Shown here in pieces: positions 1 to 64,000 of a DNA stretch of 64,000 bases. This stretch comes from Aureimonas sp. ME7. GTDB lineage: Bacteria; Pseudomonadota; Alphaproteobacteria; Rhizobiales; Rhizobiaceae. The notes beneath the pieces are model-generated. The model ran no database searches and was not told the DNA's origin. It saw only the letters and a list, made by a program, of their open reading frames with translations. Each line of letters opens with the position of its first letter. Position 1 is the stretch's first letter. The position numbers and the translations under genes were made by a program. The DNA lies in contig NZ_CAJCKW010000003.1 in assembly GCF_903970965.1 (NCBI RefSeq), positions 310,001-374,000 on the forward strand, written 5' to 3'.

Positions 1-986
1 AATCGATCGTCGAAGCGCTTTCCGTTCCGATTGCGGTCGGTCCTCGGCTGCTGGAGATCGGGGCCAGCGTCGGCGTCGCCTGCGCGCCCGGCGACGCCAC
101 GGATCTGAACGAACTCCTGCGCTGTGCCGATCTGGCGCTGCACACCGCGAAGGAAAACGGGCGCAACGGTTTCCGCTTCTACGAGGCGGCGATGGGCGAA
201 ACCAAGCTCGCCCGCCGCCTGATGGAACTCAAGCTTCGGCACGCCGTCGCGGCGAAGGACTTCGTTCTCGCCTACCAGCCGATCGTCAACGGGCAGAGCA
301 ACAGGACGGTGGGGTTCGAGGCGCTGCTGCGTTGGACCGACCAGACGGGCCAGCCGATCTCGCCCGCCCTCTTCGTGCCGATCGCCGAGGAGATGGGGCT
401 GATGCCGGAACTGGGCGAATGGGTCCTGCGCACGGCCTGCGCGCAGGCGACGGCTTGGCCGGACGACGTCACCGTGGCGGTGAACCTGTCGCCGACGCAA
501 CTCAACGACCCCCTTCTCTTCGACCTCGTCGCCCAAGTGCTTCGCGAAACCGGGCTGCCGGCCCGCCGACTGGAACTCGAGATCACCGAAACCGCGATCC
601 TGGCCAATCTCGGGGCGGCGCGCGAAACGTTGAAGCGCCTTCGCGGCCTTGGCATCAGCATCGCGCTGGACGATTTCGGCACGGGCTTCTCATCGCTCTC
701 GCTCGTGCGCGAGCTTCCCCTGACCCGCATCAAGATCGACCGCAGCTTCGTGTCCGACATCGACGGCGGCTCGCGGACCACGGCGGTGATCGAATCAGTG
801 GTCGCGCTGTGTCGCGGCTATGGCCTGAAGACCACCGCCGAGGGCATCGAAACAGACGGACAGCGGCTCGGCGTCATGATGAGCGGTTGCAGCGACCTCC
901 AGGGCTATCTCCTCGGGCGACCCCAGCCCGCCTCCCAGATCGAGTGGCCGGGAACGACATCTGTCGCCGCTTCCATCGAGGCCTGA
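1..986 (+). CDS. GGDEF-EAL cyclic-di-GMP protein, 5' truncated by window edge
   Basis: The reading frame is open from base 3, so the gene starts upstream of the window. The first roughly 60 codons are the C-terminal half of a GGDEF domain (IGASVGVA, then CADLALHTAKENGRN). The GGDEF signature itself lies outside, so cyclase activity cannot be judged. An EAL phosphodiesterase domain follows with its expected metal and catalytic motifs: EALLRW (near base 318), NLSPTQL, LELEITE, DDFGTGFSSL, KIDRSFV, AEGIET and QGYLLGRP. The EAL domain therefore looks active and should hydrolyse cyclic-di-GMP. No membrane or sensor segment is visible in the part seen. Confidence 0.93.
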   Translation, partial: SIVEALSVPIAVGPRLLEIGASVGVACAPGDATDLNELLRCADLALHTAKENGRNGFRFYEAAMGETKLARRLMELKLRHAVAAKDFVLAYQPIVNGQSNRTVGFEALLRWTDQTGQPISPALFVPIAEEMGLMPELGEWVLRTACAQATAWPDDVTVAVNLSPTQLNDPLLFDLVAQVLRETGLPARRLELEITETAILANLGAARETLKRLRGLGISIALDDFGTGFSSLSLVRELPLTRIKIDRSFVSDIDGGSRTTAVIESVVALCRGYGLKTTAEGIETDGQRLGVMMSGCSDLQGYLLGRPQPASQIEWPGTTSVAASIEA

Positions 987-1118
987 GTTCTCGCTAGAAG
1001 CGATTTCCGAGCCATTCAGCCCCCTAGGCATTGAGGGGAGATCGCATCGCGACCGACGAGAAATGCCGCCGAAAAGGCGATGGCGGGGCTCAACCCGGCC
1101 GCAAACCGCTCCGGTGGC

Positions 1119-1331
1119 TCAGGACAGAACCACCTCCAGCCGGATGATGCCTTCGATCCCGTCTTGCGCCGGACTGTGGATGACGGCGCGAACCGTGCCG
1201 GTGCGCGACTGGGCGTTTCCGGGATCGACGACGATCGTCTCGCCCACCCTCGGCAGGGAGCGGAACCGCAGGAGCGTGGACGGCGAGGCGGCATCTCCGT
1301 CGCAGATCTCGACAACGCAACTCACCGTCAT
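1119..1331 (-). CDS. Small hypothetical protein (70 aa)
   Basis: A 70-residue acidic/hydrophobic protein with alternating hydrophobic residues (LPRVGETIVVD, GTVRAVIHSP, GIIRLEVVLS), which suggests a small beta-rich fold. It has no signal peptide or membrane helix. A weak purine-rich stretch (GGGATGAGAG) precedes the ATG. It is convergent with the GGDEF-EAL gene and divergent from the iron transporter. I do not recognise the family; the amino-acid pattern is more protein-like than the other frames here. Confidence 0.6.
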   Translation of the reverse strand: MTVSCVVEICDGDAASPSTLLRFRSLPRVGETIVVDPGNAQSRTGTVRAVIHSPAQDGIEGIIRLEVVLS

Positions 1332-1589
1332 GGACTCTCATCCCAATTGATCGTGCCCAATATGATCGAGTGGGCATCTGGTTCCCGGCGTCCACCCTTC
1401 AACACGCGTCCATCCACAGATTCGCATCCACCAGCAGGTCGACGATGGGGTTGGGATGTAAGGCGGAAAGATTGTTGATCGCAATATTCAGCTTTGCGAT
1501 CGCACGCCCCCTTCCATATAGGCTTTCGACCGGTACGGCGCCGCCGACGGCGGCCGAGGCGATGCACGGACGCGATACGAAAGGCGGAC
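1332..1589. other. Intergenic region upstream of iron importer
   Basis: About 260 bases separate the small minus-strand gene from the iron-transport operon. It contains a perfect 8-bp inverted repeat (1477-1501, listed separately). Its 1400-1500 part is locally richer in A+T than its surroundings. The minus strand over 1399-1500 reads as a protein-like tail (AKLNIAINNLSALHPN, then IVDLLVDANLWMD) ending in TGA, but has no convincing start, so it may be a gene remnant or chance. Confidence 0.4.
1477..1501. promoter_or_regulatory. Perfect 8-bp inverted repeat, possible operator
   Basis: GATCGCAA (1477-1484) and its exact reverse complement TTGCGATC (1494-1501) are separated by 9 bases, about 90 bases before the iron-importer start codon. 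The geometry suits a dimeric regulator or a small hairpin. It does not match the Fur, RirA or Irr box patterns I know, so the regulator is unknown. Confidence 0.35.
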
Positions 1590-2636
1590 ATGATGCCAGC
1601 AGGGCAGGGCAGGAACGGCCGACGGACGGCGGCAAGGGCGCGGCTCGAACTGTCGCGCCGCACGTTTCTGGGCGCGCTCCTGTCCTCCTGCGCCGTGCCG
1701 CAAGCCCTCGCGCAAGCACCGGGCGATCTCCGCTTCGCCCACGCCTTCGGCGAGTTCGTGCTGCCGAAGCCCGCCACGCGCGTGGTTTCGCTCGGCTACA
1801 CGTCGCATGACGCGCTTCTCGCCCTTCAAACGCAGCCGATCGCGGTGCGCTACTGGTTCGGCGACCAGCCCCATGCCGTCTGGCCTTGGGCCGCACCCTA
1901 CCTGAACGGCGCGGCGCCGCAGGTTCTCACCGGAGAAGTCTCGGCCGAGGTCGTCGCCGCGCTCCAGCCCGACCTCATCGTCGGCATCGGCTCGGGAATT
2001 TCGGAAGCCGAATATGCGCTTCTTTCGCAGATCGCACCGGTTCTCATGCACGACGCCGGGTCTCCCGCCTACGGGACGCCGTGGAACGAGATGACGCTGA
2101 CGCTCGGCCGCGCGCTCGGCAAGGATGGGCTGGCGGGCGAACTCGTGGCGGGCGTCGAGAAGCGCTTTGCCGACGCGCGGGCGCGCCATCCGGATTGGGC
2201 CGGGCGAAGCGCCGTGCCCGCCTATCATTTCGGCGGCGAGACCGGCGTCTTCACCGCCGTCGACACGCGCGGGCGATTTTTGCGCGAGCTTGGCTTCGTC
2301 GTGCCCGACGAACTCCAGCGCCTGGCCGGCGAGAACTTCTATGCCGGCCTGTCGCCGGAAGATCTCTCCGTGCTCGACGCCGATCTCCTGATGTGGATCT
2401 CCTCCTTCGAGGAAGCACCCGACCTCGTGAACCTGCCGATGCGCAAGATGCTGCGCGCCCATTCGGCAGGCCGTGAGGTGTTTGCGGGCGGCGTCGTGGC
2501 GGCCGCCATGTCCTTCGGCAGCGTCCTGTCGCTTCCCTTCGTTCTCGACCGGACCGAAGCCGACATCGCCGCCGCGCTGGACGGCGATCCCGCGACCGAG
2601 GTGGCGTCTGCGGTCAAGGCGGGTCTTGCCCCTTGA
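1590..2636 (+). CDS. Ferric-siderophore ABC transporter, periplasmic binding protein
   Basis: A 348-residue FecB/FepB-type (PBP II iron) substrate-binding protein. I chose the ATG at 1590 because AAAGGCGG lies just upstream and the upstream extension is an Arg-rich non-coding-like stretch. The N-terminus carries a twin-arginine signal (SRRTFLGALL) ending near AQA, so export in a folded state by Tat is likely. The body has the typical pattern VVSLGYTSHDALLAL, then LQPDLIVGI, and a C-terminal region rich in Ala/Glu. It is first in a four-gene importer operon and should bind Fe(III)-siderophore and deliver it to the permease pair downstream. The ligand cannot be told from sequence. Confidence 0.92.
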   Translation: MMPAGQGRNGRRTAARARLELSRRTFLGALLSSCAVPQALAQAPGDLRFAHAFGEFVLPKPATRVVSLGYTSHDALLALQTQPIAVRYWFGDQPHAVWPWAAPYLNGAAPQVLTGEVSAEVVAALQPDLIVGIGSGISEAEYALLSQIAPVLMHDAGSPAYGTPWNEMTLTLGRALGKDGLAGELVAGVEKRFADARARHPDWAGRSAVPAYHFGGETGVFTAVDTRGRFLRELGFVVPDELQRLAGENFYAGLSPEDLSVLDADLLMWISSFEEAPDLVNLPMRKMLRAHSAGREVFAGGVVAAAMSFGSVLSLPFVLDRTEADIAAALDGDPATEVASAVKAGLAP

Positions 2637-3619
2637 AGGCAGCCGTCGCGGTTCTGGCGGTTCTCGTCGCGGCCTGCCTCCTGACGCTGTGCGTCGGTGT
2701 GCGCCCGGTAGCCCCCAGCGAAATCTGGCAGGCCTTCACCGCTTTCGACCCGGCCGACCCGGCCCATGTCACGATCCTCTCCATTCGCTTGCCGCGCCTT
2801 CTCGCCGGTCTGATCGCCGGTGCGTCGCTGGGCGTTGCGGGTTCGGTGATGCAGGCGTTGACGCGCAACCCGCTCGCCGACCCCGGTATTCTCGGTGTCA
2901 GCGGTGGGGCGGCCCTGTCGGTGGTGCTCGGCTCGCTCTTCATCGGCGCTGCCGATGCGGGTCTGACGGCAGCGCTTGCTTTTCCCGGGGCGGCGGCCGC
3001 GTCGCTTGCCGTCGTGGCGCTCGGCGGCGGCTTGAAGGGGGACGCCGGTCCCGTGCGGCTGACGCTGGCGGGCATGGCGCTCAACGCGCTTCTCCTGTCG
3101 GCCGTGTCCGCCGTGGTGCTGGTGCGCTCGGATTCGCTCGACGTCTTCCGCTTCTGGGTCAACGGCTCGCTGGCGCAGGCCGCGGACCGGCCGCTTCTCG
3201 CCATGGGCCTCGTTGCGGGGGGCGCGGGGCTCGGAGCGCTTCTCCTGGCGCCCCGACTCGAAGTGCTGCTTCTCGGCGCCGCCCTGTCGCGCGGGCTCGG
3301 CCTCGCCCTCGTGCGCACGCAGGTCGCCGCGCTTCTGGCGATCACGCTCCTGACCGGCGCTTCCGTCGCCGTTGCCGGGCCGATCGCGTTTCTGGGGCTG
3401 ATGGTGCCGCCGATGGCCCGGCGCCTTGCCGGGCATCGCATGCGCTTCGAACTCTTCGCCTCCGCTGCTCTCGGGGCGAGCGTCCTGCTGCTGGCCGATA
3501 CGATCGGGCGGCTGATCATCGCGCCGGCCGAGGTTCGTGCGGGCGTCATGACGGCGCTCGCCGGCGGGCCGGCTTTCGTATGGATCGCCCGTCGCCTCGC
3601 TTCGGGAGCGCGGGTATGA
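2633..3619 (+). CDS. Ferric-siderophore ABC transporter permease (FecCD family), first
   Basis: A 328-residue inner-membrane permease of the FecCD family with about nine hydrophobic segments. The hallmark motif RLPRLLAGLIAGASLGVAG is followed by MQALTRNPLADPGILG. The start is TTG within TTGA, overlapping the stop of the binding-protein gene, which implies translational coupling. The later GPIAFLGLMVPPMAR motif corresponds to the coupling region that contacts the ATPase. It pairs with the next permease to form a heterodimeric channel. Confidence 0.93.
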   Translation: MKAAVAVLAVLVAACLLTLCVGVRPVAPSEIWQAFTAFDPADPAHVTILSIRLPRLLAGLIAGASLGVAGSVMQALTRNPLADPGILGVSGGAALSVVLGSLFIGAADAGLTAALAFPGAAAASLAVVALGGGLKGDAGPVRLTLAGMALNALLLSAVSAVVLVRSDSLDVFRFWVNGSLAQAADRPLLAMGLVAGGAGLGALLLAPRLEVLLLGAALSRGLGLALVRTQVAALLAITLLTGASVAVAGPIAFLGLMVPPMARRLAGHRMRFELFASAALGASVLLLADTIGRLIIAPAEVRAGVMTALAGGPAFVWIARRLASGARV

Positions 3620-4593
3620 AGGGCGCCGCCGTTCTCCTCGGCGCGTTGCTTCTCGTTCTCGCCCTGTCGCTGATGCTCGGCGAGGTGATGCTGTCGCCCG
3701 TCGACCTTGCGCGGGGACTGGTGACGGGGGAGGGGCCGGCAGCGCTGACGATCCGAGTCATTCGCGGACCCCGCGCGCTCGCGGCGTTGGGGGCGGGGGC
3801 GGCTCTCGGCTTGTCGGGCGCGATCTTCCAGACGCTTCTGCGCAACCCGCTCGCCTCGCCCGACATCATGGGCTTCACCTCCGGGGCGGGGCTTGCGGTG
3901 GTCGTCGCCGTCGCGTTCGGCCTCGTTCTGCCCTTGCCGCTGGTCGCTGCCGGCGGAGGCCTTGCGACGGCGGCGCTCGTCGTCGCCCTGTCCCACCGGC
4001 GCGGGCAGGCCCTGGCTCCGCTGACGCTCATCCTCGTCGGGCTCGGCGTCGGCTTCACGGCGAGCGCCTTCGCCTCGTTCCTGGTTCTGCGCCTGCCCGT
4101 CGCCGAGGCATCGGAAGCGCAGCGCTGGGTTTCGGGATCGCTGGCCGCTCGGCGCTGGAGCGATGTGGCGCAGGTCTGGGGCATTGGCGCCGGCCTCGCG
4201 CTCCTCCTGGCCGCGCAGTTGCAGGGCATGAAGCTCCTGGAGCTCGGTCGCGATCTGGCGACGGGGCTCGGCCTTCGCGCGGAACGGGCGCTTTGGGGCC
4301 TGGTCGCGACGGGCGTGCTGCTGGCGGCCGCCGGGGTCGCCGTCGCTGGGCCCATTCCCTTCGTCGCGCTGATGGCGCCGCCCATCGGTGCGATGCTGAC
4401 GGGCGCGAGAACGCCGGGCGCCCGGTTCGCTGCCGCCGCGGGCACGGGCGCGGCCATCGTGACCCTTGCCGATCTCCTGGCCCGAATCGCAATTCCCGGC
4501 ATCCAGCTTCCCGTCGGCGTTGCCACGGGGCTCCTCGGCGCGCCCTATCTCCTGTGGCGGCTGTCTCGCGAAATGGAAGGCGGCCGATTGTGA
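3616..4593 (+). CDS. Ferric-siderophore ABC transporter permease (FecCD family), second
   Basis: A 325-residue FecCD-family permease. The ATG at 3616 overlaps the previous stop as ATGA. This frame stays open far upstream, but only the part from 3616 has the family pattern: IRGPRALAALGAGAALGLSG, FQTLLRNPLASPDIMG, and later GPIPFVALMAPPIGAML. Multiple hydrophobic helices are evident. It is the partner of the preceding permease in a FepD/FepG-like heterodimer. Confidence 0.93.
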   Translation: MKGAAVLLGALLLVLALSLMLGEVMLSPVDLARGLVTGEGPAALTIRVIRGPRALAALGAGAALGLSGAIFQTLLRNPLASPDIMGFTSGAGLAVVVAVAFGLVLPLPLVAAGGGLATAALVVALSHRRGQALAPLTLILVGLGVGFTASAFASFLVLRLPVAEASEAQRWVSGSLAARRWSDVAQVWGIGAGLALLLAAQLQGMKLLELGRDLATGLGLRAERALWGLVATGVLLAAAGVAVAGPIPFVALMAPPIGAMLTGARTPGARFAAAAGTGAAIVTLADLLARIAIPGIQLPVGVATGLLGAPYLLWRLSREMEGGRL

Positions 4594-5369
4594 CCGACGC
4601 GACGCTGGCGGCCGAGCGCCTGACCCTCGGATACCGCGACACCCGCGTGATCGAGGACTTGTCCCTGACCATGCCGACGGGGCGCGTCACAGCGATCCTC
4701 GGCCCCAACGGCTGCGGCAAGTCCACGCTTCTCAAGGCCTTCGCGCGCCTCATCGCTCCGGTCTCGGGGCAGGTGACGCTCGGCGGCGAGGACGTGAACG
4801 CGACCAACACCAAGCAACTGGCGCGGCGCCTCGCCATCCTGCCGCAGGCGCCGATCGCACCCGACGGGATCACAGTGGAAGAGCTCGTCCGGCGCGGGCG
4901 CGCACCCTGGCGCGGCGTCTTGGCGCCATGGAGCGCGGCGGATGCGGCGGCCTGCGAGGATGCGCTGAAAGCGGTGGGCATGGAGGCCTTGCGCGCCCGC
5001 CCGATCGGCCAGCTGTCCGGCGGCCAGCGCCAGCGCGCCTGGATCGCCCTCGCGCTCGTGCAAGCGACGCCCGTCCTGCTTCTGGACGAGCCGACGACAT
5101 TCCTCGATCTGCCCCATCAGCTCGAGGTCCTGTCGCTGCTTCGCCGCCGCAACCGGGACACCGGCATCACGGTCGTCAGCGTTCTTCACGACCTCAACCT
5201 CGCCGCGCGCTTTTCCGAACATCTGATCCTTCTCGGACCGCACGGTCTCGTGGCGGCCGGCACGCCGGAAGAGGTGCTGACGGAAGCCCATCTCCAGACC
5301 GCCTTCGGCCTTCGCGCGCGCGTTCTGCCCGACCCCGTCGCCGGCACGCCGATGGTGGTGCCGTTGTAA
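4590..5369 (+). CDS. Ferric-siderophore ABC transporter ATP-binding protein
   Basis: A 259-residue ABC ATPase of the FepC/FecE type. The start is GTG inside GTGA, overlapping the permease stop, as throughout this operon. All motifs are intact: Walker A GPNGCGKST, Q-loop LPQAP, signature LSGGQRQRAW, Walker B LLLDEPTTFLDL and switch histidine VLHDLN. The high similarity of the signature to FepC-like proteins suggests catecholate or ferric-dicitrate-type substrates. It energises the importer formed by the three genes before it. Confidence 0.94.
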   Translation: MTDATLAAERLTLGYRDTRVIEDLSLTMPTGRVTAILGPNGCGKSTLLKAFARLIAPVSGQVTLGGEDVNATNTKQLARRLAILPQAPIAPDGITVEELVRRGRAPWRGVLAPWSAADAAACEDALKAVGMEALRARPIGQLSGGQRQRAWIALALVQATPVLLLDEPTTFLDLPHQLEVLSLLRRRNRDTGITVVSVLHDLNLAARFSEHLILLGPHGLVAAGTPEEVLTEAHLQTAFGLRARVLPDPVAGTPMVVPL

Positions 5370-5423
5370 CGGTCGGCGATCTCGCCTTTATCGGCGAATG
5401 ATTTACGCGTGGGAGCAGTCGAC

Positions 5424-6842
5424 ATGAACCAGGATCTGGCCGAGAAACTGGCGCGAGCGTTGGGGCCGAAGGGCTGGATCCTCGGCGACGAGGCGGCATC
5501 CTATCGTCGCGACTGGTTGGATCGCTACGGCGAAATGCCGCTCGGCGTCGCTCGGCCGGCGTCTACGCAGGACGTCTCGACGGTCTTGGCGCTCGCCTTC
5601 GAGGCGGGTGTGCCGGTCGTGCCGCAGGGCGGCAACACCGGCCTTTGCGGCGGGTCGGTGCTGGGGGCGCCGGGCGGCATCATCCTGTCGCTCGCCCGTA
5701 TGGCCGCGATCGGCGAGCCCGACCGCGCCAGCGGTTCGATCGAGGTGGAAGCCGGCGCGGTGCTGGCGCGCCTGCATGCGGGCCTGGAGGGCACGGGGCT
5801 GATGTTTCCGCTCCATCTCGGTGCCGAGGGAAGCGCGCAGATCGGCGGGTTGATCGGCACCAACGCGGGCGGCAGCCACGCCTTCCGCTTCGGCATGATG
5901 CAAGACTTTGTTCTCGGCCTCGAAGTGGTGCTCGCCGACGGCACGGTGTGGAACGGTCTTCGCGCGGTCCAAAAGGACAATGCCGGCTATCAGTTGCGCC
6001 GCCTGTTCGCCGGCGCGGAAGGCACGCTCGGCGTGATCACGCGCGCCGTCCTGAAGCTCTACCCCGAGCCCTGCCAGCGCGCGACGGCGCTGCTGGCACT
6101 GCCGGGCGAAGCGGCGGCCGTCGCCTTCGGAACGCGCCTGCGCGCCGAGGCCGGCGAGGTGCTGACTGGGCTCGAGTTCTTCTGCGATCTCGGCCTCGAC
6201 CTGGCGCTTCGCCATGTTCCAGGCCTCAGCTATCCGCTGGAGGCAAGGGGTGGCACCTATCTTCTGGTCGAGGTCGCCAGTGCCTCGCCGAAGATGCCGC
6301 TGGACGACATCCTGTCCGCCACGCTCGAATGGGGCATGGCGGAAGGCCTCGTCCTCGACGGGGCGCTGGCGGCCTCGCAGGCCCAGCGCGCCGCCTTCTG
6401 GCGCTTGCGCGAGGAGCAGCCGGAGGGCCAGCGGCTGGAGGGCGCGCAGCTCAAGCACGACATCGCCGTGCCGCCTGGTCGTATCGCCGAGTTCGTCGGA
6501 GAGGCTGGGGCGCTGTGCGAAGCCATCCTGTCGGGTGTGCGCATCAACCCGTTCGGGCATCTGGCCGACGGCAACATTCACTACAATCTGTCGCCGCCGG
6601 AAGGCTCCGCCGACTTCTCGGAGCGGGGCGAGGAGCTCGCGCTCGCCATCGCCGGGCTGGCGACGCGGATGGGCGGGAGCTTTGCCGCCGAACACGGCCT
6701 CGGCCAAGCGAAGGTGAAGCTCGCCGACGCGCTGCGTTCGCAGACCGAGCGGCAGCTGATGCGATCCATCCGCCGCGCGCTCGACCCGAGTGGTCAGCTC
6801 AACCCTTGGGCCTTGGCGCCGCTGAACGACGAGACGGGGTGA
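5424..6842 (+). CDS. FAD-binding oxidoreductase, D-2-hydroxyacid / D-2-hydroxyglutarate dehydrogenase type
   Basis: A 472-residue flavoprotein of the GlcD / D-lactate dehydrogenase (VAO) family. The ATG at 5424 follows GGGAG with 8-nt spacing; an in-frame GTG 15 bases upstream is less likely. The FAD-binding domain shows PASTQDVSTVLALA, VVPQGGNTGLCGGSV, GAEGSAQIGGLIGTNAGGSH and a FAGAEGTLGVIT segment. The C-terminal FAD-oxidase domain shows FGHLADGNIHYN (metal/substrate histidines) and FAAEHGLGQAK. It probably oxidises a D-2-hydroxyacid and passes electrons onward. Substrate assignment among lactate, glycolate and 2-hydroxyglutarate is open. Confidence 0.88.
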   Translation: MNQDLAEKLARALGPKGWILGDEAASYRRDWLDRYGEMPLGVARPASTQDVSTVLALAFEAGVPVVPQGGNTGLCGGSVLGAPGGIILSLARMAAIGEPDRASGSIEVEAGAVLARLHAGLEGTGLMFPLHLGAEGSAQIGGLIGTNAGGSHAFRFGMMQDFVLGLEVVLADGTVWNGLRAVQKDNAGYQLRRLFAGAEGTLGVITRAVLKLYPEPCQRATALLALPGEAAAVAFGTRLRAEAGEVLTGLEFFCDLGLDLALRHVPGLSYPLEARGGTYLLVEVASASPKMPLDDILSATLEWGMAEGLVLDGALAASQAQRAAFWRLREEQPEGQRLEGAQLKHDIAVPPGRIAEFVGEAGALCEAILSGVRINPFGHLADGNIHYNLSPPEGSADFSERGEELALAIAGLATRMGGSFAAEHGLGQAKVKLADALRSQTERQLMRSIRRALDPSGQLNPWALAPLNDETG

Positions 6843-6844
6843 AC

Positions 6845-6865
6845 CCCGGATCAGGAATCTGGGGC
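6845..6865. terminator. Hairpin between convergent genes
   Basis: CCCCGGAT (6845-6852) pairs with ATCTGGGG (6858-6865) around a 5-nt loop, with one G-U pair. It lies between the convergent dehydrogenase and serine-hydrolase genes. There is no clear T-tract on either side, so it is a possible shared terminator only. Confidence 0.4.
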
Positions 6866-6891
6866 ACCTTCCATAGAGGCCGCCGAGCGCG

Positions 6892-8145
6892 TTAGTTCAG
6901 CGCTTCGGCCACGGCGTCGAAGAAGGCCATCGGATCGACCGGCTCCTTGCCGGTGGGCTTGGGCTGGGCGCCGAAGGTCACGATCACGACGTTCTCAGTC
7001 GGGTTGATGTAGATGTTCTGCCCCTGGATGCCGACGGCCGCGAACGCCTTGTCGCGGATCGAGGCTTCCGTCCAGCCGGTCCACCACATGTAGCCGTAGT
7101 CGAGCTTGGTGCCGTCCTTGAGTTTCGTCGGCTGCGAGGCTTCGGCCACCCAGCCGTCCGGCAGGATCGAGGTGCCGTCGATGCGCCCTTGGTCGAGGAA
7201 GAACAGGCCGAAGCGTCCGTAGTCGCGCAAGGTGGCGCTGATCCCGCTGCCCCCGATCTCGGACCCGTCCGGCGAATCCAGCCACCATTCGGCGTCGGCC
7301 TCCATTCCGTAGGGAATCCAGATCTTCTCCGACAGGTAGTCGGCCAGCGGCTTGCCGACGGCGCCGCGCACGATCTCGCCGAGCACCTGCGTTTCGCCGG
7401 TCGAGTAGTTGTTGACCGTACCGGGCTCGGCCGCGCGCGGCAGGCTCGCCATCAGCTTCATCGCCGATCCCGCTTCCTGGCTTACTTGAGCGCGCAGCAG
7501 CGCCCGCCGATCCGATTGGGGGTCGGTATAGGTCTCGTTCCAGCGAACGCCCGAACTCATCATCAGGACGTCGCGCAAGGTGACGCCCTCGTAGGCGCTG
7601 TTCTTCAGGGCGGGCACGGACGCGGTCACCGGGGCGTCGAGACCGGGAAGCTTGCCTTCCTTGATGGCGATCGCGGCAAGCGTCGAGGTGATGGATTTCG
7701 CCACCGACATCGACATCCAGCGCGTGTCCGGCCCGTTGCCGCGCTGGTAGGCCTCGAAGGCGATCTTGCCGTCCTTCAGAACCAGGAGCGCGGTGAAACT
7801 GTCCAGCGCCATGACGTCGTAGAGGTCGTAGGTTTCCTCGCCGAGCGTGAACCGGACGTCGCCGAGCGGACGTTCGGCCTGCGGCAATTCGTGGACCTTG
7901 CCCCCGGCCTTGATCTCGCGCGTGGGAAACAGCCGGTCGATGTTGCGATAGGTCGAAACCGCCGCATCCGGCAGGAGCTTGCCGTCGTACATCTCCTCCA
8001 CCGTGCCGATCGGCTCGCCGGCGTGGCGGTAGGGCGCCTGTGCCAGGGCGGGGGAGGCGAGAAGGCCGGCGAGGACGGTCGCCAGAAGGGGAACGGATGC
8101 CCTTGCGCGGCGCTTTCCACGTGTCGTCGCTTGGCTGGTCGTCAT
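6892..8145 (-). CDS. Secreted beta-lactamase-family serine hydrolase
   Basis: A 417-residue protein of the class C beta-lactamase / NylB-like esterase fold. The ATG at 8145 follows GGGAG. A signal peptide (hydrophobic VPLLATVLAGLLASPALAQA) predicts periplasmic export. The catalytic SxxK is SVAK (Ser147, Lys150), and the Tyr of the YxN-like element is in NNYSTG (Tyr247). The family includes esterases, D-aminopeptidases and 6-aminohexanoate-dimer hydrolase as well as beta-lactamases, so resistance should not be assumed. It is a single gene with no operon partner. Confidence 0.85.
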   Translation of the reverse strand: MTTSQATTRGKRRARASVPLLATVLAGLLASPALAQAPYRHAGEPIGTVEEMYDGKLLPDAAVSTYRNIDRLFPTREIKAGGKVHELPQAERPLGDVRFTLGEETYDLYDVMALDSFTALLVLKDGKIAFEAYQRGNGPDTRWMSMSVAKSITSTLAAIAIKEGKLPGLDAPVTASVPALKNSAYEGVTLRDVLMMSSGVRWNETYTDPQSDRRALLRAQVSQEAGSAMKLMASLPRAAEPGTVNNYSTGETQVLGEIVRGAVGKPLADYLSEKIWIPYGMEADAEWWLDSPDGSEIGGSGISATLRDYGRFGLFFLDQGRIDGTSILPDGWVAEASQPTKLKDGTKLDYGYMWWTGWTEASIRDKAFAAVGIQGQNIYINPTENVVIVTFGAQPKPTGKEPVDPMAFFDAVAEALN

Positions 8146-8240
8146 GTCCCGCTCCCTCTTGCCGCCGCGAATCCCCGCGGCTCGCCCCGGAGGGTGGCCG
8201 CATCGCACGACGAGGGCAAGACGCAGGACTGCGGGAAGCG

Positions 8241-8633
8241 CTAGTTCAGGACCCGCCGTTCGGCCGGCGCATCCAGCGAGAAGGCGGGAATGGCGATCTC
8301 GAAGATCGTGCCGTCGATCAGCTGCATGCGGTAGTGCCCGCGCATGATGCCGGACGGCGTCGGCAACGGGCAGCCGGACGTGTAGGTGAAGCTGTCGCCG
8401 GGGCCGAGGATCGGCTCCTCGCCGACGACGCCGGGGCCTTCCACCGTCTCGACATGGCCGCGAGCGTCGGTGATCTGCCAGAAGCGCGAGCGCAGCTGCA
8501 CCGTGTCGCGCGAGCCGTTGTCGATCTCGACGCGGTAGGCGAAGACCCAGCGGCCCGCATCCGGGTCCGACTGGTCCTTGAGGAAGCTCGGCGTCACCCG
8601 CACGGTGATATGGCGCGTCGTCGCCTGATACAT
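8241..8633 (-). CDS. apaG: ApaG domain protein
   Basis: A 130-residue single-domain ApaG protein, the usual length. I chose the ATG at 8633 (preceded by GAGAAAG) over one 30 bases upstream. Typical pattern: [51 protein letters not shown] and MRGHYRM. ApaG is an Fn3-like beta-sandwich linked to Co2+/Mg2+ tolerance in enterobacteria; its biochemical role is unsettled. It lies 100 bases downstream of metZ on the same strand, a neighbourhood conserved in rhizobia. Confidence 0.93.
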
Positions 8634-8735
8634 GATCGCTTTCTCGGGAATGGCCCGAAGCACGAGGCTTCCGAACGTCCGTGTTCTAGCCGCACCCGCC
8701 CGAGGAATGCGGCCAAAACGAGATGATGCCCGACG

Positions 8736-9932
8736 TCAGACCGCCGCCAGCGCCCGTTCAACGTCGTCCACGAGGTCGGCTGCGTCCTCGATCCCGGCCG
8801 ACAGGCGCAGGAGCCCGGGGCCGATGCCGAGCTCGGCGCGCGCATCCTCCGCGAGGTTCTTGTGCGTGGTCGTGGCGGGATGGGTGATCAGGCTCTTCGC
8901 GTCGCCGAGATTGTTGGAGATCTTGACGATCTCCAGCGCGTTGGAGAAGCGGAACGCCGCTTCCTTGCCGCCGGTCAGCTCGAAGGCGAGGAGTGTCGAG
9001 CCGCCCTTCATCTGCCGCTGGATGATCTCGGCATCGGGGTGATCCGTTCGGCCCGGATAGATCACGCGCCCGACCTTGGGCGAGGCGGCGAGCGCATCGG
9101 CCAGCCGCGCGGCGTTGGCGGTCTGCTGCGCGACGCGAAGCGGCAGGGTTTCGAGGCCCTTCAGAAGCGTCCAGGCGTTGAACGGCGAGAGCGAAGGGCC
9201 GGTGTGGCGGAAGAAATCCTGCAGCTCCTCCGCGATCCAGGCCTCCGTGGACAGGATGACACCGCCCAGGCACCGGCCCTGGCCGTCGATATGCTTGGTC
9301 GCCGAATACACGACGACGTCCGCCCCGAGCTCGAGCGGCTTCTGCTGCATGGGCGTGGCGAAGACATTGTCGACGATGAGCTTGGCGCCGGCCTCGTGGG
9401 CGATCTCGGCGACCGCCGCGATGTCGATCACCTCCAGCGTCGGGTTGGTCGGGCTTTCCAGGAAGAACAGCTTGGTTTCCGCCCGCACCGCCGCCTTCCA
9501 CTGCGCGAGGTCGCGCCCGTCGACCAGCGTGCAGGCGACGCCGGCGCGCCCGAGCACGGTCTCGATGATGTAGCGGCAGGAGCCGAACAGCGCGCGCGCG
9601 GCAACCACGTGGTCGCCGGCCTTGACCGAACATTGGAGCGCCGCCGAAACGGCGGCCATGCCCGACGCCGTCGCGCGCGCGTCCTCCGCCCCTTCCAGCG
9701 CCATCATCCGCTCTTCGAACATGCGGGTCGTCGGGTTGGCGTAGCGCGAGTAGACGAAGCCCGGCTCGTCGCCCTTGAAGCGCGCTTCGGCGGCCTCGGC
9801 GCTGGGGTAGACGAAGCCCTGCGTCAGGAACAGCGCCTCGGAGGTTTCGCCGAAGCTTGAGCGAACCGTCCCGCCATGCACCATCTCCGTGGCGGGTCGC
9901 AGGCGTTTCGCGGTGTCGTTCTTCTTCAGCAT
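8736..9932 (-). CDS. metZ: O-succinylhomoserine sulfhydrylase
   Basis: A 398-residue PLP-dependent Cys/Met metabolism enzyme. The ATG at 9932 is preceded by GGAG. The cofactor lysine is Lys213 in YSATKHIDGQGR. Other family motifs are YSRYANPTTR, ASGMAAVSAAL and FLESPTNPTLEVIDI. It converts O-succinylhomoserine plus sulfide to homocysteine, the direct-sulfhydrylation step of methionine synthesis. The upstream leader carries a SAM-II riboswitch (10002-10057), so expression should fall when S-adenosylmethionine is plentiful. Cystathionine gamma-synthase is the alternative call, but riboswitch and gene context favour MetZ. Confidence 0.93.
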   Translation of the reverse strand: MLKKNDTAKRLRPATEMVHGGTVRSSFGETSEALFLTQGFVYPSAEAAEARFKGDEPGFVYSRYANPTTRMFEERMMALEGAEDARATASGMAAVSAALQCSVKAGDHVVAARALFGSCRYIIETVLGRAGVACTLVDGRDLAQWKAAVRAETKLFFLESPTNPTLEVIDIAAVAEIAHEAGAKLIVDNVFATPMQQKPLELGADVVVYSATKHIDGQGRCLGGVILSTEAWIAEELQDFFRHTGPSLSPFNAWTLLKGLETLPLRVAQQTANAARLADALAASPKVGRVIYPGRTDHPDAEIIQRQMKGGSTLLAFELTGGKEAAFRFSNALEIVKISNNLGDAKSLITHPATTTHKNLAEDARAELGIGPGLLRLSAGIEDAADLVDDVERALAAV

Positions 9933-10001
9933 GGCGCGTCTCCGGGGCCGCTTGGCGTGATCGACGAAACCAAGGAAAGCCGCTCGGATGATCAGCGAAA
10001 C

Positions 10002-10057
10002 GGCCTTTAGCAACTTGGTTTAACGTGGCTGCAAGCCGGCCGGCAAATCACCACGAT
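10002..10057 (-). promoter_or_regulatory. SAM-II riboswitch (metA motif) in metZ leader
   Basis: Read on the minus strand, CGTGG (10055-10051) is followed by TGATTTG, and pairs with CCACG farther on to form P1. The conserved TTGCAGCCACGTTAAAC and GCTAAAGG elements follow. GCTTG upstream can pair with CAAGT downstream to give the H-type pseudoknot that encloses S-adenosylmethionine. The motif ends about 70 nt before the metZ start. SAM-II is known from alphaproteobacterial met genes, where ligand binding masks translation initiation. Confidence 0.93.
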
Positions 10058-10152
10058 CGATCGAAGCCTTAGTCCCGCGCGCGCGGGAAATCAATCGGCT
10101 TCTCCCTCGTGCTAAACGCTCCCTTAAGCACCTTCGCCCTAAGGACTGGAGC

Positions 10153-11235
10153 ATGACCGGCGGCATCCTTCCCGATCGCGACATCGCGCGTCTCCATGCG
10201 AGCGGACACATCCTGTCCGAGCGGGCGTTCGACGCCGATCAGATCCAGCCCGCCAGCCTCGATCTTCGGCTCGGTGCCAAGGCTTTTCGCGTTCGCGCCA
10301 GCTTCCTGCCCGGGCGGGGACGGTCGGTGGCCTCCAAGCTCGACTACCTGTCGATGCACGAGATCGACCTCGGCGGCGGCGCCGTTCTGGAAACCGGCTG
10401 CGTCTACGTGGTGCCGCTGCTCGAAGCCCTGGCACTGCCGGAAGGCACCCGTGCCGCTACGAACCCGAAAAGCTCCACCGGGCGCCTCGACATCTTCACC
10501 CGCGTTCTCACCGACGGGGCGCAGGAGTTCGACAAGGTGCCGGCGGGCTACCGGGGGCCGCTGTTTCTCGAGATCAGCCCGCGCACCTTCCCGATCGTGG
10601 TGCGGCCCGGCTCGCGCCTGACGCAGATCCGCTTCCGCACGGGCGACGCGGCCCTCAGCGAGGGCGAGCTTTCCGCGCTCCACGGCGAAGAAAAGCTGAC
10701 GAGCGCCGCCGACGCCAACATTTCCGGCAACGGCATCGCCCTGTCGATCGATCTCGCGGGCGACGAGACCGGACTCGTCGGCTATCGCGGCAAGCGCCAC
10801 ACCGGCGTCGTCGACGTCGACGCGCGCGGGGCGCAAGAGGTGTTGGACTTCTGGGAGCCGATCCGGCGAGGGGCGAGGGGCGACCTCGTTCTCGACCCGG
10901 ACGAATTCTACATCCTCGTGTCCAAGGAGGCGGTCCACGTTCCGCCCGCCTATGCGGCGGAGATGACGCCGTTCGACCCGCTGGTCGGCGAGTTCCGGGT
11001 GCATTACGCCGGTTTCTTCGACCCCGGCTTCGGGCATTCAGGCGCCGGCGGCACGGGGTCGCGCGCGGTTCTGGAAGTGCGCAGCCACGACGTCCCCTTC
11101 ATCTTGGAGGACGGCCAGATCGTCGGGCGTCTCGTCTACGAGCGCATGTCGGCGCTGCCCGACCGGCTCTACGGGCGCGAACTCCAATCGAACTACCAGG
11201 CGCAGGGCCTGAAACTCTCCAAGCATTTCCGCTGA
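10153..11235 (+). CDS. dcd: dCTP deaminase, long double-domain form
   Basis: A 360-residue 2'-deoxycytidine 5'-triphosphate deaminase of the long alphaproteobacterial type, about twice the length of E. coli Dcd because the dUTPase-like fold is repeated. First-half motifs: QIQPASLDLRLG, NPKSSTGRLDIFTR, GYRGPLFLEI and RPGSRLTQIRF. Second-half motifs: FDPGFGHSG, SRAVLEVRSHDVPFILEDGQ and VGRLVYERM. It makes dUTP from dCTP, supplying thymidylate synthesis. It is divergent from metZ with the SAM-II leader between them. Confidence 0.93.
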   Translation: MTGGILPDRDIARLHASGHILSERAFDADQIQPASLDLRLGAKAFRVRASFLPGRGRSVASKLDYLSMHEIDLGGGAVLETGCVYVVPLLEALALPEGTRAATNPKSSTGRLDIFTRVLTDGAQEFDKVPAGYRGPLFLEISPRTFPIVVRPGSRLTQIRFRTGDAALSEGELSALHGEEKLTSAADANISGNGIALSIDLAGDETGLVGYRGKRHTGVVDVDARGAQEVLDFWEPIRRGARGDLVLDPDEFYILVSKEAVHVPPAYAAEMTPFDPLVGEFRVHYAGFFDPGFGHSGAGGTGSRAVLEVRSHDVPFILEDGQIVGRLVYERMSALPDRLYGRELQSNYQAQGLKLSKHFR

Positions 11236-11293
11236 AATCCGCCCCGCGCCGGCTTGACGGGGCGAGGCCTTGCGGGCAGTGTCCCGTCCGAGC

Positions 11294-11368
11294 GCGGGCG
11301 TAGTTCAGCGGTAGAACGCCAGCTTCCCAAGCTGGATGTCGTGGGTTCGATCCCCATCGCCCGCTCCA
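11294..11368 (+). tRNA. tRNA-Gly (anticodon CCC)
   Basis: A full cloverleaf: acceptor GCGGGCG pairs with CGCCCGC, D-arm with AGCGGTAGAAC, anticodon stem CCAGC/GCTGG around the loop TTCCCAA (anticodon CCC), T-arm with GGTTCGATC, and an encoded CCA end. It reads GGG glycine codons. No attachment-site duplication or integrase is seen beside it. Confidence 0.97.
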
Positions 11369-11487
11369 ATCCCATTCTCGATCACCTTGCCATCCGCCTC
11401 GCCGAACGCTTGCGTGTTTGAGGTTCGTCTTGCGCGTGTGTTAACTCGGTGAGACCGGCCGGACGAACGGGCGAATCGGAGGGTGGC

Positions 11488-11589
11488 ATGGGTCTGCGCA
11501 TCGTCGGAGCCATCGTGGTGGCGGTCGTGATCGTCATCGGCGTTCAGACCATCTACAAATGGGTGAGGGAGAAGAACCTTGATCGGTAG
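11488..11589 (+). CDS. 33-residue membrane peptide upstream of prohibitin-like gene
   Basis: An ATG preceded by a near-ideal GGAGG opens a 33-codon frame: one hydrophobic helix (IVGAIVVAVVIVIGV) followed by a short charged tail (YKWVREKNLDR). Its stop overlaps the next gene by 11 bases, and the next gene's ribosome site (GGGAG) lies inside it, so the two are likely translationally coupled. It is probably a one-pass membrane partner of the SPFH protein. I do not know a named family for it. Confidence 0.65.
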   Translation: MGLRIVGAIVVAVVIVIGVQTIYKWVREKNLDR

Positions 11590-12424
11590 GATCGCCTTCG
11601 GCGTCGGCGCCGCGTTTCTGGTGCTGGCCCTCTTCGGCTCGTTCTATACGGTGGATGAGGGCGAGCGCGCGGTGGTGCTCTACAACGGGCGCGTCAGCGA
11701 GGTCGCCGAGCCTGGGCTCCACTTCAAGAAGCCGCTTCTGGAAGAAACCGTCCCCATCTCGATCCGGCAGGAGAACTACCGCTTCGAGAACGTCTCGGCC
11801 TACAGCCAGGACCAGCAGATCGGAACGCTGGTGCTTTCGGTCAACGTCCAGCCGATCGCGGGCGAGGTGGCGCGCATCTACAGCGAGTTCGGCTCCGTCG
11901 AGGCCATGGTCAACCGGGTCCTGGCGCCGCGCGTCAACGAGGAGGTGAAGACGATCTTCGGCGGCTTCACGGCCGCCTCGGCCATTCGCGATCGCGGCAA
12001 GCTGAACGCCGACATCGAGGCGGCGATCCGCGCCAACATCGAGGGCGCGCCGTTCCAGCTCGTGTCGTTCCAGTTGGAGAACATCGACTGGTCCGACAGC
12101 TACGAACAGGCGGTGGAAGCGCGCGCGACGGCCGAAGCGGGCGTTGCGACCCAGCGCCAGACGCTGGAGCGCGAGAAGGTCCAGGCCGAGATCGCGGTGA
12201 CGCAGGCCAAGGCGCGGGCGGACTCGTCGGTGGCCGAAGCCAAGGCGCGGGCCGAGGCGACACGGCTGGCCGGCGAAGCGGAAGCGGCCGCCATCCGCGC
12301 CCGCGCCGCGGCGCTCGCCGACAATCCCAACCTCATCGAACTGACCAAGGCGGAGCGCTGGAACGGCGTTCTGCCGACGACGATGGTGCCGGGAACGGCT
12401 GCGCCCTTCCTCAACCTGCGTTGA
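11579..12424 (+). CDS. SPFH / prohibitin-like band 7 protein
   Basis: A 281-residue protein starting at TTG with GGGAG upstream. An N-terminal membrane helix (IAFGVGAAFLVLALFGSF) is followed by an SPFH domain (VDEGERAVVLYNGRV, EPGLHFKKPLLE) and a long Ala/Glu/Arg coiled coil (residues about 180-245), then a Pro-rich end. This is the prohibitin subtype: membrane-anchored oligomers that scaffold lipid domains and can modulate FtsH-type proteases. It follows the 33-residue membrane peptide in a two-gene unit. Confidence 0.88.
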   Translation: MIGRIAFGVGAAFLVLALFGSFYTVDEGERAVVLYNGRVSEVAEPGLHFKKPLLEETVPISIRQENYRFENVSAYSQDQQIGTLVLSVNVQPIAGEVARIYSEFGSVEAMVNRVLAPRVNEEVKTIFGGFTAASAIRDRGKLNADIEAAIRANIEGAPFQLVSFQLENIDWSDSYEQAVEARATAEAGVATQRQTLEREKVQAEIAVTQAKARADSSVAEAKARAEATRLAGEAEAAAIRARAAALADNPNLIELTKAERWNGVLPTTMVPGTAAPFLNLR

Positions 12425-12472
12425 CGCTCACGAGATTCGTCTCGTGCGGCGGTCCGATGCGCGGCCGGCCGT

Positions 12473-12679
12473 TCATTCCTGTGCGGGCGCTGCAGGAACC
12501 GGGGTCGGCGTCACCTCCCGAATGCGCTCCTGCGCGCCCTGGATCCGCTCGACCTCGCGCGCGCTTCGCCCGTCTCGCGCATCGTTGACGAAGAGAATAG
12601 CAAGCACCACCGCGACCCCGATGCACAGGCCCAGCAGCACGTAGCGGGTCGTCTTCTTGGCAGCTGTCTTGGCTCTCAT
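12473..12679 (-). CDS. Small single-pass membrane protein (68 aa)
   Basis: A 68-residue protein. ATG at 12679 is preceded by AAGGGA. A basic N-terminus (MRAKTAAKKTTR) leads into one helix (YVLLGLCIGVAVVLAILFV), then a charged and Pro/Ala-rich tail ending in PAPAQE. The topology is probably N-in. It is convergent with the prohibitin-like gene. Function not recognised. Confidence 0.7.
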   Translation of the reverse strand: MRAKTAAKKTTRYVLLGLCIGVAVVLAILFVNDARDGRSAREVERIQGAQERIREVTPTPVPAAPAQE

Positions 12680-13006
12680 CGTCCCTTGTCCGTGCCGTCT
12701 CCGATGCAAAGGCGAAGGCGGAGCCCGGCAATCGGTTCCATGACCGATGGTTGTCCAGCCGGTGCTCATAGTCGGACGCTGCCGCAGGGGCCGACGTAGC
12801 GAATGATGATGAACAGATCGACGGTGGGGGTGCTGACCTCAAGGGTGCATTGGATGCCTTAGCCTTTCCCATCGGACCGAGAAGTCCAGGACCGAGGAGG
12901 GCAACGCAACCACACCGCCTGGGCGGCGCGATCGAAAGTCTATCGCGCCGATATCCCCGTCCGTTCGGGCATGACGATCATGGGAGCCTTCGAGAAGGAG
13001 ATGCCC
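12680..13006. other. Intergenic region before spike-base gene
   Basis: About 330 bases between divergent small genes. A perfect hairpin with GGCGCGAT (12925-12932) and ATCGCGCC (12942-12949) around a 9-nt loop lies about 60 bases before the next gene. It has no T-tract, so it is not an obvious terminator. Otherwise I see nothing I can name. Confidence 0.4.
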
Positions 13007-13279
13007 ATGCCCGCCCGCGATACCTACCTTTCCACCGCCACATCCATGGCCGGCCCCGCCAACAGGCTGTTCGCGGTCACGCCGGACGACGGCGCGGATC
13101 TCCCGTTCGTCACCACCGGACTCTATGTCGGAGGTGGCGGCGACCTCGCGGTGAAGGATCGCGAGAGCGATGCCACCGTGGTGTTTCGCAACCTGGGGAG
13201 CGGGGCGGGCTTGCCGATCCGCGTGGCGCGCGTTCTGGCGACCGGCACCACGGCCACCGACATCGTCGGGCTCGCCTGA
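13007..13279 (+). CDS. Spike base protein of the RCAP_rcc01079 (gene transfer agent) family
   Basis: A 90-residue protein starting at the ATG six bases after AAGGAG. The pattern LYVGGGGDLAVKD, VVFRNLGSG, LPIRVARVLATGTTATDIVGL matches small spike-base proteins found in Rhodobacter gene transfer agent head spikes and in related phages. Here it stands alone: no capsid, portal, tail or lysis genes are within 50 kb on either side inside the window. It may be a detached GTA gene, a phage remnant or a repurposed small beta-structured protein. The family recognition is from recalled motifs. Confidence 0.72.
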   Translation: MPARDTYLSTATSMAGPANRLFAVTPDDGADLPFVTTGLYVGGGGDLAVKDRESDATVVFRNLGSGAGLPIRVARVLATGTTATDIVGLA

Positions 13280-13351
13280 GCGCCCCGCGCCGCAGGGGAA
13301 TCGACGTTTCGCGAAAGGCGCCTATTTCCCCTTCCGTTGCGGGAGGTTGCG

Positions 13352-13834
13352 ATGAAGCGCTTCATGATCTTGGCCGCCACGCTGCTCGGCTTGTCGGGCT
13401 GCGTGTCGGATTATCCGGGCTACGATCCCTATTATGGGCCGGACGTCTACGCGCCGCGTCCCGTCGTGGTCTACGAGGACCGGTATCGGCCGCGGCCGAT
13501 CTACCGGGACTACTACCGCGATCGGCCCTACTACCGGGACCGCGCCTATCGCGACCGTCCGTATCGCCCCGGCCCGGACCGGCGCTTGCGCGACTACGAC
13601 CGTCCGCGCGATCGGCCTTATGACGGGCCGCGCCCGGTGCGTGGGCCGGATCGCTACGACCGTCCGGCGCCGCCGCCGCCGGTGGTTCGGGCCGATCGCG
13701 GCATCAGAACCGGGCAGCAGCCCGGCATCGACGCAGGCCGCGCCTTCGGCGGACGGGCGGTGGCGGCTCCCCCGCAACGCGGTCCCCGGCCCTATATCCC
13801 GCCGCGCCCGGCAGGGGCGGCGGACGGGACCTGA
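13352..13834 (+). CDS. Tyr/Arg/Asp/Pro-rich lipoprotein (160 aa)
   Basis: ATG at 13352 follows GGGAGG. A lipoprotein signal peptide (MKRFMILAATLLGLSGC) places Cys17 as the lipidated residue. The mature part is low complexity: repeated YRDR/YRDRP units (about residues 50-80), then DRPYDGPRP-like and RPAPPPPVV stretches. It has no recognised catalytic domain and is likely an extended periplasmic or outer-membrane-tethered envelope protein. Function unknown. Confidence 0.75.
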   Translation: MKRFMILAATLLGLSGCVSDYPGYDPYYGPDVYAPRPVVVYEDRYRPRPIYRDYYRDRPYYRDRAYRDRPYRPGPDRRLRDYDRPRDRPYDGPRPVRGPDRYDRPAPPPPVVRADRGIRTGQQPGIDAGRAFGGRAVAAPPQRGPRPYIPPRPAGAADGT

Positions 13835-13859
13835 CCGCGCACGCGAGCGTAGCCGGGCG

Positions 13860-15005
13860 CTAATCGGCGTCCGGCTCGAAACCCAGCCCGGCATCCGCGG
13901 GCGGCTGCTCGGTGAAGCCTTCGAGCCCGCCGTGCTGCTGCATGTCGCGCTCGATCTCGAGCGGGGAAACGGCATAGGCGGTCAGAAGCTCGGCCAGCGA
14001 GCGCAGGGCGTGGACATGGATGCGCTCCCAGCCGTGCGAGGCATCGACCCCGAAGGTCACGAGCGCGGTTCGCACGTCGTGCCCGGCTTCGACGGCGGAA
14101 GCGGAGTCGGAGCGGTAGTAGCGGAAGACGTCCTTCTGGAAGCGGATGTCCTCATCGCGGCAGAGGCGCACGAGCTTCTTGGTCAGATGGTAGTCGAACG
14201 GGCCGGTCTGGTCGGCCATGGCGACGGTGACGCCGAACTCGGACGAGTTCTGGCCCGGCGCCGAGGTTCCGTTGTCCACCGCCACCATGGAGGCGACGTC
14301 GGCGGTCAGGATGGAGGCGGCACCGACGCCGACTTCTTCCGCGATGGTAAAAAGCCAGTGCGTGTCCACCGGGGTCGCCGACTTCTCCCGCTCCAGCGCC
14401 TCGATCGAAGCCAGCATCACCGCGACGCCCGCCTTGTTGTCGAGATGGCGCGAGACGATGAAGCCGCTGTCGGTGAATTCCGGCTGCGGGTCGATCGCCA
14501 CCGTATCGCCGACGTCGATACCGAGCTTCAGCGTTTCGTCCTTGGAGCGCGTGTGGGCGTCGATGCGTAGCTCCACATAGGGCCAGCCGACGGGTAGCGT
14601 GTCGACTTCCTCGTTGAACGTGTGGCCGGAGGCTTTCAGCGGCAGGATCGTGCCCCGAAAGGACGCGTCTTCGGAGAGAATGGTCGCCCGCGCGCCTTCC
14701 GCAAAGCGCGCCGACCAGGTGCCGATCGGCACGAGTTCGAGGCGCCCGTTCTCCTTCACCGACTTCACCTGCGCGCCGAGCGTATCGACATGGCTGACGA
14801 TGGCGCGCGCGGCGGCGCGTCGGCTGCCCTGGCGCAGTGCGCGGATCGCGCCGCGCCGCGTCAGCTCCACGGTCAGGCCTAAGCGCTGCAACTCCTCGCT
14901 GACATGGCGGACCACCGAATCCGTGTAGCCTGTCGGGCTCGGGATGTGGAGGAGCGCCTGAAGCTGGGCGACGAGATAGTCGGTGTCGATGGAATGGCGG
15001 GCCAT
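13860..15005 (-). CDS. NAGGN-system M42-family peptidase
   Basis: A 381-residue M42 (glutamyl aminopeptidase / endoglucanase-like) metallopeptidase, last in the NAGGN operon. Visible motifs: LLHIPSPTGYTD, IVSHVDTLGAQV (metal His and Asp), HLDNKAGVAVML (bridging Asp), FTIAEEVGVGA (catalytic and metal Glu), SDSASAVEAGHD and THGWE-like SHGWERIHV. Proteins of this subgroup are found with the NAGGN synthesis genes and are thought to hydrolyse or trim the dipeptide osmolyte. It starts 13 bases after the upstream stop. Confidence 0.9.
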   Translation of the reverse strand: MARHSIDTDYLVAQLQALLHIPSPTGYTDSVVRHVSEELQRLGLTVELTRRGAIRALRQGSRRAAARAIVSHVDTLGAQVKSVKENGRLELVPIGTWSARFAEGARATILSEDASFRGTILPLKASGHTFNEEVDTLPVGWPYVELRIDAHTRSKDETLKLGIDVGDTVAIDPQPEFTDSGFIVSRHLDNKAGVAVMLASIEALEREKSATPVDTHWLFTIAEEVGVGAASILTADVASMVAVDNGTSAPGQNSSEFGVTVAMADQTGPFDYHLTKKLVRLCRDEDIRFQKDVFRYYRSDSASAVEAGHDVRTALVTFGVDASHGWERIHVHALRSLAELLTAYAVSPLEIERDMQQHGGLEGFTEQPPADAGLGFEPDAD

Positions 15006-15018
15006 GAATGTGTGGTCG

Positions 15019-16716
15019 TCAGCCGGAAATGCGGCGCTTGGCGCGAAGGGTGCGCACGGACGCAGGGATGGACAGCGGGAACAGGAGATCGACGAAGCGC
15101 TCGGCGGTCGGCTGCGGCTCGTGGTTGGCTAGCCCCGGCCGCTCGTTGGCTTCGATGAACACGTAGTCCGCTTCGCGTGCGTCGCGCACCATGAAGTCGA
15201 TGCCGCAGACGGGAATGTCGATCGCGCGCGCCGCCGCCACAGCCGCTTCCACGAGGCGGGGATGTACGATGTCGGTGACGTCGTGGATCGTGCCGCCGGT
15301 GTGGAGGTTGGCGGTGCGGCGCACCGTGACGCTTTCTCCCTCCGGCACGACATCGTCCCACCCGAAGCCGGCTGCGCGGAGCGTGCGCTCGGTCTCGCCG
15401 TCCAGCGGCACCTGAGACTCGCCGCCCGTGGCCGCCGCGCGGCGCCGCGACAGGCGCTCGATCAGTTCGCGCGCGGTGGAGCGCCCGTCGCCGGTGACGC
15501 AGGGCGGGCGGCGGATCGCGGCGGCGACCAGCCGGAAGTCGATGACGACGAGGCGCAGATCCTCGCCGGTGAAGCAGGATTCGATCAGCACGCGCTCGCA
15601 TTCGCGCCGTGCCGTCTCGATCGCGGTGCGCGCGGCTTCCATCGTGTCGATGCCGACCGCGATGCCGCGCCCCTGCTCGCCGCGCGCCGGCTTCACCACG
15701 ACGGAGCCGTGGCGCGCGATGAAGGCCTCGATCTCGGCCTCGCTTCGATCGGCCCCGATCTGCTCGGGAACGGCGACACCGGCTTCCTCGACCAGGCGGC
15801 GCGTCACGCTCTTGTCGTCGCAGATCGACAGGGCCACGGCGGAGGTGAGTTCCGACAGGCTTTCGCGGCAACGCAGCGATCGACCGCCATAGGTCAGGCG
15901 GAAGAAACCACCCTTCGCATCGAGGATCTCGGCGTGGATGCCGCGCCGGCGCGCTTCGTCGATGATGATGCGCGCATAGGGGTTGAGCGCTTCCTCGGCG
16001 GAGGCGCTGCCGGTGAACAGGCGCTCGTTGATCGGGTTGCGCCGCTTCACCGCGAAGAAGGGCACGCGCTCGAAGCCTAGCCGCTCGTAGAGCGAGATGG
16101 CCGGGTCGTTGTCGTGCATCACCGACAGGTCCATCGTCAGTCGGCCGGCGTCGCGGTACCGCTCGGCCAAGCCGCGCACCAGCGCCTCGCCGATCCCCGG
16201 CGGCGCGGCCTGCGGGTCGATCGCGAGGCACCAGAGCGAGGAGCCGCCATCCGCATCGGCGAAGGCCGCGACGTGGTCGATGCCGGTGACGGTGCCGAGA
16301 ATCGCGCCGCTCGCCTCGTCCTCGGCCACGAGATAGGTCAGCACCTCGTCGCCCCGGTGGCGAAAGAAGAAGTCCGGGTTCACCGGCACCATGTTGCGCG
16401 AACGGTAGATGCGGTTGACGGCGGACGCATCCTCGGCCGTTTCGAGCGCGCGAATGCGAAAGCCGTAGGGCGCCCGCTCGGCCGGCGGTAGCGAGGCGAG
16501 ATCGAGCCGGTAGGTGTGCGAGGGGTCGAGAAAGAGATCCTGCGGCGCCTGCGCCAGGAGGACATGCGGGTCGCAGACGTGGAAGGCGATGTCGCGCCGG
16601 TCCGGGCCCTCCTCTTCCAGCGAGCGGGCGAGCGTTCCGGCATCGGCGAAGGTTTCGGCGAACACGAGGCGGCCCCAGCCGCAGTCGACGATCGCGTCGG
16701 AGGTGGTCGGGGTCAT
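15019..16716 (-). CDS. ngg: N-acetylglutaminylglutamine synthetase (GNAT / ATP-grasp fusion)
   Basis: A 565-residue fusion. The N-terminal half is a GNAT acetyltransferase (YLVAEDEASGAILGTVTGID, then GIGEALVRGLAERYRDAG). The C-terminal half is an ATP-grasp ligase (VVVKPARGEQGRGIAVGI, then VCGIDFMVRD and VFIEANERPGL). Together they make N-acetylglutaminylglutamine from glutamine, the first step of NAGGN osmolyte synthesis. The ATG at 16716 overlaps the asnO stop as ATGA, giving tight coupling. Confidence 0.93.
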   Translation of the reverse strand: MTPTTSDAIVDCGWGRLVFAETFADAGTLARSLEEEGPDRRDIAFHVCDPHVLLAQAPQDLFLDPSHTYRLDLASLPPAERAPYGFRIRALETAEDASAVNRIYRSRNMVPVNPDFFFRHRGDEVLTYLVAEDEASGAILGTVTGIDHVAAFADADGGSSLWCLAIDPQAAPPGIGEALVRGLAERYRDAGRLTMDLSVMHDNDPAISLYERLGFERVPFFAVKRRNPINERLFTGSASAEEALNPYARIIIDEARRRGIHAEILDAKGGFFRLTYGGRSLRCRESLSELTSAVALSICDDKSVTRRLVEEAGVAVPEQIGADRSEAEIEAFIARHGSVVVKPARGEQGRGIAVGIDTMEAARTAIETARRECERVLIESCFTGEDLRLVVIDFRLVAAAIRRPPCVTGDGRSTARELIERLSRRRAAATGGESQVPLDGETERTLRAAGFGWDDVVPEGESVTVRRTANLHTGGTIHDVTDIVHPRLVEAAVAAARAIDIPVCGIDFMVRDAREADYVFIEANERPGLANHEPQPTAERFVDLLFPLSIPASVRTLRAKRRISG

Positions 16717-18488
16717 AGGCCCTGCTCCTGAAGCCAGAGTTCCAGAAGCGCCGCCTGCCAAAGCTCGGAGCCTTGGAGCGGCGTGATGTGCGAGGCGGGA
16801 TCGGCGAACAGCGTGTCGAGATAGGCCGGCTCGAACAGGCCGCGCTCGCGCGCCCGCGCCGAACCCATCGTGTCCCTCACCATGTCCAGCGTCGGGCCCG
16901 ACAGGTATTTCAGCTGCGGAACCGGGAAATAGCCCTTCTTTCGGTCGATCACCTCGTGGGGGATGACGAGGCGCGCGACGTCCTTGAGGACGCCCTTGCC
17001 GCCGCCCTTGAGCTTCTCGGACGAGGGGATGCGCGCGGCGAGCTCGGCCAGTTCGTGGTCTAGGAAGGGAACGCGCGCCTCAAGGCCCCAGGCCATGGTC
17101 ATGTTGTCGACGCGCTTGACGGGGTCGTCCACCAGCATGACCTGGCTGTCGATGCGCAGCGCCTTGGCGACGGGATCCTCTGCACCCGGCAGGGCGAAAT
17201 GGTCGCGCACGAAGGCGCCGCTGACGTCCGTCCCCGCGTGCCAGCGCGGCTGGAGTTGGCGGGAAAGCGTTTCGTGCGTGCGGTCGAAGAAGGCGCGGCG
17301 ATAGGTCTCGACGGGGTCGGCGGCGTCCGCCATCGGCGGATACCAATGGTAGCCGGCGAAGACCTCGTCCGCGCCTTGGCCGGACTGCACGACTTTGATG
17401 TGCTTGGAGACCTCGCGCGACAGGAGGTAGAAGCCGATATTGTCGTAGGAAACCATGGGCTCCGACATGGCGCGGATGGCGCCCGGCAGGTTGTCCAGAA
17501 GCTCCAAGCCCGGCACGAAGATCTTGTGATGCTTCGTGTCGTAGTGCTTCGCGACGAGATCGGAATATTCGAACTCGTTGCCGACCTCGCCGTTGGCGTC
17601 CTCGAAGCCGATCGAGAAGGTCGAGAGCCCGGTCTGGCCTGCCTCGGCTAGAAGGCCGACGATCAGCGAGGAATCGACGCCGCCCGACAGAAGCACGCCG
17701 ACCGGAACGTCGGCCACCATGCGCCGCGCCACCGCCTTGCGCAGCGCTTCGAGCACCATGTCGCGCCATTCCTCCGGCGAGCGGCGCTCGTCGCCAGCCT
17801 GGAGGCCGAAGGGCGGTGCCCAGAACGTCTCGTCGTCGAACGAGCCGTCCGGCTGGATCATCCGGGTGGTCGCGGGCGGCAGCTTCCGCACGCCCTTCAG
17901 GATGGTCAGGGGCGCGGGCACCACGGCGTGAAAGCTCATGTAGTGGTGGAGCGCGACCGGGTCGATCGCGGTATCCACCTCGCCGGATGCGACGATCGCG
18001 GGGAGCGAGGAAGCTAAGAGGAGGCGGTCCTTCGTCTGCGACAGGTAGAGCGGCTTGATGCCGAAGCGGTCGCGCGCCAGCATGACGCGGCCGGACTCGC
18101 GCTCATGGATGGCGAAGGCGAACATGCCGTGGAAGCGCTTGACGCAGTCTCGGCCCCAGGCGTGGTAGGCCTTGAGGATGACCTCCGTGTCGCCGTGCGA
18201 GAAGAAGCGGTAGCCGAGGCCCTGCAACTCCTTGCGTAGTTCGGGGTAGTTGTAGATGCAGCCGTTGAAGGCGAGCGTCAGCCCGAGTTCGGGGTCCGCC
18301 ATCGGCTGGGCGGAGTTTTCCGAAAGATCTATGATCTTGAGGCGGCGATGGCCGAAGCCGACGCGCCCACGCACGACCATGCCGGCGCCGTCCGGTCCGC
18401 GCGGGGCGAGGCACCCACCCATGGCGGCGATGCGATCGGGCGAGGCGAAACCGCCGTCGAAGCGGATTTCACCGCAGATGCCGCACAT
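16713..18488 (-). CDS. asnO: N-acetylglutaminylglutamine amidotransferase (asparagine-synthetase-like)
   Basis: A 591-residue class II glutamine amidotransferase. Cys2 (MCGICGE) is the N-terminal nucleophile of the glutaminase domain; RGPDGAG and FNGCIYNY complete that pocket. The synthetase domain carries the PP-loop LLSGGVDSSLIVG and QGADEVFAGY. It amidates N-acetylglutaminylglutamine to the final osmoprotectant NAGGN. It is first in the three-gene operon; AAGGAG precedes the ATG by 6 bases. No salt-responsive promoter is recognisable in the 135-base divergent region. Confidence 0.93.
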   Translation of the reverse strand: MCGICGEIRFDGGFASPDRIAAMGGCLAPRGPDGAGMVVRGRVGFGHRRLKIIDLSENSAQPMADPELGLTLAFNGCIYNYPELRKELQGLGYRFFSHGDTEVILKAYHAWGRDCVKRFHGMFAFAIHERESGRVMLARDRFGIKPLYLSQTKDRLLLASSLPAIVASGEVDTAIDPVALHHYMSFHAVVPAPLTILKGVRKLPPATTRMIQPDGSFDDETFWAPPFGLQAGDERRSPEEWRDMVLEALRKAVARRMVADVPVGVLLSGGVDSSLIVGLLAEAGQTGLSTFSIGFEDANGEVGNEFEYSDLVAKHYDTKHHKIFVPGLELLDNLPGAIRAMSEPMVSYDNIGFYLLSREVSKHIKVVQSGQGADEVFAGYHWYPPMADAADPVETYRRAFFDRTHETLSRQLQPRWHAGTDVSGAFVRDHFALPGAEDPVAKALRIDSQVMLVDDPVKRVDNMTMAWGLEARVPFLDHELAELAARIPSSEKLKGGGKGVLKDVARLVIPHEVIDRKKGYFPVPQLKYLSGPTLDMVRDTMGSARARERGLFEPAYLDTLFADPASHITPLQGSELWQAALLELWLQEQGL

Positions 18489-18623
18489 GGGCTCTCCTTG
18501 TCGTCAACTCTTAACGCGTTCGGTCCGTGTCCGCTTGCACATAGGTCATGATGCGCTGCGACAACCCTTTGCGTCGGCCTGAGGGCCGGTTAAGACGCGT
18601 GGACGAGCAAAGGGGGCGCGGGC

Positions 18624-19145
18624 GTGGCAAGCGACGACGAGGATGCATTGCGGCAGCGCCTGGTGCCGATTGAGACCTATCGGACCTACCGGGACGGCGA
18701 GGCCTTCGTGTCCGGCTGGCTCACCGTCGACCAGTCGATGATCGACCGCTTCGCGGATGCCACCAACGACCACCAGTTCATCCATGTGGACCCCGAACGC
18801 GCGCTGACTGAGACCCCGTTCGGGGGCACGATCGCGCACGGGTTCCTGTCCCTGTCGCTCCTGTCGACGCTCGCCTACGACGCGATGCCGGGGGTGCGAG
18901 GCACCAGGATGGGCGTGAACTACGGGTTCGACGAGGTGCGCTTCCTGACGCCGGTGAAGAGCGGCGCGCGGGTGCGCGGGCGCTTCCAGCTCGTCGCCAT
19001 CAAGGAGCGGGCGGTGAGCCTGCAGTCCACCTGGAACGCCAGCGTCGAGATCGAGGGGGCGCCCAAACCCGCCTTCGTCGCGCGCTGGATCACGCTGGCC
19101 ATTCTGGAGCCGCCGGCCGAGACGCAAGAAGGATCAGAGCGATGA
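18624..19145 (+). CDS. MaoC-family (R)-specific enoyl-CoA hydratase-like protein
   Basis: A 173-residue single hot-dog domain. The start is GTG after AAAGGGGG. The hydratase motif is clear: RFADATNDHQFIHVDPERA supplies the catalytic Asp and His, followed by FGGTIAHGFLSLSLL. It probably hydrates 2-enoyl-CoA to (R)-3-hydroxyacyl-CoA. Its stop overlaps gph as ATGA, so the two are co-translated though functionally unrelated. Confidence 0.88.
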   Translation: MASDDEDALRQRLVPIETYRTYRDGEAFVSGWLTVDQSMIDRFADATNDHQFIHVDPERALTETPFGGTIAHGFLSLSLLSTLAYDAMPGVRGTRMGVNYGFDEVRFLTPVKSGARVRGRFQLVAIKERAVSLQSTWNASVEIEGAPKPAFVARWITLAILEPPAETQEGSER

Positions 19146-19834
19146 GCGACACGAAGACTTGGCCCCGCGCCGTCCTGTTCGATCTCGACGGGACTCTGGT
19201 GGATTCGCTGCCCGACATTCATGCCGCACTGAACCAGACGCTGGAAAGCCTCGGCGAGCCGCCGTTCACGCTGGAAGCGGTCGGGCGCATGGTGGGGCAG
19301 GGGGTGCAGGTGCTGATCGGCCGGGCCTACCAGGCGCTGGACAAGGAAATCGATCCGCATACGAGGGACTCCATCGCCGAGCGGTATCTGGCGATCTATT
19401 CGGCGCGCGCCACCGAACTCACCACCCTGAATGCCGGGGCGACGGACGCGGTGCGCATCCTCGCCGAACGCGGCATCACGCTCGGCATCGTCACCAACAA
19501 GCCGGGGGCGGAAACCGCCGACATCCTCCGGCACTTCGGGCTGGCGGAGCAGATGGCGGTGGTGGTGGGCGGCGACGCGGGACCGCGCAAGAAGCCGGCG
19601 CCCGACCTCCTGATCCACGCCTGCCGCGAGATCGGCATTGAGCCGGCAGAAGCGCTCTTCGTCGGCGATTCGGAAAACGACGTCGAGGCGGCGCAGGCCG
19701 CCGGGATGCCGGTCGTCGCCATGCGCGGCGGCTATACCGCGACGGGCGTCGAAGGGCTCGGGGCCGACCTCGTGCTCAATCGGCTGGACGAGATCCCGGA
19801 TCGTCTGGCCGAACTCGGGCCCCGTTCGCCCTGA
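19142..19834 (+). CDS. gph: Phosphoglycolate phosphatase, HAD family
   Basis: A 230-residue HAD hydrolase with motif I DLDGTLVDS (nucleophile and acid Asp), motif II TNK, motif III Lys in GPRKKPAPD and motif IV VGDSENDVEAA. The helical cap and length match Gph, which removes phosphate from 2-phosphoglycolate formed by DNA repair. Overlap with the MaoC gene is ATGA. Related pyrophosphatase-like HAD enzymes are the alternative. Confidence 0.88.
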   Translation: MSDTKTWPRAVLFDLDGTLVDSLPDIHAALNQTLESLGEPPFTLEAVGRMVGQGVQVLIGRAYQALDKEIDPHTRDSIAERYLAIYSARATELTTLNAGATDAVRILAERGITLGIVTNKPGAETADILRHFGLAEQMAVVVGGDAGPRKKPAPDLLIHACREIGIEPAEALFVGDSENDVEAAQAAGMPVVAMRGGYTATGVEGLGADLVLNRLDEIPDRLAELGPRSP

Positions 19835-19839
19835 CCCTT

Positions 19840-20097
19840 TCAGAAGTCGATCTTGCGCGGCACGTAGCCGCCGCGCTGGACGATGGAGGCGATGGCGAGC
19901 TGCTCGCGCAGGGGCTTGGCGAGAATTGGCAGGACGCGACGCTCGAACGTGTCGCGTTCCATCGGATCGAGCGAGCCGAGACCGTGCGCGGCCACCTGTT
20001 CGGCGACGCGTTGCTCCTGCGAACCCGCTTTCAGAAGCTTGGCTTCCACCACTTCCCGGATCAAGGCACTCAGCTCCGGGTCCACGTTACTCGTCAT
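19840..20097 (-). CDS. Small hypothetical protein (85 aa)
   Basis: An 85-residue mostly helical, charged protein (LSALIREVVEAKLLKAGSQ, then GSLDPMERDTFERRVLPIL) with no signal or membrane segment. ATG at 20097 has AGGG about 12 bases upstream; a longer form is open but its extension looks non-coding. It is convergent with gph, 5 bases apart. Family not recognised. Confidence 0.6.
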   Translation of the reverse strand: MTSNVDPELSALIREVVEAKLLKAGSQEQRVAEQVAAHGLGSLDPMERDTFERRVLPILAKPLREQLAIASIVQRGGYVPRKIDF

Positions 20098-20261
20098 CGT
20101 CCACGCCCTGCACTTCTCGACCGGGAGGTAGGCGCAGACTGCGGCGATGTCGAGATGGAAAGAACGCGCGCGCATGCGTGCGAAAGTTCGCCGCAAGGCC
20201 GGAGCCTACCTGCGCGATCGGGGGTTGAGCGGGGGACCCAACCCACGATCGGAGCGATCCC

Positions 20262-20513
20262 ATGAGCCAGACCCCCCTTTCCGACCACGGCCTGTCCATC
20301 CTCGTCTTTGCCGCCTACCACTCGCTCGTCAGCGGCAAGACCGTGACGCGCGTCGTTCTCGACGACGGCAAGGGCCACAAGGCCGATGGCGAGGGCGTCG
20401 AGGAACTGGAGGCAGCGGGCCTTCTGGATCCCGAAGGCGAGCGCGGCGCGCTGACGGAAGCCGGCCGAGCGAAGCTTTCCGCCCTGATCGACACCCTGCG
20501 CCAAGCTGCCTGA
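20262..20513 (+). CDS. Small hypothetical protein, possible winged-helix-like (83 aa)
   Basis: An 83-residue soluble protein: DHGLSILVFAAYHSLVSGKT, a beta-like VTRVVLDDGKGHKAD stretch, then EELEAAGLLDPEGERGALTEAGRAKL. The last part resembles the recognition-helix and wing region of small winged-helix proteins (a leucine- and glycine-turn with TEAGR). DNA binding is conjecture. It ends 12 bases from dctD, convergently. Confidence 0.6.
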   Translation: MSQTPLSDHGLSILVFAAYHSLVSGKTVTRVVLDDGKGHKADGEGVEELEAAGLLDPEGERGALTEAGRAKLSALIDTLRQAA

Positions 20514-20524
20514 GCCAAGCGAGG

Positions 20525-21877
20525 TCAGCTGCCGGGAACGAAGTCCCGGCGGCTGATGCGGTGGCGCTGGAGCTTGTCGTAGAAGGTCTTGCGCGGAATG
20601 CTCAAGACCTCCAGCGTGCGCCGTACGTCGCCGCCGTTCTCCCCCAGCACCTCGCGGATCGTCTCGGCCTCGAACCGCTCCACGCGCTCGCGCAGCGAGC
20701 GAGGCACGTCGTCGTCCCCTCCCACCGCCACTATTTCCTCCGCTTCGAGGCCGAGCGCCATCCGTTCGGCGAAATGGGCGAGTTCCCTGACGTTTCCCGG
20801 CCAGTCGTGAGTCTGGAGATGGTGGAGGAGCGGGGCGGTCAGTTCCGGCGGCTCGCGCCGGAAGCGCTCGGCCGCCCGGCCGAGGAAGTAGGAAAACAGA
20901 AGCGCGATGTCCGGACCGCGCTCGCGCAGAGGGGGAATGCGCACGGTGACGACGTTCAGCCGGTAGAACAGGTCTTCGCGGAAGTAAGCGCGCGCCTCGG
21001 CCGAGCCGAGGTCCACCTTGGCGGCGGCGACGACGCGAAGGTCCACCGGGCGGCGCTCGTTGGTGCCGAGCGGCTCGACCTCGCGCGTTTCGAGAACGCG
21101 CAGGAGCTTCACCTGCAGCGCCGGCGGCATGGATTCGATCTCGTCCAGGAAGAGCGTGCCGCCGCCCGAATGCTCGATGCGCCCGACCCGTCGCTTGGCG
21201 GCGCCCGTGAAGGCGCCGGCCTCGTGGCCGAAGAGTTCGCTCTCGATCACCGCCTCCGGCAGGGCACCGCAGTTCAGCGCCACGAACGGGCGCGCTCCTC
21301 GGCGGCTCCACTGATGCAGCGCGCTTGCCACGACCTCCTTGCCGGAGCCCGTTTCGCCCTCCACCAGAACATCGACGTCCGCATCCGCGATCTGGCGCAG
21401 GGTGCGGCGCAGGCGCGACATCGCGGGACTGTCGCCGATGAGCGGAAGATCGCTCTCGCCCACCGACGCCAAGGCGCGCAGCCGTCGGTTTTCGAGGACG
21501 AGGCGCCGCTTTTCGCCCGCCCGGGCGATGCTCTGGAGGAGCCGATCCACCGGATAGGGCTTGGCGATGAAGTCGTAGGCGCCCTCGCGCAGGGCTTCCA
21601 CCGCCATGGCGATGTCGCCGTGACCGGTCACGAGGATGACGGGCAGGTCCGCGTCGATGCGCTGCACGGCGCGGAAAAGGTCGAACCCGTCCATGCCCGG
21701 CATACGGATGTCGGTGACGACGACGCCCTCGAAGCCCGCATCAACCGCATCGAGGGCGGAACGCGCGTCGGCGAAGGGGCGGGGATCGAGCCCGGCCAGG
21801 AGCAGCGACTGCGCGTTGGCTTCGCGCAAATCCGCATCGTCGTCGACGAAGACGACGGGGAAACCGGCGGCCGTCAT
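20525..21877 (-). CDS. dctD: C4-dicarboxylate transport response regulator, sigma-54 activator
   Basis: A 450-residue NtrC-type activator. The receiver domain has Asp56 in [10 protein letters not shown]. The AAA+ domain has Walker A GETGSGKE, the sigma-54-contacting GAFTGA loop, Walker [12 protein letters not shown] and [15 protein letters not shown]. The C-terminal Fis-type helix-turn-helix ends [17 protein letters not shown]. The ATG at 21877 overlaps the dctB stop (ATGA). It should activate dctA from the two upstream sites found at 23698-23745. Confidence 0.95.
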
Positions 21878-23694
21878 GCGCCGGCCCTCAGGCGAAGGGT
21901 AAACACAGCGCCTCCTTCCGGATCGTTGCGGGCGGCAAGCGAGCCGCCCCATTCGGTGATGATGTCCTTGGCGATGACGAGGCCGAGCCCCAGCCCGCGC
22001 GCCTTGGAGGTGGAAAACGGCGTGAACAGCGTTGCCAAGCGATCGGGCGCGATGCCGGGACCGCCGTCGCGCACGTCCAGGCGGACCATGCCGTCCTCCT
22101 TCGCGGCCTCGATGCGGATGCGCCCGTCCATTCGGCCCTCCTGCGCTTCCAGCCCGTTCTGGACGAGGATCACGAGAACCTGTTCGAGGCGCAGCCGTTC
22201 GGCCGATACGAAGAGATCGGAAAGGTCGGTGCCGCGATCGATCGCGATGCCGGCAGCCTGCAACCGTCCCTGAAGCACCATAGCCGCTCCGTCCACGGCG
22301 TCGGACAGGCGAACCGGGGCGAGTTCTCCGGTGCCGCGCCGTGCATGGCCCTTCAACGTATCGGTGATGCGGCCGATGCGCTCCGTCAGGCCGACCACGA
22401 GTTGGAGGTTGCGCCGGGTGCTCGTTTCGTCCGCCCGGTCGAGGAAGCGCTCGGCGTTTTCGGCATAGGTGCGGATGGCGGCGACGGGCTGGTTGATCTC
22501 GTGGGCGACGCCCGCGGTGATCTGGCCGAGCGAAGCCAGCCGGTTGGCCTGCTCCAGCTCGCGGCGCAGCGTGTCGGCGCGTTCCTCGGCGGCCCGGCGT
22601 GTCCGGTTCTCGTCCTGGAGGCGCAGGTTGGCGTCGCGCAGCTCCCGCGTGCGGGCAAGGACGCGGCGTTCGAGTTCGGCGGAAGCGGCCTCAAGGCTCA
22701 GCCGCCGCGCCCGGATGCGGCGGGTGCGGCGGGCGGCCAGGAACCCGAGGGTGGCGAGCACCGACGCCAGGGATAGCGCCTGCAGCCGCGCGCCGAGCAT
22801 CGCGCCCTCGATCGCGGCGTCGGCCGGGATCCAGAGATGGACCGTCCATCGCAGCACCGGATCGTCGAACACGCGCTCGGCGGCGACGAAGCTTTGCGCG
22901 TCACCCGTGTCGGCGGCGCTCGTCAGGCCGCCGTCGTTCCGAAGGCCGATCGGCGTCAGGGGGGCGGCGCCGAACTGAAGGCTGTCGCGGATGCTGGCGA
23001 TGCGGTCCGGCCGAACGGGGCCAAGCGTGCGATAGCGCCAATCCGGCCGGCTGGTCGCCAGGATGATGCCTTCCTCGTCGCTGACGAAGACGGTGTTGCC
23101 ACTGGTCACCCAGTCCCCTTCCACCCCGCCGAGTTCGACCTTGAGAACCACGACGCCGAGCGGTCGACCACCGGCATCCACCCGCCGCGTCAGGTAGAGG
23201 CCCGGCCGCTGGCTGACCGTGCCCAGCGCGTATTGTGCGCCTTCTCCGCGCTCCATCGCTTCGCGGAAATAGGGTCGGAAGCCGTAGTCGCTTCCAACGA
23301 AACTCGTCGGCTCGTCGTAGTTGCTGGCGGCGATGGTGAGCCCGGTCGTGTCCAGGAGATAGAGAACGGTCGCGCCTGTCGTGGCGCGCAACTGTTCCAG
23401 CCGGGCGTTGACGTGATCGACGCGGGGTGGAGTCGGGTCGGCGAGGACGCTGCGGATGTCGGGGTCTTCGGCCAGCACCGCCGGCACCGATCGCTGCTTG
23501 TCCACTTCGCTGCGCAGGACCGAGACTGCCAGGGGAAGTGCGGTTCGGGCACGTTCGTCGAGCGCTGCCAGCCCTGAGCGAAGGCCCCATTCCCCCGAGA
23601 GATGCCAGGCCGCAAGGCATACGAACGCCAGCGCGAGCACTGCGGCGGGGCGCCACGAGCGCGATACGACGGTGGGACGGATGTCGTGGTGCAT
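21874..23694 (-). CDS. dctB: C4-dicarboxylate sensor histidine kinase
   Basis: A 606-residue membrane kinase. Two transmembrane helices ([15 protein letters not shown] near the N-terminus, and [13 protein letters not shown] after about 300 residues) flank a periplasmic double-PAS (dCache-like) sensor. A coiled coil leads to the phospho-acceptor [16 protein letters not shown], then an HATPase with GGPGIAP and [11 protein letters not shown] chose ATG 23694: it has a poor ribosome site, but an upstream ATG (23781) would place both DctD boxes inside coding sequence. Partner of DctD. Confidence 0.93.
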
Positions 23695-23697
23695 GGT

Positions 23698-23713
23698 GTG
23701 CGGAATATCGCAC
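23698..23713. promoter_or_regulatory. Upstream activator site 1 (DctD box)
   Basis: Inverted repeat GTGCG (23698-23702), 6-nt spacer GAATAT, CGCAC (23709-23713), matching the rhizobial DctD-binding pattern. It lies immediately before the dctB start and about 140 bases before the predicted dctA transcription start. Its partner at 23730-23745 is centred 32 bp away, about three helical turns. Confidence 0.8.
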
Positions 23714-23729
23714 TTCGACCATACGATGC

Positions 23730-23745
23730 GAGCGGAATTTCGCTC
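23730..23745. promoter_or_regulatory. Upstream activator site 2 (DctD box)
   Basis: Inverted repeat GAGCG (23730-23734), spacer GAATTT, CGCTC (23741-23745). The spacer resembles that of site 1 (GAATWT) and the arms differ at one position. It is centred about 108 bases upstream of the predicted dctA transcription start. Paired sites on the same helix face would let two DctD dimers bind cooperatively. Confidence 0.75.
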
Positions 23746-23819
23746 AGTTCGAGCCCGATACCGTCCCAGGCTCTTTTTCATGAGCCCTGCGCCACGGGAA
23801 TGGCAGCCCTGCCGCAGAC

Positions 23820-23835
23820 TGGCACGCCGTTTGCT
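23820..23835 (+). promoter_or_regulatory. Sigma-54 promoter of dctA
   Basis: TGGCACG, CCGT, TTGCT is a near-perfect -24/-12 element, with GG at 23821-23822 and GC at 23833-23834. Transcription should start near 23846, about 66 bases before the dctA ATG. Such promoters are strictly activator dependent, consistent with the DctB/DctD pair encoded divergently. Confidence 0.93.
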
Positions 23836-23911
23836 TGAACTCATGTGAAAGCCTCCACGATGCCGCTTCGAAGCATCGACCGGGAGGCCTCAAGCGCATG
23901 GGAGGCGCATC

Positions 23912-25261
23912 ATGGCATCCATTCCGGTGACCCGGCCGACGCCGGCCAAGACCAAACCGCTCTATGCCCAACTCTACGTTCAGGTTCTGGTGGCGATCAC
24001 CGCCGGCATCCTGATCGGGCACTTCTATCCGAGCTTCGGCGAAAGCCTGAAGCCGCTGGGCGACGCTTTCATCAAGCTGGTGAAGATGATCATCGCCCCG
24101 GTGATCTTCCTCACGGTCGCCACCGGCATCGCCGGCATGAGCGACATGAAGAAGGTCGGGCGCGTCGCCGGCAAGGCCATGCTCTACTTCCTGTGCTTCT
24201 CGACGCTCGCACTCGTCGTCGGTCTCATCGTCGGCAACCTCGTGCAACCGGGCGCAGGGCTCAACATCGATCCCGCTTCGCTGGATGCGTCGGCGGTGGC
24301 GAACTACGCCGAAAAGGCCCACGAACAGACGATCACGGGCTTCCTGCAGAACATCATCCCGACGACGATCGTCGGCGCCTTCTCGTCGGGCGACATTCTC
24401 CAGGTCCTGTTCTTCTCCGTCCTGTTCGGCATCGCGCTCGGCATGGTCGGCGAGAAGGGCGCGCCGGTCCTCAACTTCCTGCAGGCCGTTTCGGCCCCGA
24501 TGTTCACGCTGGTCGGTATCTTGATGAAGGCGGCTCCGATCGGCGCCTTCGGCGCCATGGCCTTCACCATCGGCAAGTACGGCATCGGCTCGGTTGCCAA
24601 TCTCGCCATGCTGGTCGGCACCTTCTACCTGACCTCGATCATCTTCGTGGTGGTCGTGCTCGGCGCCGTGTGCCGCTACAACGGCTTCTCGATCTTTGCC
24701 CTCATCCGCTACATCAAGGAGGAGCTTCTCCTCGTGCTGGGCACCTCGTCCTCCGAGGCGGCGCTGCCGAGCCTGATGGAGAAGATGGAGGCGGCCGGCG
24801 CCAAGAAGTCGGTCGTCGGCCTCGTGATCCCGACCGGCTACTCGTTCAATCTCGACGGCACCAACATCTACATGACGCTCGCCGCGCTCTTCATCGCGCA
24901 GGCGACCGGCATCGACCTGTCGCTGACGGATCAGGTGCTGCTTCTGCTGGTCGCCATGCTCTCGTCCAAGGGCGCGGCCGGCATCACGGGCGCGGGCTTC
25001 ATCACGCTGGCGGCGACGCTGTCGGTGGTGCCCTCCGTTCCGGTGGCCGGCATGGCGCTGATCCTCGGCATCGACCGCTTCATGTCGGAATGCCGGGCGC
25101 TGACCAACCTCGTCGGCAATGCCGTCGCAACGCTGGTCGTGGCGCGCTGGGAGAACGAGCTCGACACCGAGCGACTCCATGCGGCGCTGGCCGGGGAGAT
25201 CAAGCCGGTCGGCCCCGCGACCGAGCTGACGGGAACGGTGAACCCGGTTCCGGCCGAGTGA
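23912..25261 (+). CDS. dctA: C4-dicarboxylate transporter
   Basis: A 449-residue DAACS-family symporter with GGGAGG upstream of the ATG. Family motifs: [20 protein letters not shown] near the N-terminus, the serine-rich tip [17 protein letters not shown], and the substrate-site [19 protein letters not shown], followed by [13 protein letters not shown]. It imports succinate, fumarate and malate with protons. It is controlled by the sigma-54 promoter and DctD boxes upstream; a strong terminator follows. Confidence 0.96.
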
Positions 25262-25285
25262 TCCAACCTTGTCGATGAATGGAAG

Positions 25286-25322
25286 AAGGCCCGCTTCCCG
25301 AGCGATCGGAGCGGGCCTTTTT
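25286..25322 (+). terminator. Intrinsic terminator after dctA
   Basis: AAGGCCCGCT (25286-25295) pairs with AGCGGGCCTT (25310-25319) around a 14-nt loop, followed by a run of T. It sits between dctA and the convergent PilZ gene, so it may also serve the minus strand. Confidence 0.9.
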
Positions 25323-25339
25323 CGTATGAGACTGGGCGC

Positions 25340-25672
25340 TCAGGCGCCCACGGCGTAGAAGCGCCCGGCGATGCGATGCCGCTCGGCCTGGCCGGGACGC
25401 TCGGGCGCGGCGTCGACGCACAGGCCGAGTTCGGCCCCGCGCGCCCACACGATGCGGGCCGGCCAGCGCAGTGCCTCCACCTCGTCGTAGAGGAACAGGT
25501 GCTCGGGCAGGAGCCGCTCGACCGGCGCGAAGGCGCGCACGCGCGCCCCCTCGCGCGAGCGCTCGACGAGGGCGCAGTCGCACAGGAAGCGGCCGGCTTC
25601 CCCCATCAGCTTGGCGGGGCGAAGCCGCGTCGCCCTCCGTTGCGCTCTGCGCCGCTCCGATCCCATCGCCAT
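25340..25672 (-). CDS. PilZ-domain protein (cyclic-di-GMP binding candidate)
   Basis: A 110-residue single-domain protein. The N-terminal RRRAQRRATR resembles the RxxxR cyclic-di-GMP loop of PilZ. It is followed by CDCALVERSREGARVR, where the D/NxSxxG motif appears in degenerate form, and by LFLYDE and ARIVWARGAELGLCV strands. Binding is plausible but uncertain because the second motif is not canonical. Two adjacent ATG codons are possible starts. Confidence 0.72.
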   Translation of the reverse strand: MAMGSERRRAQRRATRLRPAKLMGEAGRFLCDCALVERSREGARVRAFAPVERLLPEHLFLYDEVEALRWPARIVWARGAELGLCVDAAPERPGQAERHRIAGRFYAVGA

Positions 25673-25797
25673 CGCCCTTCCGCCCGTGTTTACCGCTCCC
25701 TAACCCTACCGCGCGGAAGGCGTGTTGCGAGGTTCGACTTCCAATCTTCGTTAACGGGCGCGGCGCATCGTTCGGGCTTCATGCAAGGAGCCCTGCG

Positions 25798-26298
25798 ATG
25801 ACCAGCCTCGCGTCTCACCCGATCGCGTCCCCGACGCTCGGCCCCCGCCCGTCGCGTTTCGGCCGGGCGAGCGAGTGGAGCCTGGCGGACTGGCTGGTCG
25901 GTACGACCTCGGTGATGCTGGCGATCGGCTCGGCGGGCTTCTTCGTCGTGTCCTACGTGATCTCGATCCAGTCGCCGGACTATTTCCAGAACGCGGCGCT
26001 TTCGCGCATTCCACCCAAGCTCGACCAGATCCAGACCGGCTCGGTGGGAGATCCGCCGGACGCCATGCCGGCGCCCGTGGTGGTGCGCGTGCCCGAGCCG
26101 ACCGCGTCGGACTATCAGATCGTGATGATCTTCCAGGACGAGGCGCTGCTTGCGACGCGCGACGAGCTCGTGCGGGTCAAGGTCGGATCGGTGGTGCCGG
26201 GGCTCGGCGCCATCCAGTCGATCGACGGGTCCTCGCTCGGCGGCACCGTGGCGGCCGACAAGGCGACGCTGCGCAGCGCCACCGCGCCCGGCAGCTGA
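25798..26298 (+). CDS. Membrane-anchored hypothetical protein (166 aa)
   Basis: ATG at 25798 follows AAGGAG. Residues about 30-60 form a single membrane helix (LVGTTSVMLAIGSAGFFVVSY). The rest is presumably periplasmic: an acidic/Pro region, then IVMIFQDEALLATRDELVRV and VKVGSVVPGLGAIQSID, which look like a short beta domain. It resembles small rhizobial conserved proteins of unknown role. The reading frame is open upstream but without coding character. Confidence 0.7.
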   Translation: MTSLASHPIASPTLGPRPSRFGRASEWSLADWLVGTTSVMLAIGSAGFFVVSYVISIQSPDYFQNAALSRIPPKLDQIQTGSVGDPPDAMPAPVVVRVPEPTASDYQIVMIFQDEALLATRDELVRVKVGSVVPGLGAIQSIDGSSLGGTVAADKATLRSATAPGS

Positions 26299-26305
26299 GG
26301 CGGCT

Positions 26306-26623
26306 TCAGGCGGACTTCTTGTCCAGGAGAAGCTGACCCTCCTTCTGGATCTTGCCGGTGAGCTTGCCCGCGAGCGAGGCGAGGAAGCCGGGCAGGTCCA
26401 GCTCGACATGAACGTGGTCGTCCAGGATGTCGAGCCGACCGACGATCGACTGGCCCATCATGCGGGCGCGAAAGTCGAGGCGGTCGCCGGACCATTCGTC
26501 GTCGAACTTCAGCATGCCCCCGACCGCTTCGCTGCGGATGCGCCCGAACCCGTCGGCGATCCGCTGGCGGGCGGCTTCGCGCGTCAGCTTGTGGGGAATG
26601 TCGACCTTGACGGTCTCGGCCAT
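26306..26623 (-). CDS. Polyhydroxyalkanoic acid system family protein
   Basis: A 105-residue protein matching the small PHA-granule-region family: VDIPHKLTREAARQRIADG, then WSGDRLDFRARMMGQSIVGRL and LDLPGFLASLAGKLTGKIQ. GAGGAG precedes the ATG at 26623. Members are often found near poly-hydroxyalkanoate genes; none is seen here. It is convergent with the 166-residue membrane protein gene, 8 bases apart. Confidence 0.85.
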   Translation of the reverse strand: MAETVKVDIPHKLTREAARQRIADGFGRIRSEAVGGMLKFDDEWSGDRLDFRARMMGQSIVGRLDILDDHVHVELDLPGFLASLAGKLTGKIQKEGQLLLDKKSA

Positions 26624-26693
26624 GCGCCTCGTCTCCTCTGCGGTATCGCCTTCGCATATGGCGAGGCGGGGGACGGAGGGCAACGCCGAACGC

Positions 26694-26720
26694 AAAAAGG
26701 GCGCCCGGAGGCGCCCTTTT
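26694..26720 (-). terminator. Intrinsic terminator after the DEAD-box helicase gene
   Basis: GGGCGCC (26699-26705) pairs with GGCGCCC (26710-26716) around a CGGA loop. It is flanked by A-run and T-run tracts, so it reads as a terminator on both strands. Its position suits the minus-strand helicase gene. Confidence 0.88.
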
Positions 26721-26735
26721 CGAAACGTTGATGGA

Positions 26736-28121
<1,386 letters not shown>

Positions 28122-28444
28122 GGAAAGCCTTTGACGTGTGAAGCCGGGCGAAGCGCCCGGAGATCGGCCGAATGTCCCTTGCGCGGGAACGAAACAGCAC
28201 GGACCGCGGCCGGACCCATGGGATGGGCCGGCGATGGCGCTCGTCTAAAGATCCGGTTCGGGATGAAAGCGGGCGCAGCGCAGACGCGGCAGAACGACGC
28301 CTATATCGCGATTTCCCGCGTCCGCGTCAAGCCATGCGGCGCGCGGGGCTGAAACGTGTGGTCGCACAAGCATTCCATGACGGAACCGCGTGGTTTGCCC
28401 GCTGTTGCGCTTGAACATTCAACGGACCGGAAGGGACCGCTCCC
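28122..28444. other. Divergent region between helicase and manganese catalase genes
   Basis: About 320 bases. The helicase 5' leader contains a perfect 7-bp hairpin (CCGGGCG at 28144-28150, CGCCCGG at 28154-28160) just upstream of its ribosome site AAGGAAAG on the minus strand, which may influence translation. The plus-strand side carries the EcfG-like promoter at 28382-28406. Nothing else is recognisable. Confidence 0.5.
28382..28406 (+). promoter_or_regulatory. EcfG-type general stress promoter of the manganese catalase gene
   Basis: GGAAC (28382-28386), a 16-nt spacer, then TGTT (28403-28406). The -35 is exact and the -10 has one change from CGTT. Transcription would start near 28413, 30 bases ahead of the ATG. 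The gene product (peroxide removal) fits a general stress regulon. Confidence 0.65.
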
Positions 28445-29371
28445 ATGTTCATGCGCGTCGACAAGCTGCAGGCCAACCTGCCGCCGCCCAAGAAAGCCGA
28501 TCCGAACGCCGCCGCCGCGCTTCAGGAGCTTCTGGGCGGCAAGTACGGCGAGATGTCCACGCTCGGGAACTACATGTTCCAGAGCTTCAACTTCCGCTCC
28601 AAGGACAAGCTGCGTCCGTTCTACAGCCTCGTCGCCTCGATCACCGCCGAGGAACTCGGTCACGTCGAGCTCGTGACCAACGGCGTCGCCATGGTTGCCA
28701 ACGGTCCGGACAAGGCGAACGGCGACAAGGGCGACGGGGGCGACATTTCCGGCGCGCCCTTCGGCGACATGAAGGACATGCGCTCGGCGGCTGCCTTCCT
28801 GTCCCATGCCGGCGGCGGCGTGCCGGTGGATTCCAACGGCATTTCGTGGAACCAGGGCTTCGTCACCACCACGGGTAACGTCGTGGTCGATCTCCTCCAT
28901 AACTTCCACCTCGAATGCGGCGCGCGCCTCCATAAGCTGCGCGTCTACGAGACGGTGAGCGACGCGACGAGCCGCGAGGTCTGCGGCTATCTCCTGGTGC
29001 GCGGCTCGGTTCACGCCCATGCCTATGCGCTGGCGCTGAAGAAGATCACCGGCGTCGATCTCGACAAGTTCCTGCCGACGCCGAACATTCCCTTGTCCAA
29101 GATCCCCGAATGCCAGAAGTATTTGGACGAAGGCTCGCACCGGCGCCTCTACACGTTCTCGCCGAACGACTACCGCGAGATGGCGGGCATTTGGGGCAAT
29201 GGCGAGGTGGCGCTTCCCGACGATCCCCCGGGCGAGCTGGAGGTCGTGGACGGCATGCCGGAAGGCGGCAAGATCCACCAGCTGACCGGCGTTCCCTCCG
29301 CGTTTACGCCGGACTACGCGCCGGAGGAAATGTTCGAGATTGCGGAGAAGCTCTACAAGGCTTCACGCTAA
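28445..29371 (+). CDS. Manganese catalase
   Basis: A 308-residue non-haem catalase with a four-helix bundle. By comparison with the lactobacillar enzyme, the di-manganese ligands correspond to Glu36, Glu70 and His73 (ITAEELGHVE), Glu157 (HNFHLECGARLH) and His190 (GSVHAHAY). It converts hydrogen peroxide to water and oxygen in the cytoplasm. AAGGGA precedes the ATG. It is followed by a terminator and then by a ferritin-like gene, which is read from the same direction. Confidence 0.95.
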   Translation: MFMRVDKLQANLPPPKKADPNAAAALQELLGGKYGEMSTLGNYMFQSFNFRSKDKLRPFYSLVASITAEELGHVELVTNGVAMVANGPDKANGDKGDGGDISGAPFGDMKDMRSAAAFLSHAGGGVPVDSNGISWNQGFVTTTGNVVVDLLHNFHLECGARLHKLRVYETVSDATSREVCGYLLVRGSVHAHAYALALKKITGVDLDKFLPTPNIPLSKIPECQKYLDEGSHRRLYTFSPNDYREMAGIWGNGEVALPDDPPGELEVVDGMPEGGKIHQLTGVPSAFTPDYAPEEMFEIAEKLYKASR

Positions 29372-29379
29372 ACGCCTCT

Positions 29380-29414
29380 GCGGGTCCCTCGGAACGTGGG
29401 ACCCGCTCTTTTTT
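29380..29414 (+). terminator. Terminator between catalase and ferritin-like gene
   Basis: GCGGGTCCC (29380-29388) pairs with GGGACCCGC (29398-29406) around a 9-nt loop, followed by CTCTTTTTT. It should end most catalase transcripts. The ferritin-like gene begins 33 bases further, so it may depend on read-through. Confidence 0.9.
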
Positions 29415-29447
29415 CCAAACCGTAGAACCTTCAAGGGGAGGGGACCC

Positions 29448-29894
29448 ATGGTCACCACCGTCGGCACCGAATCCACGTTCGACAAGCTCGTCCAGAATCT
29501 TCTGATCCTGGAGCACGACGCCATTGCCGCCTATCAGGCGACGATCGATCGGCTGGAAGACGCGACGTTCAAAACGAAGATCGCGGAGTTCAAGGGCGAC
29601 CACGAGCGGCATGTCGCCGAATTGACGAAGCTCGCCGGGCAGATCGGGGTCAAGGCGCCGAAAGAAGGCGATCTCAAGGAATATCTGACGACGGGCAAGG
29701 TCAAGCTGGCCGCGCTCGTCGGCGACAAGACGGTACTGAAGGCCATGTCGACCAACGAGATCGAGACCAAGATGGCCTACGATCACGCCGCCAAGAACAC
29801 GGTCGCGAGCCCGGAAGCCCGCACCTTCTTCCAAAGCGCGTTTGCCGACGAGGATCGGCACAAGAGCTGGATGGACGCGGCCGCCGCCGGCTGA
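29448..29894 (+). CDS. Ferritin-like domain protein (148 aa)
   Basis: A 148-residue four-helix protein with AAGGGGAGG upstream. The helices carry ILEHDAIAAYQATIDRL, FKGDHERHVAELTK and FADEDRHKSWMDAAAAG. Glu and His residues at matching positions (E in LEHD, E-x-x-H in DHERH, E/H in DEDRH) suggest a di-metal site as in rubrerythrin- or DUF2383-like proteins. With the catalase it forms a probable oxidative-stress pair. No own promoter was recognised. Confidence 0.82.
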   Translation: MVTTVGTESTFDKLVQNLLILEHDAIAAYQATIDRLEDATFKTKIAEFKGDHERHVAELTKLAGQIGVKAPKEGDLKEYLTTGKVKLAALVGDKTVLKAMSTNEIETKMAYDHAAKNTVASPEARTFFQSAFADEDRHKSWMDAAAAG

Positions 29895-29911
29895 GCGGGG
29901 TTCGTCTCAGG

Positions 29912-31078
29912 TTACCGGAAGTAGCCGGTGATCTGGTCCTGCATGCGCTGGAAGAACCCGGCCTGCTCCACGGCCTGCGCGGCATAGAGCGGCTCCTCGC
30001 GAACCACCTGGCCGTCGCGCGTGATTTTCATCTGCGCGACGCGGCGGCCCTCCGGCACCGGCGCCTCGATCGTGCCCACCGGCACGATCTCGGTCTGATA
30101 GGGTGAGCCGGTTCCGCGCGGCTCGATGAAGCGGATCTCGCCCGCCGCGCGCACGGGAACGCTGGCCGCGACGCCGCCCGATACGGCAACCTCGCCCGCC
30201 GTCTCGTCGCCCTTGAGGATCACGACGTTCTCGAAGCCGCGAAGCCCGAGCGTCATCAGGGCACGCGCTTCCGAAGCCCGCTCGTTGACGCTCTTCATAC
30301 CCGTCATCGAGAACACGATGCGCCGGCCGTTCTCGTCCTTGGCCGAGGCGACGAGCCCGTATCCGGCTTCCGCCGTGTGCCCCGTCTTCAAGCCGTCGGC
30401 GCCGAGGCTCAGGAGCGGATTGCGCGAGCGCTGCTTGATGCCGTTGAAGGTGAACTCCTCTTCGGAGAACAGCGGATACTGTTCGGGATAGGTGCGGATG
30501 ATGTGGGCGGCGAGCGTCACGAGATCGCGCGCCGAAACGCGCTGGCCGGGGTCGGGCAGCCCGTGCGGATTGGCGAAGTGCGAATGCGTCAGCCCGAGTT
30601 CCTGCGCCTTGCGGTTCATCATCTCGGCGAAAGCCGGCACGCTGCCGGCGATCCCTTCGGCGATGACGATCGTCGCGTCGTTGCCGGACTGGATCGCGAT
30701 GCCCTTGATGAGGTCGGCGACGCTCACCTGCGAGTTCAGCGGCAAGAACATGGTGGAGCCGCCGGACGCCGCGCCCCCGGTGCGCCACGCGTATTCCGAC
30801 ACGGGGAACGTCTCGTCCATGCGGATCGCGCCGCGCTTCAGCTCGTCGAAGACGATCAGGAGCGTCATCAGCTTGGACAGACTCGCCGGCGGCACTTCCT
30901 CGTCGGCGTTCTTCTCGAAAAGGGTCGTGTTCGTATCGAAGTCGAGGAGCACGGCGGCGCGCGCCGCCGTCTCGAATGCGTGGCTGGGGAGGGCGGTGGT
31001 GCCGAGGAGTCCGAGCCCGAGCGCAAGGGAAAGAAGCCAGCGCCGAGGAAGCCGTGAGTGTCGCGCCGCGTTGGTCAT
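29912..31078 (-). CDS. dacC: D-alanyl-D-alanine carboxypeptidase (DacC/PBP5 family)
   Basis: A 388-residue penicillin-binding protein. The signal peptide (WLLSLALGLGLLGTTALPSHA) is followed by the peptidase S11 motifs SLSK (Ser66, Lys69), SGN (131-133) and KTG (231-233). A C-terminal PBP5-like beta domain ends in an amphipathic helix (FFQRMQDQITGYFR) that anchors to the inner membrane surface. It trims pentapeptides in peptidoglycan. Symbol dacC is a family call; dacA/dacF are alternatives. Confidence 0.93.
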   Translation of the reverse strand: MTNAARHSRLPRRWLLSLALGLGLLGTTALPSHAFETAARAAVLLDFDTNTTLFEKNADEEVPPASLSKLMTLLIVFDELKRGAIRMDETFPVSEYAWRTGGAASGGSTMFLPLNSQVSVADLIKGIAIQSGNDATIVIAEGIAGSVPAFAEMMNRKAQELGLTHSHFANPHGLPDPGQRVSARDLVTLAAHIIRTYPEQYPLFSEEEFTFNGIKQRSRNPLLSLGADGLKTGHTAEAGYGLVASAKDENGRRIVFSMTGMKSVNERASEARALMTLGLRGFENVVILKGDETAGEVAVSGGVAASVPVRAAGEIRFIEPRGTGSPYQTEIVPVGTIEAPVPEGRRVAQMKITRDGQVVREEPLYAAQAVEQAGFFQRMQDQITGYFR

Positions 31079-31169
31079 GTTTCTGCTCCTCGTCTTGGCC
31101 GCCCATCGTCGCCGATAAGGTTAATTCCACCACACCAGACTGGAGTGAACGAGGAGTGAACGCGGGGCG

Positions 31170-32987
31170 TCAACCCTCGAGTTCGGCTTTCAGCATTTCC
31201 AGCTCCAGCCATTCGTCCTCCGCCTTGGCGAGCGCGCCCCGGTTCGCCTCGATCATCTCAGCGAGCTTGGCGAAGCGATCCGGGTTCTTGGAGAAGAGAG
31301 CCGGATCGGCCATCTCCGCCTCGGCCTTGCCTATCGCAGTCTCCAGCTTGGCGATCTCCTTCGGCAGGTTTTCCAGCGCGAACTTCTGCTTGAAGGAAAG
31401 CTTGGTGCTGGCAGCCGATGCGGAAGGCTTTGCGCCGGGGGAGGGGGCGGCGCGACTCTTGTCCGCCTTGGCTTCCCGCTTCGCCTCGGCCTGCGCGCCT
31501 CGTTTCTGCGCGGCCATGTCGGAATAGCCGCCGGCATATTCCAGCCAGTGCCCATCCTGTTCCGGTGAGATGACGCTGGTCACCGTGCGATCGAGGAAGT
31601 CGCGGTCGTGGCTGACGAGGAGGACCGTGCCGGGATAGTTGGCGATCAGCTCCTGGAGAAGGTCCAGCGTTTCCATGTCGAGGTCGTTGGTCGGCTCGTC
31701 CAGCACGAGGACATTGGCGGGTGTCGCGAGGGTCTTGGCCAGAAGCAGGCGCGCCCGCTCCCCGCCCGACAGGTTGCCGACCGGCGTGCGGATCTGCTCG
31801 GGCTGAAACAGGAAGTCCTTGAGGTAGCCCGCGACATGGCGCGGCTCGCCGTTGACCATGACCTGATCGCCGCGCCCGTCGGTGAGCGCTTCGGACACTG
31901 GCAGGTCGTCGCGAAGGCTCGCGCGCTTCTGGTCGAGAAAGGCGAGGTCGAGATTGGTGCCGAGCCGCACCGAGCCGGAATCCGGCTCGGTCTCGCCGAT
32001 CAGCATCTTGAGGAGCGTCGTCTTGCCGGCCCCGTTCGGACCGACGAAGCCGACGCGGTCGCCGCGCTGGATGCGGGTCGAGAACCCATTGACGAGAACG
32101 CGCTCGTCGTAAGCCTTGGCGAGGTTCTTCGCCTCGATCACCAGTTTGCCGCTTTCGCGGGTGTCGCCGACCTGCATCTCCACCGTGCCGACAGCGCGGC
32201 GCGCGTTCTTCCGGTCGGCGCGCAACTGGTGAAGGCCGGCGAGGCGCCGCTCGTTGCGCGTGCGCCGCGCGGTGACGCCGTAGCGTAGCCAGTGCTCTTC
32301 GCGCACGATCTTGCGGTCGAGCTTCTGGAGATCGCGCTCCTCTTCCTCCAAGACCTTGTCGCGCCAGCCTTCGAACGCGCCGAAGCCCTCCTCGATGCGG
32401 CGCACCCGGCCGCGGTCGAGCCAGACGGTGGCGCGGGTCGTGCGTTCCAGGAAGCGCCGGTCGTGGCTGATGATCACGACGGCGGAGCGGATCGACGCAA
32501 TCTCCTCCTCCAGCCATTCGATGGTCGGCAGGTCGAGGTGGTTGGTCGGCTCGTCGAGAAGGACGACGTCCGGCTCGGGCGCGAGCACGCGGGCGAGCGC
32601 CGCGCGCCGCGCTTCGCCGCCCGACAGATCGTTCGGCCGCGCGTCGGCGCGAAGGCCGAGGCCGTCGATCAGGCGCGTGACGCGATAGGGATCGTCGGCG
32701 GGCCCGAGGCCGGCGGAAACATAGGCCTCGACGCTCGGCGCGTCGCCGAAGTCCGGCTCCTGCGCGAGATAGCGAATGGTGGCGCCCGGCTGGCGGAACA
32801 CCTCGCCGCCGTCCGCCTCCACCGTTCCAGCAGCGATCTTCAGAACGGTCGATTTGCCCGAGCCGTTGCGCCCGACAAGCGCGATGCGGTCGCCCGGCAG
32901 AACGCCGAGCTCGATATCGGCCAGAAGCGGCGTGCCGCCGAAGGTCAGGCGAACGCCGTCGAGGCGCAGAAGCGGAGGAGGAGCCAT
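31170..32987 (-). CDS. uup: ABC-F family ATPase, Uup type
   Basis: A 605-residue protein with two ATPase domains and no membrane part. Domain 1: GRNGSGKST, LSGGEARR, LLDEPTNHLDL. Domain 2: GPNGAGKTT, LSGGERAR, LVLDEPTNDLDM. A charged linker between the domains and a Lys/Glu coiled-coil C-terminal extension (about residues 530-605) match Uup, which acts in translation or DNA structure handling. It is between the D,D-carboxypeptidase and LysR genes, all on the minus strand. Confidence 0.93.
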   Translation of the reverse strand: MAPPPLLRLDGVRLTFGGTPLLADIELGVLPGDRIALVGRNGSGKSTVLKIAAGTVEADGGEVFRQPGATIRYLAQEPDFGDAPSVEAYVSAGLGPADDPYRVTRLIDGLGLRADARPNDLSGGEARRAALARVLAPEPDVVLLDEPTNHLDLPTIEWLEEEIASIRSAVVIISHDRRFLERTTRATVWLDRGRVRRIEEGFGAFEGWRDKVLEEEERDLQKLDRKIVREEHWLRYGVTARRTRNERRLAGLHQLRADRKNARRAVGTVEMQVGDTRESGKLVIEAKNLAKAYDERVLVNGFSTRIQRGDRVGFVGPNGAGKTTLLKMLIGETEPDSGSVRLGTNLDLAFLDQKRASLRDDLPVSEALTDGRGDQVMVNGEPRHVAGYLKDFLFQPEQIRTPVGNLSGGERARLLLAKTLATPANVLVLDEPTNDLDMETLDLLQELIANYPGTVLLVSHDRDFLDRTVTSVISPEQDGHWLEYAGGYSDMAAQKRGAQAEAKREAKADKSRAAPSPGAKPSASAASTKLSFKQKFALENLPKEIAKLETAIGKAEAEMADPALFSKNPDRFAKLAEMIEANRGALAKAEDEWLELEMLKAELEG

Positions 32988-33005
32988 GGGGGCGCTTCTA
33001 GCCTA

Positions 33006-33911
33006 TCACGCTCGGGCAAGGGAAGGCTGCGGGAAGTGGGGAAGCAGCCATTCGCGGAAGGCGCGAATCTTCGGCACATTGCGCCGCGCCTCGGGATAAA
33101 CGAGATAGTATCCGCGATCGATCGGGTAGAGAGCTTCGAAGGGCTGGACGAGACGGCCCGCCGCCACTTCGTCGGCGTAGAAAAGCGGCGTCAGCAGGGA
33201 TGCGCTTTGGCCCGCGAGCGCAGCCATGGCTTCGAGGTCCTGGCTGCCGAAATCCGAGCCGCGCTCTTTCGGCGCTTCGGACGAGGCGACGCCGACCATG
33301 TCGAACCACAGTTTCCACCAGGGATGAGCGGCGTTGGTCAGGGGAAAGCGCAGGAGATCGCACGGCTTTTGCGGAATGCCGCCGAAGCGTTGGGCGAGCG
33401 CCGGGCTGAGCATCGGCGTGAAGTCGACGGGTACGAGGAGATGGGCCGTCAGTCCCCGCCAATTCCCGTCGCCGGCGCGGATGGCGAGATCGACGGGTTC
33501 GCGTTCGAAATCCACGATCGCCCGTGTGCTCGTCAGCTGCACCGCCGTTTCGGGATGGAGGATCTGGAACGAACCGAGATGGCGGGCCAGCCAATAGCTC
33601 GCAAAGGTCGGCACGGAACTGATCGATAGGATACCGGCGGACGAGTCCTGAAGATCCGCGAAGGCGGCCGCCAATCGATCCAACGCCTTGGTGCATTCGC
33701 CGGCGAAGCGCGAGCCGTCCGGCGTCAAGGCCACGCCGCGTTTGGCCCTTTGAAAAAGCGGGTTCCCCACGCGCTCTTCCAGCACCTTGATCTGATAGCT
33801 GACCGCCGCCTGCGTCATGCCGAGTTCTTCGCCCGCCCGAGTGAAACTCAAGTGACGCGCGGCGGCCTCGAAGGCGCGCAGAGCCGATAGCGGGGGAAGC
33901 GAACGGGCCAT
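33006..33911 (-). CDS. LysR-family transcriptional regulator, GcvA-like
   Basis: A 301-residue regulator. The N-terminal helix-turn-helix is LRAFEAAARHLSFTRAGEEL followed by MTQAAVSYQIKVLEERVG, and the effector-binding domain follows (ILSISSVPTFASYWLARHL, DLAIRAGDGNW). The start is ATG 33911, with AAGGAG 12 bases upstream; an ATG 27 bases further upstream is also possible. GcvA-subgroup members often regulate amino-acid or beta-lactam genes. A divergent target is not clear here. Confidence 0.88.
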   Translation of the reverse strand: MARSLPPLSALRAFEAAARHLSFTRAGEELGMTQAAVSYQIKVLEERVGNPLFQRAKRGVALTPDGSRFAGECTKALDRLAAAFADLQDSSAGILSISSVPTFASYWLARHLGSFQILHPETAVQLTSTRAIVDFEREPVDLAIRAGDGNWRGLTAHLLVPVDFTPMLSPALAQRFGGIPQKPCDLLRFPLTNAAHPWWKLWFDMVGVASSEAPKERGSDFGSQDLEAMAALAGQSASLLTPLFYADEVAAGRLVQPFEALYPIDRGYYLVYPEARRNVPKIRAFREWLLPHFPQPSLARA

Positions 33912-34276
33912 GATGCATAAGATCTCCTTATCTATCATGGCGGAGTTTCGATTGGATCGGCAAGCCCTCCGCACCGCACACTCACAGGGCTTACAGACCC
34001 GAATCGAGACCTTCCGATGCGACACGTCGCCCCTCACGAGTTCGACAAATGCTTGCCCCTGAGGTCCCCAATCGGGCGTGCGACCTGGCGGGATCGCCTG
34101 GCGACGTGGTGGAGGCGTCTCGGATGGAATGGGGCCGCCCTGCCGGAGGTGCTTCGGGCCGATGTGGAGCCCGGTCGCCACCGCGCCCGCCCCGTTCGCG
34201 GCCGCGCGGAATGGGAGCGTCGGCTCTAGCCCACCGCCCGAATGGAGGATCGGGTGGCGCTTCGCCTCGTCGATCG
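33912..34276. other. Region upstream of LysR gene
   Basis: About 365 bases between the regulator and the RND efflux gene. The LysR promoter and operator should be here. TTAGCACA-like or T-N11-A LysR sites are not obvious by eye. A candidate 70-codon plus-strand frame is listed separately. I saw no terminator for the RND operon, whose stop codon is at 34277. Confidence 0.4.
34017..34229 (+). CDS. Candidate small protein divergent from LysR gene (70 aa)
   Basis: A 70-codon frame divergent from the LysR gene, the position of many LysR targets. The product is Arg/Trp-rich (WRDRLATWWRRLGWNG, then REWERRL-like end) without signal peptide or membrane helix. The ribosome site is weak. Composition may reflect the high GC content, so this is a marginal call that needs conservation evidence. 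Confidence 0.3.
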   Translation: MRHVAPHEFDKCLPLRSPIGRATWRDRLATWWRRLGWNGAALPEVLRADVEPGRHRARPVRGRAEWERRL

Positions 34277-37200
34277 CTACTCGGCCGGCGCGACCGATCC
34301 GTGCCCCTTGCCCATCGCTTCGGCCGCAACCAGATCGCGCCGGAGCGCGGCTTCGCGCTCCGTGCTGGGCTTGGTGAAGCGGGCGAGCGCCAGATAGGCG
34401 ACGGGCGTCAGGAAGAGCGTGGCGACCGTGGCAAGGCCAAGGCCACCGACGATGACGTAGCCGAGCGAGACGCGCGCTTCCGAGCCCGCCCCTTCGGAGA
34501 AGATCAGCGGCACACCGCCGACAATGGTGGCGATCATCGTCATCATCACCGGGCGAAGGCGGATGTTGGCCGCGCCCTCGATCGCCTCGCGCACGCCGAG
34601 ACCTTCTTCGCGAAGCTGGTTGGCGAACTCGACGATCAGAATGCCGTTCTTGGCCATGATTCCGACGAGGAGCACCAGCCCGATCTGGCTGTAGAGGTTC
34701 AGCGTCTCGCCGAAGAAGTCCATCGCGTAGATCGCGCAGGCGACGCCGAAGGGGACTGTCGCGATGATGATGAGGGCCGAAACGAAGCTTTCGAACTGAG
34801 CTGCCAGAACCAGGAACACCACGACGATCGCAAAGCCGAAGACGAGGACGAGACCGCTCGAAGTTTCCTCCAGCGTCGCGGCCTCGGCGAGCGGCACCGT
34901 GCGGATGCCGTCCGGCAGTCGCTCGGCGGCGAAAGCGCGCGCCGCATCCCAAGCTTCCTGAATGGCGAAGCCCTGCGGCAGGTCGGCCGACATGGCGACG
35001 GAGCGCGATTGATCCTCGCGCGACAGGGTCGGGGCGATCGCCTGTTCCCGGATGGTCGCGATCGAGGACAAGGGGACGAAGCGGCCGTCGCCGGTTTTCA
35101 GGAAGATGTTGGCGAGATCGCCGGGATCGTTGATCGGCTGCGAGGTGGAGATGATCTGGATGTCCACGGCGCGGTCGTCGACATAGGTCGTGCCGATCTC
35201 ACGCCCGTCGAGAAGCGACTGCATGGCCGACGCCAGCCCGTTGATGTCGATCCCGAGATCGGAGGCTCTTGCACGGTCGATCTCGACGGTGAGCTGGGGC
35301 TGCGTCGTGTCGAAGGCGAGCTGGACGCGGCCCCAGCGCCCGTCGGCGTTCATCGCCTCCTCCAGCGAGGTCGCGGCGTCCGACAGCGCCTGATAGGTCG
35401 GGCCGACCAGCGCGAACTGGAGGCCGCGCCCGCCGCCGCGAATGCCGAGCGAGTTGGGCTGGACGACGCGCGCCTGGACGCCGGGAATGTCGGCGAAGGC
35501 GCGGTTGAGCTCGGCCGCGATCTCCTGCTGGGGGCGCTCGCGCCGGCCCCAGTCGGCGAGCGTCAGGACCATGAAGGCGGAGTTGCCGGTGCCGGTGCCG
35601 ATCCGCGCGAAGACGCCGGTCGCCTCGCCGCTCTCGATATAGGGCAGGACGATTTCCTCGACGCGGCGCATCTGCGCGTCCGTATAGTCGAGGCTGGCGC
35701 TTTGCGGCGCGGAGATGCTCATGAGGACGCTGCCTCGATCCTCGCTCGGCGTCAGCTGCTGGGGCAGGTTGCCGAAGGAGATCACAGCCCCGGCGGCGAA
35801 GACGGCCGAGGCGACGACGACGGCGAGCGGATAGTTCAGCGCGCCCCGCAGGAGAAAGGCATAGACGCCGCCAAGCCAGGCACCGAAGCGCGTGACGGCG
35901 CGGCGCAAGGGGCCGGGTTTGGCTTCCGCCCGCTCTTCCCCCAACATGGTGGCCGCCAGCATCGGGCAGAGGGTGAGTGCGATGAAGGCCGACAGCGTGA
36001 CGGAGATCGCGAGCACGAAGCCGAACTCGCGGAACAGGCCGCCCGCGATGCCGGGCAGGAAGGAGATCGGAATGAACACGGCCGCCAGCGTCGCCGTGGT
36101 CGAGATCACCGCGAAGAACACCTCGCGCGTGCCGAGGACGGCGGCTGCCTGCACCGACATGCCCATGCCGCGCCGTCGGATGATGTTTTCGAGGACGATG
36201 ATCGCGTCGTCCACCACCATGCCCGTCGCCAGCACCAGGGCGAGGAGCGTGATGATGTTGACGGAGAAGCCGACGAGATAGATGCCGGCGACCACCCCGA
36301 TGAGGGCGATCGGAATGGTCAGCGTCGGGATCAGCGTCGCGCGCCAGTTCATCAGGAAGGCGTAGATGACGGCGATCACGATCGCGATCGCCAGCACCAG
36401 CGTCAGCTCGACCTCGTGAATCGAGCCGTTGATGAAGGTCGCCTCGTCCGAGGTGACGATGACGCGCGTGCCCTCGGGCAGGGACGTGTTGAGCTCGGCC
36501 ACCGCCGCGCGCACCCCTTCCGAGATCGCCAGCGTCGAGGAGCCCGCCTGCCGGATCACGCCGAGCCCGATCCCCGTCTGGCCGTTGACGCGGGTGATGG
36601 AGGCCGCCTCGTCCGGTCCGAAGCGGATGGAGGCGACGTCGCGAAGGCGGGTTCGATCGTTGAGAAGGACGGCGCCGAAGGCGTCCGGCGTCGACAGGCC
36701 GGCATCGGCGCGCACGACGAGGTTCTGGCTCGGGGACTGGAGCGAGCCGGCGGGTTGGTCGAAGGCGGCATTGGAGAGGGCGGTGGAGACGTCGCCGAGC
36801 GTCAGCCCGCGCGTCGCCAGCTCGTCCGGCCGGACGTCGACATAGACGAGCCGCTGGCGCTCGCCCGACAGATCGACGTCGGCGACGCCTTCCACCGCCG
36901 CGATGCGATCGGCGATCCGGTCGTCCACCAGCGTGGTGAGGTCCTCGATGCGCAGCGTGCTCGACAGGACGGCGAGCCGCATGATCGCGTCGGCGTCGGC
37001 GTCCGCCTTGACGATGCGCGATTCGTCGGCGTCGTCGGGAAGCTGGTTGGCGATGCCCGCCACCGCGTCGCGGATGTCGCTCGCCGCGACGTTGAGGTCG
37101 GTCGCCTCGGTGAACTCCACGGTCACCTGGCTGCGGCCGAAGCGCGAGGAGGACGAGATCGACGCGATGCCCGGCACGCGCGCGACGGCGCTCTCGATAT

Positions 37201-37429
37201 CGCTCGTCAGCTGCCGGTCGACGACCTCGGCCGATGCGCCCTCGAACGTCGTCGAGACCGTGATCACCGGGCGATCGACATTGGGAAGCTCGCGGATCTC
37301 GACCGCGTTGAAGGCGGCGAGCCCCGCCACGATGATCAGGAGGTTGATGACGATCGTGAAGACGGGCCGGCGAATGAACAGCGAGGTGAGCGCCGTCAGC
37401 CCATCCGGCTTGGAGGGCGACCCGCTCAA
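34277..37429 (-). CDS. RND efflux pump, inner-membrane transporter (HAE1/AcrB family)
   Basis: A 1050-residue RND transporter with the usual internal duplication. The first helix (FTIVINLLIIVAGLAAF), the first large loop, and the proton-relay helix GMVVDDAIIVLENI (Asp-Asp pair) and FIPISFLPGIAGGL are present. The second half has GLVLVFGFAIVVVFLVLAAQ and GIMAKNGILIVEFANQL. The start is TTG overlapping the adaptor stop as TTGA. It exports hydrophobic compounds using the proton gradient. No outer-membrane channel gene is beside it. Confidence 0.94.
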   Translation of the reverse strand: MSGSPSKPDGLTALTSLFIRRPVFTIVINLLIIVAGLAAFNAVEIRELPNVDRPVITVSTTFEGASAEVVDRQLTSDIESAVARVPGIASISSSSRFGRSQVTVEFTEATDLNVAASDIRDAVAGIANQLPDDADESRIVKADADADAIMRLAVLSSTLRIEDLTTLVDDRIADRIAAVEGVADVDLSGERQRLVYVDVRPDELATRGLTLGDVSTALSNAAFDQPAGSLQSPSQNLVVRADAGLSTPDAFGAVLLNDRTRLRDVASIRFGPDEAASITRVNGQTGIGLGVIRQAGSSTLAISEGVRAAVAELNTSLPEGTRVIVTSDEATFINGSIHEVELTLVLAIAIVIAVIYAFLMNWRATLIPTLTIPIALIGVVAGIYLVGFSVNIITLLALVLATGMVVDDAIIVLENIIRRRGMGMSVQAAAVLGTREVFFAVISTTATLAAVFIPISFLPGIAGGLFREFGFVLAISVTLSAFIALTLCPMLAATMLGEERAEAKPGPLRRAVTRFGAWLGGVYAFLLRGALNYPLAVVVASAVFAAGAVISFGNLPQQLTPSEDRGSVLMSISAPQSASLDYTDAQMRRVEEIVLPYIESGEATGVFARIGTGTGNSAFMVLTLADWGRRERPQQEIAAELNRAFADIPGVQARVVQPNSLGIRGGGRGLQFALVGPTYQALSDAATSLEEAMNADGRWGRVQLAFDTTQPQLTVEIDRARASDLGIDINGLASAMQSLLDGREIGTTYVDDRAVDIQIISTSQPINDPGDLANIFLKTGDGRFVPLSSIATIREQAIAPTLSREDQSRSVAMSADLPQGFAIQEAWDAARAFAAERLPDGIRTVPLAEAATLEETSSGLVLVFGFAIVVVFLVLAAQFESFVSALIIIATVPFGVACAIYAMDFFGETLNLYSQIGLVLLVGIMAKNGILIVEFANQLREEGLGVREAIEGAANIRLRPVMMTMIATIVGGVPLIFSEGAGSEARVSLGYVIVGGLGLATVATLFLTPVAYLALARFTKPSTEREAALRRDLVAAEAMGKGHGSVAPAE

Positions 37430-38697
37430 CGCGCCACCCCTTCGCCGGCGCTACGGGCGGCGGCCCCCGCTTCGGCCCGACGGCCGTTGTCCGGGTTGCT
37501 GGATGCGGTCGGTGGCCCCTCCGGCTCGGCCGGCGCACCGTCGCTCGCGCCCTCCCGCATGCGCACCGTGCCGCCTTCGCGCAGGAGCTGGACGCCCTCG
37601 GTCACCACCGTATCGCCCCGGCGAAGCGTATCGGAGGCGACGAGAACGCTGTCGACGTTGCGCTCGATGATGGAGATGGGCGCCTTGGCGGTGGTGGTTC
37701 CTTCCACCACCCAGACGAACGGACCACTGCGCTGCCATTGGACGGCCAGCGGATTGACGGCCAGAAAAGGCTGGCCCTCGAAGCCGATATCCAGCGAAAA
37801 GGACATGCCGGGGCGCAGGCGATCACCGACGTTTTCGATCGTCGCCTCGACGCGAAGCGTGCGGCTGGCCTGATCGAGACGGCTGTCGAGCGCCGTCACC
37901 GTGCCGGGATAGGTCTCGCCGGAGCGGGTGGAGGGCGTTGCCGTCAACGGATGGCCGATCGCAAGCTGGGAGGCGAAGGCTTCGGGTGCGTCGAACAGGA
38001 TGCGCAGCTTGGAGCGATCGTCCACCGTCGCGATCAGGGTGGAGCTGTCGATCAGGGCGCCGATGTCGAGATCGTTGATCCCGACATGCCCGGAGATCGG
38101 CGCGGTGATGCGGCGCTTGTCGAGAGCCACTTCTGCCGATCGGAGGTCGAGGCGCGCGGCGTCGCGAACGCGCCGCACATCTTCCAACTGGACGGAGGTG
38201 ATGGAGGAGCCCGCGGAGACGAGGGTCTCGTAGCGCTTCAGCTGCTCCTCGGCGGCGGCAAGCGAGATGCGGGCGCGATCCACCGCGATCTGCTCGGCAT
38301 CGTTGCGAAGGGTCGCAAGGGTCGCGCCGGCCTCCACCGCGTCGCCGGAACGAAAGTCGAGCGAGGTGAGAATGCCGCTGGCGTCGGGGCGCAGCGCCAC
38401 CGTTCGGAACGCCTCGCCCGAGCCGATGGCGCGCAGCCGGTCTCGCGTGACCTGCTCTTCCACCTGCTGGACCGCGACGAGCGGCGCTTCGCGCCCGCCA
38501 CGCCCGCCGGTCCGCGTCGCGCCGACCTTGGGCTCGTCGTCGGCTGGGGACAGCCACGAGACGGCGGGCCGCAGCGAAGCGGGCAGGCGTTCATCGGCCA
38601 AGAGGTATCGGCCGGGCATGTGAGACAGGTGGATCCACAATGCCCCGGCCGCGAGAAGGACCAGGACGGTGACGCCGATCTGTCGGAGAACTGCCAT
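37426..38697 (-). CDS. RND efflux periplasmic adaptor (membrane fusion protein)
   Basis: A 423-residue adaptor. An N-terminal membrane anchor (VTVLVLLAAGALWIHL) is followed by a lipoyl half (ALRPDASGILTSLDFRSGDAVEAGATLATL), a helical hairpin (DRARISLAAAEEQLKRYETL), the second lipoyl half (RITAPISGHVGINDLDIGALI) and beta-barrel domains. It has a longer Ala/Pro/Glu-rich C-terminal tail than usual. It bridges the transporter to an outer-membrane channel encoded elsewhere. First gene of the two-gene operon. Confidence 0.92.
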   Translation of the reverse strand: MAVLRQIGVTVLVLLAAGALWIHLSHMPGRYLLADERLPASLRPAVSWLSPADDEPKVGATRTGGRGGREAPLVAVQQVEEQVTRDRLRAIGSGEAFRTVALRPDASGILTSLDFRSGDAVEAGATLATLRNDAEQIAVDRARISLAAAEEQLKRYETLVSAGSSITSVQLEDVRRVRDAARLDLRSAEVALDKRRITAPISGHVGINDLDIGALIDSSTLIATVDDRSKLRILFDAPEAFASQLAIGHPLTATPSTRSGETYPGTVTALDSRLDQASRTLRVEATIENVGDRLRPGMSFSLDIGFEGQPFLAVNPLAVQWQRSGPFVWVVEGTTTAKAPISIIERNVDSVLVASDTLRRGDTVVTEGVQLLREGGTVRMREGASDGAPAEPEGPPTASSNPDNGRRAEAGAAARSAGEGVAR

Positions 38698-39026
38698 GAA
38701 GGCCCTTGCCGCTCTGCCGACGGAATGATCCGCCGGATGCCGTTCCGATAGGACCGGGACATTTCGTCGGGGTTGTGGCCGCCTCGCTCCCCGTCTTGCG
38801 ATCGGATGACGTGACGGCTGCCGCAGAAACGACCGATCGATAAAAACTCCCCGTCCGGCCGGGGGCGGACGTCATGGGAAGCCTAACCGACAGGGAAACA
38901 TTCTACGCCATAATTTTTGGTAAGGAACTCTGACCTTCTCTGCCCCAAACGCAAGAAAGCCCGCCATTGCGGCGGGCTTTCGCTGGGCACTCGCCGCAAC
39001 GAGCGGCGATCACATCGATGAGAGGA
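38698..39026. other. Intergenic region between adaptor and PRC-barrel genes
   Basis: About 330 bases. It should hold the RND operon promoter (minus strand). An A/T-rich stretch near 38898-38925 (CATTCTACGCCATAATTTTTGG) is unusual for this GC-rich window and may be the promoter. The PRC-barrel terminator is at 38956-38980. No operator repeat was recognised. Confidence 0.4.
38956..38980 (-). terminator. Intrinsic terminator after PRC-barrel gene
   Basis: AAAGCCCGCC (38956-38965) pairs with GGCGGGCTTT (38971-38980) around a 5-nt loop. On the minus strand it is followed by a T-rich stretch. It ends transcripts of the PRC-barrel gene. Confidence 0.9.
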
Positions 39027-40580
39027 TCACTGCGCGGCGGGCGCCGCCGGGATATCGCCGGGGTTGGCGACGCGCATCTGGTCGCGGTTCTGAGCGTAGC
39101 TGTCGCGGTTGTACTCAGGTGCGTTGCGAAGCTGGTCCTGTGTGAACTGGGTGGTCAGCGTCAGCGTACCGCCGGAGTCGCGCATGAACTGGAGGTTGTC
39201 CATGGCCACTGCCACCGGCTTGGCGCCGATGCCCAGGAACCCGCCGACATCCACGATCACCGCGTCCACCTGACCCTGCGGGGTCAGAGCGATGTCGCCG
39301 ATCGAGCCGATCGTCTGGTTTTCCGGCCCGTAGACCGAGGTGCCGATCAGATTGTCGGCCGTCAGGTCCGCGCCGGTGACAGGCGAGCCGACGTCCGTCG
39401 CAGGAGCGGTGCCGCCGGTGGACGCGGTGGATTCGCCGGTGGCGACGCCCGTTCCGGTGGCGGCCGTATCATTGGCTGCCATGCCGGTTCCCGCCGCCAT
39501 CCCGGCCGTGCCGGCGGCCATGCCGGTCGTGGCGGCGCCCGTCTCGCCCGTCGTCGTCGCGGTGGTGTTGGCGGCGACTTCGTTGCGGTCGCCCTCATCG
39601 AAGGTCGGCGCGTTGGTCAGCTGTTCCTTCGTGGCGGCCAACGTCGCGCGCGGCTCGCCGTTGGCGTCCGCCGCCATCGCGATGTTGTCGAACGGAACGC
39701 CGACATCCTTCTCGCCGATGCCGAGGAACCCTCCGACACCCACCAGAACCCCATCGATCTGACCGTTGGCGGACAGGACGAGATCGTTGATCTTGCCGAT
39801 ATTGTCGGCGTCCGCAGCCGGGCCGGAATAGACGTTGTCGCCGATCAGGTCGCCGGACAGGAACTGATCGGTTCCCAGCGTCGCGATATACTCGCCCGAA
39901 CCTGCCGTCGTGCCCGCGGCGCTAGTGGCCGGCGTCGTCGTCGCAGCCGCCATGTCGCTCGACGGCGCGGCGGCCATTCCGCCCGAGGCGGCCGGGGCCA
40001 TCGCGTTCGTTTCGCCGGCCGGCGCCATCGTGCCGGTGGTCGCGGCCGTGCCGCCTGCGGGGGCCATGCCGCCCGCCGGTGCCGTGGCCGTCTCGTTGAC
40101 CGCGAAGGCGGGCGCCGCCGTCAACTGCTCGCGGGTCGCCGTCAGCACCGCGCGGAGCGCGTTGTTTTCGCCGGTGGTCCATTCGATCTGATTGTAGGGA
40201 ACGGCGACCGTCTTCGACTGGTCTCCGAGGAACGAGCCGGTGTCGATCACGGCGGCGACCACCGTGCCGTCCGCGCCGACCACGAAGTTCTCGATCTCGC
40301 CGGCAGTCTCGGCGTCGGCCGCGCTGGACGCATAGACCGTGGACCCGTCGAGATCGGTGGCCAGATGCTGATCAGCCCCCAGCGAAGGAAGATAGGCGAT
40401 ATCGGCCGTCGCCGCGCCCGCGTCGGTGGACTGCATGCTGCCGGTCTGCGTGCCGGCGGCAGGCGCCATGGCACCCGTCGCGGGCTGCTCTGTGGTGGCC
40501 GGAGCCGTGGTCGTCTGCGCGAAGGCACCGGTGGCCAGAACGCCGGCGATCGCCGTCGTGGCGAGAAGTCTGCGGACCAT
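39027..40580 (-). CDS. Secreted protein with three PRC-barrel domains
   Basis: A 517-residue exported protein. ATG at 40580 follows GGGAG. The signal peptide (LLATTAIAGVLATGAFAQ) is followed by three PRC-barrel repeats joined by long Ala/Thr/Gly/Met-rich linkers. Each repeat has the pattern LIGDNVY or GTSVYG, then IGxIxDLVLS, then VDVGGFLGIGEK/GAK. The low-complexity linkers suggest an extended, flexible periplasmic or surface protein. PRC-barrels mediate protein or RNA contacts elsewhere; the role here is unknown. Confidence 0.82.
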   Translation of the reverse strand: MVRRLLATTAIAGVLATGAFAQTTTAPATTEQPATGAMAPAAGTQTGSMQSTDAGAATADIAYLPSLGADQHLATDLDGSTVYASSAADAETAGEIENFVVGADGTVVAAVIDTGSFLGDQSKTVAVPYNQIEWTTGENNALRAVLTATREQLTAAPAFAVNETATAPAGGMAPAGGTAATTGTMAPAGETNAMAPAASGGMAAAPSSDMAAATTTPATSAAGTTAGSGEYIATLGTDQFLSGDLIGDNVYSGPAADADNIGKINDLVLSANGQIDGVLVGVGGFLGIGEKDVGVPFDNIAMAADANGEPRATLAATKEQLTNAPTFDEGDRNEVAANTTATTTGETGAATTGMAAGTAGMAAGTGMAANDTAATGTGVATGESTASTGGTAPATDVGSPVTGADLTADNLIGTSVYGPENQTIGSIGDIALTPQGQVDAVIVDVGGFLGIGAKPVAVAMDNLQFMRDSGGTLTLTTQFTQDQLRNAPEYNRDSYAQNRDQMRVANPGDIPAAPAAQ

Positions 40581-40650
40581 GTGATGATCTCCCAACGAGA
40601 TTGAAGATACCGCCCGACCCCTCGTGAAGGCAGCCGGCCATTGGTGAGGG

Positions 40651-40675
40651 AACATGAACTTGCCGCTTCGGTTCC
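40651..40675 (-). promoter_or_regulatory. EcfG-type promoter candidate of PRC-barrel gene
   Basis: On the minus strand GGAAC (40675-40671), a 16-nt spacer, then TGTT (40654-40651). Distance to the ATG at 40580 is about 70 bases. The same bases read on the plus strand give GGAAC-N16-GGTT, so the element is nearly palindromic. Confidence 0.55.
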
Positions 40676-40706
40676 CCCGGAATTCTTTGAAAACGCCGAT
40701 GTGAAC

Positions 40707-40871
40707 TCAGGCGAATGCGAGAACGCCGAAGAACAGAAGGAGCAGGATGCCGACGAGAACGACGAGGATCAGGACCTTCGCGATTCCGGCTGAAACACCG
40801 GCCACGCCGCGAAATCCCAGAAGACTGGCGATGGCGGCGACGATCAGGAGAATGACGATCCATTCGATCAT
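40707..40871 (-). CDS. DUF1328 small membrane protein (54 aa)
   Basis: A 54-residue protein with two hydrophobic helices: IEWIVILLIVAAIASLLGF and VLILVVLVGILLLLFFGVLA, joined by a GVAGVSAGIA turn. It matches the YtjA/DUF1328 family, whose role is unknown but which is commonly stress induced. The ATG at 40871 follows GAGGACC. An exact EcfG promoter lies 44-69 bases upstream. Confidence 0.9.
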   Translation of the reverse strand: MIEWIVILLIVAAIASLLGFRGVAGVSAGIAKVLILVVLVGILLLLFFGVLAFA

Positions 40872-40914
40872 GGGCGAGGTCCTCACGGCACGAAACGGGA
40901 AACACTGGCCGCGC

Positions 40915-40940
40915 AACGGAGACGAGCTCCTTCCGGTTCC
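40915..40940 (-). promoter_or_regulatory. Exact EcfG general stress promoter of DUF1328 gene
   Basis: On the minus strand GGAAC (40940-40936), a 17-nt spacer, then CGTT (40918-40915). Both halves match the alphaproteobacterial EcfG consensus exactly. The ATG is 44 bases beyond the -10. Confidence 0.8.
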
Positions 40941-41026
40941 AGCAGATCCTTTGTCCCGGTGCCCATTTCCCCGGCCGCGGGAACGCGCCATATGCACGGG
41001 GATCAACCCGGAGCATTCGTCACGCG

Positions 41027-41935
41027 ATGAGAGTTCACGCCATCCTGAACCGCGACGGCGGCACGCTCCGAACCGCCGACCTCAACCTCCTCGAGACGGT
41101 GATCCGCGACGAGTTTCGCCTGCATGGCCACGAGATCGAGGTGGCGCTGTGCGGGGGCGACGAGATGGGGGATCAGATCGCGGCGCAGGCGAAGCGCGGG
41201 GATCTCGACGTCTTGATGGTCGGAGGAGGGGACGGGACCGTGTCCTCGGCGGCTGCCGCCGTGGCGGGAACGCATATCGCGCTGGGCGTTCTGCCGGCGG
41301 GCACGATGAACCTCTTCGCCCGCTCGATCCGGATACCGCTCGGGCTGGGCGAAGCGGTGAAGGCGCTCGCCAACGGCCGCGTGACCGAGGTCGACATCGC
41401 CAGCGTCAACGGAAAGTATTTCGTCCACCAGTTCGCCGTCGGCATGCATGCGCGCATGGTCCGCACGCGTGAGAAGCTCGAATACGGCTCGCGTTTCGGA
41501 AAGATGTGGGCGAGCGTTCGCGCCGTGGTGACGGCGGCCAAGTCGCTGCCCTTCGTCAACCTGACGATGGAAATCGATGGACGGATGAGGACGATCCGCA
41601 CGCCGGCGGTCGCGATCTCCAACAACATCTACGGGGACGGGCATCTGCCCTATGCCGACGACCCGCGCGGCGGCCGGCTCGGCATCTACATCATGCGGTC
41701 CAACACCCGTGCCGCGGCTCTGAAGGTGACGGTGGACATGATGCGAGGCGCCTGGAAGGACAGCCAAAAGTTGACCGTTCTCACCGCCGCGGAACTGAAC
41801 ATCGATCATCACGGCGCAAAGGCCGAGAATCGCTCGGTGATGGATGGCGAACTCACCGAACTCGCGCCGCGGTCAAGGGTTCGCATCCACCCTCGCGGCC
41901 TGCGCGTGCTCGTGCCGGACGACGTCGATATCTAA
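41027..41935 (+). CDS. Diacylglycerol/sphingosine-kinase-like lipid kinase
   Basis: A 302-residue DAGK-family kinase. The nucleotide motif is GGGDGTVSSAA (66-76), followed by LPAGTMNLFARS and a second acidic motif at DGELTEL near the C-terminus. It probably phosphorylates a lipid such as diacylglycerol or a sphingoid base. GGAGC lies about 15 bases upstream of the ATG. Its last bases overlap the convergent gene by 4 nt. Confidence 0.9.
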   Translation: MRVHAILNRDGGTLRTADLNLLETVIRDEFRLHGHEIEVALCGGDEMGDQIAAQAKRGDLDVLMVGGGDGTVSSAAAAVAGTHIALGVLPAGTMNLFARSIRIPLGLGEAVKALANGRVTEVDIASVNGKYFVHQFAVGMHARMVRTREKLEYGSRFGKMWASVRAVVTAAKSLPFVNLTMEIDGRMRTIRTPAVAISNNIYGDGHLPYADDPRGGRLGIYIMRSNTRAAALKVTVDMMRGAWKDSQKLTVLTAAELNIDHHGAKAENRSVMDGELTELAPRSRVRIHPRGLRVLVPDDVDI

Positions 41936-42258
41936 AAGCGCGAACCGCGAACGGGCTCGGAACTCTCGCCTTGTCCCGCCTCGTCGTCCTCCGAATGGTC
42001 GGCGTAGTCGTGGCCGCCGTCCGCCAGAAGCGAGAGCGCGTCGAAGAAGCGCGACTCCAACGGTTCGTAGGGGCTGGCCCTGTCCTCACCGTTGGCGGCC
42101 GCGATGTCGTCGAGCGCGCTTTGCACGTATTCGCGCTTCTGCTCGATCGTCAGATGGGGATCAGCCATGATCTCGTTCAGCCGGTCGAGATCGGTCCCGT
42201 CTGTTTCAATAGGGGTGGAAACGGGGGCCGCGGCGGACGAAGGCTTGGTGTCGGACAT
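41932..42258 (-). CDS. Acidic hypothetical protein (108 aa)
   Basis: A 108-residue soluble acidic protein with AAGGGGG upstream. Pattern: DLDRLNEIMADPHLTIEQKREYVQSALDDI helical segment, then SRFFDALSLLADGG. Low-complexity Asp/Glu/Ser ends. It may be an intrinsically disordered stress protein. Convergent with the lipid kinase; just upstream of the 84-residue membrane protein gene in the opposite sense of the chromosome but same strand. Confidence 0.6.
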   Translation of the reverse strand: MSDTKPSSAAAPVSTPIETDGTDLDRLNEIMADPHLTIEQKREYVQSALDDIAAANGEDRASPYEPLESRFFDALSLLADGGHDYADHSEDDEAGQGESSEPVRGSRF

Positions 42259-42280
42259 CGCTTGGGCCCCCTTGTCGAGT

Positions 42281-42535
42281 TCAGTTCGAGTTCGCGGTGC
42301 CGGGAGCGGGCGTGCTCGGCGCGACCGTTCCGGTCTGCGAGTTGGCCGGTGTGGCGGGTGCGGTGCTGGCGCCCGAGTTCGCGGCGCCGCCGATGTTCTG
42401 GTCCGGCTCGGTGCTCGAAAATACGCCGAGGCCCAGCGCGACCACCACGCAAAGCGCCAGCGCTGCGATCAGGACGTAGAGGACGGGGCGACCCGTGCGG
42501 CCTTGGCGGGCTCGGTCGGTACGCAGTTCGGCCAT
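42281..42535 (-). CDS. Small membrane-anchored protein with Ala/Thr/Pro tail (84 aa)
   Basis: An 84-residue protein with GGAG upstream. A basic N-terminus (ELRTDRARQGRTGRP) is followed by one helix (VLYVLIAALALCVVVALGLGVF) and a tail rich in Ala, Thr, Ser and Pro (ASTAPATPANSQTGTVAPST). Likely single-pass, with the tail in the periplasm. Not recognised. Confidence 0.65.
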   Translation of the reverse strand: MAELRTDRARQGRTGRPVLYVLIAALALCVVVALGLGVFSSTEPDQNIGGAANSGASTAPATPANSQTGTVAPSTPAPGTANSN

Positions 42536-42650
42536 GAAACACACTCCGGTTGTCGCGCCGCGGTGCGGCCTCTGGACAGGTAAAGTCGTCGCCACGCGAA
42601 ACGATCCCGTTCGGAAGGGCAACGAGGCAAAACTTTTGGTGAAACGATAA

Positions 42651-42676
42651 GGGGCGCATCCTCGCGGACGCGCCCC
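42651..42676 (-). terminator. Hairpin after holin-like gene
   Basis: On the minus strand GGGGCGCGTCC pairs with GGATGCGCCCC around a GCGA tetraloop, with one internal mismatch, followed by TTATCGTTTC. The T-tract is weak. It lies 33 bases beyond the stop of the holin-like gene. Confidence 0.55.
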
Positions 42677-42708
42677 TCTCTCGTCGGATCGCTGGGGTCT
42701 TCGAGGTG

Positions 42709-43158
42709 TCAGCCCCGCCAGCCTCGATCCTGGTAGCCTTGAAAGACCCGGAACAGCCCCCAGAACGAAAACGCCGCCACCGGGAGGAGGAGGAGCGACT
42801 TGCGCCGGCGGATGCTCGTGAACAGGAGCGGCATGTTCGACACGGCCGCGATCGAGGCGATGGAGGCCACGTCGCGTTGCATCCGGTCCGCGGCGCGCTG
42901 CTTGGGCGGACGGCGGGCGATGACGAGGAAGATATAGACCGCGATTAACGCCACGAGGCAGCCCACCGCGAACCCGATCGCCGTCGCCAGGACGCCGTAG
43001 CTCTGGGCCAGCCATACGAAGAGCGCGAGAAGCAGGAACCCCAGCATGGCCAGGGCGAAGATCGCCATGATCGCGTAGATCGCGACGATCGTGCGCAGGC
43101 GGGCGAGAAAGATCGATGCCTCGCCCGTGAAAAGCTTCGTGATGAGCTGGGTGATCAT
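42709..43158 (-). CDS. Phage-holin-like / DUF1469 membrane protein (149 aa)
   Basis: A 149-residue membrane protein with two long N-terminal helices (IVAIYAIMAIFALAMLGFLLLALFVWL and GVLATAIGFAVGCLVALIAVYIFLV) joined by a short loop, a cytoplasmic part and a last hydrophobic stretch (LLLLPVAAFSFWGLF). It resembles the putative holin-X family found as stress-linked membrane proteins beside YqjD-like genes. It is not phage encoded here. Eleven bases after the YqjD-like gene. Confidence 0.72.
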   Translation of the reverse strand: MITQLITKLFTGEASIFLARLRTIVAIYAIMAIFALAMLGFLLLALFVWLAQSYGVLATAIGFAVGCLVALIAVYIFLVIARRPPKQRAADRMQRDVASIASIAAVSNMPLLFTSIRRRKSLLLLPVAAFSFWGLFRVFQGYQDRGWRG

Positions 43159-43169
43159 GGATCGGCGGA

Positions 43170-43514
43170 TCAGTTCTTGAAGAGGCGGGCGTAGACGTAG
43201 CCGACCGCCGCCGCGATCAGGATGCTCTTGATCGGCTCGGCGCGCACGCGCTCGCTGATCTCCTCTTCGAACTCGCCTACCGTCTCCTGCGCCTGGCGAA
43301 GGTAGCGTTCGCCGCGGTCGCGAACGTCGTCGCGGAGCGCGAAGGCTTGCTGACGCGCGCTTTCGGCGCGGCTGCCGGCGATCGACTTCAGTGAGTCGGT
43401 CACGCCCGCCACGTCCTCGCGCAGCTTGGCGATCTGCGCCTCGAGATCGGCGCGCGTGGCGGCGGCATCATCCTGGGAAGCCTCGGAGAACTCGCCGGAA
43501 CCGGTGTTGGACAT
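43170..43514 (-). CDS. YqjD/ElaB/DUF883-like membrane protein (114 aa)
   Basis: A 114-residue protein: a long helical region (ADLEAQIAKLREDVAGVTD, then EEEISERVRAEP) and a single C-terminal hydrophobic segment (IKSILIAAAVGYVYARLF). This C-tail-anchored layout is typical of the DUF883 family, some of which bind stationary-phase ribosomes at the membrane. With the holin-like gene it forms a likely two-gene unit. Confidence 0.82.
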   Translation of the reverse strand: MSNTGSGEFSEASQDDAAATRADLEAQIAKLREDVAGVTDSLKSIAGSRAESARQQAFALRDDVRDRGERYLRQAQETVGEFEEEISERVRAEPIKSILIAAAVGYVYARLFKN

Positions 43515-43572
43515 CGATCGATCCTTTCTGACTTTGGGTTTGCCGGACGAAGCCGGCGATGCGGGGATGTTG

Positions 43573-43602
43573 GAGCCGCCGGCCGACGCGGGTCGGCGGC
43601 TC
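43573..43602. other. Strong hairpin between ecfG and YqjD-like gene
   Basis: GAGCCGCCG (43573-43581) pairs perfectly with CGGCGGCTC (43594-43602) around a 12-nt loop. It lies just after the ecfG stop. There is no T-tract, so it might be an attenuator, an RNA-end stabiliser or a weak terminator. Confidence 0.5.
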
Positions 43603-43616
43603 GCAATGGACTTGCC

Positions 43617-44168
43617 TCAGGCCGCCGGGGCGACGCCGATGATCTGCGAGGAGATGGAGTCGGGGCCGAACTCGCCGTCCCCCTCGATCCCGAGAAGGTC
43701 GGACATCCGGGTCCGGGCGCGCGACACGCGGCTCTTGATCGTACCCACCGCGCATTTGCAGATGTCGGCCGCTTCCTCGTAGGAGAAGCCGGAGGCGCCG
43801 ATCAGGATCAGCGCCTCGCGCTGGTCGTCCGGCAGCTGGTCCAGCGCCTTGCGGAAGTCCTGCAGGTCGAGATGGCCCTGCTGCTCGGGATGGCCGGCGA
43901 GCTGCATCGCGTGGATCCCGTCCACGTCCTGAACCTCGCGGCCCTTCTTGCGCATCTGCGTGTAGAACTCGTTGCGCAGGATGGTGAAGAGCCAGGCCTT
44001 GAGATTGGTGCCGGGCTGAAACGTGTGCTGCTTGTCCCACGCCTTCACCAGCGTTTCCTGGACGAGGTCGTCGGCGCGGTCGAACGAGCCGGCCAGCGAA
44101 GCGGCGAAGGCACGCAGGTTGGGAATGATGGCGATCAGTTCCCGGCGGAAGTCGGTATCCTGTGCCAT
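43617..44168 (-). CDS. ecfG: General stress sigma factor EcfG
   Basis: A 183-residue ECF15-type sigma factor. Region 2: DRADDLVQETLVKAWDK, then NLKAWLFTILRN. Region 4: LPDDQREALILIGASGFSYE followed by EEAADICKCAVGTIKSRVSRAR. It recognises GGAAC-N16/17-CGTT promoters. It is held inactive by NepR, encoded just upstream. Only 6 bases separate the nepR stop from the ecfG start. Confidence 0.95.
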   Translation of the reverse strand: MAQDTDFRRELIAIIPNLRAFAASLAGSFDRADDLVQETLVKAWDKQHTFQPGTNLKAWLFTILRNEFYTQMRKKGREVQDVDGIHAMQLAGHPEQQGHLDLQDFRKALDQLPDDQREALILIGASGFSYEEAADICKCAVGTIKSRVSRARTRMSDLLGIEGDGEFGPDSISSQIIGVAPAA

Positions 44169-44174
44169 GACGGG

Positions 44175-44405
44175 TCAGTTCCCTCCATCGCGCTTGGCCT
44201 CGGCGGCGTCGAGCGCGTCGAGCAGCGACAGGAACCGATCGGGAACCGGCTCGCTCGCCACGTCGTCGTAGTACGCCTTCAGCCGGCGCCCGATCGCCGA
44301 GGATGTTCCCAGTTCGGGCTGGCCGATCTCGGGCTGGGATGGGGAAGGGCTGGTATCGGGGCTCGTGCCGGACATGACGGGATCTTTGTTTCTCGGGTCT
44401 TCCAT
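44175..44405 (-). CDS. nepR: Anti-sigma factor NepR
   Basis: A 76-residue protein. ATG at 44405 follows AGGTGGA; an ATG 30 bases downstream is possible. The conserved core is IGRRLKAYYDDVASEPVPDRFLSLLDAL, with two helices that bind EcfG or, after phosphorylation, PhyR. Flanks are low complexity and disordered, as is usual. It is the first gene of the nepR-ecfG unit, divergent from phyR. Confidence 0.93.
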   Translation of the reverse strand: MEDPRNKDPVMSGTSPDTSPSPSQPEIGQPELGTSSAIGRRLKAYYDDVASEPVPDRFLSLLDALDAAEAKRDGGN

Positions 44406-44668
44406 TCCACCTCTCGCCCTCCAGCGGCGGGCGCCGGACCCCGGCGCCTTCTCGCTAGATGTAGGCAGCGCGCGTCTTCGCAAGAGCATCCTGTCGCATC
44501 CGGAAATGTTGTGCGCGAAGGGTCTAGCGTTTCCTGCCTCATGCCTTACTTAGGGCTGCGTATGCGATTTCCACCCGGCCCCAGCGGATTCACGCTGGAC
44601 GTCCGGCGGCTCGCACGGACAAGATGATGGCCGAGTCGTGAGGCTCGGAAAGCTACGAGGGAATGTTC
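44406..44668. other. Divergent region between nepR and phyR
   Basis: About 260 bases that should drive both nepR-ecfG and phyR. GGAAA and CGTTT motifs occur at 44501-44535, but the spacing (21 nt plus-strand) does not fit an EcfG promoter. I could not find a GGAAC-N16/17-CGTT element, so autoregulation is not visible here. Confidence 0.5.
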
Positions 44669-45460
44669 ATGTCGATGTCCTCGCGCATTGCGCCGCATAT
44701 CCCGTATCTCCGGCGGTATGCACGTGCTTTGAGCGGTTCGCAGTCCTCCGGCGATGCGTATGTCGCAGCTGTTCTCGAGGCGCTGATCGCCGAGCCGAGC
44801 CTGTTCGACACGCAGGAAAGCCCTCGAATCTCGCTCTACAAGCTCTTCTCCTCCCTTTGGCAGTCTGTGGAAGTGAACGTGCGCGAGGACGCGCCGGTTT
44901 CCGCGTGGGAGGAAAAAGCCTCGCGCAATCTGCGCGGCATCTCCCCCCTGCCGAGGCAGGCCTTCCTGCTCGTGGCGGTGGAAGGCTTCACCACCGACGA
45001 AGCGGCGCATATCCTCGGCGTCGGCGAGAGCGATTTCTCCGATCTGATCAGCCAGGCCAGCACCGATATCGGCCGTCAGGTCTCGACCAACATCATGATC
45101 ATCGAGGACGAGCCTCTGATCGCGATGGACATCGAGCAGATGGTGGAAAGCCTCGGCCATGGAGTGACGGGCATCGCGCGCACCCACAAGGAGGCGATCA
45201 CCCTCTTCGAGCAGCAGAAGCCGGGCATGGTTCTGGCCGACATCCAGCTCGCCGACGGCTCGTCGGGGATCGACGCGGTCAACGACATTCTCGCCAAGGT
45301 TTCGGTGCCGGTGATCTTCATCACCGCCTTCCCGGAGCGGCTCCTGACGGGCGAGCGCCCGGAGCCGACCTTCCTCGTCACCAAGCCGTTCAATCCGGAC
45401 ATGGTGAAGGCGCTGATCAGTCAGGCGCTGTTCTTCGAGACGGAGCGCGAAGCAGCCTGA
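44669..45460 (+). CDS. phyR: General stress response regulator PhyR
   Basis: A 263-residue anti-anti-sigma response regulator. ATG 44669 is chosen because GAGGGA lies 6 bases upstream. The N-terminal sigma-like domain (IAPHIPYLRRYARALSGSQ, then LPRQAFLLVAVEGFTTDEAA) mimics EcfG and binds NepR. The C-terminal receiver has the acidic pair in IIEDEP, phospho-acceptor Asp191 (VLADIQLADG) and Lys in VTKPFN. Phosphorylation frees the sigma-like domain to take NepR from EcfG. Confidence 0.95.
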   Translation: MSMSSRIAPHIPYLRRYARALSGSQSSGDAYVAAVLEALIAEPSLFDTQESPRISLYKLFSSLWQSVEVNVREDAPVSAWEEKASRNLRGISPLPRQAFLLVAVEGFTTDEAAHILGVGESDFSDLISQASTDIGRQVSTNIMIIEDEPLIAMDIEQMVESLGHGVTGIARTHKEAITLFEQQKPGMVLADIQLADGSSGIDAVNDILAKVSVPVIFITAFPERLLTGERPEPTFLVTKPFNPDMVKALISQALFFETEREAA

Positions 45461-45511
45461 TCCCGCTCGGCGACGTGACGGGGTGCCCTCTCGCATCCCG
45501 TCGCAAAGCCG

Positions 45512-45536
45512 GGAACAAACCCTTGGGCAGCCCGTT
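45512..45536 (+). promoter_or_regulatory. Exact EcfG promoter upstream of HWE kinase
   Basis: GGAAC (45512-45516), a 16-nt spacer, CGTT (45533-45536), exact in both halves. Transcription would start near 45543, leaving a long leader of about 180 nt before the kinase ATG. The leader contains the candidate 43-codon frame listed next. Confidence 0.8.
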
Positions 45537-45600
45537 GCCGCTGAGGCCGCAAGGGCGGGCGCCATGCAGGCGCTCAAGGGTACGGAAAGGTTTGCGCATC

Positions 45601-45732
45601 ATGAGCGGAAGACGAAGCGGAGCCGAGCCGGGTGCCCGTTTTGGCGACGTCTTTCGATCGGCGTTCCCTCCCATCGCAGCGTCAGGGGGAGGGGTTCGGC
45701 CTTTCGGCTATCCGAGTGCGGTGTCATGGTAG
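45601..45732 (+). CDS. Candidate 43-residue leader protein overlapping kinase start
   Basis: ATG after GGAAAGG opens a 43-codon frame (MSGRRSGAEPGARFGDV start, FGYPSAVSW end). Its TAG stop overlaps the kinase ATG (ATGGTAG at 45726-45732), the arrangement of translationally coupled genes. The product is Gly/Arg/Ser-rich with no recognised domain. It could be a small protein or a coupling leader, or chance. Confidence 0.35.
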   Translation: MSGRRSGAEPGARFGDVFRSAFPPIAASGGGVRPFGYPSAVSW

Positions 45733-46691
45733 CATACAAGGCGCTGAAAGCGCTCGCGAACACCGAGATGACGCTGTTCGCGCAGGATCTCGAACTTCGA
45801 TATCTTTGGCTTTTCAACGCGGAAGGCTCTTGGTTGGCGGATGCCAAGACGGGCGACTCCGACCATGATTTCCTTCCCGTGCCGGCTGCCGAGAAGGCCA
45901 AGGCGATCAAGTCCGAGATCTTGAAGTCGGGCGCGCCGGTCCGGTTCGAGCTTCCCATCCTCAGTGGCGACAATGGACGTTGGTTCGACGTTCGCGTCGA
46001 CGTGGACCGCAACGACGAAGGCGAGATCATCGGACTGATCGGCACGTCCGTCGAGATCACCGACCAGAAGCGGCGCGAGGACACGCTGAAGACACTCCTT
46101 CGCGAGGTCGCGCATCGTTCGAAGAACCTGCTCGCCATCATCCAGAGTCTTGCCAGCCAGACTGCGCGCCATTCGGTGACGGTGCCGGAATTCCTGGTGC
46201 GTTTCCGCGGCCGGATCCAGTCGTTGGCCTCCTCGCAGGATATTGTGACCGATACGGACTGGCGCGGCGCCGATCTCTTCAGCCTCGTCACCATGCAGGT
46301 CGAGCGCTATGCGCCCGACGGGATGGACCAGATCCGCTTCGAGGGCGTTGACGTCTACCTTTCGCCAACGGCCGCGCTTCATGTCGGGCTGGCTCTCCAT
46401 GAACTCGCCGTGAATGCGGCCTCGTATGGTTCGCTTTCGGTGCCGGGCGGTCGCATCGCCATCGCTTCCACGTTGGAAACCAAGGAAGGCCAGACGTCGC
46501 TCATCCTGCGCTGGCAGGAATCCAACGGGCCGCGGGTTCGCGTCGACTACGATCCACGCTTCGGAACTTCGACGCTGGAGCGCATCGTGCCCAATTCCGT
46601 CGGCGGTGAGGCGCGGCTGGAATACCGGCCGGACGGCATCCAGTATTGGCTCCGCGTCCCGCGCAACCAGTTCGAGCTCGTCGACGACTGA
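45726..46691 (+). CDS. HWE-type sensor histidine kinase with PAS domain
   Basis: A 321-residue soluble kinase. An N-terminal PAS-like sensor (LFAQDLELRYLWLFN, FDVRVDVDRNDEGEIIGLIGTSVEITD) is followed by the phospho-acceptor VAHRSKNLLAIIQSLASQTA (His130) and an HWE-type ATPase (LHVGLALHELAVNAASYGSLS, and the W-x-E in LRWQES). HWE/HisKA_2 kinases act as PhyK, phosphorylating PhyR. Location next to phyR and an EcfG promoter support that role. Start at 45726 has only a weak ribosome site. Confidence 0.88.
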   Translation: MVAYKALKALANTEMTLFAQDLELRYLWLFNAEGSWLADAKTGDSDHDFLPVPAAEKAKAIKSEILKSGAPVRFELPILSGDNGRWFDVRVDVDRNDEGEIIGLIGTSVEITDQKRREDTLKTLLREVAHRSKNLLAIIQSLASQTARHSVTVPEFLVRFRGRIQSLASSQDIVTDTDWRGADLFSLVTMQVERYAPDGMDQIRFEGVDVYLSPTAALHVGLALHELAVNAASYGSLSVPGGRIAIASTLETKEGQTSLILRWQESNGPRVRVDYDPRFGTSTLERIVPNSVGGEARLEYRPDGIQYWLRVPRNQFELVDD

Positions 46692-46854
46692 TCGGTCTCG
46701 CGGCTCGACGAAACCCTCCCGCAAGTCGCGGCCTTCATCCCGAAATCGGCGCGACATCACGCCGAAAATCCTGCCCGCCATTCTTGCCCCATTCGATCCG
46801 CCGGAACCCTGAGGGAGGCTGGCGGGTTTGTGGAGGACGGAAAGGATCGGTCCC

Positions 46855-47145
46855 ATGGAACACGTCGCGGCTCTGATGCTCTTGGTAGGATGCTCGTCGG
46901 ATGCATCCGTCTGCACGCAAATTGCCGTGCCGCAGCCGATCTATCGCAGCGTGGCGGAATGCGAGAGCGCCATGCCGCTGGCCCAGCGTTTTTCGGCGAC
47001 CTACGACCGCAAGGTCGTGGGAACCTGCACAGGACTGAGCGCGGCCGAACTTGAAAGCTCGCCCTCGGTGGAATGGGCGGTCAGCCGCTCCGGCCGGTTG
47101 AGCGTGATGCTGACCGATCCTCCGGCGCTTCTCGCCTCGCGCTGA
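46855..47145 (+). CDS. Small exported hypothetical protein (96 aa)
   Basis: A 96-residue protein with GGAAAGG upstream. N-terminus EHVAALMLLVGCSSDASVC has a short hydrophobic stretch and LVGC, which might act as a lipobox, though the signal is short. Cysteines (SVCTQI, ECESAM, GTCTGL) could form disulfides. Family not recognised. Confidence 0.6.
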   Translation: MEHVAALMLLVGCSSDASVCTQIAVPQPIYRSVAECESAMPLAQRFSATYDRKVVGTCTGLSAAELESSPSVEWAVSRSGRLSVMLTDPPALLASR

Positions 47146-47229
47146 TAGGGCGAGCCTCGTCCGATCTGGACGCGAAGGGTGCCCGTGCTATCTAGCGTCG
47201 CGGGACACGCTTCTGAGGAATTGCATTTC

Positions 47230-47511
47230 ATGAGATCGATGATCATGGCCGCCGTGGCGGCAAGCACGTTGGCACTGACCGGTTGCCAGTCGGTGGATCG
47301 CAACGTCGCGGTGCCGGCCGGCATCGGTGCGCTCGGCGGCGCGGCGATCGGCGCGGGCATTTCGGGCAACGCGCGCGGCGCTCTGATCGGTGCGGCGGTC
47401 GGCGGCGCCGGTGGTGCGCTGCTGGGCGCGGCGACCAACCGCCCGGGCCAGTGCGTGTATCGCGACGGCCGTGGCCAGCGCTATTACGCCGAATGCCCGG
47501 CCGGCTACTGA
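47230..47511 (+). CDS. Glycine-zipper lipoprotein (93 aa)
   Basis: A 93-residue lipoprotein with GAGGAA upstream. The signal ends in the lipobox LTGC (Cys20). A glycine zipper (GIGALGGAAIGAGISG, then ALIGAAVGGAGGALLGAA) should span or insert in a membrane. The C-terminal QCVYRDGRGQRYYAECPAGY module is shared with the next gene. Envelope role likely. Confidence 0.8.
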   Translation: MRSMIMAAVAASTLALTGCQSVDRNVAVPAGIGALGGAAIGAGISGNARGALIGAAVGGAGGALLGAATNRPGQCVYRDGRGQRYYAECPAGY

Positions 47512-47596
47512 CCCACCGGACAATGCATGGGAAGGCGGCGGCTTCTGCCGGCGCCTTCCCCTCCTCCCTAGCGCCGGCTGGCGGGCAAGCTTTCGA

Positions 47597-47887
47597 ATGA
47601 TGGTCGATCCTCGCACATCTCCCGCACGAAACACGCGTCGGCTCGCCTGGGCCTGCGTCTTGTCCGTGCTGGCCCTGTCCGGTTGTCAGTCCGATCTGGC
47701 GCCTGCGGTGTTCGGCTTCGGATCGGGCGGTGTTTCCACCTACGCTCCCGGCACGCTTCCGGTCGTCGAAGCGCATCCCGGCGATCGCCTGATCGGGCGC
47801 TCGGGAACGGAGCGCGGGCGTTGCATCTTTGAAAACGCCGCGGGCAACCGGTTTCGCGCCGATTGCCCGGATGGGTTCTCGTTGTAA
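47597..47887 (+). CDS. Small lipoprotein sharing the C-terminal Cys motif (96 aa)
   Basis: A 96-residue lipoprotein. The signal (RRLAWACVLSVLALSGC) ends in LSGC. A Gly/Ser/Pro-rich middle is followed by RCIFENAAGNRFRADCPDGF, clearly related to the end of the preceding lipoprotein (C-[VI]-[YF]-x5-G-x-R-[FY]-x-A-[DE]-C-P-x-G). The middle lacks the glycine zipper. The ribosome site is weak, so the start is provisional. Confidence 0.7.
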   Translation: MMVDPRTSPARNTRRLAWACVLSVLALSGCQSDLAPAVFGFGSGGVSTYAPGTLPVVEAHPGDRLIGRSGTERGRCIFENAAGNRFRADCPDGFSL

Positions 47888-47960
47888 CGGGGGCATCTTC
47901 CTTTCCGAGCGAACTGGAGCGCCGTCTGAGAGCTGTCGCTTCGACCGCATGGTCTAACCA

Positions 47961-48692
47961 TTAAGCCTGAGACCGAGCTTTTATCTCCCGGATCGCCACT
48001 TCGAACTGCGCCCTCGTCGAGACAGGCGTGGAGAAGTCCACACGCTCGATTGCTCCGTCCCGTTCGAGGTTCAGCCCTTCCGCATCGATCGAAACCACGC
48101 GGATCGGGGCGGCGTCGGACGCAGCGCCGGTTAGTGCCGTTTCGGCGAAGCACCGCAGCGCCTCCTCTTCTTGCAAGATTTCGACGGGCATATCGCGGCG
48201 GAGGTCCTCGGGACCCATCCGGTAAGCCCGAGCGAAGCCGGCGTTCAGGAGGCCGGCAGCGATTTCCACTCGCAAGAACGCGAAGTCCGCGAAACCGACA
48301 TAGAGCGATGCGGACGGGTGCCGCGTGAGGAAACGGCGCGATATCCGTTCATACGCTTCGTCCTTCGTGTCGATCGTCCATGCTCGCCCTTGGAGAGCGA
48401 GGCGGGGCTGACGCAACGGGTCGCCGTCGCCCGGTTCGCCTACCAGAAGCGAAAGGCGGTTGTCGGTGGCGATCGCTCGCGTATGGGCGGAAAGCTGCGA
48501 AAGAAGAAGGATCGGCGCACCGTCGAGATCGGTGCCGAGAAGAACGCGGGCCGCGAGCGGGAAACCATCGTCGGGGTCGAGGCAGCCGAGCACCGCGTGT
48601 CCGACGCCGCGCACGAGGCGGCGGGCCAGCGCGCGTGCCTGATCGTCGGGCGGCAGATGGGGGGATGTCGGCGGTGAACCGGTGTCCGCCAT
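47961..48692 (-). CDS. HugZ-family haem-utilisation-like protein
   Basis: A 243-residue protein with a split-barrel FMN-binding-like domain (ARALARRLVRGVGHAVLGCL, GAPILLLSQLSAHTRAIATD) and a C-terminal helical DUF2470-type domain (LRRDMPVEILQEEEALRCF). Such proteins include HugZ, a haem oxygenase, and pyridoxamine-oxidase-like relatives. Typical is RISRRFLTRHPSASLYVGF. No haem-uptake genes lie nearby, so the substrate is uncertain. Confidence 0.82.
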   Translation of the reverse strand: MADTGSPPTSPHLPPDDQARALARRLVRGVGHAVLGCLDPDDGFPLAARVLLGTDLDGAPILLLSQLSAHTRAIATDNRLSLLVGEPGDGDPLRQPRLALQGRAWTIDTKDEAYERISRRFLTRHPSASLYVGFADFAFLRVEIAAGLLNAGFARAYRMGPEDLRRDMPVEILQEEEALRCFAETALTGAASDAAPIRVVSIDAEGLNLERDGAIERVDFSTPVSTRAQFEVAIREIKARSQA

Positions 48693-48798
48693 ATGGTGAT
48701 CTCTCCCCTTCGCGAGGAAAATTCCCTATCTGCAGGAGCCAAGGCAAACAAGCATGGCGCGCCGGCTTGGGTCAAAGCGCAGGAAACGGAGCCCGACG

Positions 48799-49968
<1,170 letters not shown>

Positions 49969-50071
49969 AGAATCAAAATAGTCTCTTGCATCATGGCGAG
50001 GTTATGGTCGAAAAACGCGCTTCCGACGGCGATGCAGCCGTCTTAGGCACGTTCATGGGAGAACGCGTTTC

Positions 50072-51667
50072 ATGGGTCTGACCAAGAAGCTCCTGGCGGC
50101 GACGGCGATCGTCCTCGCGCTCGGGTCCGCCGCTTCGGCGAAAACCTTCGTCTTCTGCTCGGAAGGCTCGCCCGAGGGCTTCGATCCCGGCCTCTACACG
50201 GCTGGAACGACGTTCGACGCCTCGGCGCATCCGGTGTTCAACCGGCTGGCCGAGTTCAAGAAGGGCACCACGGAAACCGAGCCGGGCCTTGCGGAAAGCT
50301 GGGAAGTTTCGGACGACGGGCTCCAGTACACGTTCAAGCTGCGCCCGGGCGTCAAGTTCCACTCCAACGCCTCGTTCACGCCGACGCGCGACATGAACGC
50401 CGACGACGTCGTGTTCTCGTTCGACCGTCAGGCCAATGCCGAGAACCCCTGGCACCAGTACGTGTCGGGTGCGTCGTGGGAGTATTACTCCTCGATGTCG
50501 ATGCCCGACATCGTGAAGACGATCGAGAAGATGGACGACATGACCGTCCGCTTCACCCTGAACGAGCCCTATGCGCCGTTCATCGCCAATGTCGCGATGC
50601 CCTTCGCCTCCATCGTCTCGAAGGAATACGCCGACAAGCTGGCTGAAGCCGGCAATCAGGCGCAGTTCAACCAGCAGCCGATCGGCACCGGACCCTTCCA
50701 GTTCGTCGCCTACCAGCCCGACGCGGTGATCCGCTACCAGGCCTTCGCCGACTACTGGAACGGCAAGCAGCCGATCGACGACCTCGTCTTCGCCATCACC
50801 AAGGACGCCTCCGTGCGCCAGCAGCGCTTGGCGGCCGGCGAGTGCCATCTGATGGCCTATCCGAACCCGGCCGACGTGCCGGCGCTCCAGCAGAACGCCG
50901 ACCTCAAGGTCGACGAGCAGGAAGGCCTGAACGTCGGCTACTTCGCCTACAACACGAAGCAGGCGCCGTTCGACAAGCCGGAAGTGCGCCGCGCGCTCAA
51001 CATGGCGATTGACAAGGACGCCATCGTCCAGGCCGTCTACCAGGGCGCCGGGCAGAAGGCCAAGGCGCCGATCCCGCCGACCATGTGGAGCTATAACGAC
51101 CAGCTCGTGGACGACAAGTACGACCCGGAAGCGGCCAAGAAGATGCTGGACGAAGCCGGCGTCAAGGACCTTTCGATGAAGGTGTGGGCGATGCCCGTGT
51201 CGCGCCCCTACAACCCGAACGCCGCGCGCATGGCCGAGCTGATCCAGGCGGACTTCGCCAAGGTCGGCGTCAAGGTCGAGATCGTCACCTACGAGTGGGG
51301 CGAGTATCTCGAGCGCTCCAAGGCGGAAGACCGCGACGGCGCCGTGCTGCTCGGCTGGACGGGCGACAACGGCGACCCGGACAACTTCCTGGCGGTTCTT
51401 CTCGGCTGCGACGCGGTGGGCAACGCCAACCGGGCGCAGTGGTGCAACGAGGACTTCAACAAGCTGATCCTCGAAGCCAAGACCAAGCCGACGCAGGACG
51501 AGCGCGCCAAGCTCTACGAACAGGCGCAGGTCATCTTCAAGGAGCAGGCGCCCTGGGCGACGATTGCCCATTCGGTGGTCTACGTCCCGATGCGCAAGAA
51601 CGTCACCGGCTTCGTGCAGAGCCCGCTCGGCGACTACACGTTCGACGGCGTCGACATCACCGAGTAA
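50072..51667 (+). CDS. dppA: Dipeptide ABC transporter, periplasmic binding protein
   Basis: A 531-residue SBP_bac_5 protein very close in pattern to E. coli DppA: KTFVFCSEGSPEGFDPGLYT, LNADDVVFSFDRQ-type segment MNADDVVFSFDRQANAENP, and MPVSRPYNPNAARMAELIQA. The signal peptide is LLAATAIVLALGSAASA. It binds dipeptides or haem-like ligands in the periplasm. It is first in dppABCDF, separated from dppB by a hairpin, as expected for an abundant binding protein. Confidence 0.93.
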   Translation: MGLTKKLLAATAIVLALGSAASAKTFVFCSEGSPEGFDPGLYTAGTTFDASAHPVFNRLAEFKKGTTETEPGLAESWEVSDDGLQYTFKLRPGVKFHSNASFTPTRDMNADDVVFSFDRQANAENPWHQYVSGASWEYYSSMSMPDIVKTIEKMDDMTVRFTLNEPYAPFIANVAMPFASIVSKEYADKLAEAGNQAQFNQQPIGTGPFQFVAYQPDAVIRYQAFADYWNGKQPIDDLVFAITKDASVRQQRLAAGECHLMAYPNPADVPALQQNADLKVDEQEGLNVGYFAYNTKQAPFDKPEVRRALNMAIDKDAIVQAVYQGAGQKAKAPIPPTMWSYNDQLVDDKYDPEAAKKMLDEAGVKDLSMKVWAMPVSRPYNPNAARMAELIQADFAKVGVKVEIVTYEWGEYLERSKAEDRDGAVLLGWTGDNGDPDNFLAVLLGCDAVGNANRAQWCNEDFNKLILEAKTKPTQDERAKLYEQAQVIFKEQAPWATIAHSVVYVPMRKNVTGFVQSPLGDYTFDGVDITE

Positions 51668-51688
51668 TCGGCTCGAATCTCATCCGGG

Positions 51689-51720
51689 AAAGGGGAGCGG
51701 CACCACGCCGTTCCCCTTTT
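51689..51720 (+). terminator. Intercistronic hairpin after dppA
   Basis: AAAGGGGAGCGGC (51689-51701) pairs with GCCGTTCCCCTTTT (51707-51720) around a 5-nt loop with one G-U pair. The T-rich end makes it terminator-like. It probably lowers expression of dppBCDF relative to dppA or protects the dppA message. Confidence 0.75.
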
Positions 51721-51805
51721 CGTTTGGACGGAATCGCGGTTTCCGGTACGGTTCCGTCATCAGTCGCCCATGTGCGGCATCAGGACCCTCAGAGGCCCAT
51801 ACTTC

Positions 51806-52813
51806 ATGTTTCGCTTCATCGTTGCGCGCTTCGGCGTCCTCGTTCCGACCTTTGTCGGCGTGGCGATCGTCGCCTTTTCCTTCATCCGCCTCCTGCCGGG
51901 CGATCCGGTCACGCTGATGGCGGGCGAGCGCGGCATCTCGGCCGAGCGCCATGCGCAGCTGACCGCCGCGCTCGGCTACGACCAGCCGCTGCCGATCCAG
52001 TTCTGGCACTATCTCGTCGGTCTGTTCGGGGGCGACTTCGGCACCTCGATCGTCACAAGGCGACCGGTTCTCACCGAGTTCATGACCCTGTTTCCGGCGA
52101 CCGTCGAGCTGTCGCTCTTCGCCATCCTGATCGCGGTCGCGCTCGGCGTGCCGGCCGGTGTCTTCGCGGCCGTGAAACGCGGCTCCTGGGCGGACCAGAC
52201 AATCATGGGAACGGCGCTCGTCGGCTACTCCATGCCGATCTTCTGGTGGGGCCTCCTCCTCATCATCCTGTTTTCGGGAACGCTCGGCTGGACCCCGGTT
52301 TCGGGCCGCATCTCGCTTCTCTACTTCTTCCCGCCGGTCACCGGCTTCATGCTGATCGACAGCCTCCTTTCCGGACAGGCCGGTGCCTTCAAGTCGGCGA
52401 TCAGCCATCTCATCCTGCCGGGTGTGGTTCTGGCCACCATTCCGCTCGCCGTGATCGCGCGCCAGACGCGCTCGGCCATGCTGGAGGTGCTGAGCGAGGA
52501 CTACGTGCGCACGGCGCGCGCCAAGGGACTGCGAGCCAATCGCGTCATCGGCATCCACGCCTTGCGCAACGCCCTCATCCCCGTGGTGACGACGATCGGC
52601 CTGCAGATCGGCGTGATGATGGCGGGCGCGATCCTGACCGAGACGATCTTCTCCTGGCCGGGCATCGGCAAGTGGATGGTGGATTCGGTGTTTCGCCGGG
52701 ACTACCCGGTGGTGCAGGGCGGCCTGCTCCTGATCGCCATCGTGGTGATGGTGGTCAATCTCGTGGTCGATCTTCTCTACGGCCTGATCAATCCTCGCGT
52801 TCGAGCCCGGTAG
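51806..52813 (+). CDS. dppB: Dipeptide ABC transporter permease
   Basis: A 335-residue permease with six helices. N-terminus FIVARFGVLVPTFVGVAIVAF, then FIRLLPGDPV. The EAA motif is YVRTARAKGLRANRVIGIHALRN. The ATG at 51806 follows GAGG. It pairs with DppC. Confidence 0.93.
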   Translation: MFRFIVARFGVLVPTFVGVAIVAFSFIRLLPGDPVTLMAGERGISAERHAQLTAALGYDQPLPIQFWHYLVGLFGGDFGTSIVTRRPVLTEFMTLFPATVELSLFAILIAVALGVPAGVFAAVKRGSWADQTIMGTALVGYSMPIFWWGLLLIILFSGTLGWTPVSGRISLLYFFPPVTGFMLIDSLLSGQAGAFKSAISHLILPGVVLATIPLAVIARQTRSAMLEVLSEDYVRTARAKGLRANRVIGIHALRNALIPVVTTIGLQIGVMMAGAILTETIFSWPGIGKWMVDSVFRRDYPVVQGGLLLIAIVVMVVNLVVDLLYGLINPRVRAR

Positions 52814-52823
52814 GAGAGACCGC

Positions 52824-53765
52824 ATGTCCCATATCGAAGCTCAGGAAGCGGAAGCCGGCGTCGGCGCGCTGATCCCCGATCGCATTCCGGCTGGCGGTGA
52901 GCGCCGCCGGATGCTCAAGGAGTTCTGGTACTACTTCTCCGTCAACCGGGGGGCCGTCGCCGGCCTCGTCGTGTTCGCGATCGTTGTTCTCGTCGCCTTC
53001 CTGGCACCCGTGATCGCCCCTCACGATCCGACCGCGCAGAACCGCGCGGCGCTGCTCATGCCGCCGGTCTTCATGGAAGGCGGGCAATGGTCCTACATCC
53101 TCGGAACCGACGCGGTCGGGCGCGATATCCTGTCCCGCCTGATCTATGGCGCGCAGTATTCGCTGTTCATCGGCACGTTCGTCGTGATCCTCGCCGTGTC
53201 CACCGGCATCGTTATCGGTCTGGTCGCCGGCTACTTCCGGGGCTGGGTCGATACCGTGATCATGCGGGTGATGGATGTCATCCTGGCGTTTCCCTCGCTG
53301 CTTCTGGCGCTCGTTCTCGTCGCGATCCTCGGGCCCGGCCTCGTCAACGCGATGATCGCGATCGCATTGGTGCTGCAGCCCCATTTCGTGCGCCTGACAC
53401 GCGCGTCGGTGATGGCCGAGAAGGAGCGCGAATACGTCACCGCCGCGCGCGTCGTCGGCGCGGGTCCCCTGCGGCTGATGTTCAAGACCATCCTGCCGAA
53501 CTGCCTGGGGCCGCTGATCGTCCAGGCGACTCTCTCCTTCTCCAACGCCATTCTCGATGCCGCGGCGCTGGGCTTCCTCGGCCTCGGCGCCCAGCCGCCG
53601 ACGCCCGAATGGGGCACGATGCTGGCCGAAGCGCGCGAATTCGTGTTGCGCGCCTGGTGGGTGGTGACCTTTCCGGGTCTCGCCATCCTCGTCACGGTGC
53701 TCGCCATCAACCTGATCGGCGACGGCCTGCGCGATGCGCTGGACCCGAAGATGCGCCGGAGCTGA
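52824..53765 (+). CDS. dppC: Dipeptide ABC transporter permease
   Basis: A 313-residue permease. It has an N-terminal OppC_N-like segment, then [17 protein letters not shown] and an EAA motif [20 protein letters not shown]. About six helices. Ten bases after dppB, GGAG upstream. DppB/DppC form the channel. Confidence 0.93.
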
Positions 53766-53773
53766 GACCGTCG

Positions 53774-54613
53774 ATGTCCCTTCTCGAAATCCGCAACCTC
53801 ACCGTTTCCTTCGACACGTCCTCCGGCCCGTTCAAGGCCGTGGACGGGATCGATCTCCATGTCGACCGTCAGGAAGTGCTGGCCATTGTCGGCGAGTCCG
53901 GCTCCGGCAAGTCGGTCGGCATGCTGGCGACCATGGGCCTCCTGCCCAAGACCGCGACGGTCACCGCCGATCGTCTCGCCTATGACGGGCGCGACCTCCT
54001 GACCCTGACCAAGCGCCAGCGGCGCGAGATCATCGGGCGCGACATCGCCATGATCTTCCAGGAGCCGATGGCCAGCCTCAACCCCTGCTTCACGGTCGGC
54101 TTCCAGCTGACCGAGACGCTGCGCTTCCATCTCGGTCTCGGCCGGGCGGCGCGACGCGCGCGGGCGATCGAGCTTCTCCAGGCGGTCGGCATTCCCGATC
54201 CGGAAAGCCGTATGTCGAGCTTCCCGCACCAGATGTCGGGCGGCCAGTGCCAGCGCGTGATGATCGCCATGGCCATCGCCTGCAACCCGAAGCTCCTGAT
54301 CGCCGACGAGCCGACGACGGCGCTCGACGTGACGATCCAGAAGCAGATCCTCGATCTTCTGGTGAACCTCCAGCGCGAGCACGGAATGGGGCTCATCATG
54401 ATCACCCACGACATGGGCGTCGTGGCGGAAACGGCGCACCGCGTCGTCGTCCAGTACAAGGGACGCAAGATGGAGGAGGCGGGCGTGCTCGAACTCTTCG
54501 AATCGCCGAAGAACCCCTACACCCGCGCGCTGCTCTCGGCGCTGCCGGAAAACGCCACGGGCGACCGCCTGCCGACGGTGGCCGATGCCATGGCTTTGGA
54601 GACTGCCCGATGA
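53774..54613 (+). CDS. dppD: Dipeptide ABC transporter ATP-binding protein
   Basis: A 279-residue ATPase. Walker [12 protein letters not shown]-loop [11 protein letters not shown], signature [16 protein letters not shown], Walker [14 protein letters not shown] and switch His MITHDMG. A C-terminal oligopeptide-transporter domain follows ([16 protein letters not shown]). Eight bases after dppC. Works as heterodimer with DppF. Confidence 0.95.
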
Positions 54614-55428
54614 CCGCGGTTCTGGAAGCCCGGGGCCTCAAGCGCGACTATCTCGTGCCGCGCGGCCCCTTCTCGAGCCCCAAGGTGGTGCAGGCCGTGA
54701 AGGGCGTGAGCTTTTCGGTCGAGAAGGGCAAGACGCTGGCGATCGTCGGCGAATCGGGCTGCGGCAAGTCGACGCTCGCGCGCATCCTGACCCTGATCGA
54801 CGAGCCGACGGCGGGCGAGCTCTTCATCGACGGCGAGCCGATGCGCGTCGCCCGGGGCGTGACGGCCGAGATGCGCCGCAAGGTGCAGATCGTGTTCCAA
54901 AACCCCTATGGCTCGCTCAACCCGCGCCAGCGAATCGGCGACGTCCTGACCGAGCCGCTTCTTCTCAACACCGACATGGGTGCGGCGGAGCGGCGCGAGC
55001 GCGCCCTAGCCATGCTGGTGAAGGTCGGGCTGGGACCGGAGCACTTCAACCGGTATCCGCATATGTTCTCGGGCGGCCAGCGCCAGCGCATCGCCATCGC
55101 GCGCGCCTTGATGTTATCGCCCAGCCTCCTCGTGTTGGACGAGCCCGTGTCGGCGCTCGATCTGTCGGTCCAGGCGCAGATCCTCAACCTTCTCGCCGAC
55201 CTTCAGGACGAGTTCGGCCTGACCTACGTCTTCATCAGCCACGATCTGTCGGTGGTGCGCTACATCGCCGACAAGGTGATGGTAATGTACTACGGCGAGG
55301 TGGTGGAATACGGCACGCGCGACGAGGTCTTCGCCGCGCCGAGCCACGACTACACCAAGAAGCTCTTCGCCTCGACGCCGCGGGCCGATGTCGACAGCAT
55401 CCGCGCGCGCATGGCCGCGCGGGCCTGA
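54610..55428 (+). CDS. dppF: Dipeptide ABC transporter ATP-binding protein
   Basis: A 272-residue ATPase overlapping dppD as ATGA. Walker [11 protein letters not shown]-loop [11 protein letters not shown], signature [15 protein letters not shown], Walker [14 protein letters not shown], switch His FISHDLS. Complete, with the C-terminal segment [11 protein letters not shown]. Last gene of dppABCDF; it ends 4 bases from the convergent ProV-like gene. Confidence 0.95.
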
Positions 55429-55432
55429 GGTT

Positions 55433-56455
55433 TCAGGCGAAGAGGGCCCAGAGCTTGCGGGCGTCGATCTTGCCGAGAAGGCGCCCGCGCTCGGCGACCA
55501 CCACGTCGCCGCGCCGCAGCGTCGGCAGGACCTGGGCGAGCGGCGTTCCCGTCTGGACGAGGCCGGCAAAGCCGCTCGCCTCGTCCTCCGGCGCGATCGG
55601 CGTCATCACGTCCTGGGCTTCGAGGAAGCCGACCGGGTTGAGCTCCGACAGGAGAGCGGCCACGTGATCGCTCGCCGGCTGGAGAACGAGATCGCTTGGG
55701 CGGCCGACCTGCACCAGCCGTCCGTTGTCGAGAACCGCGACGCGGTCGCCGACGCGCAGCGCCTCGGCCGGGTCGCAGCTCGACAGGATCACCGTCTTGT
55801 CCGTGCGCTCGCGCAGGCGGCGCAGCGCGTTGACGAGCGCGGGATCGCGCCAAGCGTCCGGCGTGTCGATGGCGGTGTCGAGAAACAGGATCGGCTCGGA
55901 TCCGAGCGCTGCGAGGAGCAGTTGCACCTGCGGGCGGATGCCGGGCGGCAGATCCTCGATGCGCATGTCGGCGGCGTCGCGAAGGCCGGCACTGGCGAGT
56001 TCCAGAACGGCGCGTGGCGCCCGGTCGCGGCGCGAAACGCCGTGGCGCGCGAGATGCGCCGTGACGACGGAGGCGACGGTCCGGCGCGCGGGCAGCGGAA
56101 CGGGTGCGCGCGCGAACGCCACCGTTCGGGCCCCGTGCCGCTTGCGGTCCGCCTTGGTGGCGGTGGACAGCTCGACCGGGCCGTGCGCCGTGACGAACGA
56201 GGCCGAACCGCGCGCGATCTCGGCCGAGCCGTCGAGGGCGGCCAGCAGGCTCGTCTTGCCCGAGCCCGAACCACCGACAAGCACCAGGATCTCGCCGGGA
56301 TAAACGTCGAGATCCACGTCGATCACGGCCACCGCGCCTTCGCCCCCCAGGCGGATCGCATGGGGGCTCTCGCCCGCATCGGCGCGCCGAAGGGCGGCGC
56401 CGGGTTGGCGGCCATGGACGACGGCAAGGTGGCGGATGCTGATCTGCGGGGTCAT
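55433..56455 (-). CDS. Degenerate ProV/ChoV-like ABC ATPase, orphan
   Basis: A 340-residue ABC ATPase related to glycine-betaine/choline importers (ProV). Walker A is kept (GGSGSGKTS, 61-69). The rest is altered: the Q-loop Gln is missing around residue 113-122 (AFARAPVPLPA), the signature is LPPGIRPQ (169-176) instead of LSGGMRQR, Walker B is ILFLDTA (189-195) without the catalytic Glu, and the switch His is Cys (SSCDPAEA, 225-232). A C-terminal CBS-like part (FLEAQDVMTPI) remains. No permease or binding-protein gene is beside it. Probably inactive as an ATPase or regulatory. Confidence 0.75.
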   Translation of the reverse strand: MTPQISIRHLAVVHGRQPGAALRRADAGESPHAIRLGGEGAVAVIDVDLDVYPGEILVLVGGSGSGKTSLLAALDGSAEIARGSASFVTAHGPVELSTATKADRKRHGARTVAFARAPVPLPARRTVASVVTAHLARHGVSRRDRAPRAVLELASAGLRDAADMRIEDLPPGIRPQVQLLLAALGSEPILFLDTAIDTPDAWRDPALVNALRRLRERTDKTVILSSCDPAEALRVGDRVAVLDNGRLVQVGRPSDLVLQPASDHVAALLSELNPVGFLEAQDVMTPIAPEDEASGFAGLVQTGTPLAQVLPTLRRGDVVVAERGRLLGKIDARKLWALFA

Positions 56456-56583
56456 GGGGCGGGCTTATGCGCCAGCGGCATCCCCCGCGCAAGCGCGGCG
56501 GGACGCTGGGTTGGTAACGGTTTTGCGCCAGTTCGATCGCAAGTTTCGCGCCCCGCGCGCGGGAGATGACAAGGAGACGTCGT

Positions 56584-58263
56584 TTGTCCGAACCCCAGTC
56601 CGATATAGCCATCGCCCGCCGGGCCGAGCTCCAGCCGATCGGCGCGGTCGCGGAGCGGCTCGGCATTCCGCCGGAGGCAGTCATTCCCTACGGGCGCGAC
56701 AAGGCCAAGCTCGACGGCGCGTTTCTTCGCTCGCTCGAAGGGCGGCAGGAGGGCAAGCTGATTCTGGTGACGGCGATCAACCCGACGCCGGCCGGCGAGG
56801 GCAAGACCACGACCACAGTCGGCCTCGGGGACGGGCTGAACGCCATCGGCCGGCGTGCGGCCATCTGCCTGCGCGAGCCCTCTCTCGGCCCCTGCTTCGG
56901 GCAGAAGGGCGGGGCGGCGGGCGGCGGCCACGCCCAGGTCGTGCCGATGGAGGACATCAACCTCCACTTCACCGGCGACTTCCACGCCATCACGACGGCG
57001 CACAACCTTCTGGCGGCGATGGTGGACAACCACCTCCATTGGGGCAACGCGCTCGATCTCGACCCACGCCGCATCGTCTGGCGGCGCGTTCTCGACATGA
57101 ACGACCGGGCGCTGCGCGACATCGTCCAGTCGCTCGGCGGCCCCGCCAACGGCTTGCCGCGCGAATCCGGGTTCGACATCACGGTCGCCTCCGAAATCAT
57201 GGCGATCGTCTGCCTCGCCACCGGCCCAGAGGATCTGCGCGAGCGGCTGGGGCGGATCGTCGTCGGCTACCGACGCGACCGCTCCCGCGTCTATGCGCGC
57301 GATCTCGAGGCCGACGGCGCGATGGCGGTCCTCCTGAAGGACGCGATGCTGCCGAACCTCGTGCAGACGCTGGAGAACAACCCGGCCCTCGTCCATGGCG
57401 GCCCTTTCGCCAACATCGCGCACGGCTGCAACTCCGTGGTGGCCACTAAGGCGGCGCTGCGCATGGCCGACTACGTGGTGACGGAAGCGGGCTTCGGCGC
57501 CGATCTCGGCGCCGAGAAGTTCTTCGACATCAAGTGCCGGCAGGCCGGCTTGAAGCCGGACGTCACGGTGATCGTGGCGACCGTGCGAGCGCTCAAGATG
57601 AACGGCGGCGTCCCCAAGGATGCGCTGGGCGCCGAAAACCTCGACGCCGTGCGGCGGGGCGCCGCCAACCTCAAGCGGCACGTGGCCAACTGCATCGGCT
57701 TCGGCGTGCCGGTGATCGTCGCGGTCAACCATTTCGGCACCGACACACCAGACGAGATCGAGGCCGTAAAGGTCGCGGCGGCCGAAGCCGGTGCCGAGGC
57801 CGTCCTGTGTCGCCATTGGGCGGAGGGCTCGAAGGGCATCCTGGAACTGGCCGAGAAGGTGGCGGCGCTCGCCGATTCGGGGCGGGCCCGCTTCCGGCCC
57901 GCCTATGCCGACGAAACCAGTCTTCTCGGCAAGATCGAGACGGTGGTGAAGGACATCTACCACGGCGCGGCGGTGACGGCGGAGCCGGGCGTCCTCAAGC
58001 TTCTCGGCGAGTTCGAGGCGGACGGCTACGGCCACCTGCCGGTGTGCATGGCCAAGACGCAGTATTCCTTCTCCACCGACCCGAGCCTGCTCGGCGCCCC
58101 GAGCGGCCATGTCGTGCATGTGCGCGACGTGCGCCTGGCAGCCGGCGCTGGCTTCGTGGTGGCGATCTGCGGCGACATCCTGACCATGCCGGGGCTGCCC
58201 CGCCATCCCGCCGCCGAGCGCATCTTTCTGGACGAGGAGGGCCGCGTGGAGGGGCTGTTCTAA
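56584..58263 (+). CDS. fhs: Formate-tetrahydrofolate ligase
   Basis: A 559-residue enzyme, the usual length. I chose TTG at 56584 because AAGGAG lies 7 bases upstream, rather than an ATG 18 bases before it. The N-terminal P-loop is [20 protein letters not shown]. Other signatures are [46 protein letters not shown] and [19 protein letters not shown]. It makes 10-formyl-tetrahydrofolate from formate, ATP and THF. Confidence 0.96.
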
Positions 58264-58353
58264 AGTGCGAGCGCACCTGCAAAGCACTGGCAAATAGGGG
58301 TTGCCGGCGGATTTTCGTTGCGGGGCGGAAACGCTTCGGCTACCCATCTCGCC

Positions 58354-58401
58354 ATGGAACACGCACGCAACCGCACGAACTGGTGGCAGATCCGCTTCTA
58401 G
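58354..58401 (+). CDS. trpL: Trp leader peptide
   Basis: A 15-codon frame, MEHARNRTNWWQIRF, with tandem Trp codons (58381-58386). It precedes a mutually exclusive antiterminator/terminator structure and the trpE(G) gene. Ribosome stalling at the Trp codons when Trp-tRNA is scarce should favour antitermination. The ribosome site is weak (no clear purine block), but position and tandem Trp make the call firm. Confidence 0.93.
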   Translation: MEHARNRTNWWQIRF

Positions 58402-58470
58402 CGGCTTTGCGAACCCGTGCGCGTTCGACCAGCAAAGGCCGCTCCGGACCCCCGGCGGCCTTTTCGTTTT
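58400..58470 (+). promoter_or_regulatory. trp attenuator (antiterminator and terminator)
   Basis: Terminator: AAAGGCCGC (58434-58442) pairs with GCGGCCTTTT (58455-58464), followed by CGTTTT. Antiterminator: AGCGGCTTTGC (58400-58410) can instead pair with GCAAAGGCCGCT (58432-58443) with one bulge, which consumes the 5' arm of the terminator. The two folds share bases 58434-58443 and so exclude each other. Confidence 0.93.
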
Positions 58471-58512
58471 GAGAGGCCTCCGATCCGGCGCTCGAACGAT
58501 GGAGTGGATGGC

Positions 58513-60702
58513 ATGACTTCCCCGATCCCGACCGACGGCGCATTCCGATACCGGACGGAGGGCGGCGTTCTCGTCACGCGGCGCCGCCGCGAGGTGCCCT
58601 ACGAGGGCGCGATCGAGCCTTATGTCGATCGGCTCGACACGCGCCGAGGCGCCGTGTTCTCGTCGAACTACGAGTATCCCGGCCGATACACGCGCTGGGA
58701 CACGGCGATCGTCGATCCGCCGCTCGGCGTCACATCGTCCGGCCGGCATGTCGTCGTGGAGGCCCTGAACCCGCGGGGCCGAGTGCTTCTCGGCTTCGTC
58801 GCCGAGGCCCTTGAGGGGCACGAGGACATCGCGCGCGCGACCGGCCAGGAGGGACGTCTGGAACTCGAGATCGCGCTGCCGTCGCGCGCCTTCACGGAGG
58901 AAGAGCGCTCGCGCATGCCGACCGTCTTCTCGGTGCTGCGCGCGATCGTCGCCCTCTTCAAGTCGGACGAGGATTCCGACCTCGGGCTCTACGGCGCCTT
59001 CGGCTACGACCTCGCCTTCCAGTTCGACCGGGTGGACGAGACCCAGACGCGCGATCCCGAGCGGCGCGATCTCGTGCTCTACCTGCCGGACGAGATCCTG
59101 ATGGTGGATCACTATTCCGCCAAGGCCTATGTCGAGGAGTACCAGTTCGAGCGGGGCGGGCAGACGACGGAAGGGCTCGAAGGGGGCGGGGCGGACGCGA
59201 GCTTCCAGCCGGCCAACCGCATTCCGCCGCGCGGCGACCACAAGCCGGGCGAATACGCGGCCCTCGTGCGCCGCGCCAAGGAGAAGTTCATGCGCGGCGA
59301 CCTGTTCGAGGTCGTGCCGGGCCAGACCTTCTACGAGCGCGTCGAGCATCGCCCGTCCGAGGTGTCGCGGCGTCTCAAGGGCATCAACCCGTCGCCCTAT
59401 TCCTTCTTCATCAATCTGGGGGCCAACGAGTTCCTGATCGGCGCGAGCCCCGAAATGTTCGTGCGCGTGTCGGGCCGCCGGGTCGAGACCTGCCCGATCT
59501 CGGGCACCATCCGGCGCGGCGAGGACGCGATCTCGGATTCGGAGCAGATCCTCAAGCTCCTGAACTCCAAGAAAGACGAGTCCGAACTCACCATGTGCTC
59601 GGACGTCGATCGCAACGACAAGAGCCGCGTCTGCGAGCCGGGCTCGGTGCGCGTCATCGGCCGGCGCCAGATCGAGATGTATTCGCGCCTGATCCATACG
59701 GTGGACCATATCGAGGGCCGGCTTCGCGAGGGCATGGACGCGATGGACGCGTTCCTTTCCCACGCCTGGGCGGTGACGGTGACGGGCGCGCCGAAGCTCT
59801 GGGCCATGCGGTTCATCGAACAGAACGAGAAGAGCCCGCGCGCCTGGTACGGCGGGGCGGTCGGCATGATGCACTTCAACGGCGACATGAACACTGGCCT
59901 GACGCTGCGCACCATCCGGCTCAAGGATGGCATCGCCGAGGTGCGCGCGGGCGCGACGCTTCTCTACGATTCCAACCCGGAGGAGGAGGAAGCGGAGACG
60001 GAACTCAAGGCGTCCGCGATGATCGCCGCGATCCGCGAAGCGGGCAAGCCGGCGGCCGATCAGGCGGCGGCCGAGCGCGCCAAGGTGGGCGAGGGGGTGA
60101 AGATCCTTCTCGTCGATCACGAGGATTCCTTCGTCCATACGCTCGCCAACTACTTCCGCCAGACCGGGGCGGAGGTGACCACGGTTCGCACGCCCGTGCC
60201 GGAGGAGATCTTCGACCGCGTGTCGCCCGATCTCGTGGTTCTTTCGCCCGGTCCCGGCAATCCGGACGACTTCGACTGCCGGGGCACGATCGCTGAGGCG
60301 CGCAAGCGTGAGATGCCGATCTTCGGCGTCTGCCTCGGCCTTCAGGCGCTCGCCGAGGCCTATGGCGGCACGCTGCGCACGCTGCACGTGCCCGTCCACG
60401 GCAAGCCCTCGCGGGTGCGCGTGTCGAGCCCCGGCGTGATCTTCTCCGGCCTCGGGCCGGAAGTGACCGTCGGGCGCTACCATTCGATCTTTGCCGATCC
60501 CGTGCGCCTGCCGCGCGAGTTCGAGGTGACGGCCGAGACGGAGGACGGGATCGTGATGGCGTTCGAGCACCGGCACGAGCCGGTGGCGGCCGTCCAGTTT
60601 CACCCCGAAAGCATCATGAGTCTTGGGAGCGACGCGGGCATGCGGATGATCGAAAACGTCGTGGCGCGCCTGCCGCGCCGCGCCGGCGTCAAGGCGGCCT
60701 GA
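58513..60702 (+). CDS. trpE(G): Anthranilate synthase, fused TrpE-TrpG
   Basis: A 729-residue fusion typical of rhizobia. ATG at 58513 has GGAG 8 bases upstream. The TrpE part (about 1-520) has the chorismate motifs [36 protein letters not shown] and [10 protein letters not shown]. The TrpG part (about 530-729) has [25 protein letters not shown], nucleophile Cys in FGVCLGLQA and His-Glu in VQFHPESIM. It makes anthranilate from chorismate and glutamine. Controlled by the trpL attenuator. Confidence 0.97.
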
Positions 60703-61625
60703 TGACCGCTTCCGCGATGGCGATGGCCGACGAGTCGGGGCGTCTCGTCAAGCGCACGGCGATGATGACCATCGCCGTCGCCTGCCTCGTGCTCGGCATC
60801 AAATACGCCGCCTATGCCGTGACCGGATCGGTGGCGCTGTTTTCCGACGCGCTGGAGTCCATCGTCAACGTGGTGGCGGGGGTGATCGCCCTTTGGGCGG
60901 TCAGCGTCAGCTACAAGCCGGCCGACGTCGATCATCCCTACGGACACACCAAGGCGGAGTATTTCTCCGCCGTGGTGGAAGGCGTGCTGATCGTCGTGGC
61001 GGCGCTCGTCATCCTGCGCGAGGCCTACGGGGCGTTCTTCGTGCCGCGTGCGCTCGACGCGCCGTTTCTCGGCATGGCGATCAGCGGCGGCGCGACGCTG
61101 ATCAACCTGTTCTGGGCGCTCTACCTCCTGCGCAAGGGAAGCGAGCACCGCTCTCCTGCGCTGGATGCCGACGGCCGCCACATCATGGCCGACGTCGTCA
61201 CCTCGGTCGGCGTCCTCGCGGGGCTGGGCATCGCCAGCGTGACCGGATGGGGCTTCCTCGATCCGGCACTCGCCGCGCTCGTCGCCCTCAACATCCTGCG
61301 CGAGGGATGGAAGGTCGTGGCCGCGTCCTTGTCCGGTCTGATGGATCAGGCACTCGATCCTTCCGACGATACGCGGGTTCGCGAGATCATTTCCGCCTCG
61401 GCACAAGGTGCGATCGAAGTTCACGACGTTCGCTCCCGCACTGCGGGACGCGCCGTTTTCATCGAATTCCACCTCGTCGTACCCAGCGATATGCGGGTCG
61501 CGGATGCTCACACGATCTGCGATCGGATCGAAGACAGGCTCCAGGAAGCCTTTGCGGGAGCGCGTGTTCTGATCCACGTGGAGCCCGAAGGTGAGGCCAA
61601 GCAGGTCGGCGTTCCTGTCCTTTAG
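60702..61625 (+). CDS. Cation diffusion facilitator family transporter
   Basis: A 307-residue CDF protein with six helices. Metal-site signatures: FSDALESIVNVVAG (first HxxxD-like site with Asp), DHPYGHTKAEYFSA, and ADGRHIMADVVTSVGV (His and Asp). A C-terminal cytoplasmic domain follows (VHDVRSRTAGRAVFIEFHL). It likely exports Zn2+, Fe2+ or Mn2+. ATG overlaps the trpE(G) stop by one base (TGATG). Confidence 0.93.
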   Translation: MTASAMAMADESGRLVKRTAMMTIAVACLVLGIKYAAYAVTGSVALFSDALESIVNVVAGVIALWAVSVSYKPADVDHPYGHTKAEYFSAVVEGVLIVVAALVILREAYGAFFVPRALDAPFLGMAISGGATLINLFWALYLLRKGSEHRSPALDADGRHIMADVVTSVGVLAGLGIASVTGWGFLDPALAALVALNILREGWKVVAASLSGLMDQALDPSDDTRVREIISASAQGAIEVHDVRSRTAGRAVFIEFHLVVPSDMRVADAHTICDRIEDRLQEAFAGARVLIHVEPEGEAKQVGVPVL

Positions 61626-61833
61626 TCCACTGATATTATGGACATTAATTCCTTCGACGGGAAAAAGGCAGGTAACCTTCTTTTCGCAACGCACTGTTCA
61701 TCATCTGGCTATCGAACCGGCGGGTTCGATCGCTTATATCGCGATCATCGAACGCCGCAGTAGAACGCTCCGCCTCCCAAGTCGATGGAGGGATCAAGCG
61801 CCGCGGGGTTGCGTCAATTTAAGGAATAAGAAA
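61626..61833. other. Leader region of the small exported protein gene
   Basis: About 210 bases. A perfect hairpin ATCGAACC (61711-61718) and GGTTCGAT (61723-61730) with a GGCG loop is followed by a stretch (61757-61787) similar to the D-loop through anticodon part of the tRNA-Gly in this window. The ribosome site AAGGA is at 61821-61825. Promoter not identified. Confidence 0.45.
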
Positions 61834-62199
61834 ATGAAGATCGTTGCTTTCGCTTCTGCCGCCCTCGTTTCCCTTGCGGCACTCACCGGTGCGGCTTCCG
61901 CCGCCGGCGTCGTCCCGGGCTCCGACTACTACACGGAGGCGCATGCCGACCGTGAAGCCAACAGCGTTATTCGCGGCGAGACGGCTGCCGCTCCTGCCAA
62001 TACTGTGACGGAAACCCGTTCCTTTGGCTACCCGGCTTCGACCGGCGCCACGGTGAACCTCATCCCCGGTTCACGCTACCAAAGCCGCGCCACGCAGACC
62101 AACTCGATCAACGCGGTCGCCCGCGGCGAGTATCACAATGGCTACGTCGCCGGCGCGCCGGTGTCCGGCCGCTTCGTCCCGGGCTCGGACTCGTTCTGA
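61834..62199 (+). CDS. Small exported protein with PGSxY repeats (121 aa)
   Basis: A 121-residue protein. The signal peptide is FASAALVSLAALTGAASA. The mature part has an imperfect repeat: VVPGSDYYTEAHADREANSV with IRGE, then LIPGSRYQSRATQTNSINAV with ARGE, and a final FVPGSDSF. Repeat units are about 50-60 residues apart. It has no cysteines and is probably periplasmic. Family not recognised; related small proteins are common in rhizobia. Confidence 0.78.
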   Translation: MKIVAFASAALVSLAALTGAASAAGVVPGSDYYTEAHADREANSVIRGETAAAPANTVTETRSFGYPASTGATVNLIPGSRYQSRATQTNSINAVARGEYHNGYVAGAPVSGRFVPGSDSF

Positions 62200-62241
62200 T
62201 CCCTGGCATTCGATCGGACGGTCCTCCCTCCGTCCGGTTGC

Positions 62242-62274
62242 AAAGGCCCGATCCGCAAGGATCGGGCCTTTTTT
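62242..62274 (+). terminator. Intrinsic terminator after exported-protein gene
   Basis: AAAGGCCCGATCC (62242-62254), a GCAA tetraloop, GGATCGGGCCTT (62259-62270) and a T-run. A textbook structure. Confidence 0.95.
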
Positions 62275-62319
62275 CGTTCGATACGGCAAAAGGACTTGCG
62301 CCCGCGCGGAGCCGCGTTC

Positions 62320-62454
62320 ATGTTCGCCGCCATGTCGCAGACCCGAGCCCCTTTCGAATCCACCACGACCGTCGCCACTCGGCGCGGTGTGGGTTGCGCT
62401 CGTCTGCCGGCTGGCCTTCTTCTCGTCCTTAGCGGCGATCGTCGGGCCCGTTGA
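62320..62454 (+). CDS. Candidate leucine leader peptide of leuA
   Basis: A frame of up to 44 codons (ATG 62320, or a 22-codon form from GTG 62389) ends with GLLLVLSGDRRAR: codons CTT CTT CTC GTC CTT at 62416-62430 are four leucines and one valine in a row. This is what a leucine-attenuated leader looks like, 150 bases before leuA. No good ribosome site is seen for either start, so it is tentative. Confidence 0.4.
   Translation: MFAAMSQTRAPFESTTTVATRRGVGCARLPAGLLLVLSGDRRAR

Positions 62455-64000
<1,546 letters not shown>

Follow-up and report, generated by a model that had tools for sequence, protein, structure and literature searches.

A ChoV/ProV-type ABC ATPase deprived of its catalytic motifs was found on the minus strand, at positions 55433-56455, of the window, i.e. 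the whole 64,000-nucleotide stretch of Aureimonas sp. ME7 DNA that was analyzed. There is good support for the view, taken in a preliminary description of the sequence, that this protein is no pump motor: four motifs are lost in all eight orthologues and the permease gene has been lost at the same locus. Of the two roles suggested there instead, that of a regulator is probable and that of a decoy ATPase is conceivable. The favored reading, with a probability of roughly 0.6, is that a former ChoV ATPase subunit is now a nucleotide-binding, non-hydrolyzing pseudo-ATPase used as a regulator or adaptor.

The degenerate ChoV-like gene

The gene is an intact, ATG-started open reading frame of 340 amino acids, and its G+C content at the three codon positions (0.79/0.51/0.88) is a coding signature. 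Both bear out the intact frame described before. The top NCBIfam match was TIGR03415 (choline ABC ATP-binding protein) with an E-value of 1.8e-47. The score of 162.2 bits lies under the curated cut-off of 483.75, which a canonical ChoV orthologue from a congener passes with 505.7 bits. The Pfam profile ABC_tran is passed by the degenerate protein with 41.9 bits. Records named Aureimonas supply relatives with 75-77% identity. The features of the gene are as follows.

55433..56455, minus strand: degenerate ChoV-like CDS, 340 amino acids (intact open reading frame, coding signature, seven same-genus orthologues with 65-77% identity)
56464..56495, minus strand: promoter-like block CGCTTGC-N19-CATAAG, exact in 8/8 carriers (putative promoter)
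56252..56275, minus strand: Walker A GGSGSGKT, residues 61-68, intact (alignment)
56090..56116, minus strand: former Q-loop and permease-coupling segment, residues 114-122, Q117 replaced, mostly variable (alignment)
55931..55951, minus strand: former signature LSGGMQQ, now LPPGIRP, residues 169-175 (alignment)
55841..55891, minus strand: Walker B and D-loop, residues 189-205, with Asp193 and Asp200 kept, Glu194 lost and a new, invariant AWRDP after Asp200 (alignment)
55769..55783, minus strand: former switch-histidine segment, residues 225-229, His227 replaced by Cys (Arg in genomes G001 and G011) (alignment)
55436..55645, minus strand: C-terminal part, residues 271-340, carrying a single CBS-like motif (group identities, predicted fold)

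Loss of the catalytic motifs

For the analysis of the motifs, the eight degenerate orthologues were aligned with seven canonical ChoV proteins of the same genus and 27 other ChoV proteins of the family, resulting in 34 canonical rows. The residues Q117, S170, G171, E194 and H227 are kept in 34/34 canonical rows and in none of the eight degenerate ones. In the protein of the window, Q117 is Ala, LSGG has become LPPG, E194 is Thr and H227 is Cys. Across the eight degenerate proteins, position 117 of the Q-loop is A, S, R or G, the signature reads LPPG or LGPG, position 194 of Walker B is T, G or D, and the switch position 227 is C in six and R in two (G001 and G011). The P-loop Lys67, the Walker B Asp193 and the D-loop Asp200 are present in all eight, and G011 carries a Walker A variant altered at two positions, GAPGSGKS.

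A total of 115 columns is invariant in the 34 canonical rows. The degenerate proteins keep 41 of these in 8/8, replace 50 in 8/8 and are mixed in the remaining 24. By another count, the degenerate group has 45 columns with a fixed residue that is seen in no canonical row, the clearest run of such newly fixed residues being AWRDP, just after the D-loop.

The preliminary description had reported an intact Walker A next to four replaced catalytic motifs and had asked whether the replacements are conserved among homologues. The same losses were identified in all eight orthologues, and the motif loss is no accident of one genome.

Predicted structure and the C-terminal region

The structure was predicted with AlphaFold2 on 33 aligned sequences. 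The mean pLDDT of the five whole-protein models ranged between 77.8 and 91.5, and the best model (91.5, pTM 0.88) was kept. Its best match in the PDB was chain C of OpuA 7ahe, in an inhibited state (Z 27.8, rmsd 9.8, 317 residues). The OpuA ATPase subunits (PDB 7ahe, 7ahc, 7ahd), in which a nucleotide-binding domain is followed by CBS domains, are the closest solved structures by sequence as well as by fold.

For the C-terminal 74 residues alone, a b-a-b-b-a fold was predicted (pLDDT 87.3). The weak matches of this fold were by description nearly all CBS-bearing proteins, with a best E-value of 0.0042 and none below 0.001; the structures of ClC, CNNM/CorC and Snf4 bear CBS domains. The CBS-like end named in the preliminary description is in line with this predicted fold and its CBS-type matches, but it does not extend to the Pfam CBS profile, which found no match in the degenerate protein at E-values up to 1.

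Selection and redistribution of constraint

Selection was estimated as a maximum likelihood one-ratio omega and with NG86, whose dS is near saturation in wide pairs. Omega was 0.071 for the eight degenerate genes compared to 0.042 for the seven canonical choV genes. For seven other genes of the locus (6-8 sequences each) the values ranged between 0.024 and 0.071, the highest being equal to that of the degenerate gene. In the same run as these locus genes, a set of seven of the eight degenerate genes, with the G001 gene left out, gave an omega of 0.062. The three closest species show an NG86 dN/dS of 0.07-0.11, and their three pairs differ by 12/4/56, 11/3/65 and 9/5/56 changes at codon positions 1/2/3. 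The degenerate gene is under purifying selection, which is somewhat weaker than that on canonical choV.

The overall within-group identity was 0.763 for the degenerate and 0.780 for the canonical proteins. In the region of the Q-loop, the helical part and the signature (residues 109-186), the identity was 0.860 in the canonical group versus 0.664 in the degenerate group, where only the region 76-108 is looser (0.626). The C-terminal region (residues 271-340) behaves in the opposite way, with 0.609 in the canonical group, the lowest of seven regions, versus 0.818 in the degenerate group. It is among the best conserved parts of the degenerate protein and not the single best one, since the RecA C-lobe (0.855 degenerate, 0.843 canonical) and Walker A (0.847 degenerate versus 0.976 canonical) are high as well.

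The per-column identity of the degenerate group was found to correlate with that of the canonical group at a Spearman coefficient of 0.08 and with that of the family at 0.15, whereas the canonical group and the family correlate at 0.71. The contrast between the C-terminal and the helical region was reached by 0 of 20000 column permutations, each column being taken as independent. For the C-terminal region, dN was 0 at a dS of 0.20-0.30 in the three closest species, and in wider pairs (NG86) it was 0.124 at a dS of 0.326 (G000-G002) and 0.253 at 0.568 (G000-G001). Constraint on the degenerate protein is therefore redistributed rather than simply relaxed, and the purifying selection looked for in the preliminary description is present at an omega of 0.071.

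Distribution in the genus and the order

The survey of the genus covered 21 Aureimonas genomes, including that of the window. The degenerate gene was found in eight of them with 65-100% identity and an intact frame in every case. Canonical choV (70-100% identity to the query from G012) was identified in seven genomes (G003, G005, G007, G012, G014, G015 and G018), and six genomes have neither gene (G008, G009, G013, G017, G019 and G020). In these six non-carriers, a tblastn search for remnants of the gene gave matches at E-values up to 1e-5 on dpp ATPase genes only, and weaker, scattered matches at 0.2-10.

Among 397 evenly drawn genomes of the order, the profile of the degenerate protein matched at E <= 1e-76 in one, which is the window's own; the remaining 396 gave no match at this level. 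Outside the genus, the 28 family loci with the best scores (L072-L099) were considered, and the 27 that were parsed (all except L072) proved canonical without exception, for which reason the degenerate state is regarded as derived. No paper on a stand-alone, motif-less ChoV is among the titles listed from the open-access literature.

Normal motifs in close relatives, combined with relaxed selection on this gene, had been named beforehand as the mark of a decaying gene. The first part of this combination applies, as normal motifs occur at the locus in 7 of the 21 genomes, while the second does not, because an omega of 0.071 is purifying.

Organization of the locus and the second choWV pair

In the canonical operons, choV directly follows choW. 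The gene order in G003 was choV, choW, c10 (a small regulator-like gene) and c9 (1029 amino acids). In G011 it was the degenerate gene, c10 and c9, on the same strands as in G003 and with choW missing; on the degenerate side, this type of order was found in G011 only. The next gene of the window on the choW side reads as fhs, and fhs adjoins choW in G005, G012, G014, G015 and G018. Five other carriers have c14 or c7 on that side, with neither c10 nor fhs next to the gene. The names dpp/opp, PutR/PutA-like (c10, c9), fhs, trpE and choX were read from the sequences.

The permease gene choW (80-100% identity) was found in 7/7 genomes with canonical choV and in 0/14 others, thus in none of the eight carriers. 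Another choWV pair, which shares 56-62% identity with the canonical one, occurs as a second pair in 14/14 genomes without the syntenic choW and in 0/7 with it. In G000 it is located in L179 (G000:C2:243000-259000) at about 5770-8500, and a gene reading as choX precedes it in the genome of the window, the one in which this was looked at. At the syntenic locus, two binding-protein candidates used as tblastn queries against 20 loci and the window detected no choX (E <= 1e-3). The degenerate gene stands alone in the loci read, without a membrane-domain or canonical partner gene, and no partner is suggested by any neighbor within its transcription unit.

As a pattern across the 21 genomes of the genus, the two choWV pairs exclude one another.

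A complete-looking dpp/opp-type peptide ABC operon is located at 50072-55428 of the window, on the other strand, tail to tail with the gene and 4 bases away from it. This operon is present at the locus in 13 of the 14 genomes without syntenic choW; in G001 there is an ATPase gene only, at a contig end. It is not beside choV in any of the seven canonical genomes. The earlier remark that no permease is adjacent consequently holds for a choline/betaine permease, but not for ABC transporters in general.

The genes c10 and c9 (1029-1050 amino acids for c9), read as PutR and PutA, adjoin choWV in G003 and G007 and the degenerate gene in G011 (L059, L060, L053), hinting at a possible link of the lost importer with the use of proline or betaine. 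Further away in the window, at 43617-45460, two open reading frames resemble the EcfG-type sigma factor and the PhyR general stress regulator of Alphaproteobacteria.

Evolutionary history of the locus

The trpE-like neighbor protein was used as a proxy for the species tree, which is thus based on one protein with a midpoint root. In this tree, the 14 genomes (eight carriers and six non-carriers) were separated from the seven canonical genomes with a branch support of 100/100. Since carriers and non-carriers share one side of this well-supported branch, the change probably happened once and was followed by later losses. The absence of the degenerate gene from 6 of the 14 species of this clade shows it to be dispensable in evolution.

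The ChoV tree, which took in 13 of the 15 second-system choV loci (L105-L119), placed the eight degenerate proteins in one clade (100/100) on a stem of about 6 changes per column. A clade of the degenerate and the syntenic canonical genes was neither rejected nor demonstrated (p-AU 0.454, very long branch), and the attachment point is left free by the tree. The case for descent from choV is made by position and family, not by this tree: the degenerate gene occupies the locus position of canonical choV, as seen from the order and strands shared by G003 and G011 and from the fhs neighbor in the window.

In the simplest history, the second choWV pair would have been present or gained in the ancestor of the 14 genomes, choW would have been lost and choV remodeled, in an order that the proposal leaves free. 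The remodeled gene would later have been lost in some lines.

A conserved promoter-like block upstream of the gene

Upstream of the eight degenerate genes, hardly anything but the block CGCTTGC-N19-CATAAG could be aligned, while its flanks and the 19-base spacer have diverged. The CATAAG element begins 12-14 bases ahead of the ATG, and the block ends 8 bases from the ATG in the window. A search of the 21 genomes with a fuller pattern of the block resulted in eight exact matches, one before each degenerate gene and none elsewhere. The pattern was derived from these same eight sequences, so that matching there is by construction, and the finding lies in its absence from other places. When up to one mismatch was allowed, two additional matches were found in the non-carriers G017 and G019 and none in the seven canonical genomes. 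These are regarded as background, because a reversed control pattern gave four matches with up to one mismatch. The spacing of the block suggests a sigma-70-type promoter with a predicted leaderless or nearly leaderless message.

Comparison with known systems

The degenerate protein agrees with the canonical ChoV proteins of the seven congeners, which belong to the ChoXWV system (TIGR03415), in length and predicted fold, in its locus and in having a C-terminal extension. It differs from them in scoring under the TIGR03415 cut-off, in the four lost motifs and in the missing choW beside the gene. The nearest architecture is that of the CBS-controlled OpuA, which is an active importer gated by osmotic conditions and has tandem CBS domains (PMC10710835). 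The degenerate protein has a single CBS-like motif and lacks the catalytic set.

In heterodimeric ABC exporters, nucleotide-binding domains likewise lose the Walker B Glu, the H-loop or the signature while the ABC fold stays under selection (PMC7756269). Such domains are joined to membrane domains and to a complementary canonical site, whereas the degenerate ChoV stands alone with both site halves lost. The nearest precedent for an importer ATPase that doubles as a regulator is MalK acting on MalT (PMC10427625), although MalK continues to serve its own transporter as the ATP-binding subunit.

Proposed function and alternative explanations

A composite ABC site combines Walker A/B, the Q-loop and the H-loop of one subunit with the signature supplied by its partner, and contact with the membrane domain is a further role of the Q-loop (PMC7756269). 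With the Q-loop, the signature, the Walker B Glu and the switch His missing from a single protein, any pair would be spoiled at both its sites and in its link to the permease, which argues for a pseudo-ATPase and for its reading as a regulator or adaptor.

The following course of events is proposed. A choline-type importer would have been dismantled at this locus in one Aureimonas clade, with choW lost and a separate choWV pair elsewhere. The gene choV would have been kept under what appears to be its own promoter and then remodeled. Nucleotide binding is predicted to have been retained, probably, from the invariant Lys67 and the Mg-binding Asp193, while neither ABC-type ATP hydrolysis nor coupling to a permease would be expected with the Q-loop, the signature, the Walker B Glu and the switch His gone. 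Constraint has moved to the CBS-like motif at the C-terminus and to the residues following the D-loop, with the RecA lobe staying conserved. The product may now bind another protein and act on it as a regulator or adaptor that depends on a nucleotide, by analogy with MalK holding MalT; pairing through the CBS-like end, like any partner, is putative. A more specific version, a dedicated regulator sensing both a nucleotide and a CBS ligand, with its own probably leaderless promoter, that arose from an importer ATPase within one genus, is put forward tentatively and is itself rather less likely than not to be correct.

The main rival explanation is that the protein pairs with the ChoV of the second system or with another ProV-type ATPase, either as an inhibitory subunit (a brake) or as the degenerate half-site of an asymmetric pump. 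We consider this unlikely, although it is the strongest of the alternatives. The second choWV pair is present in 14/14 clade genomes, the conserved RecA lobe (0.855) and C-terminal region (0.818) are potential pairing surfaces, and heterodimeric ABC exporters with degenerate sites are known (PMC7756269). However, the second pair also occurs in the six genomes without the degenerate gene, and conservation is poor in the Q-loop segment contacting the permease. As both site halves are lost in one protein, a mixed pair would be crippled at both sites, and a brake therefore fits better than an active asymmetric pump.

It is less probable still that the gene is undergoing slow decay, as a remnant that outlived the lost choWV importer by chance. 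The permease is gone, the gene was lost in 6 of the 14 clade members, and its omega of 0.071 exceeds the 0.042 of canonical choV, all of which would fit a relic. Against this stand an omega that is low in itself, eight intact frames out of eight, a C-terminal dN of 0 at a dS of 0.20-0.30 in the three closest species, an upstream block that is exact in 8/8 amid diverged flanks, and 45 newly fixed columns. Simple decay is rejected on the omega value, the intact frames, the map of constraint and the upstream block, and the gene is probably not a relic.

The position of the degenerate gene beside the dpp-type operon in carriers raises the thought that it supplies the ATPase subunit of this or another, non-adjacent importer with unusual motifs, for which multitask ATPases such as MsmX are a precedent. 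This is very unlikely, since the operon seems to hold two ATPases of its own on the opposite strand, is present without the degenerate gene in six non-carrier species, and the Q-loop and signature are lost from the protein.

The idea that selection preserves an antisense gene or RNA here rather than the protein hardly deserves consideration: the opposite strand is open across the whole gene in the window (55388-56569), but it is closed in two of eight orthologues (L034 and L037) and substitutions fall mostly at third positions of the degenerate-protein frame, on which grounds an antisense gene is rejected, and no Rfam match at the gathering score was found for a structured RNA in 55200-56800.

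Implications for Aureimonas and for ChoV annotation

With the pseudo-ATPase reading preferred, the genus offers a working-looking form (seven species), a remodeled form (eight) and a loss (six) side by side. This allows asking what the ABC ATPase fold can do after the loss of transport, and which function selection preserves, nucleotide binding or that of the CBS-like motif at the C-terminus. Genes of this kind may carry names for choline or proline/betaine ATP-binding proteins in annotations, yet they should not power transport. If the reading is true, the conversion of a pump motor into a pseudo-enzyme would be traceable residue by residue, because sister species retain a working form at this locus.
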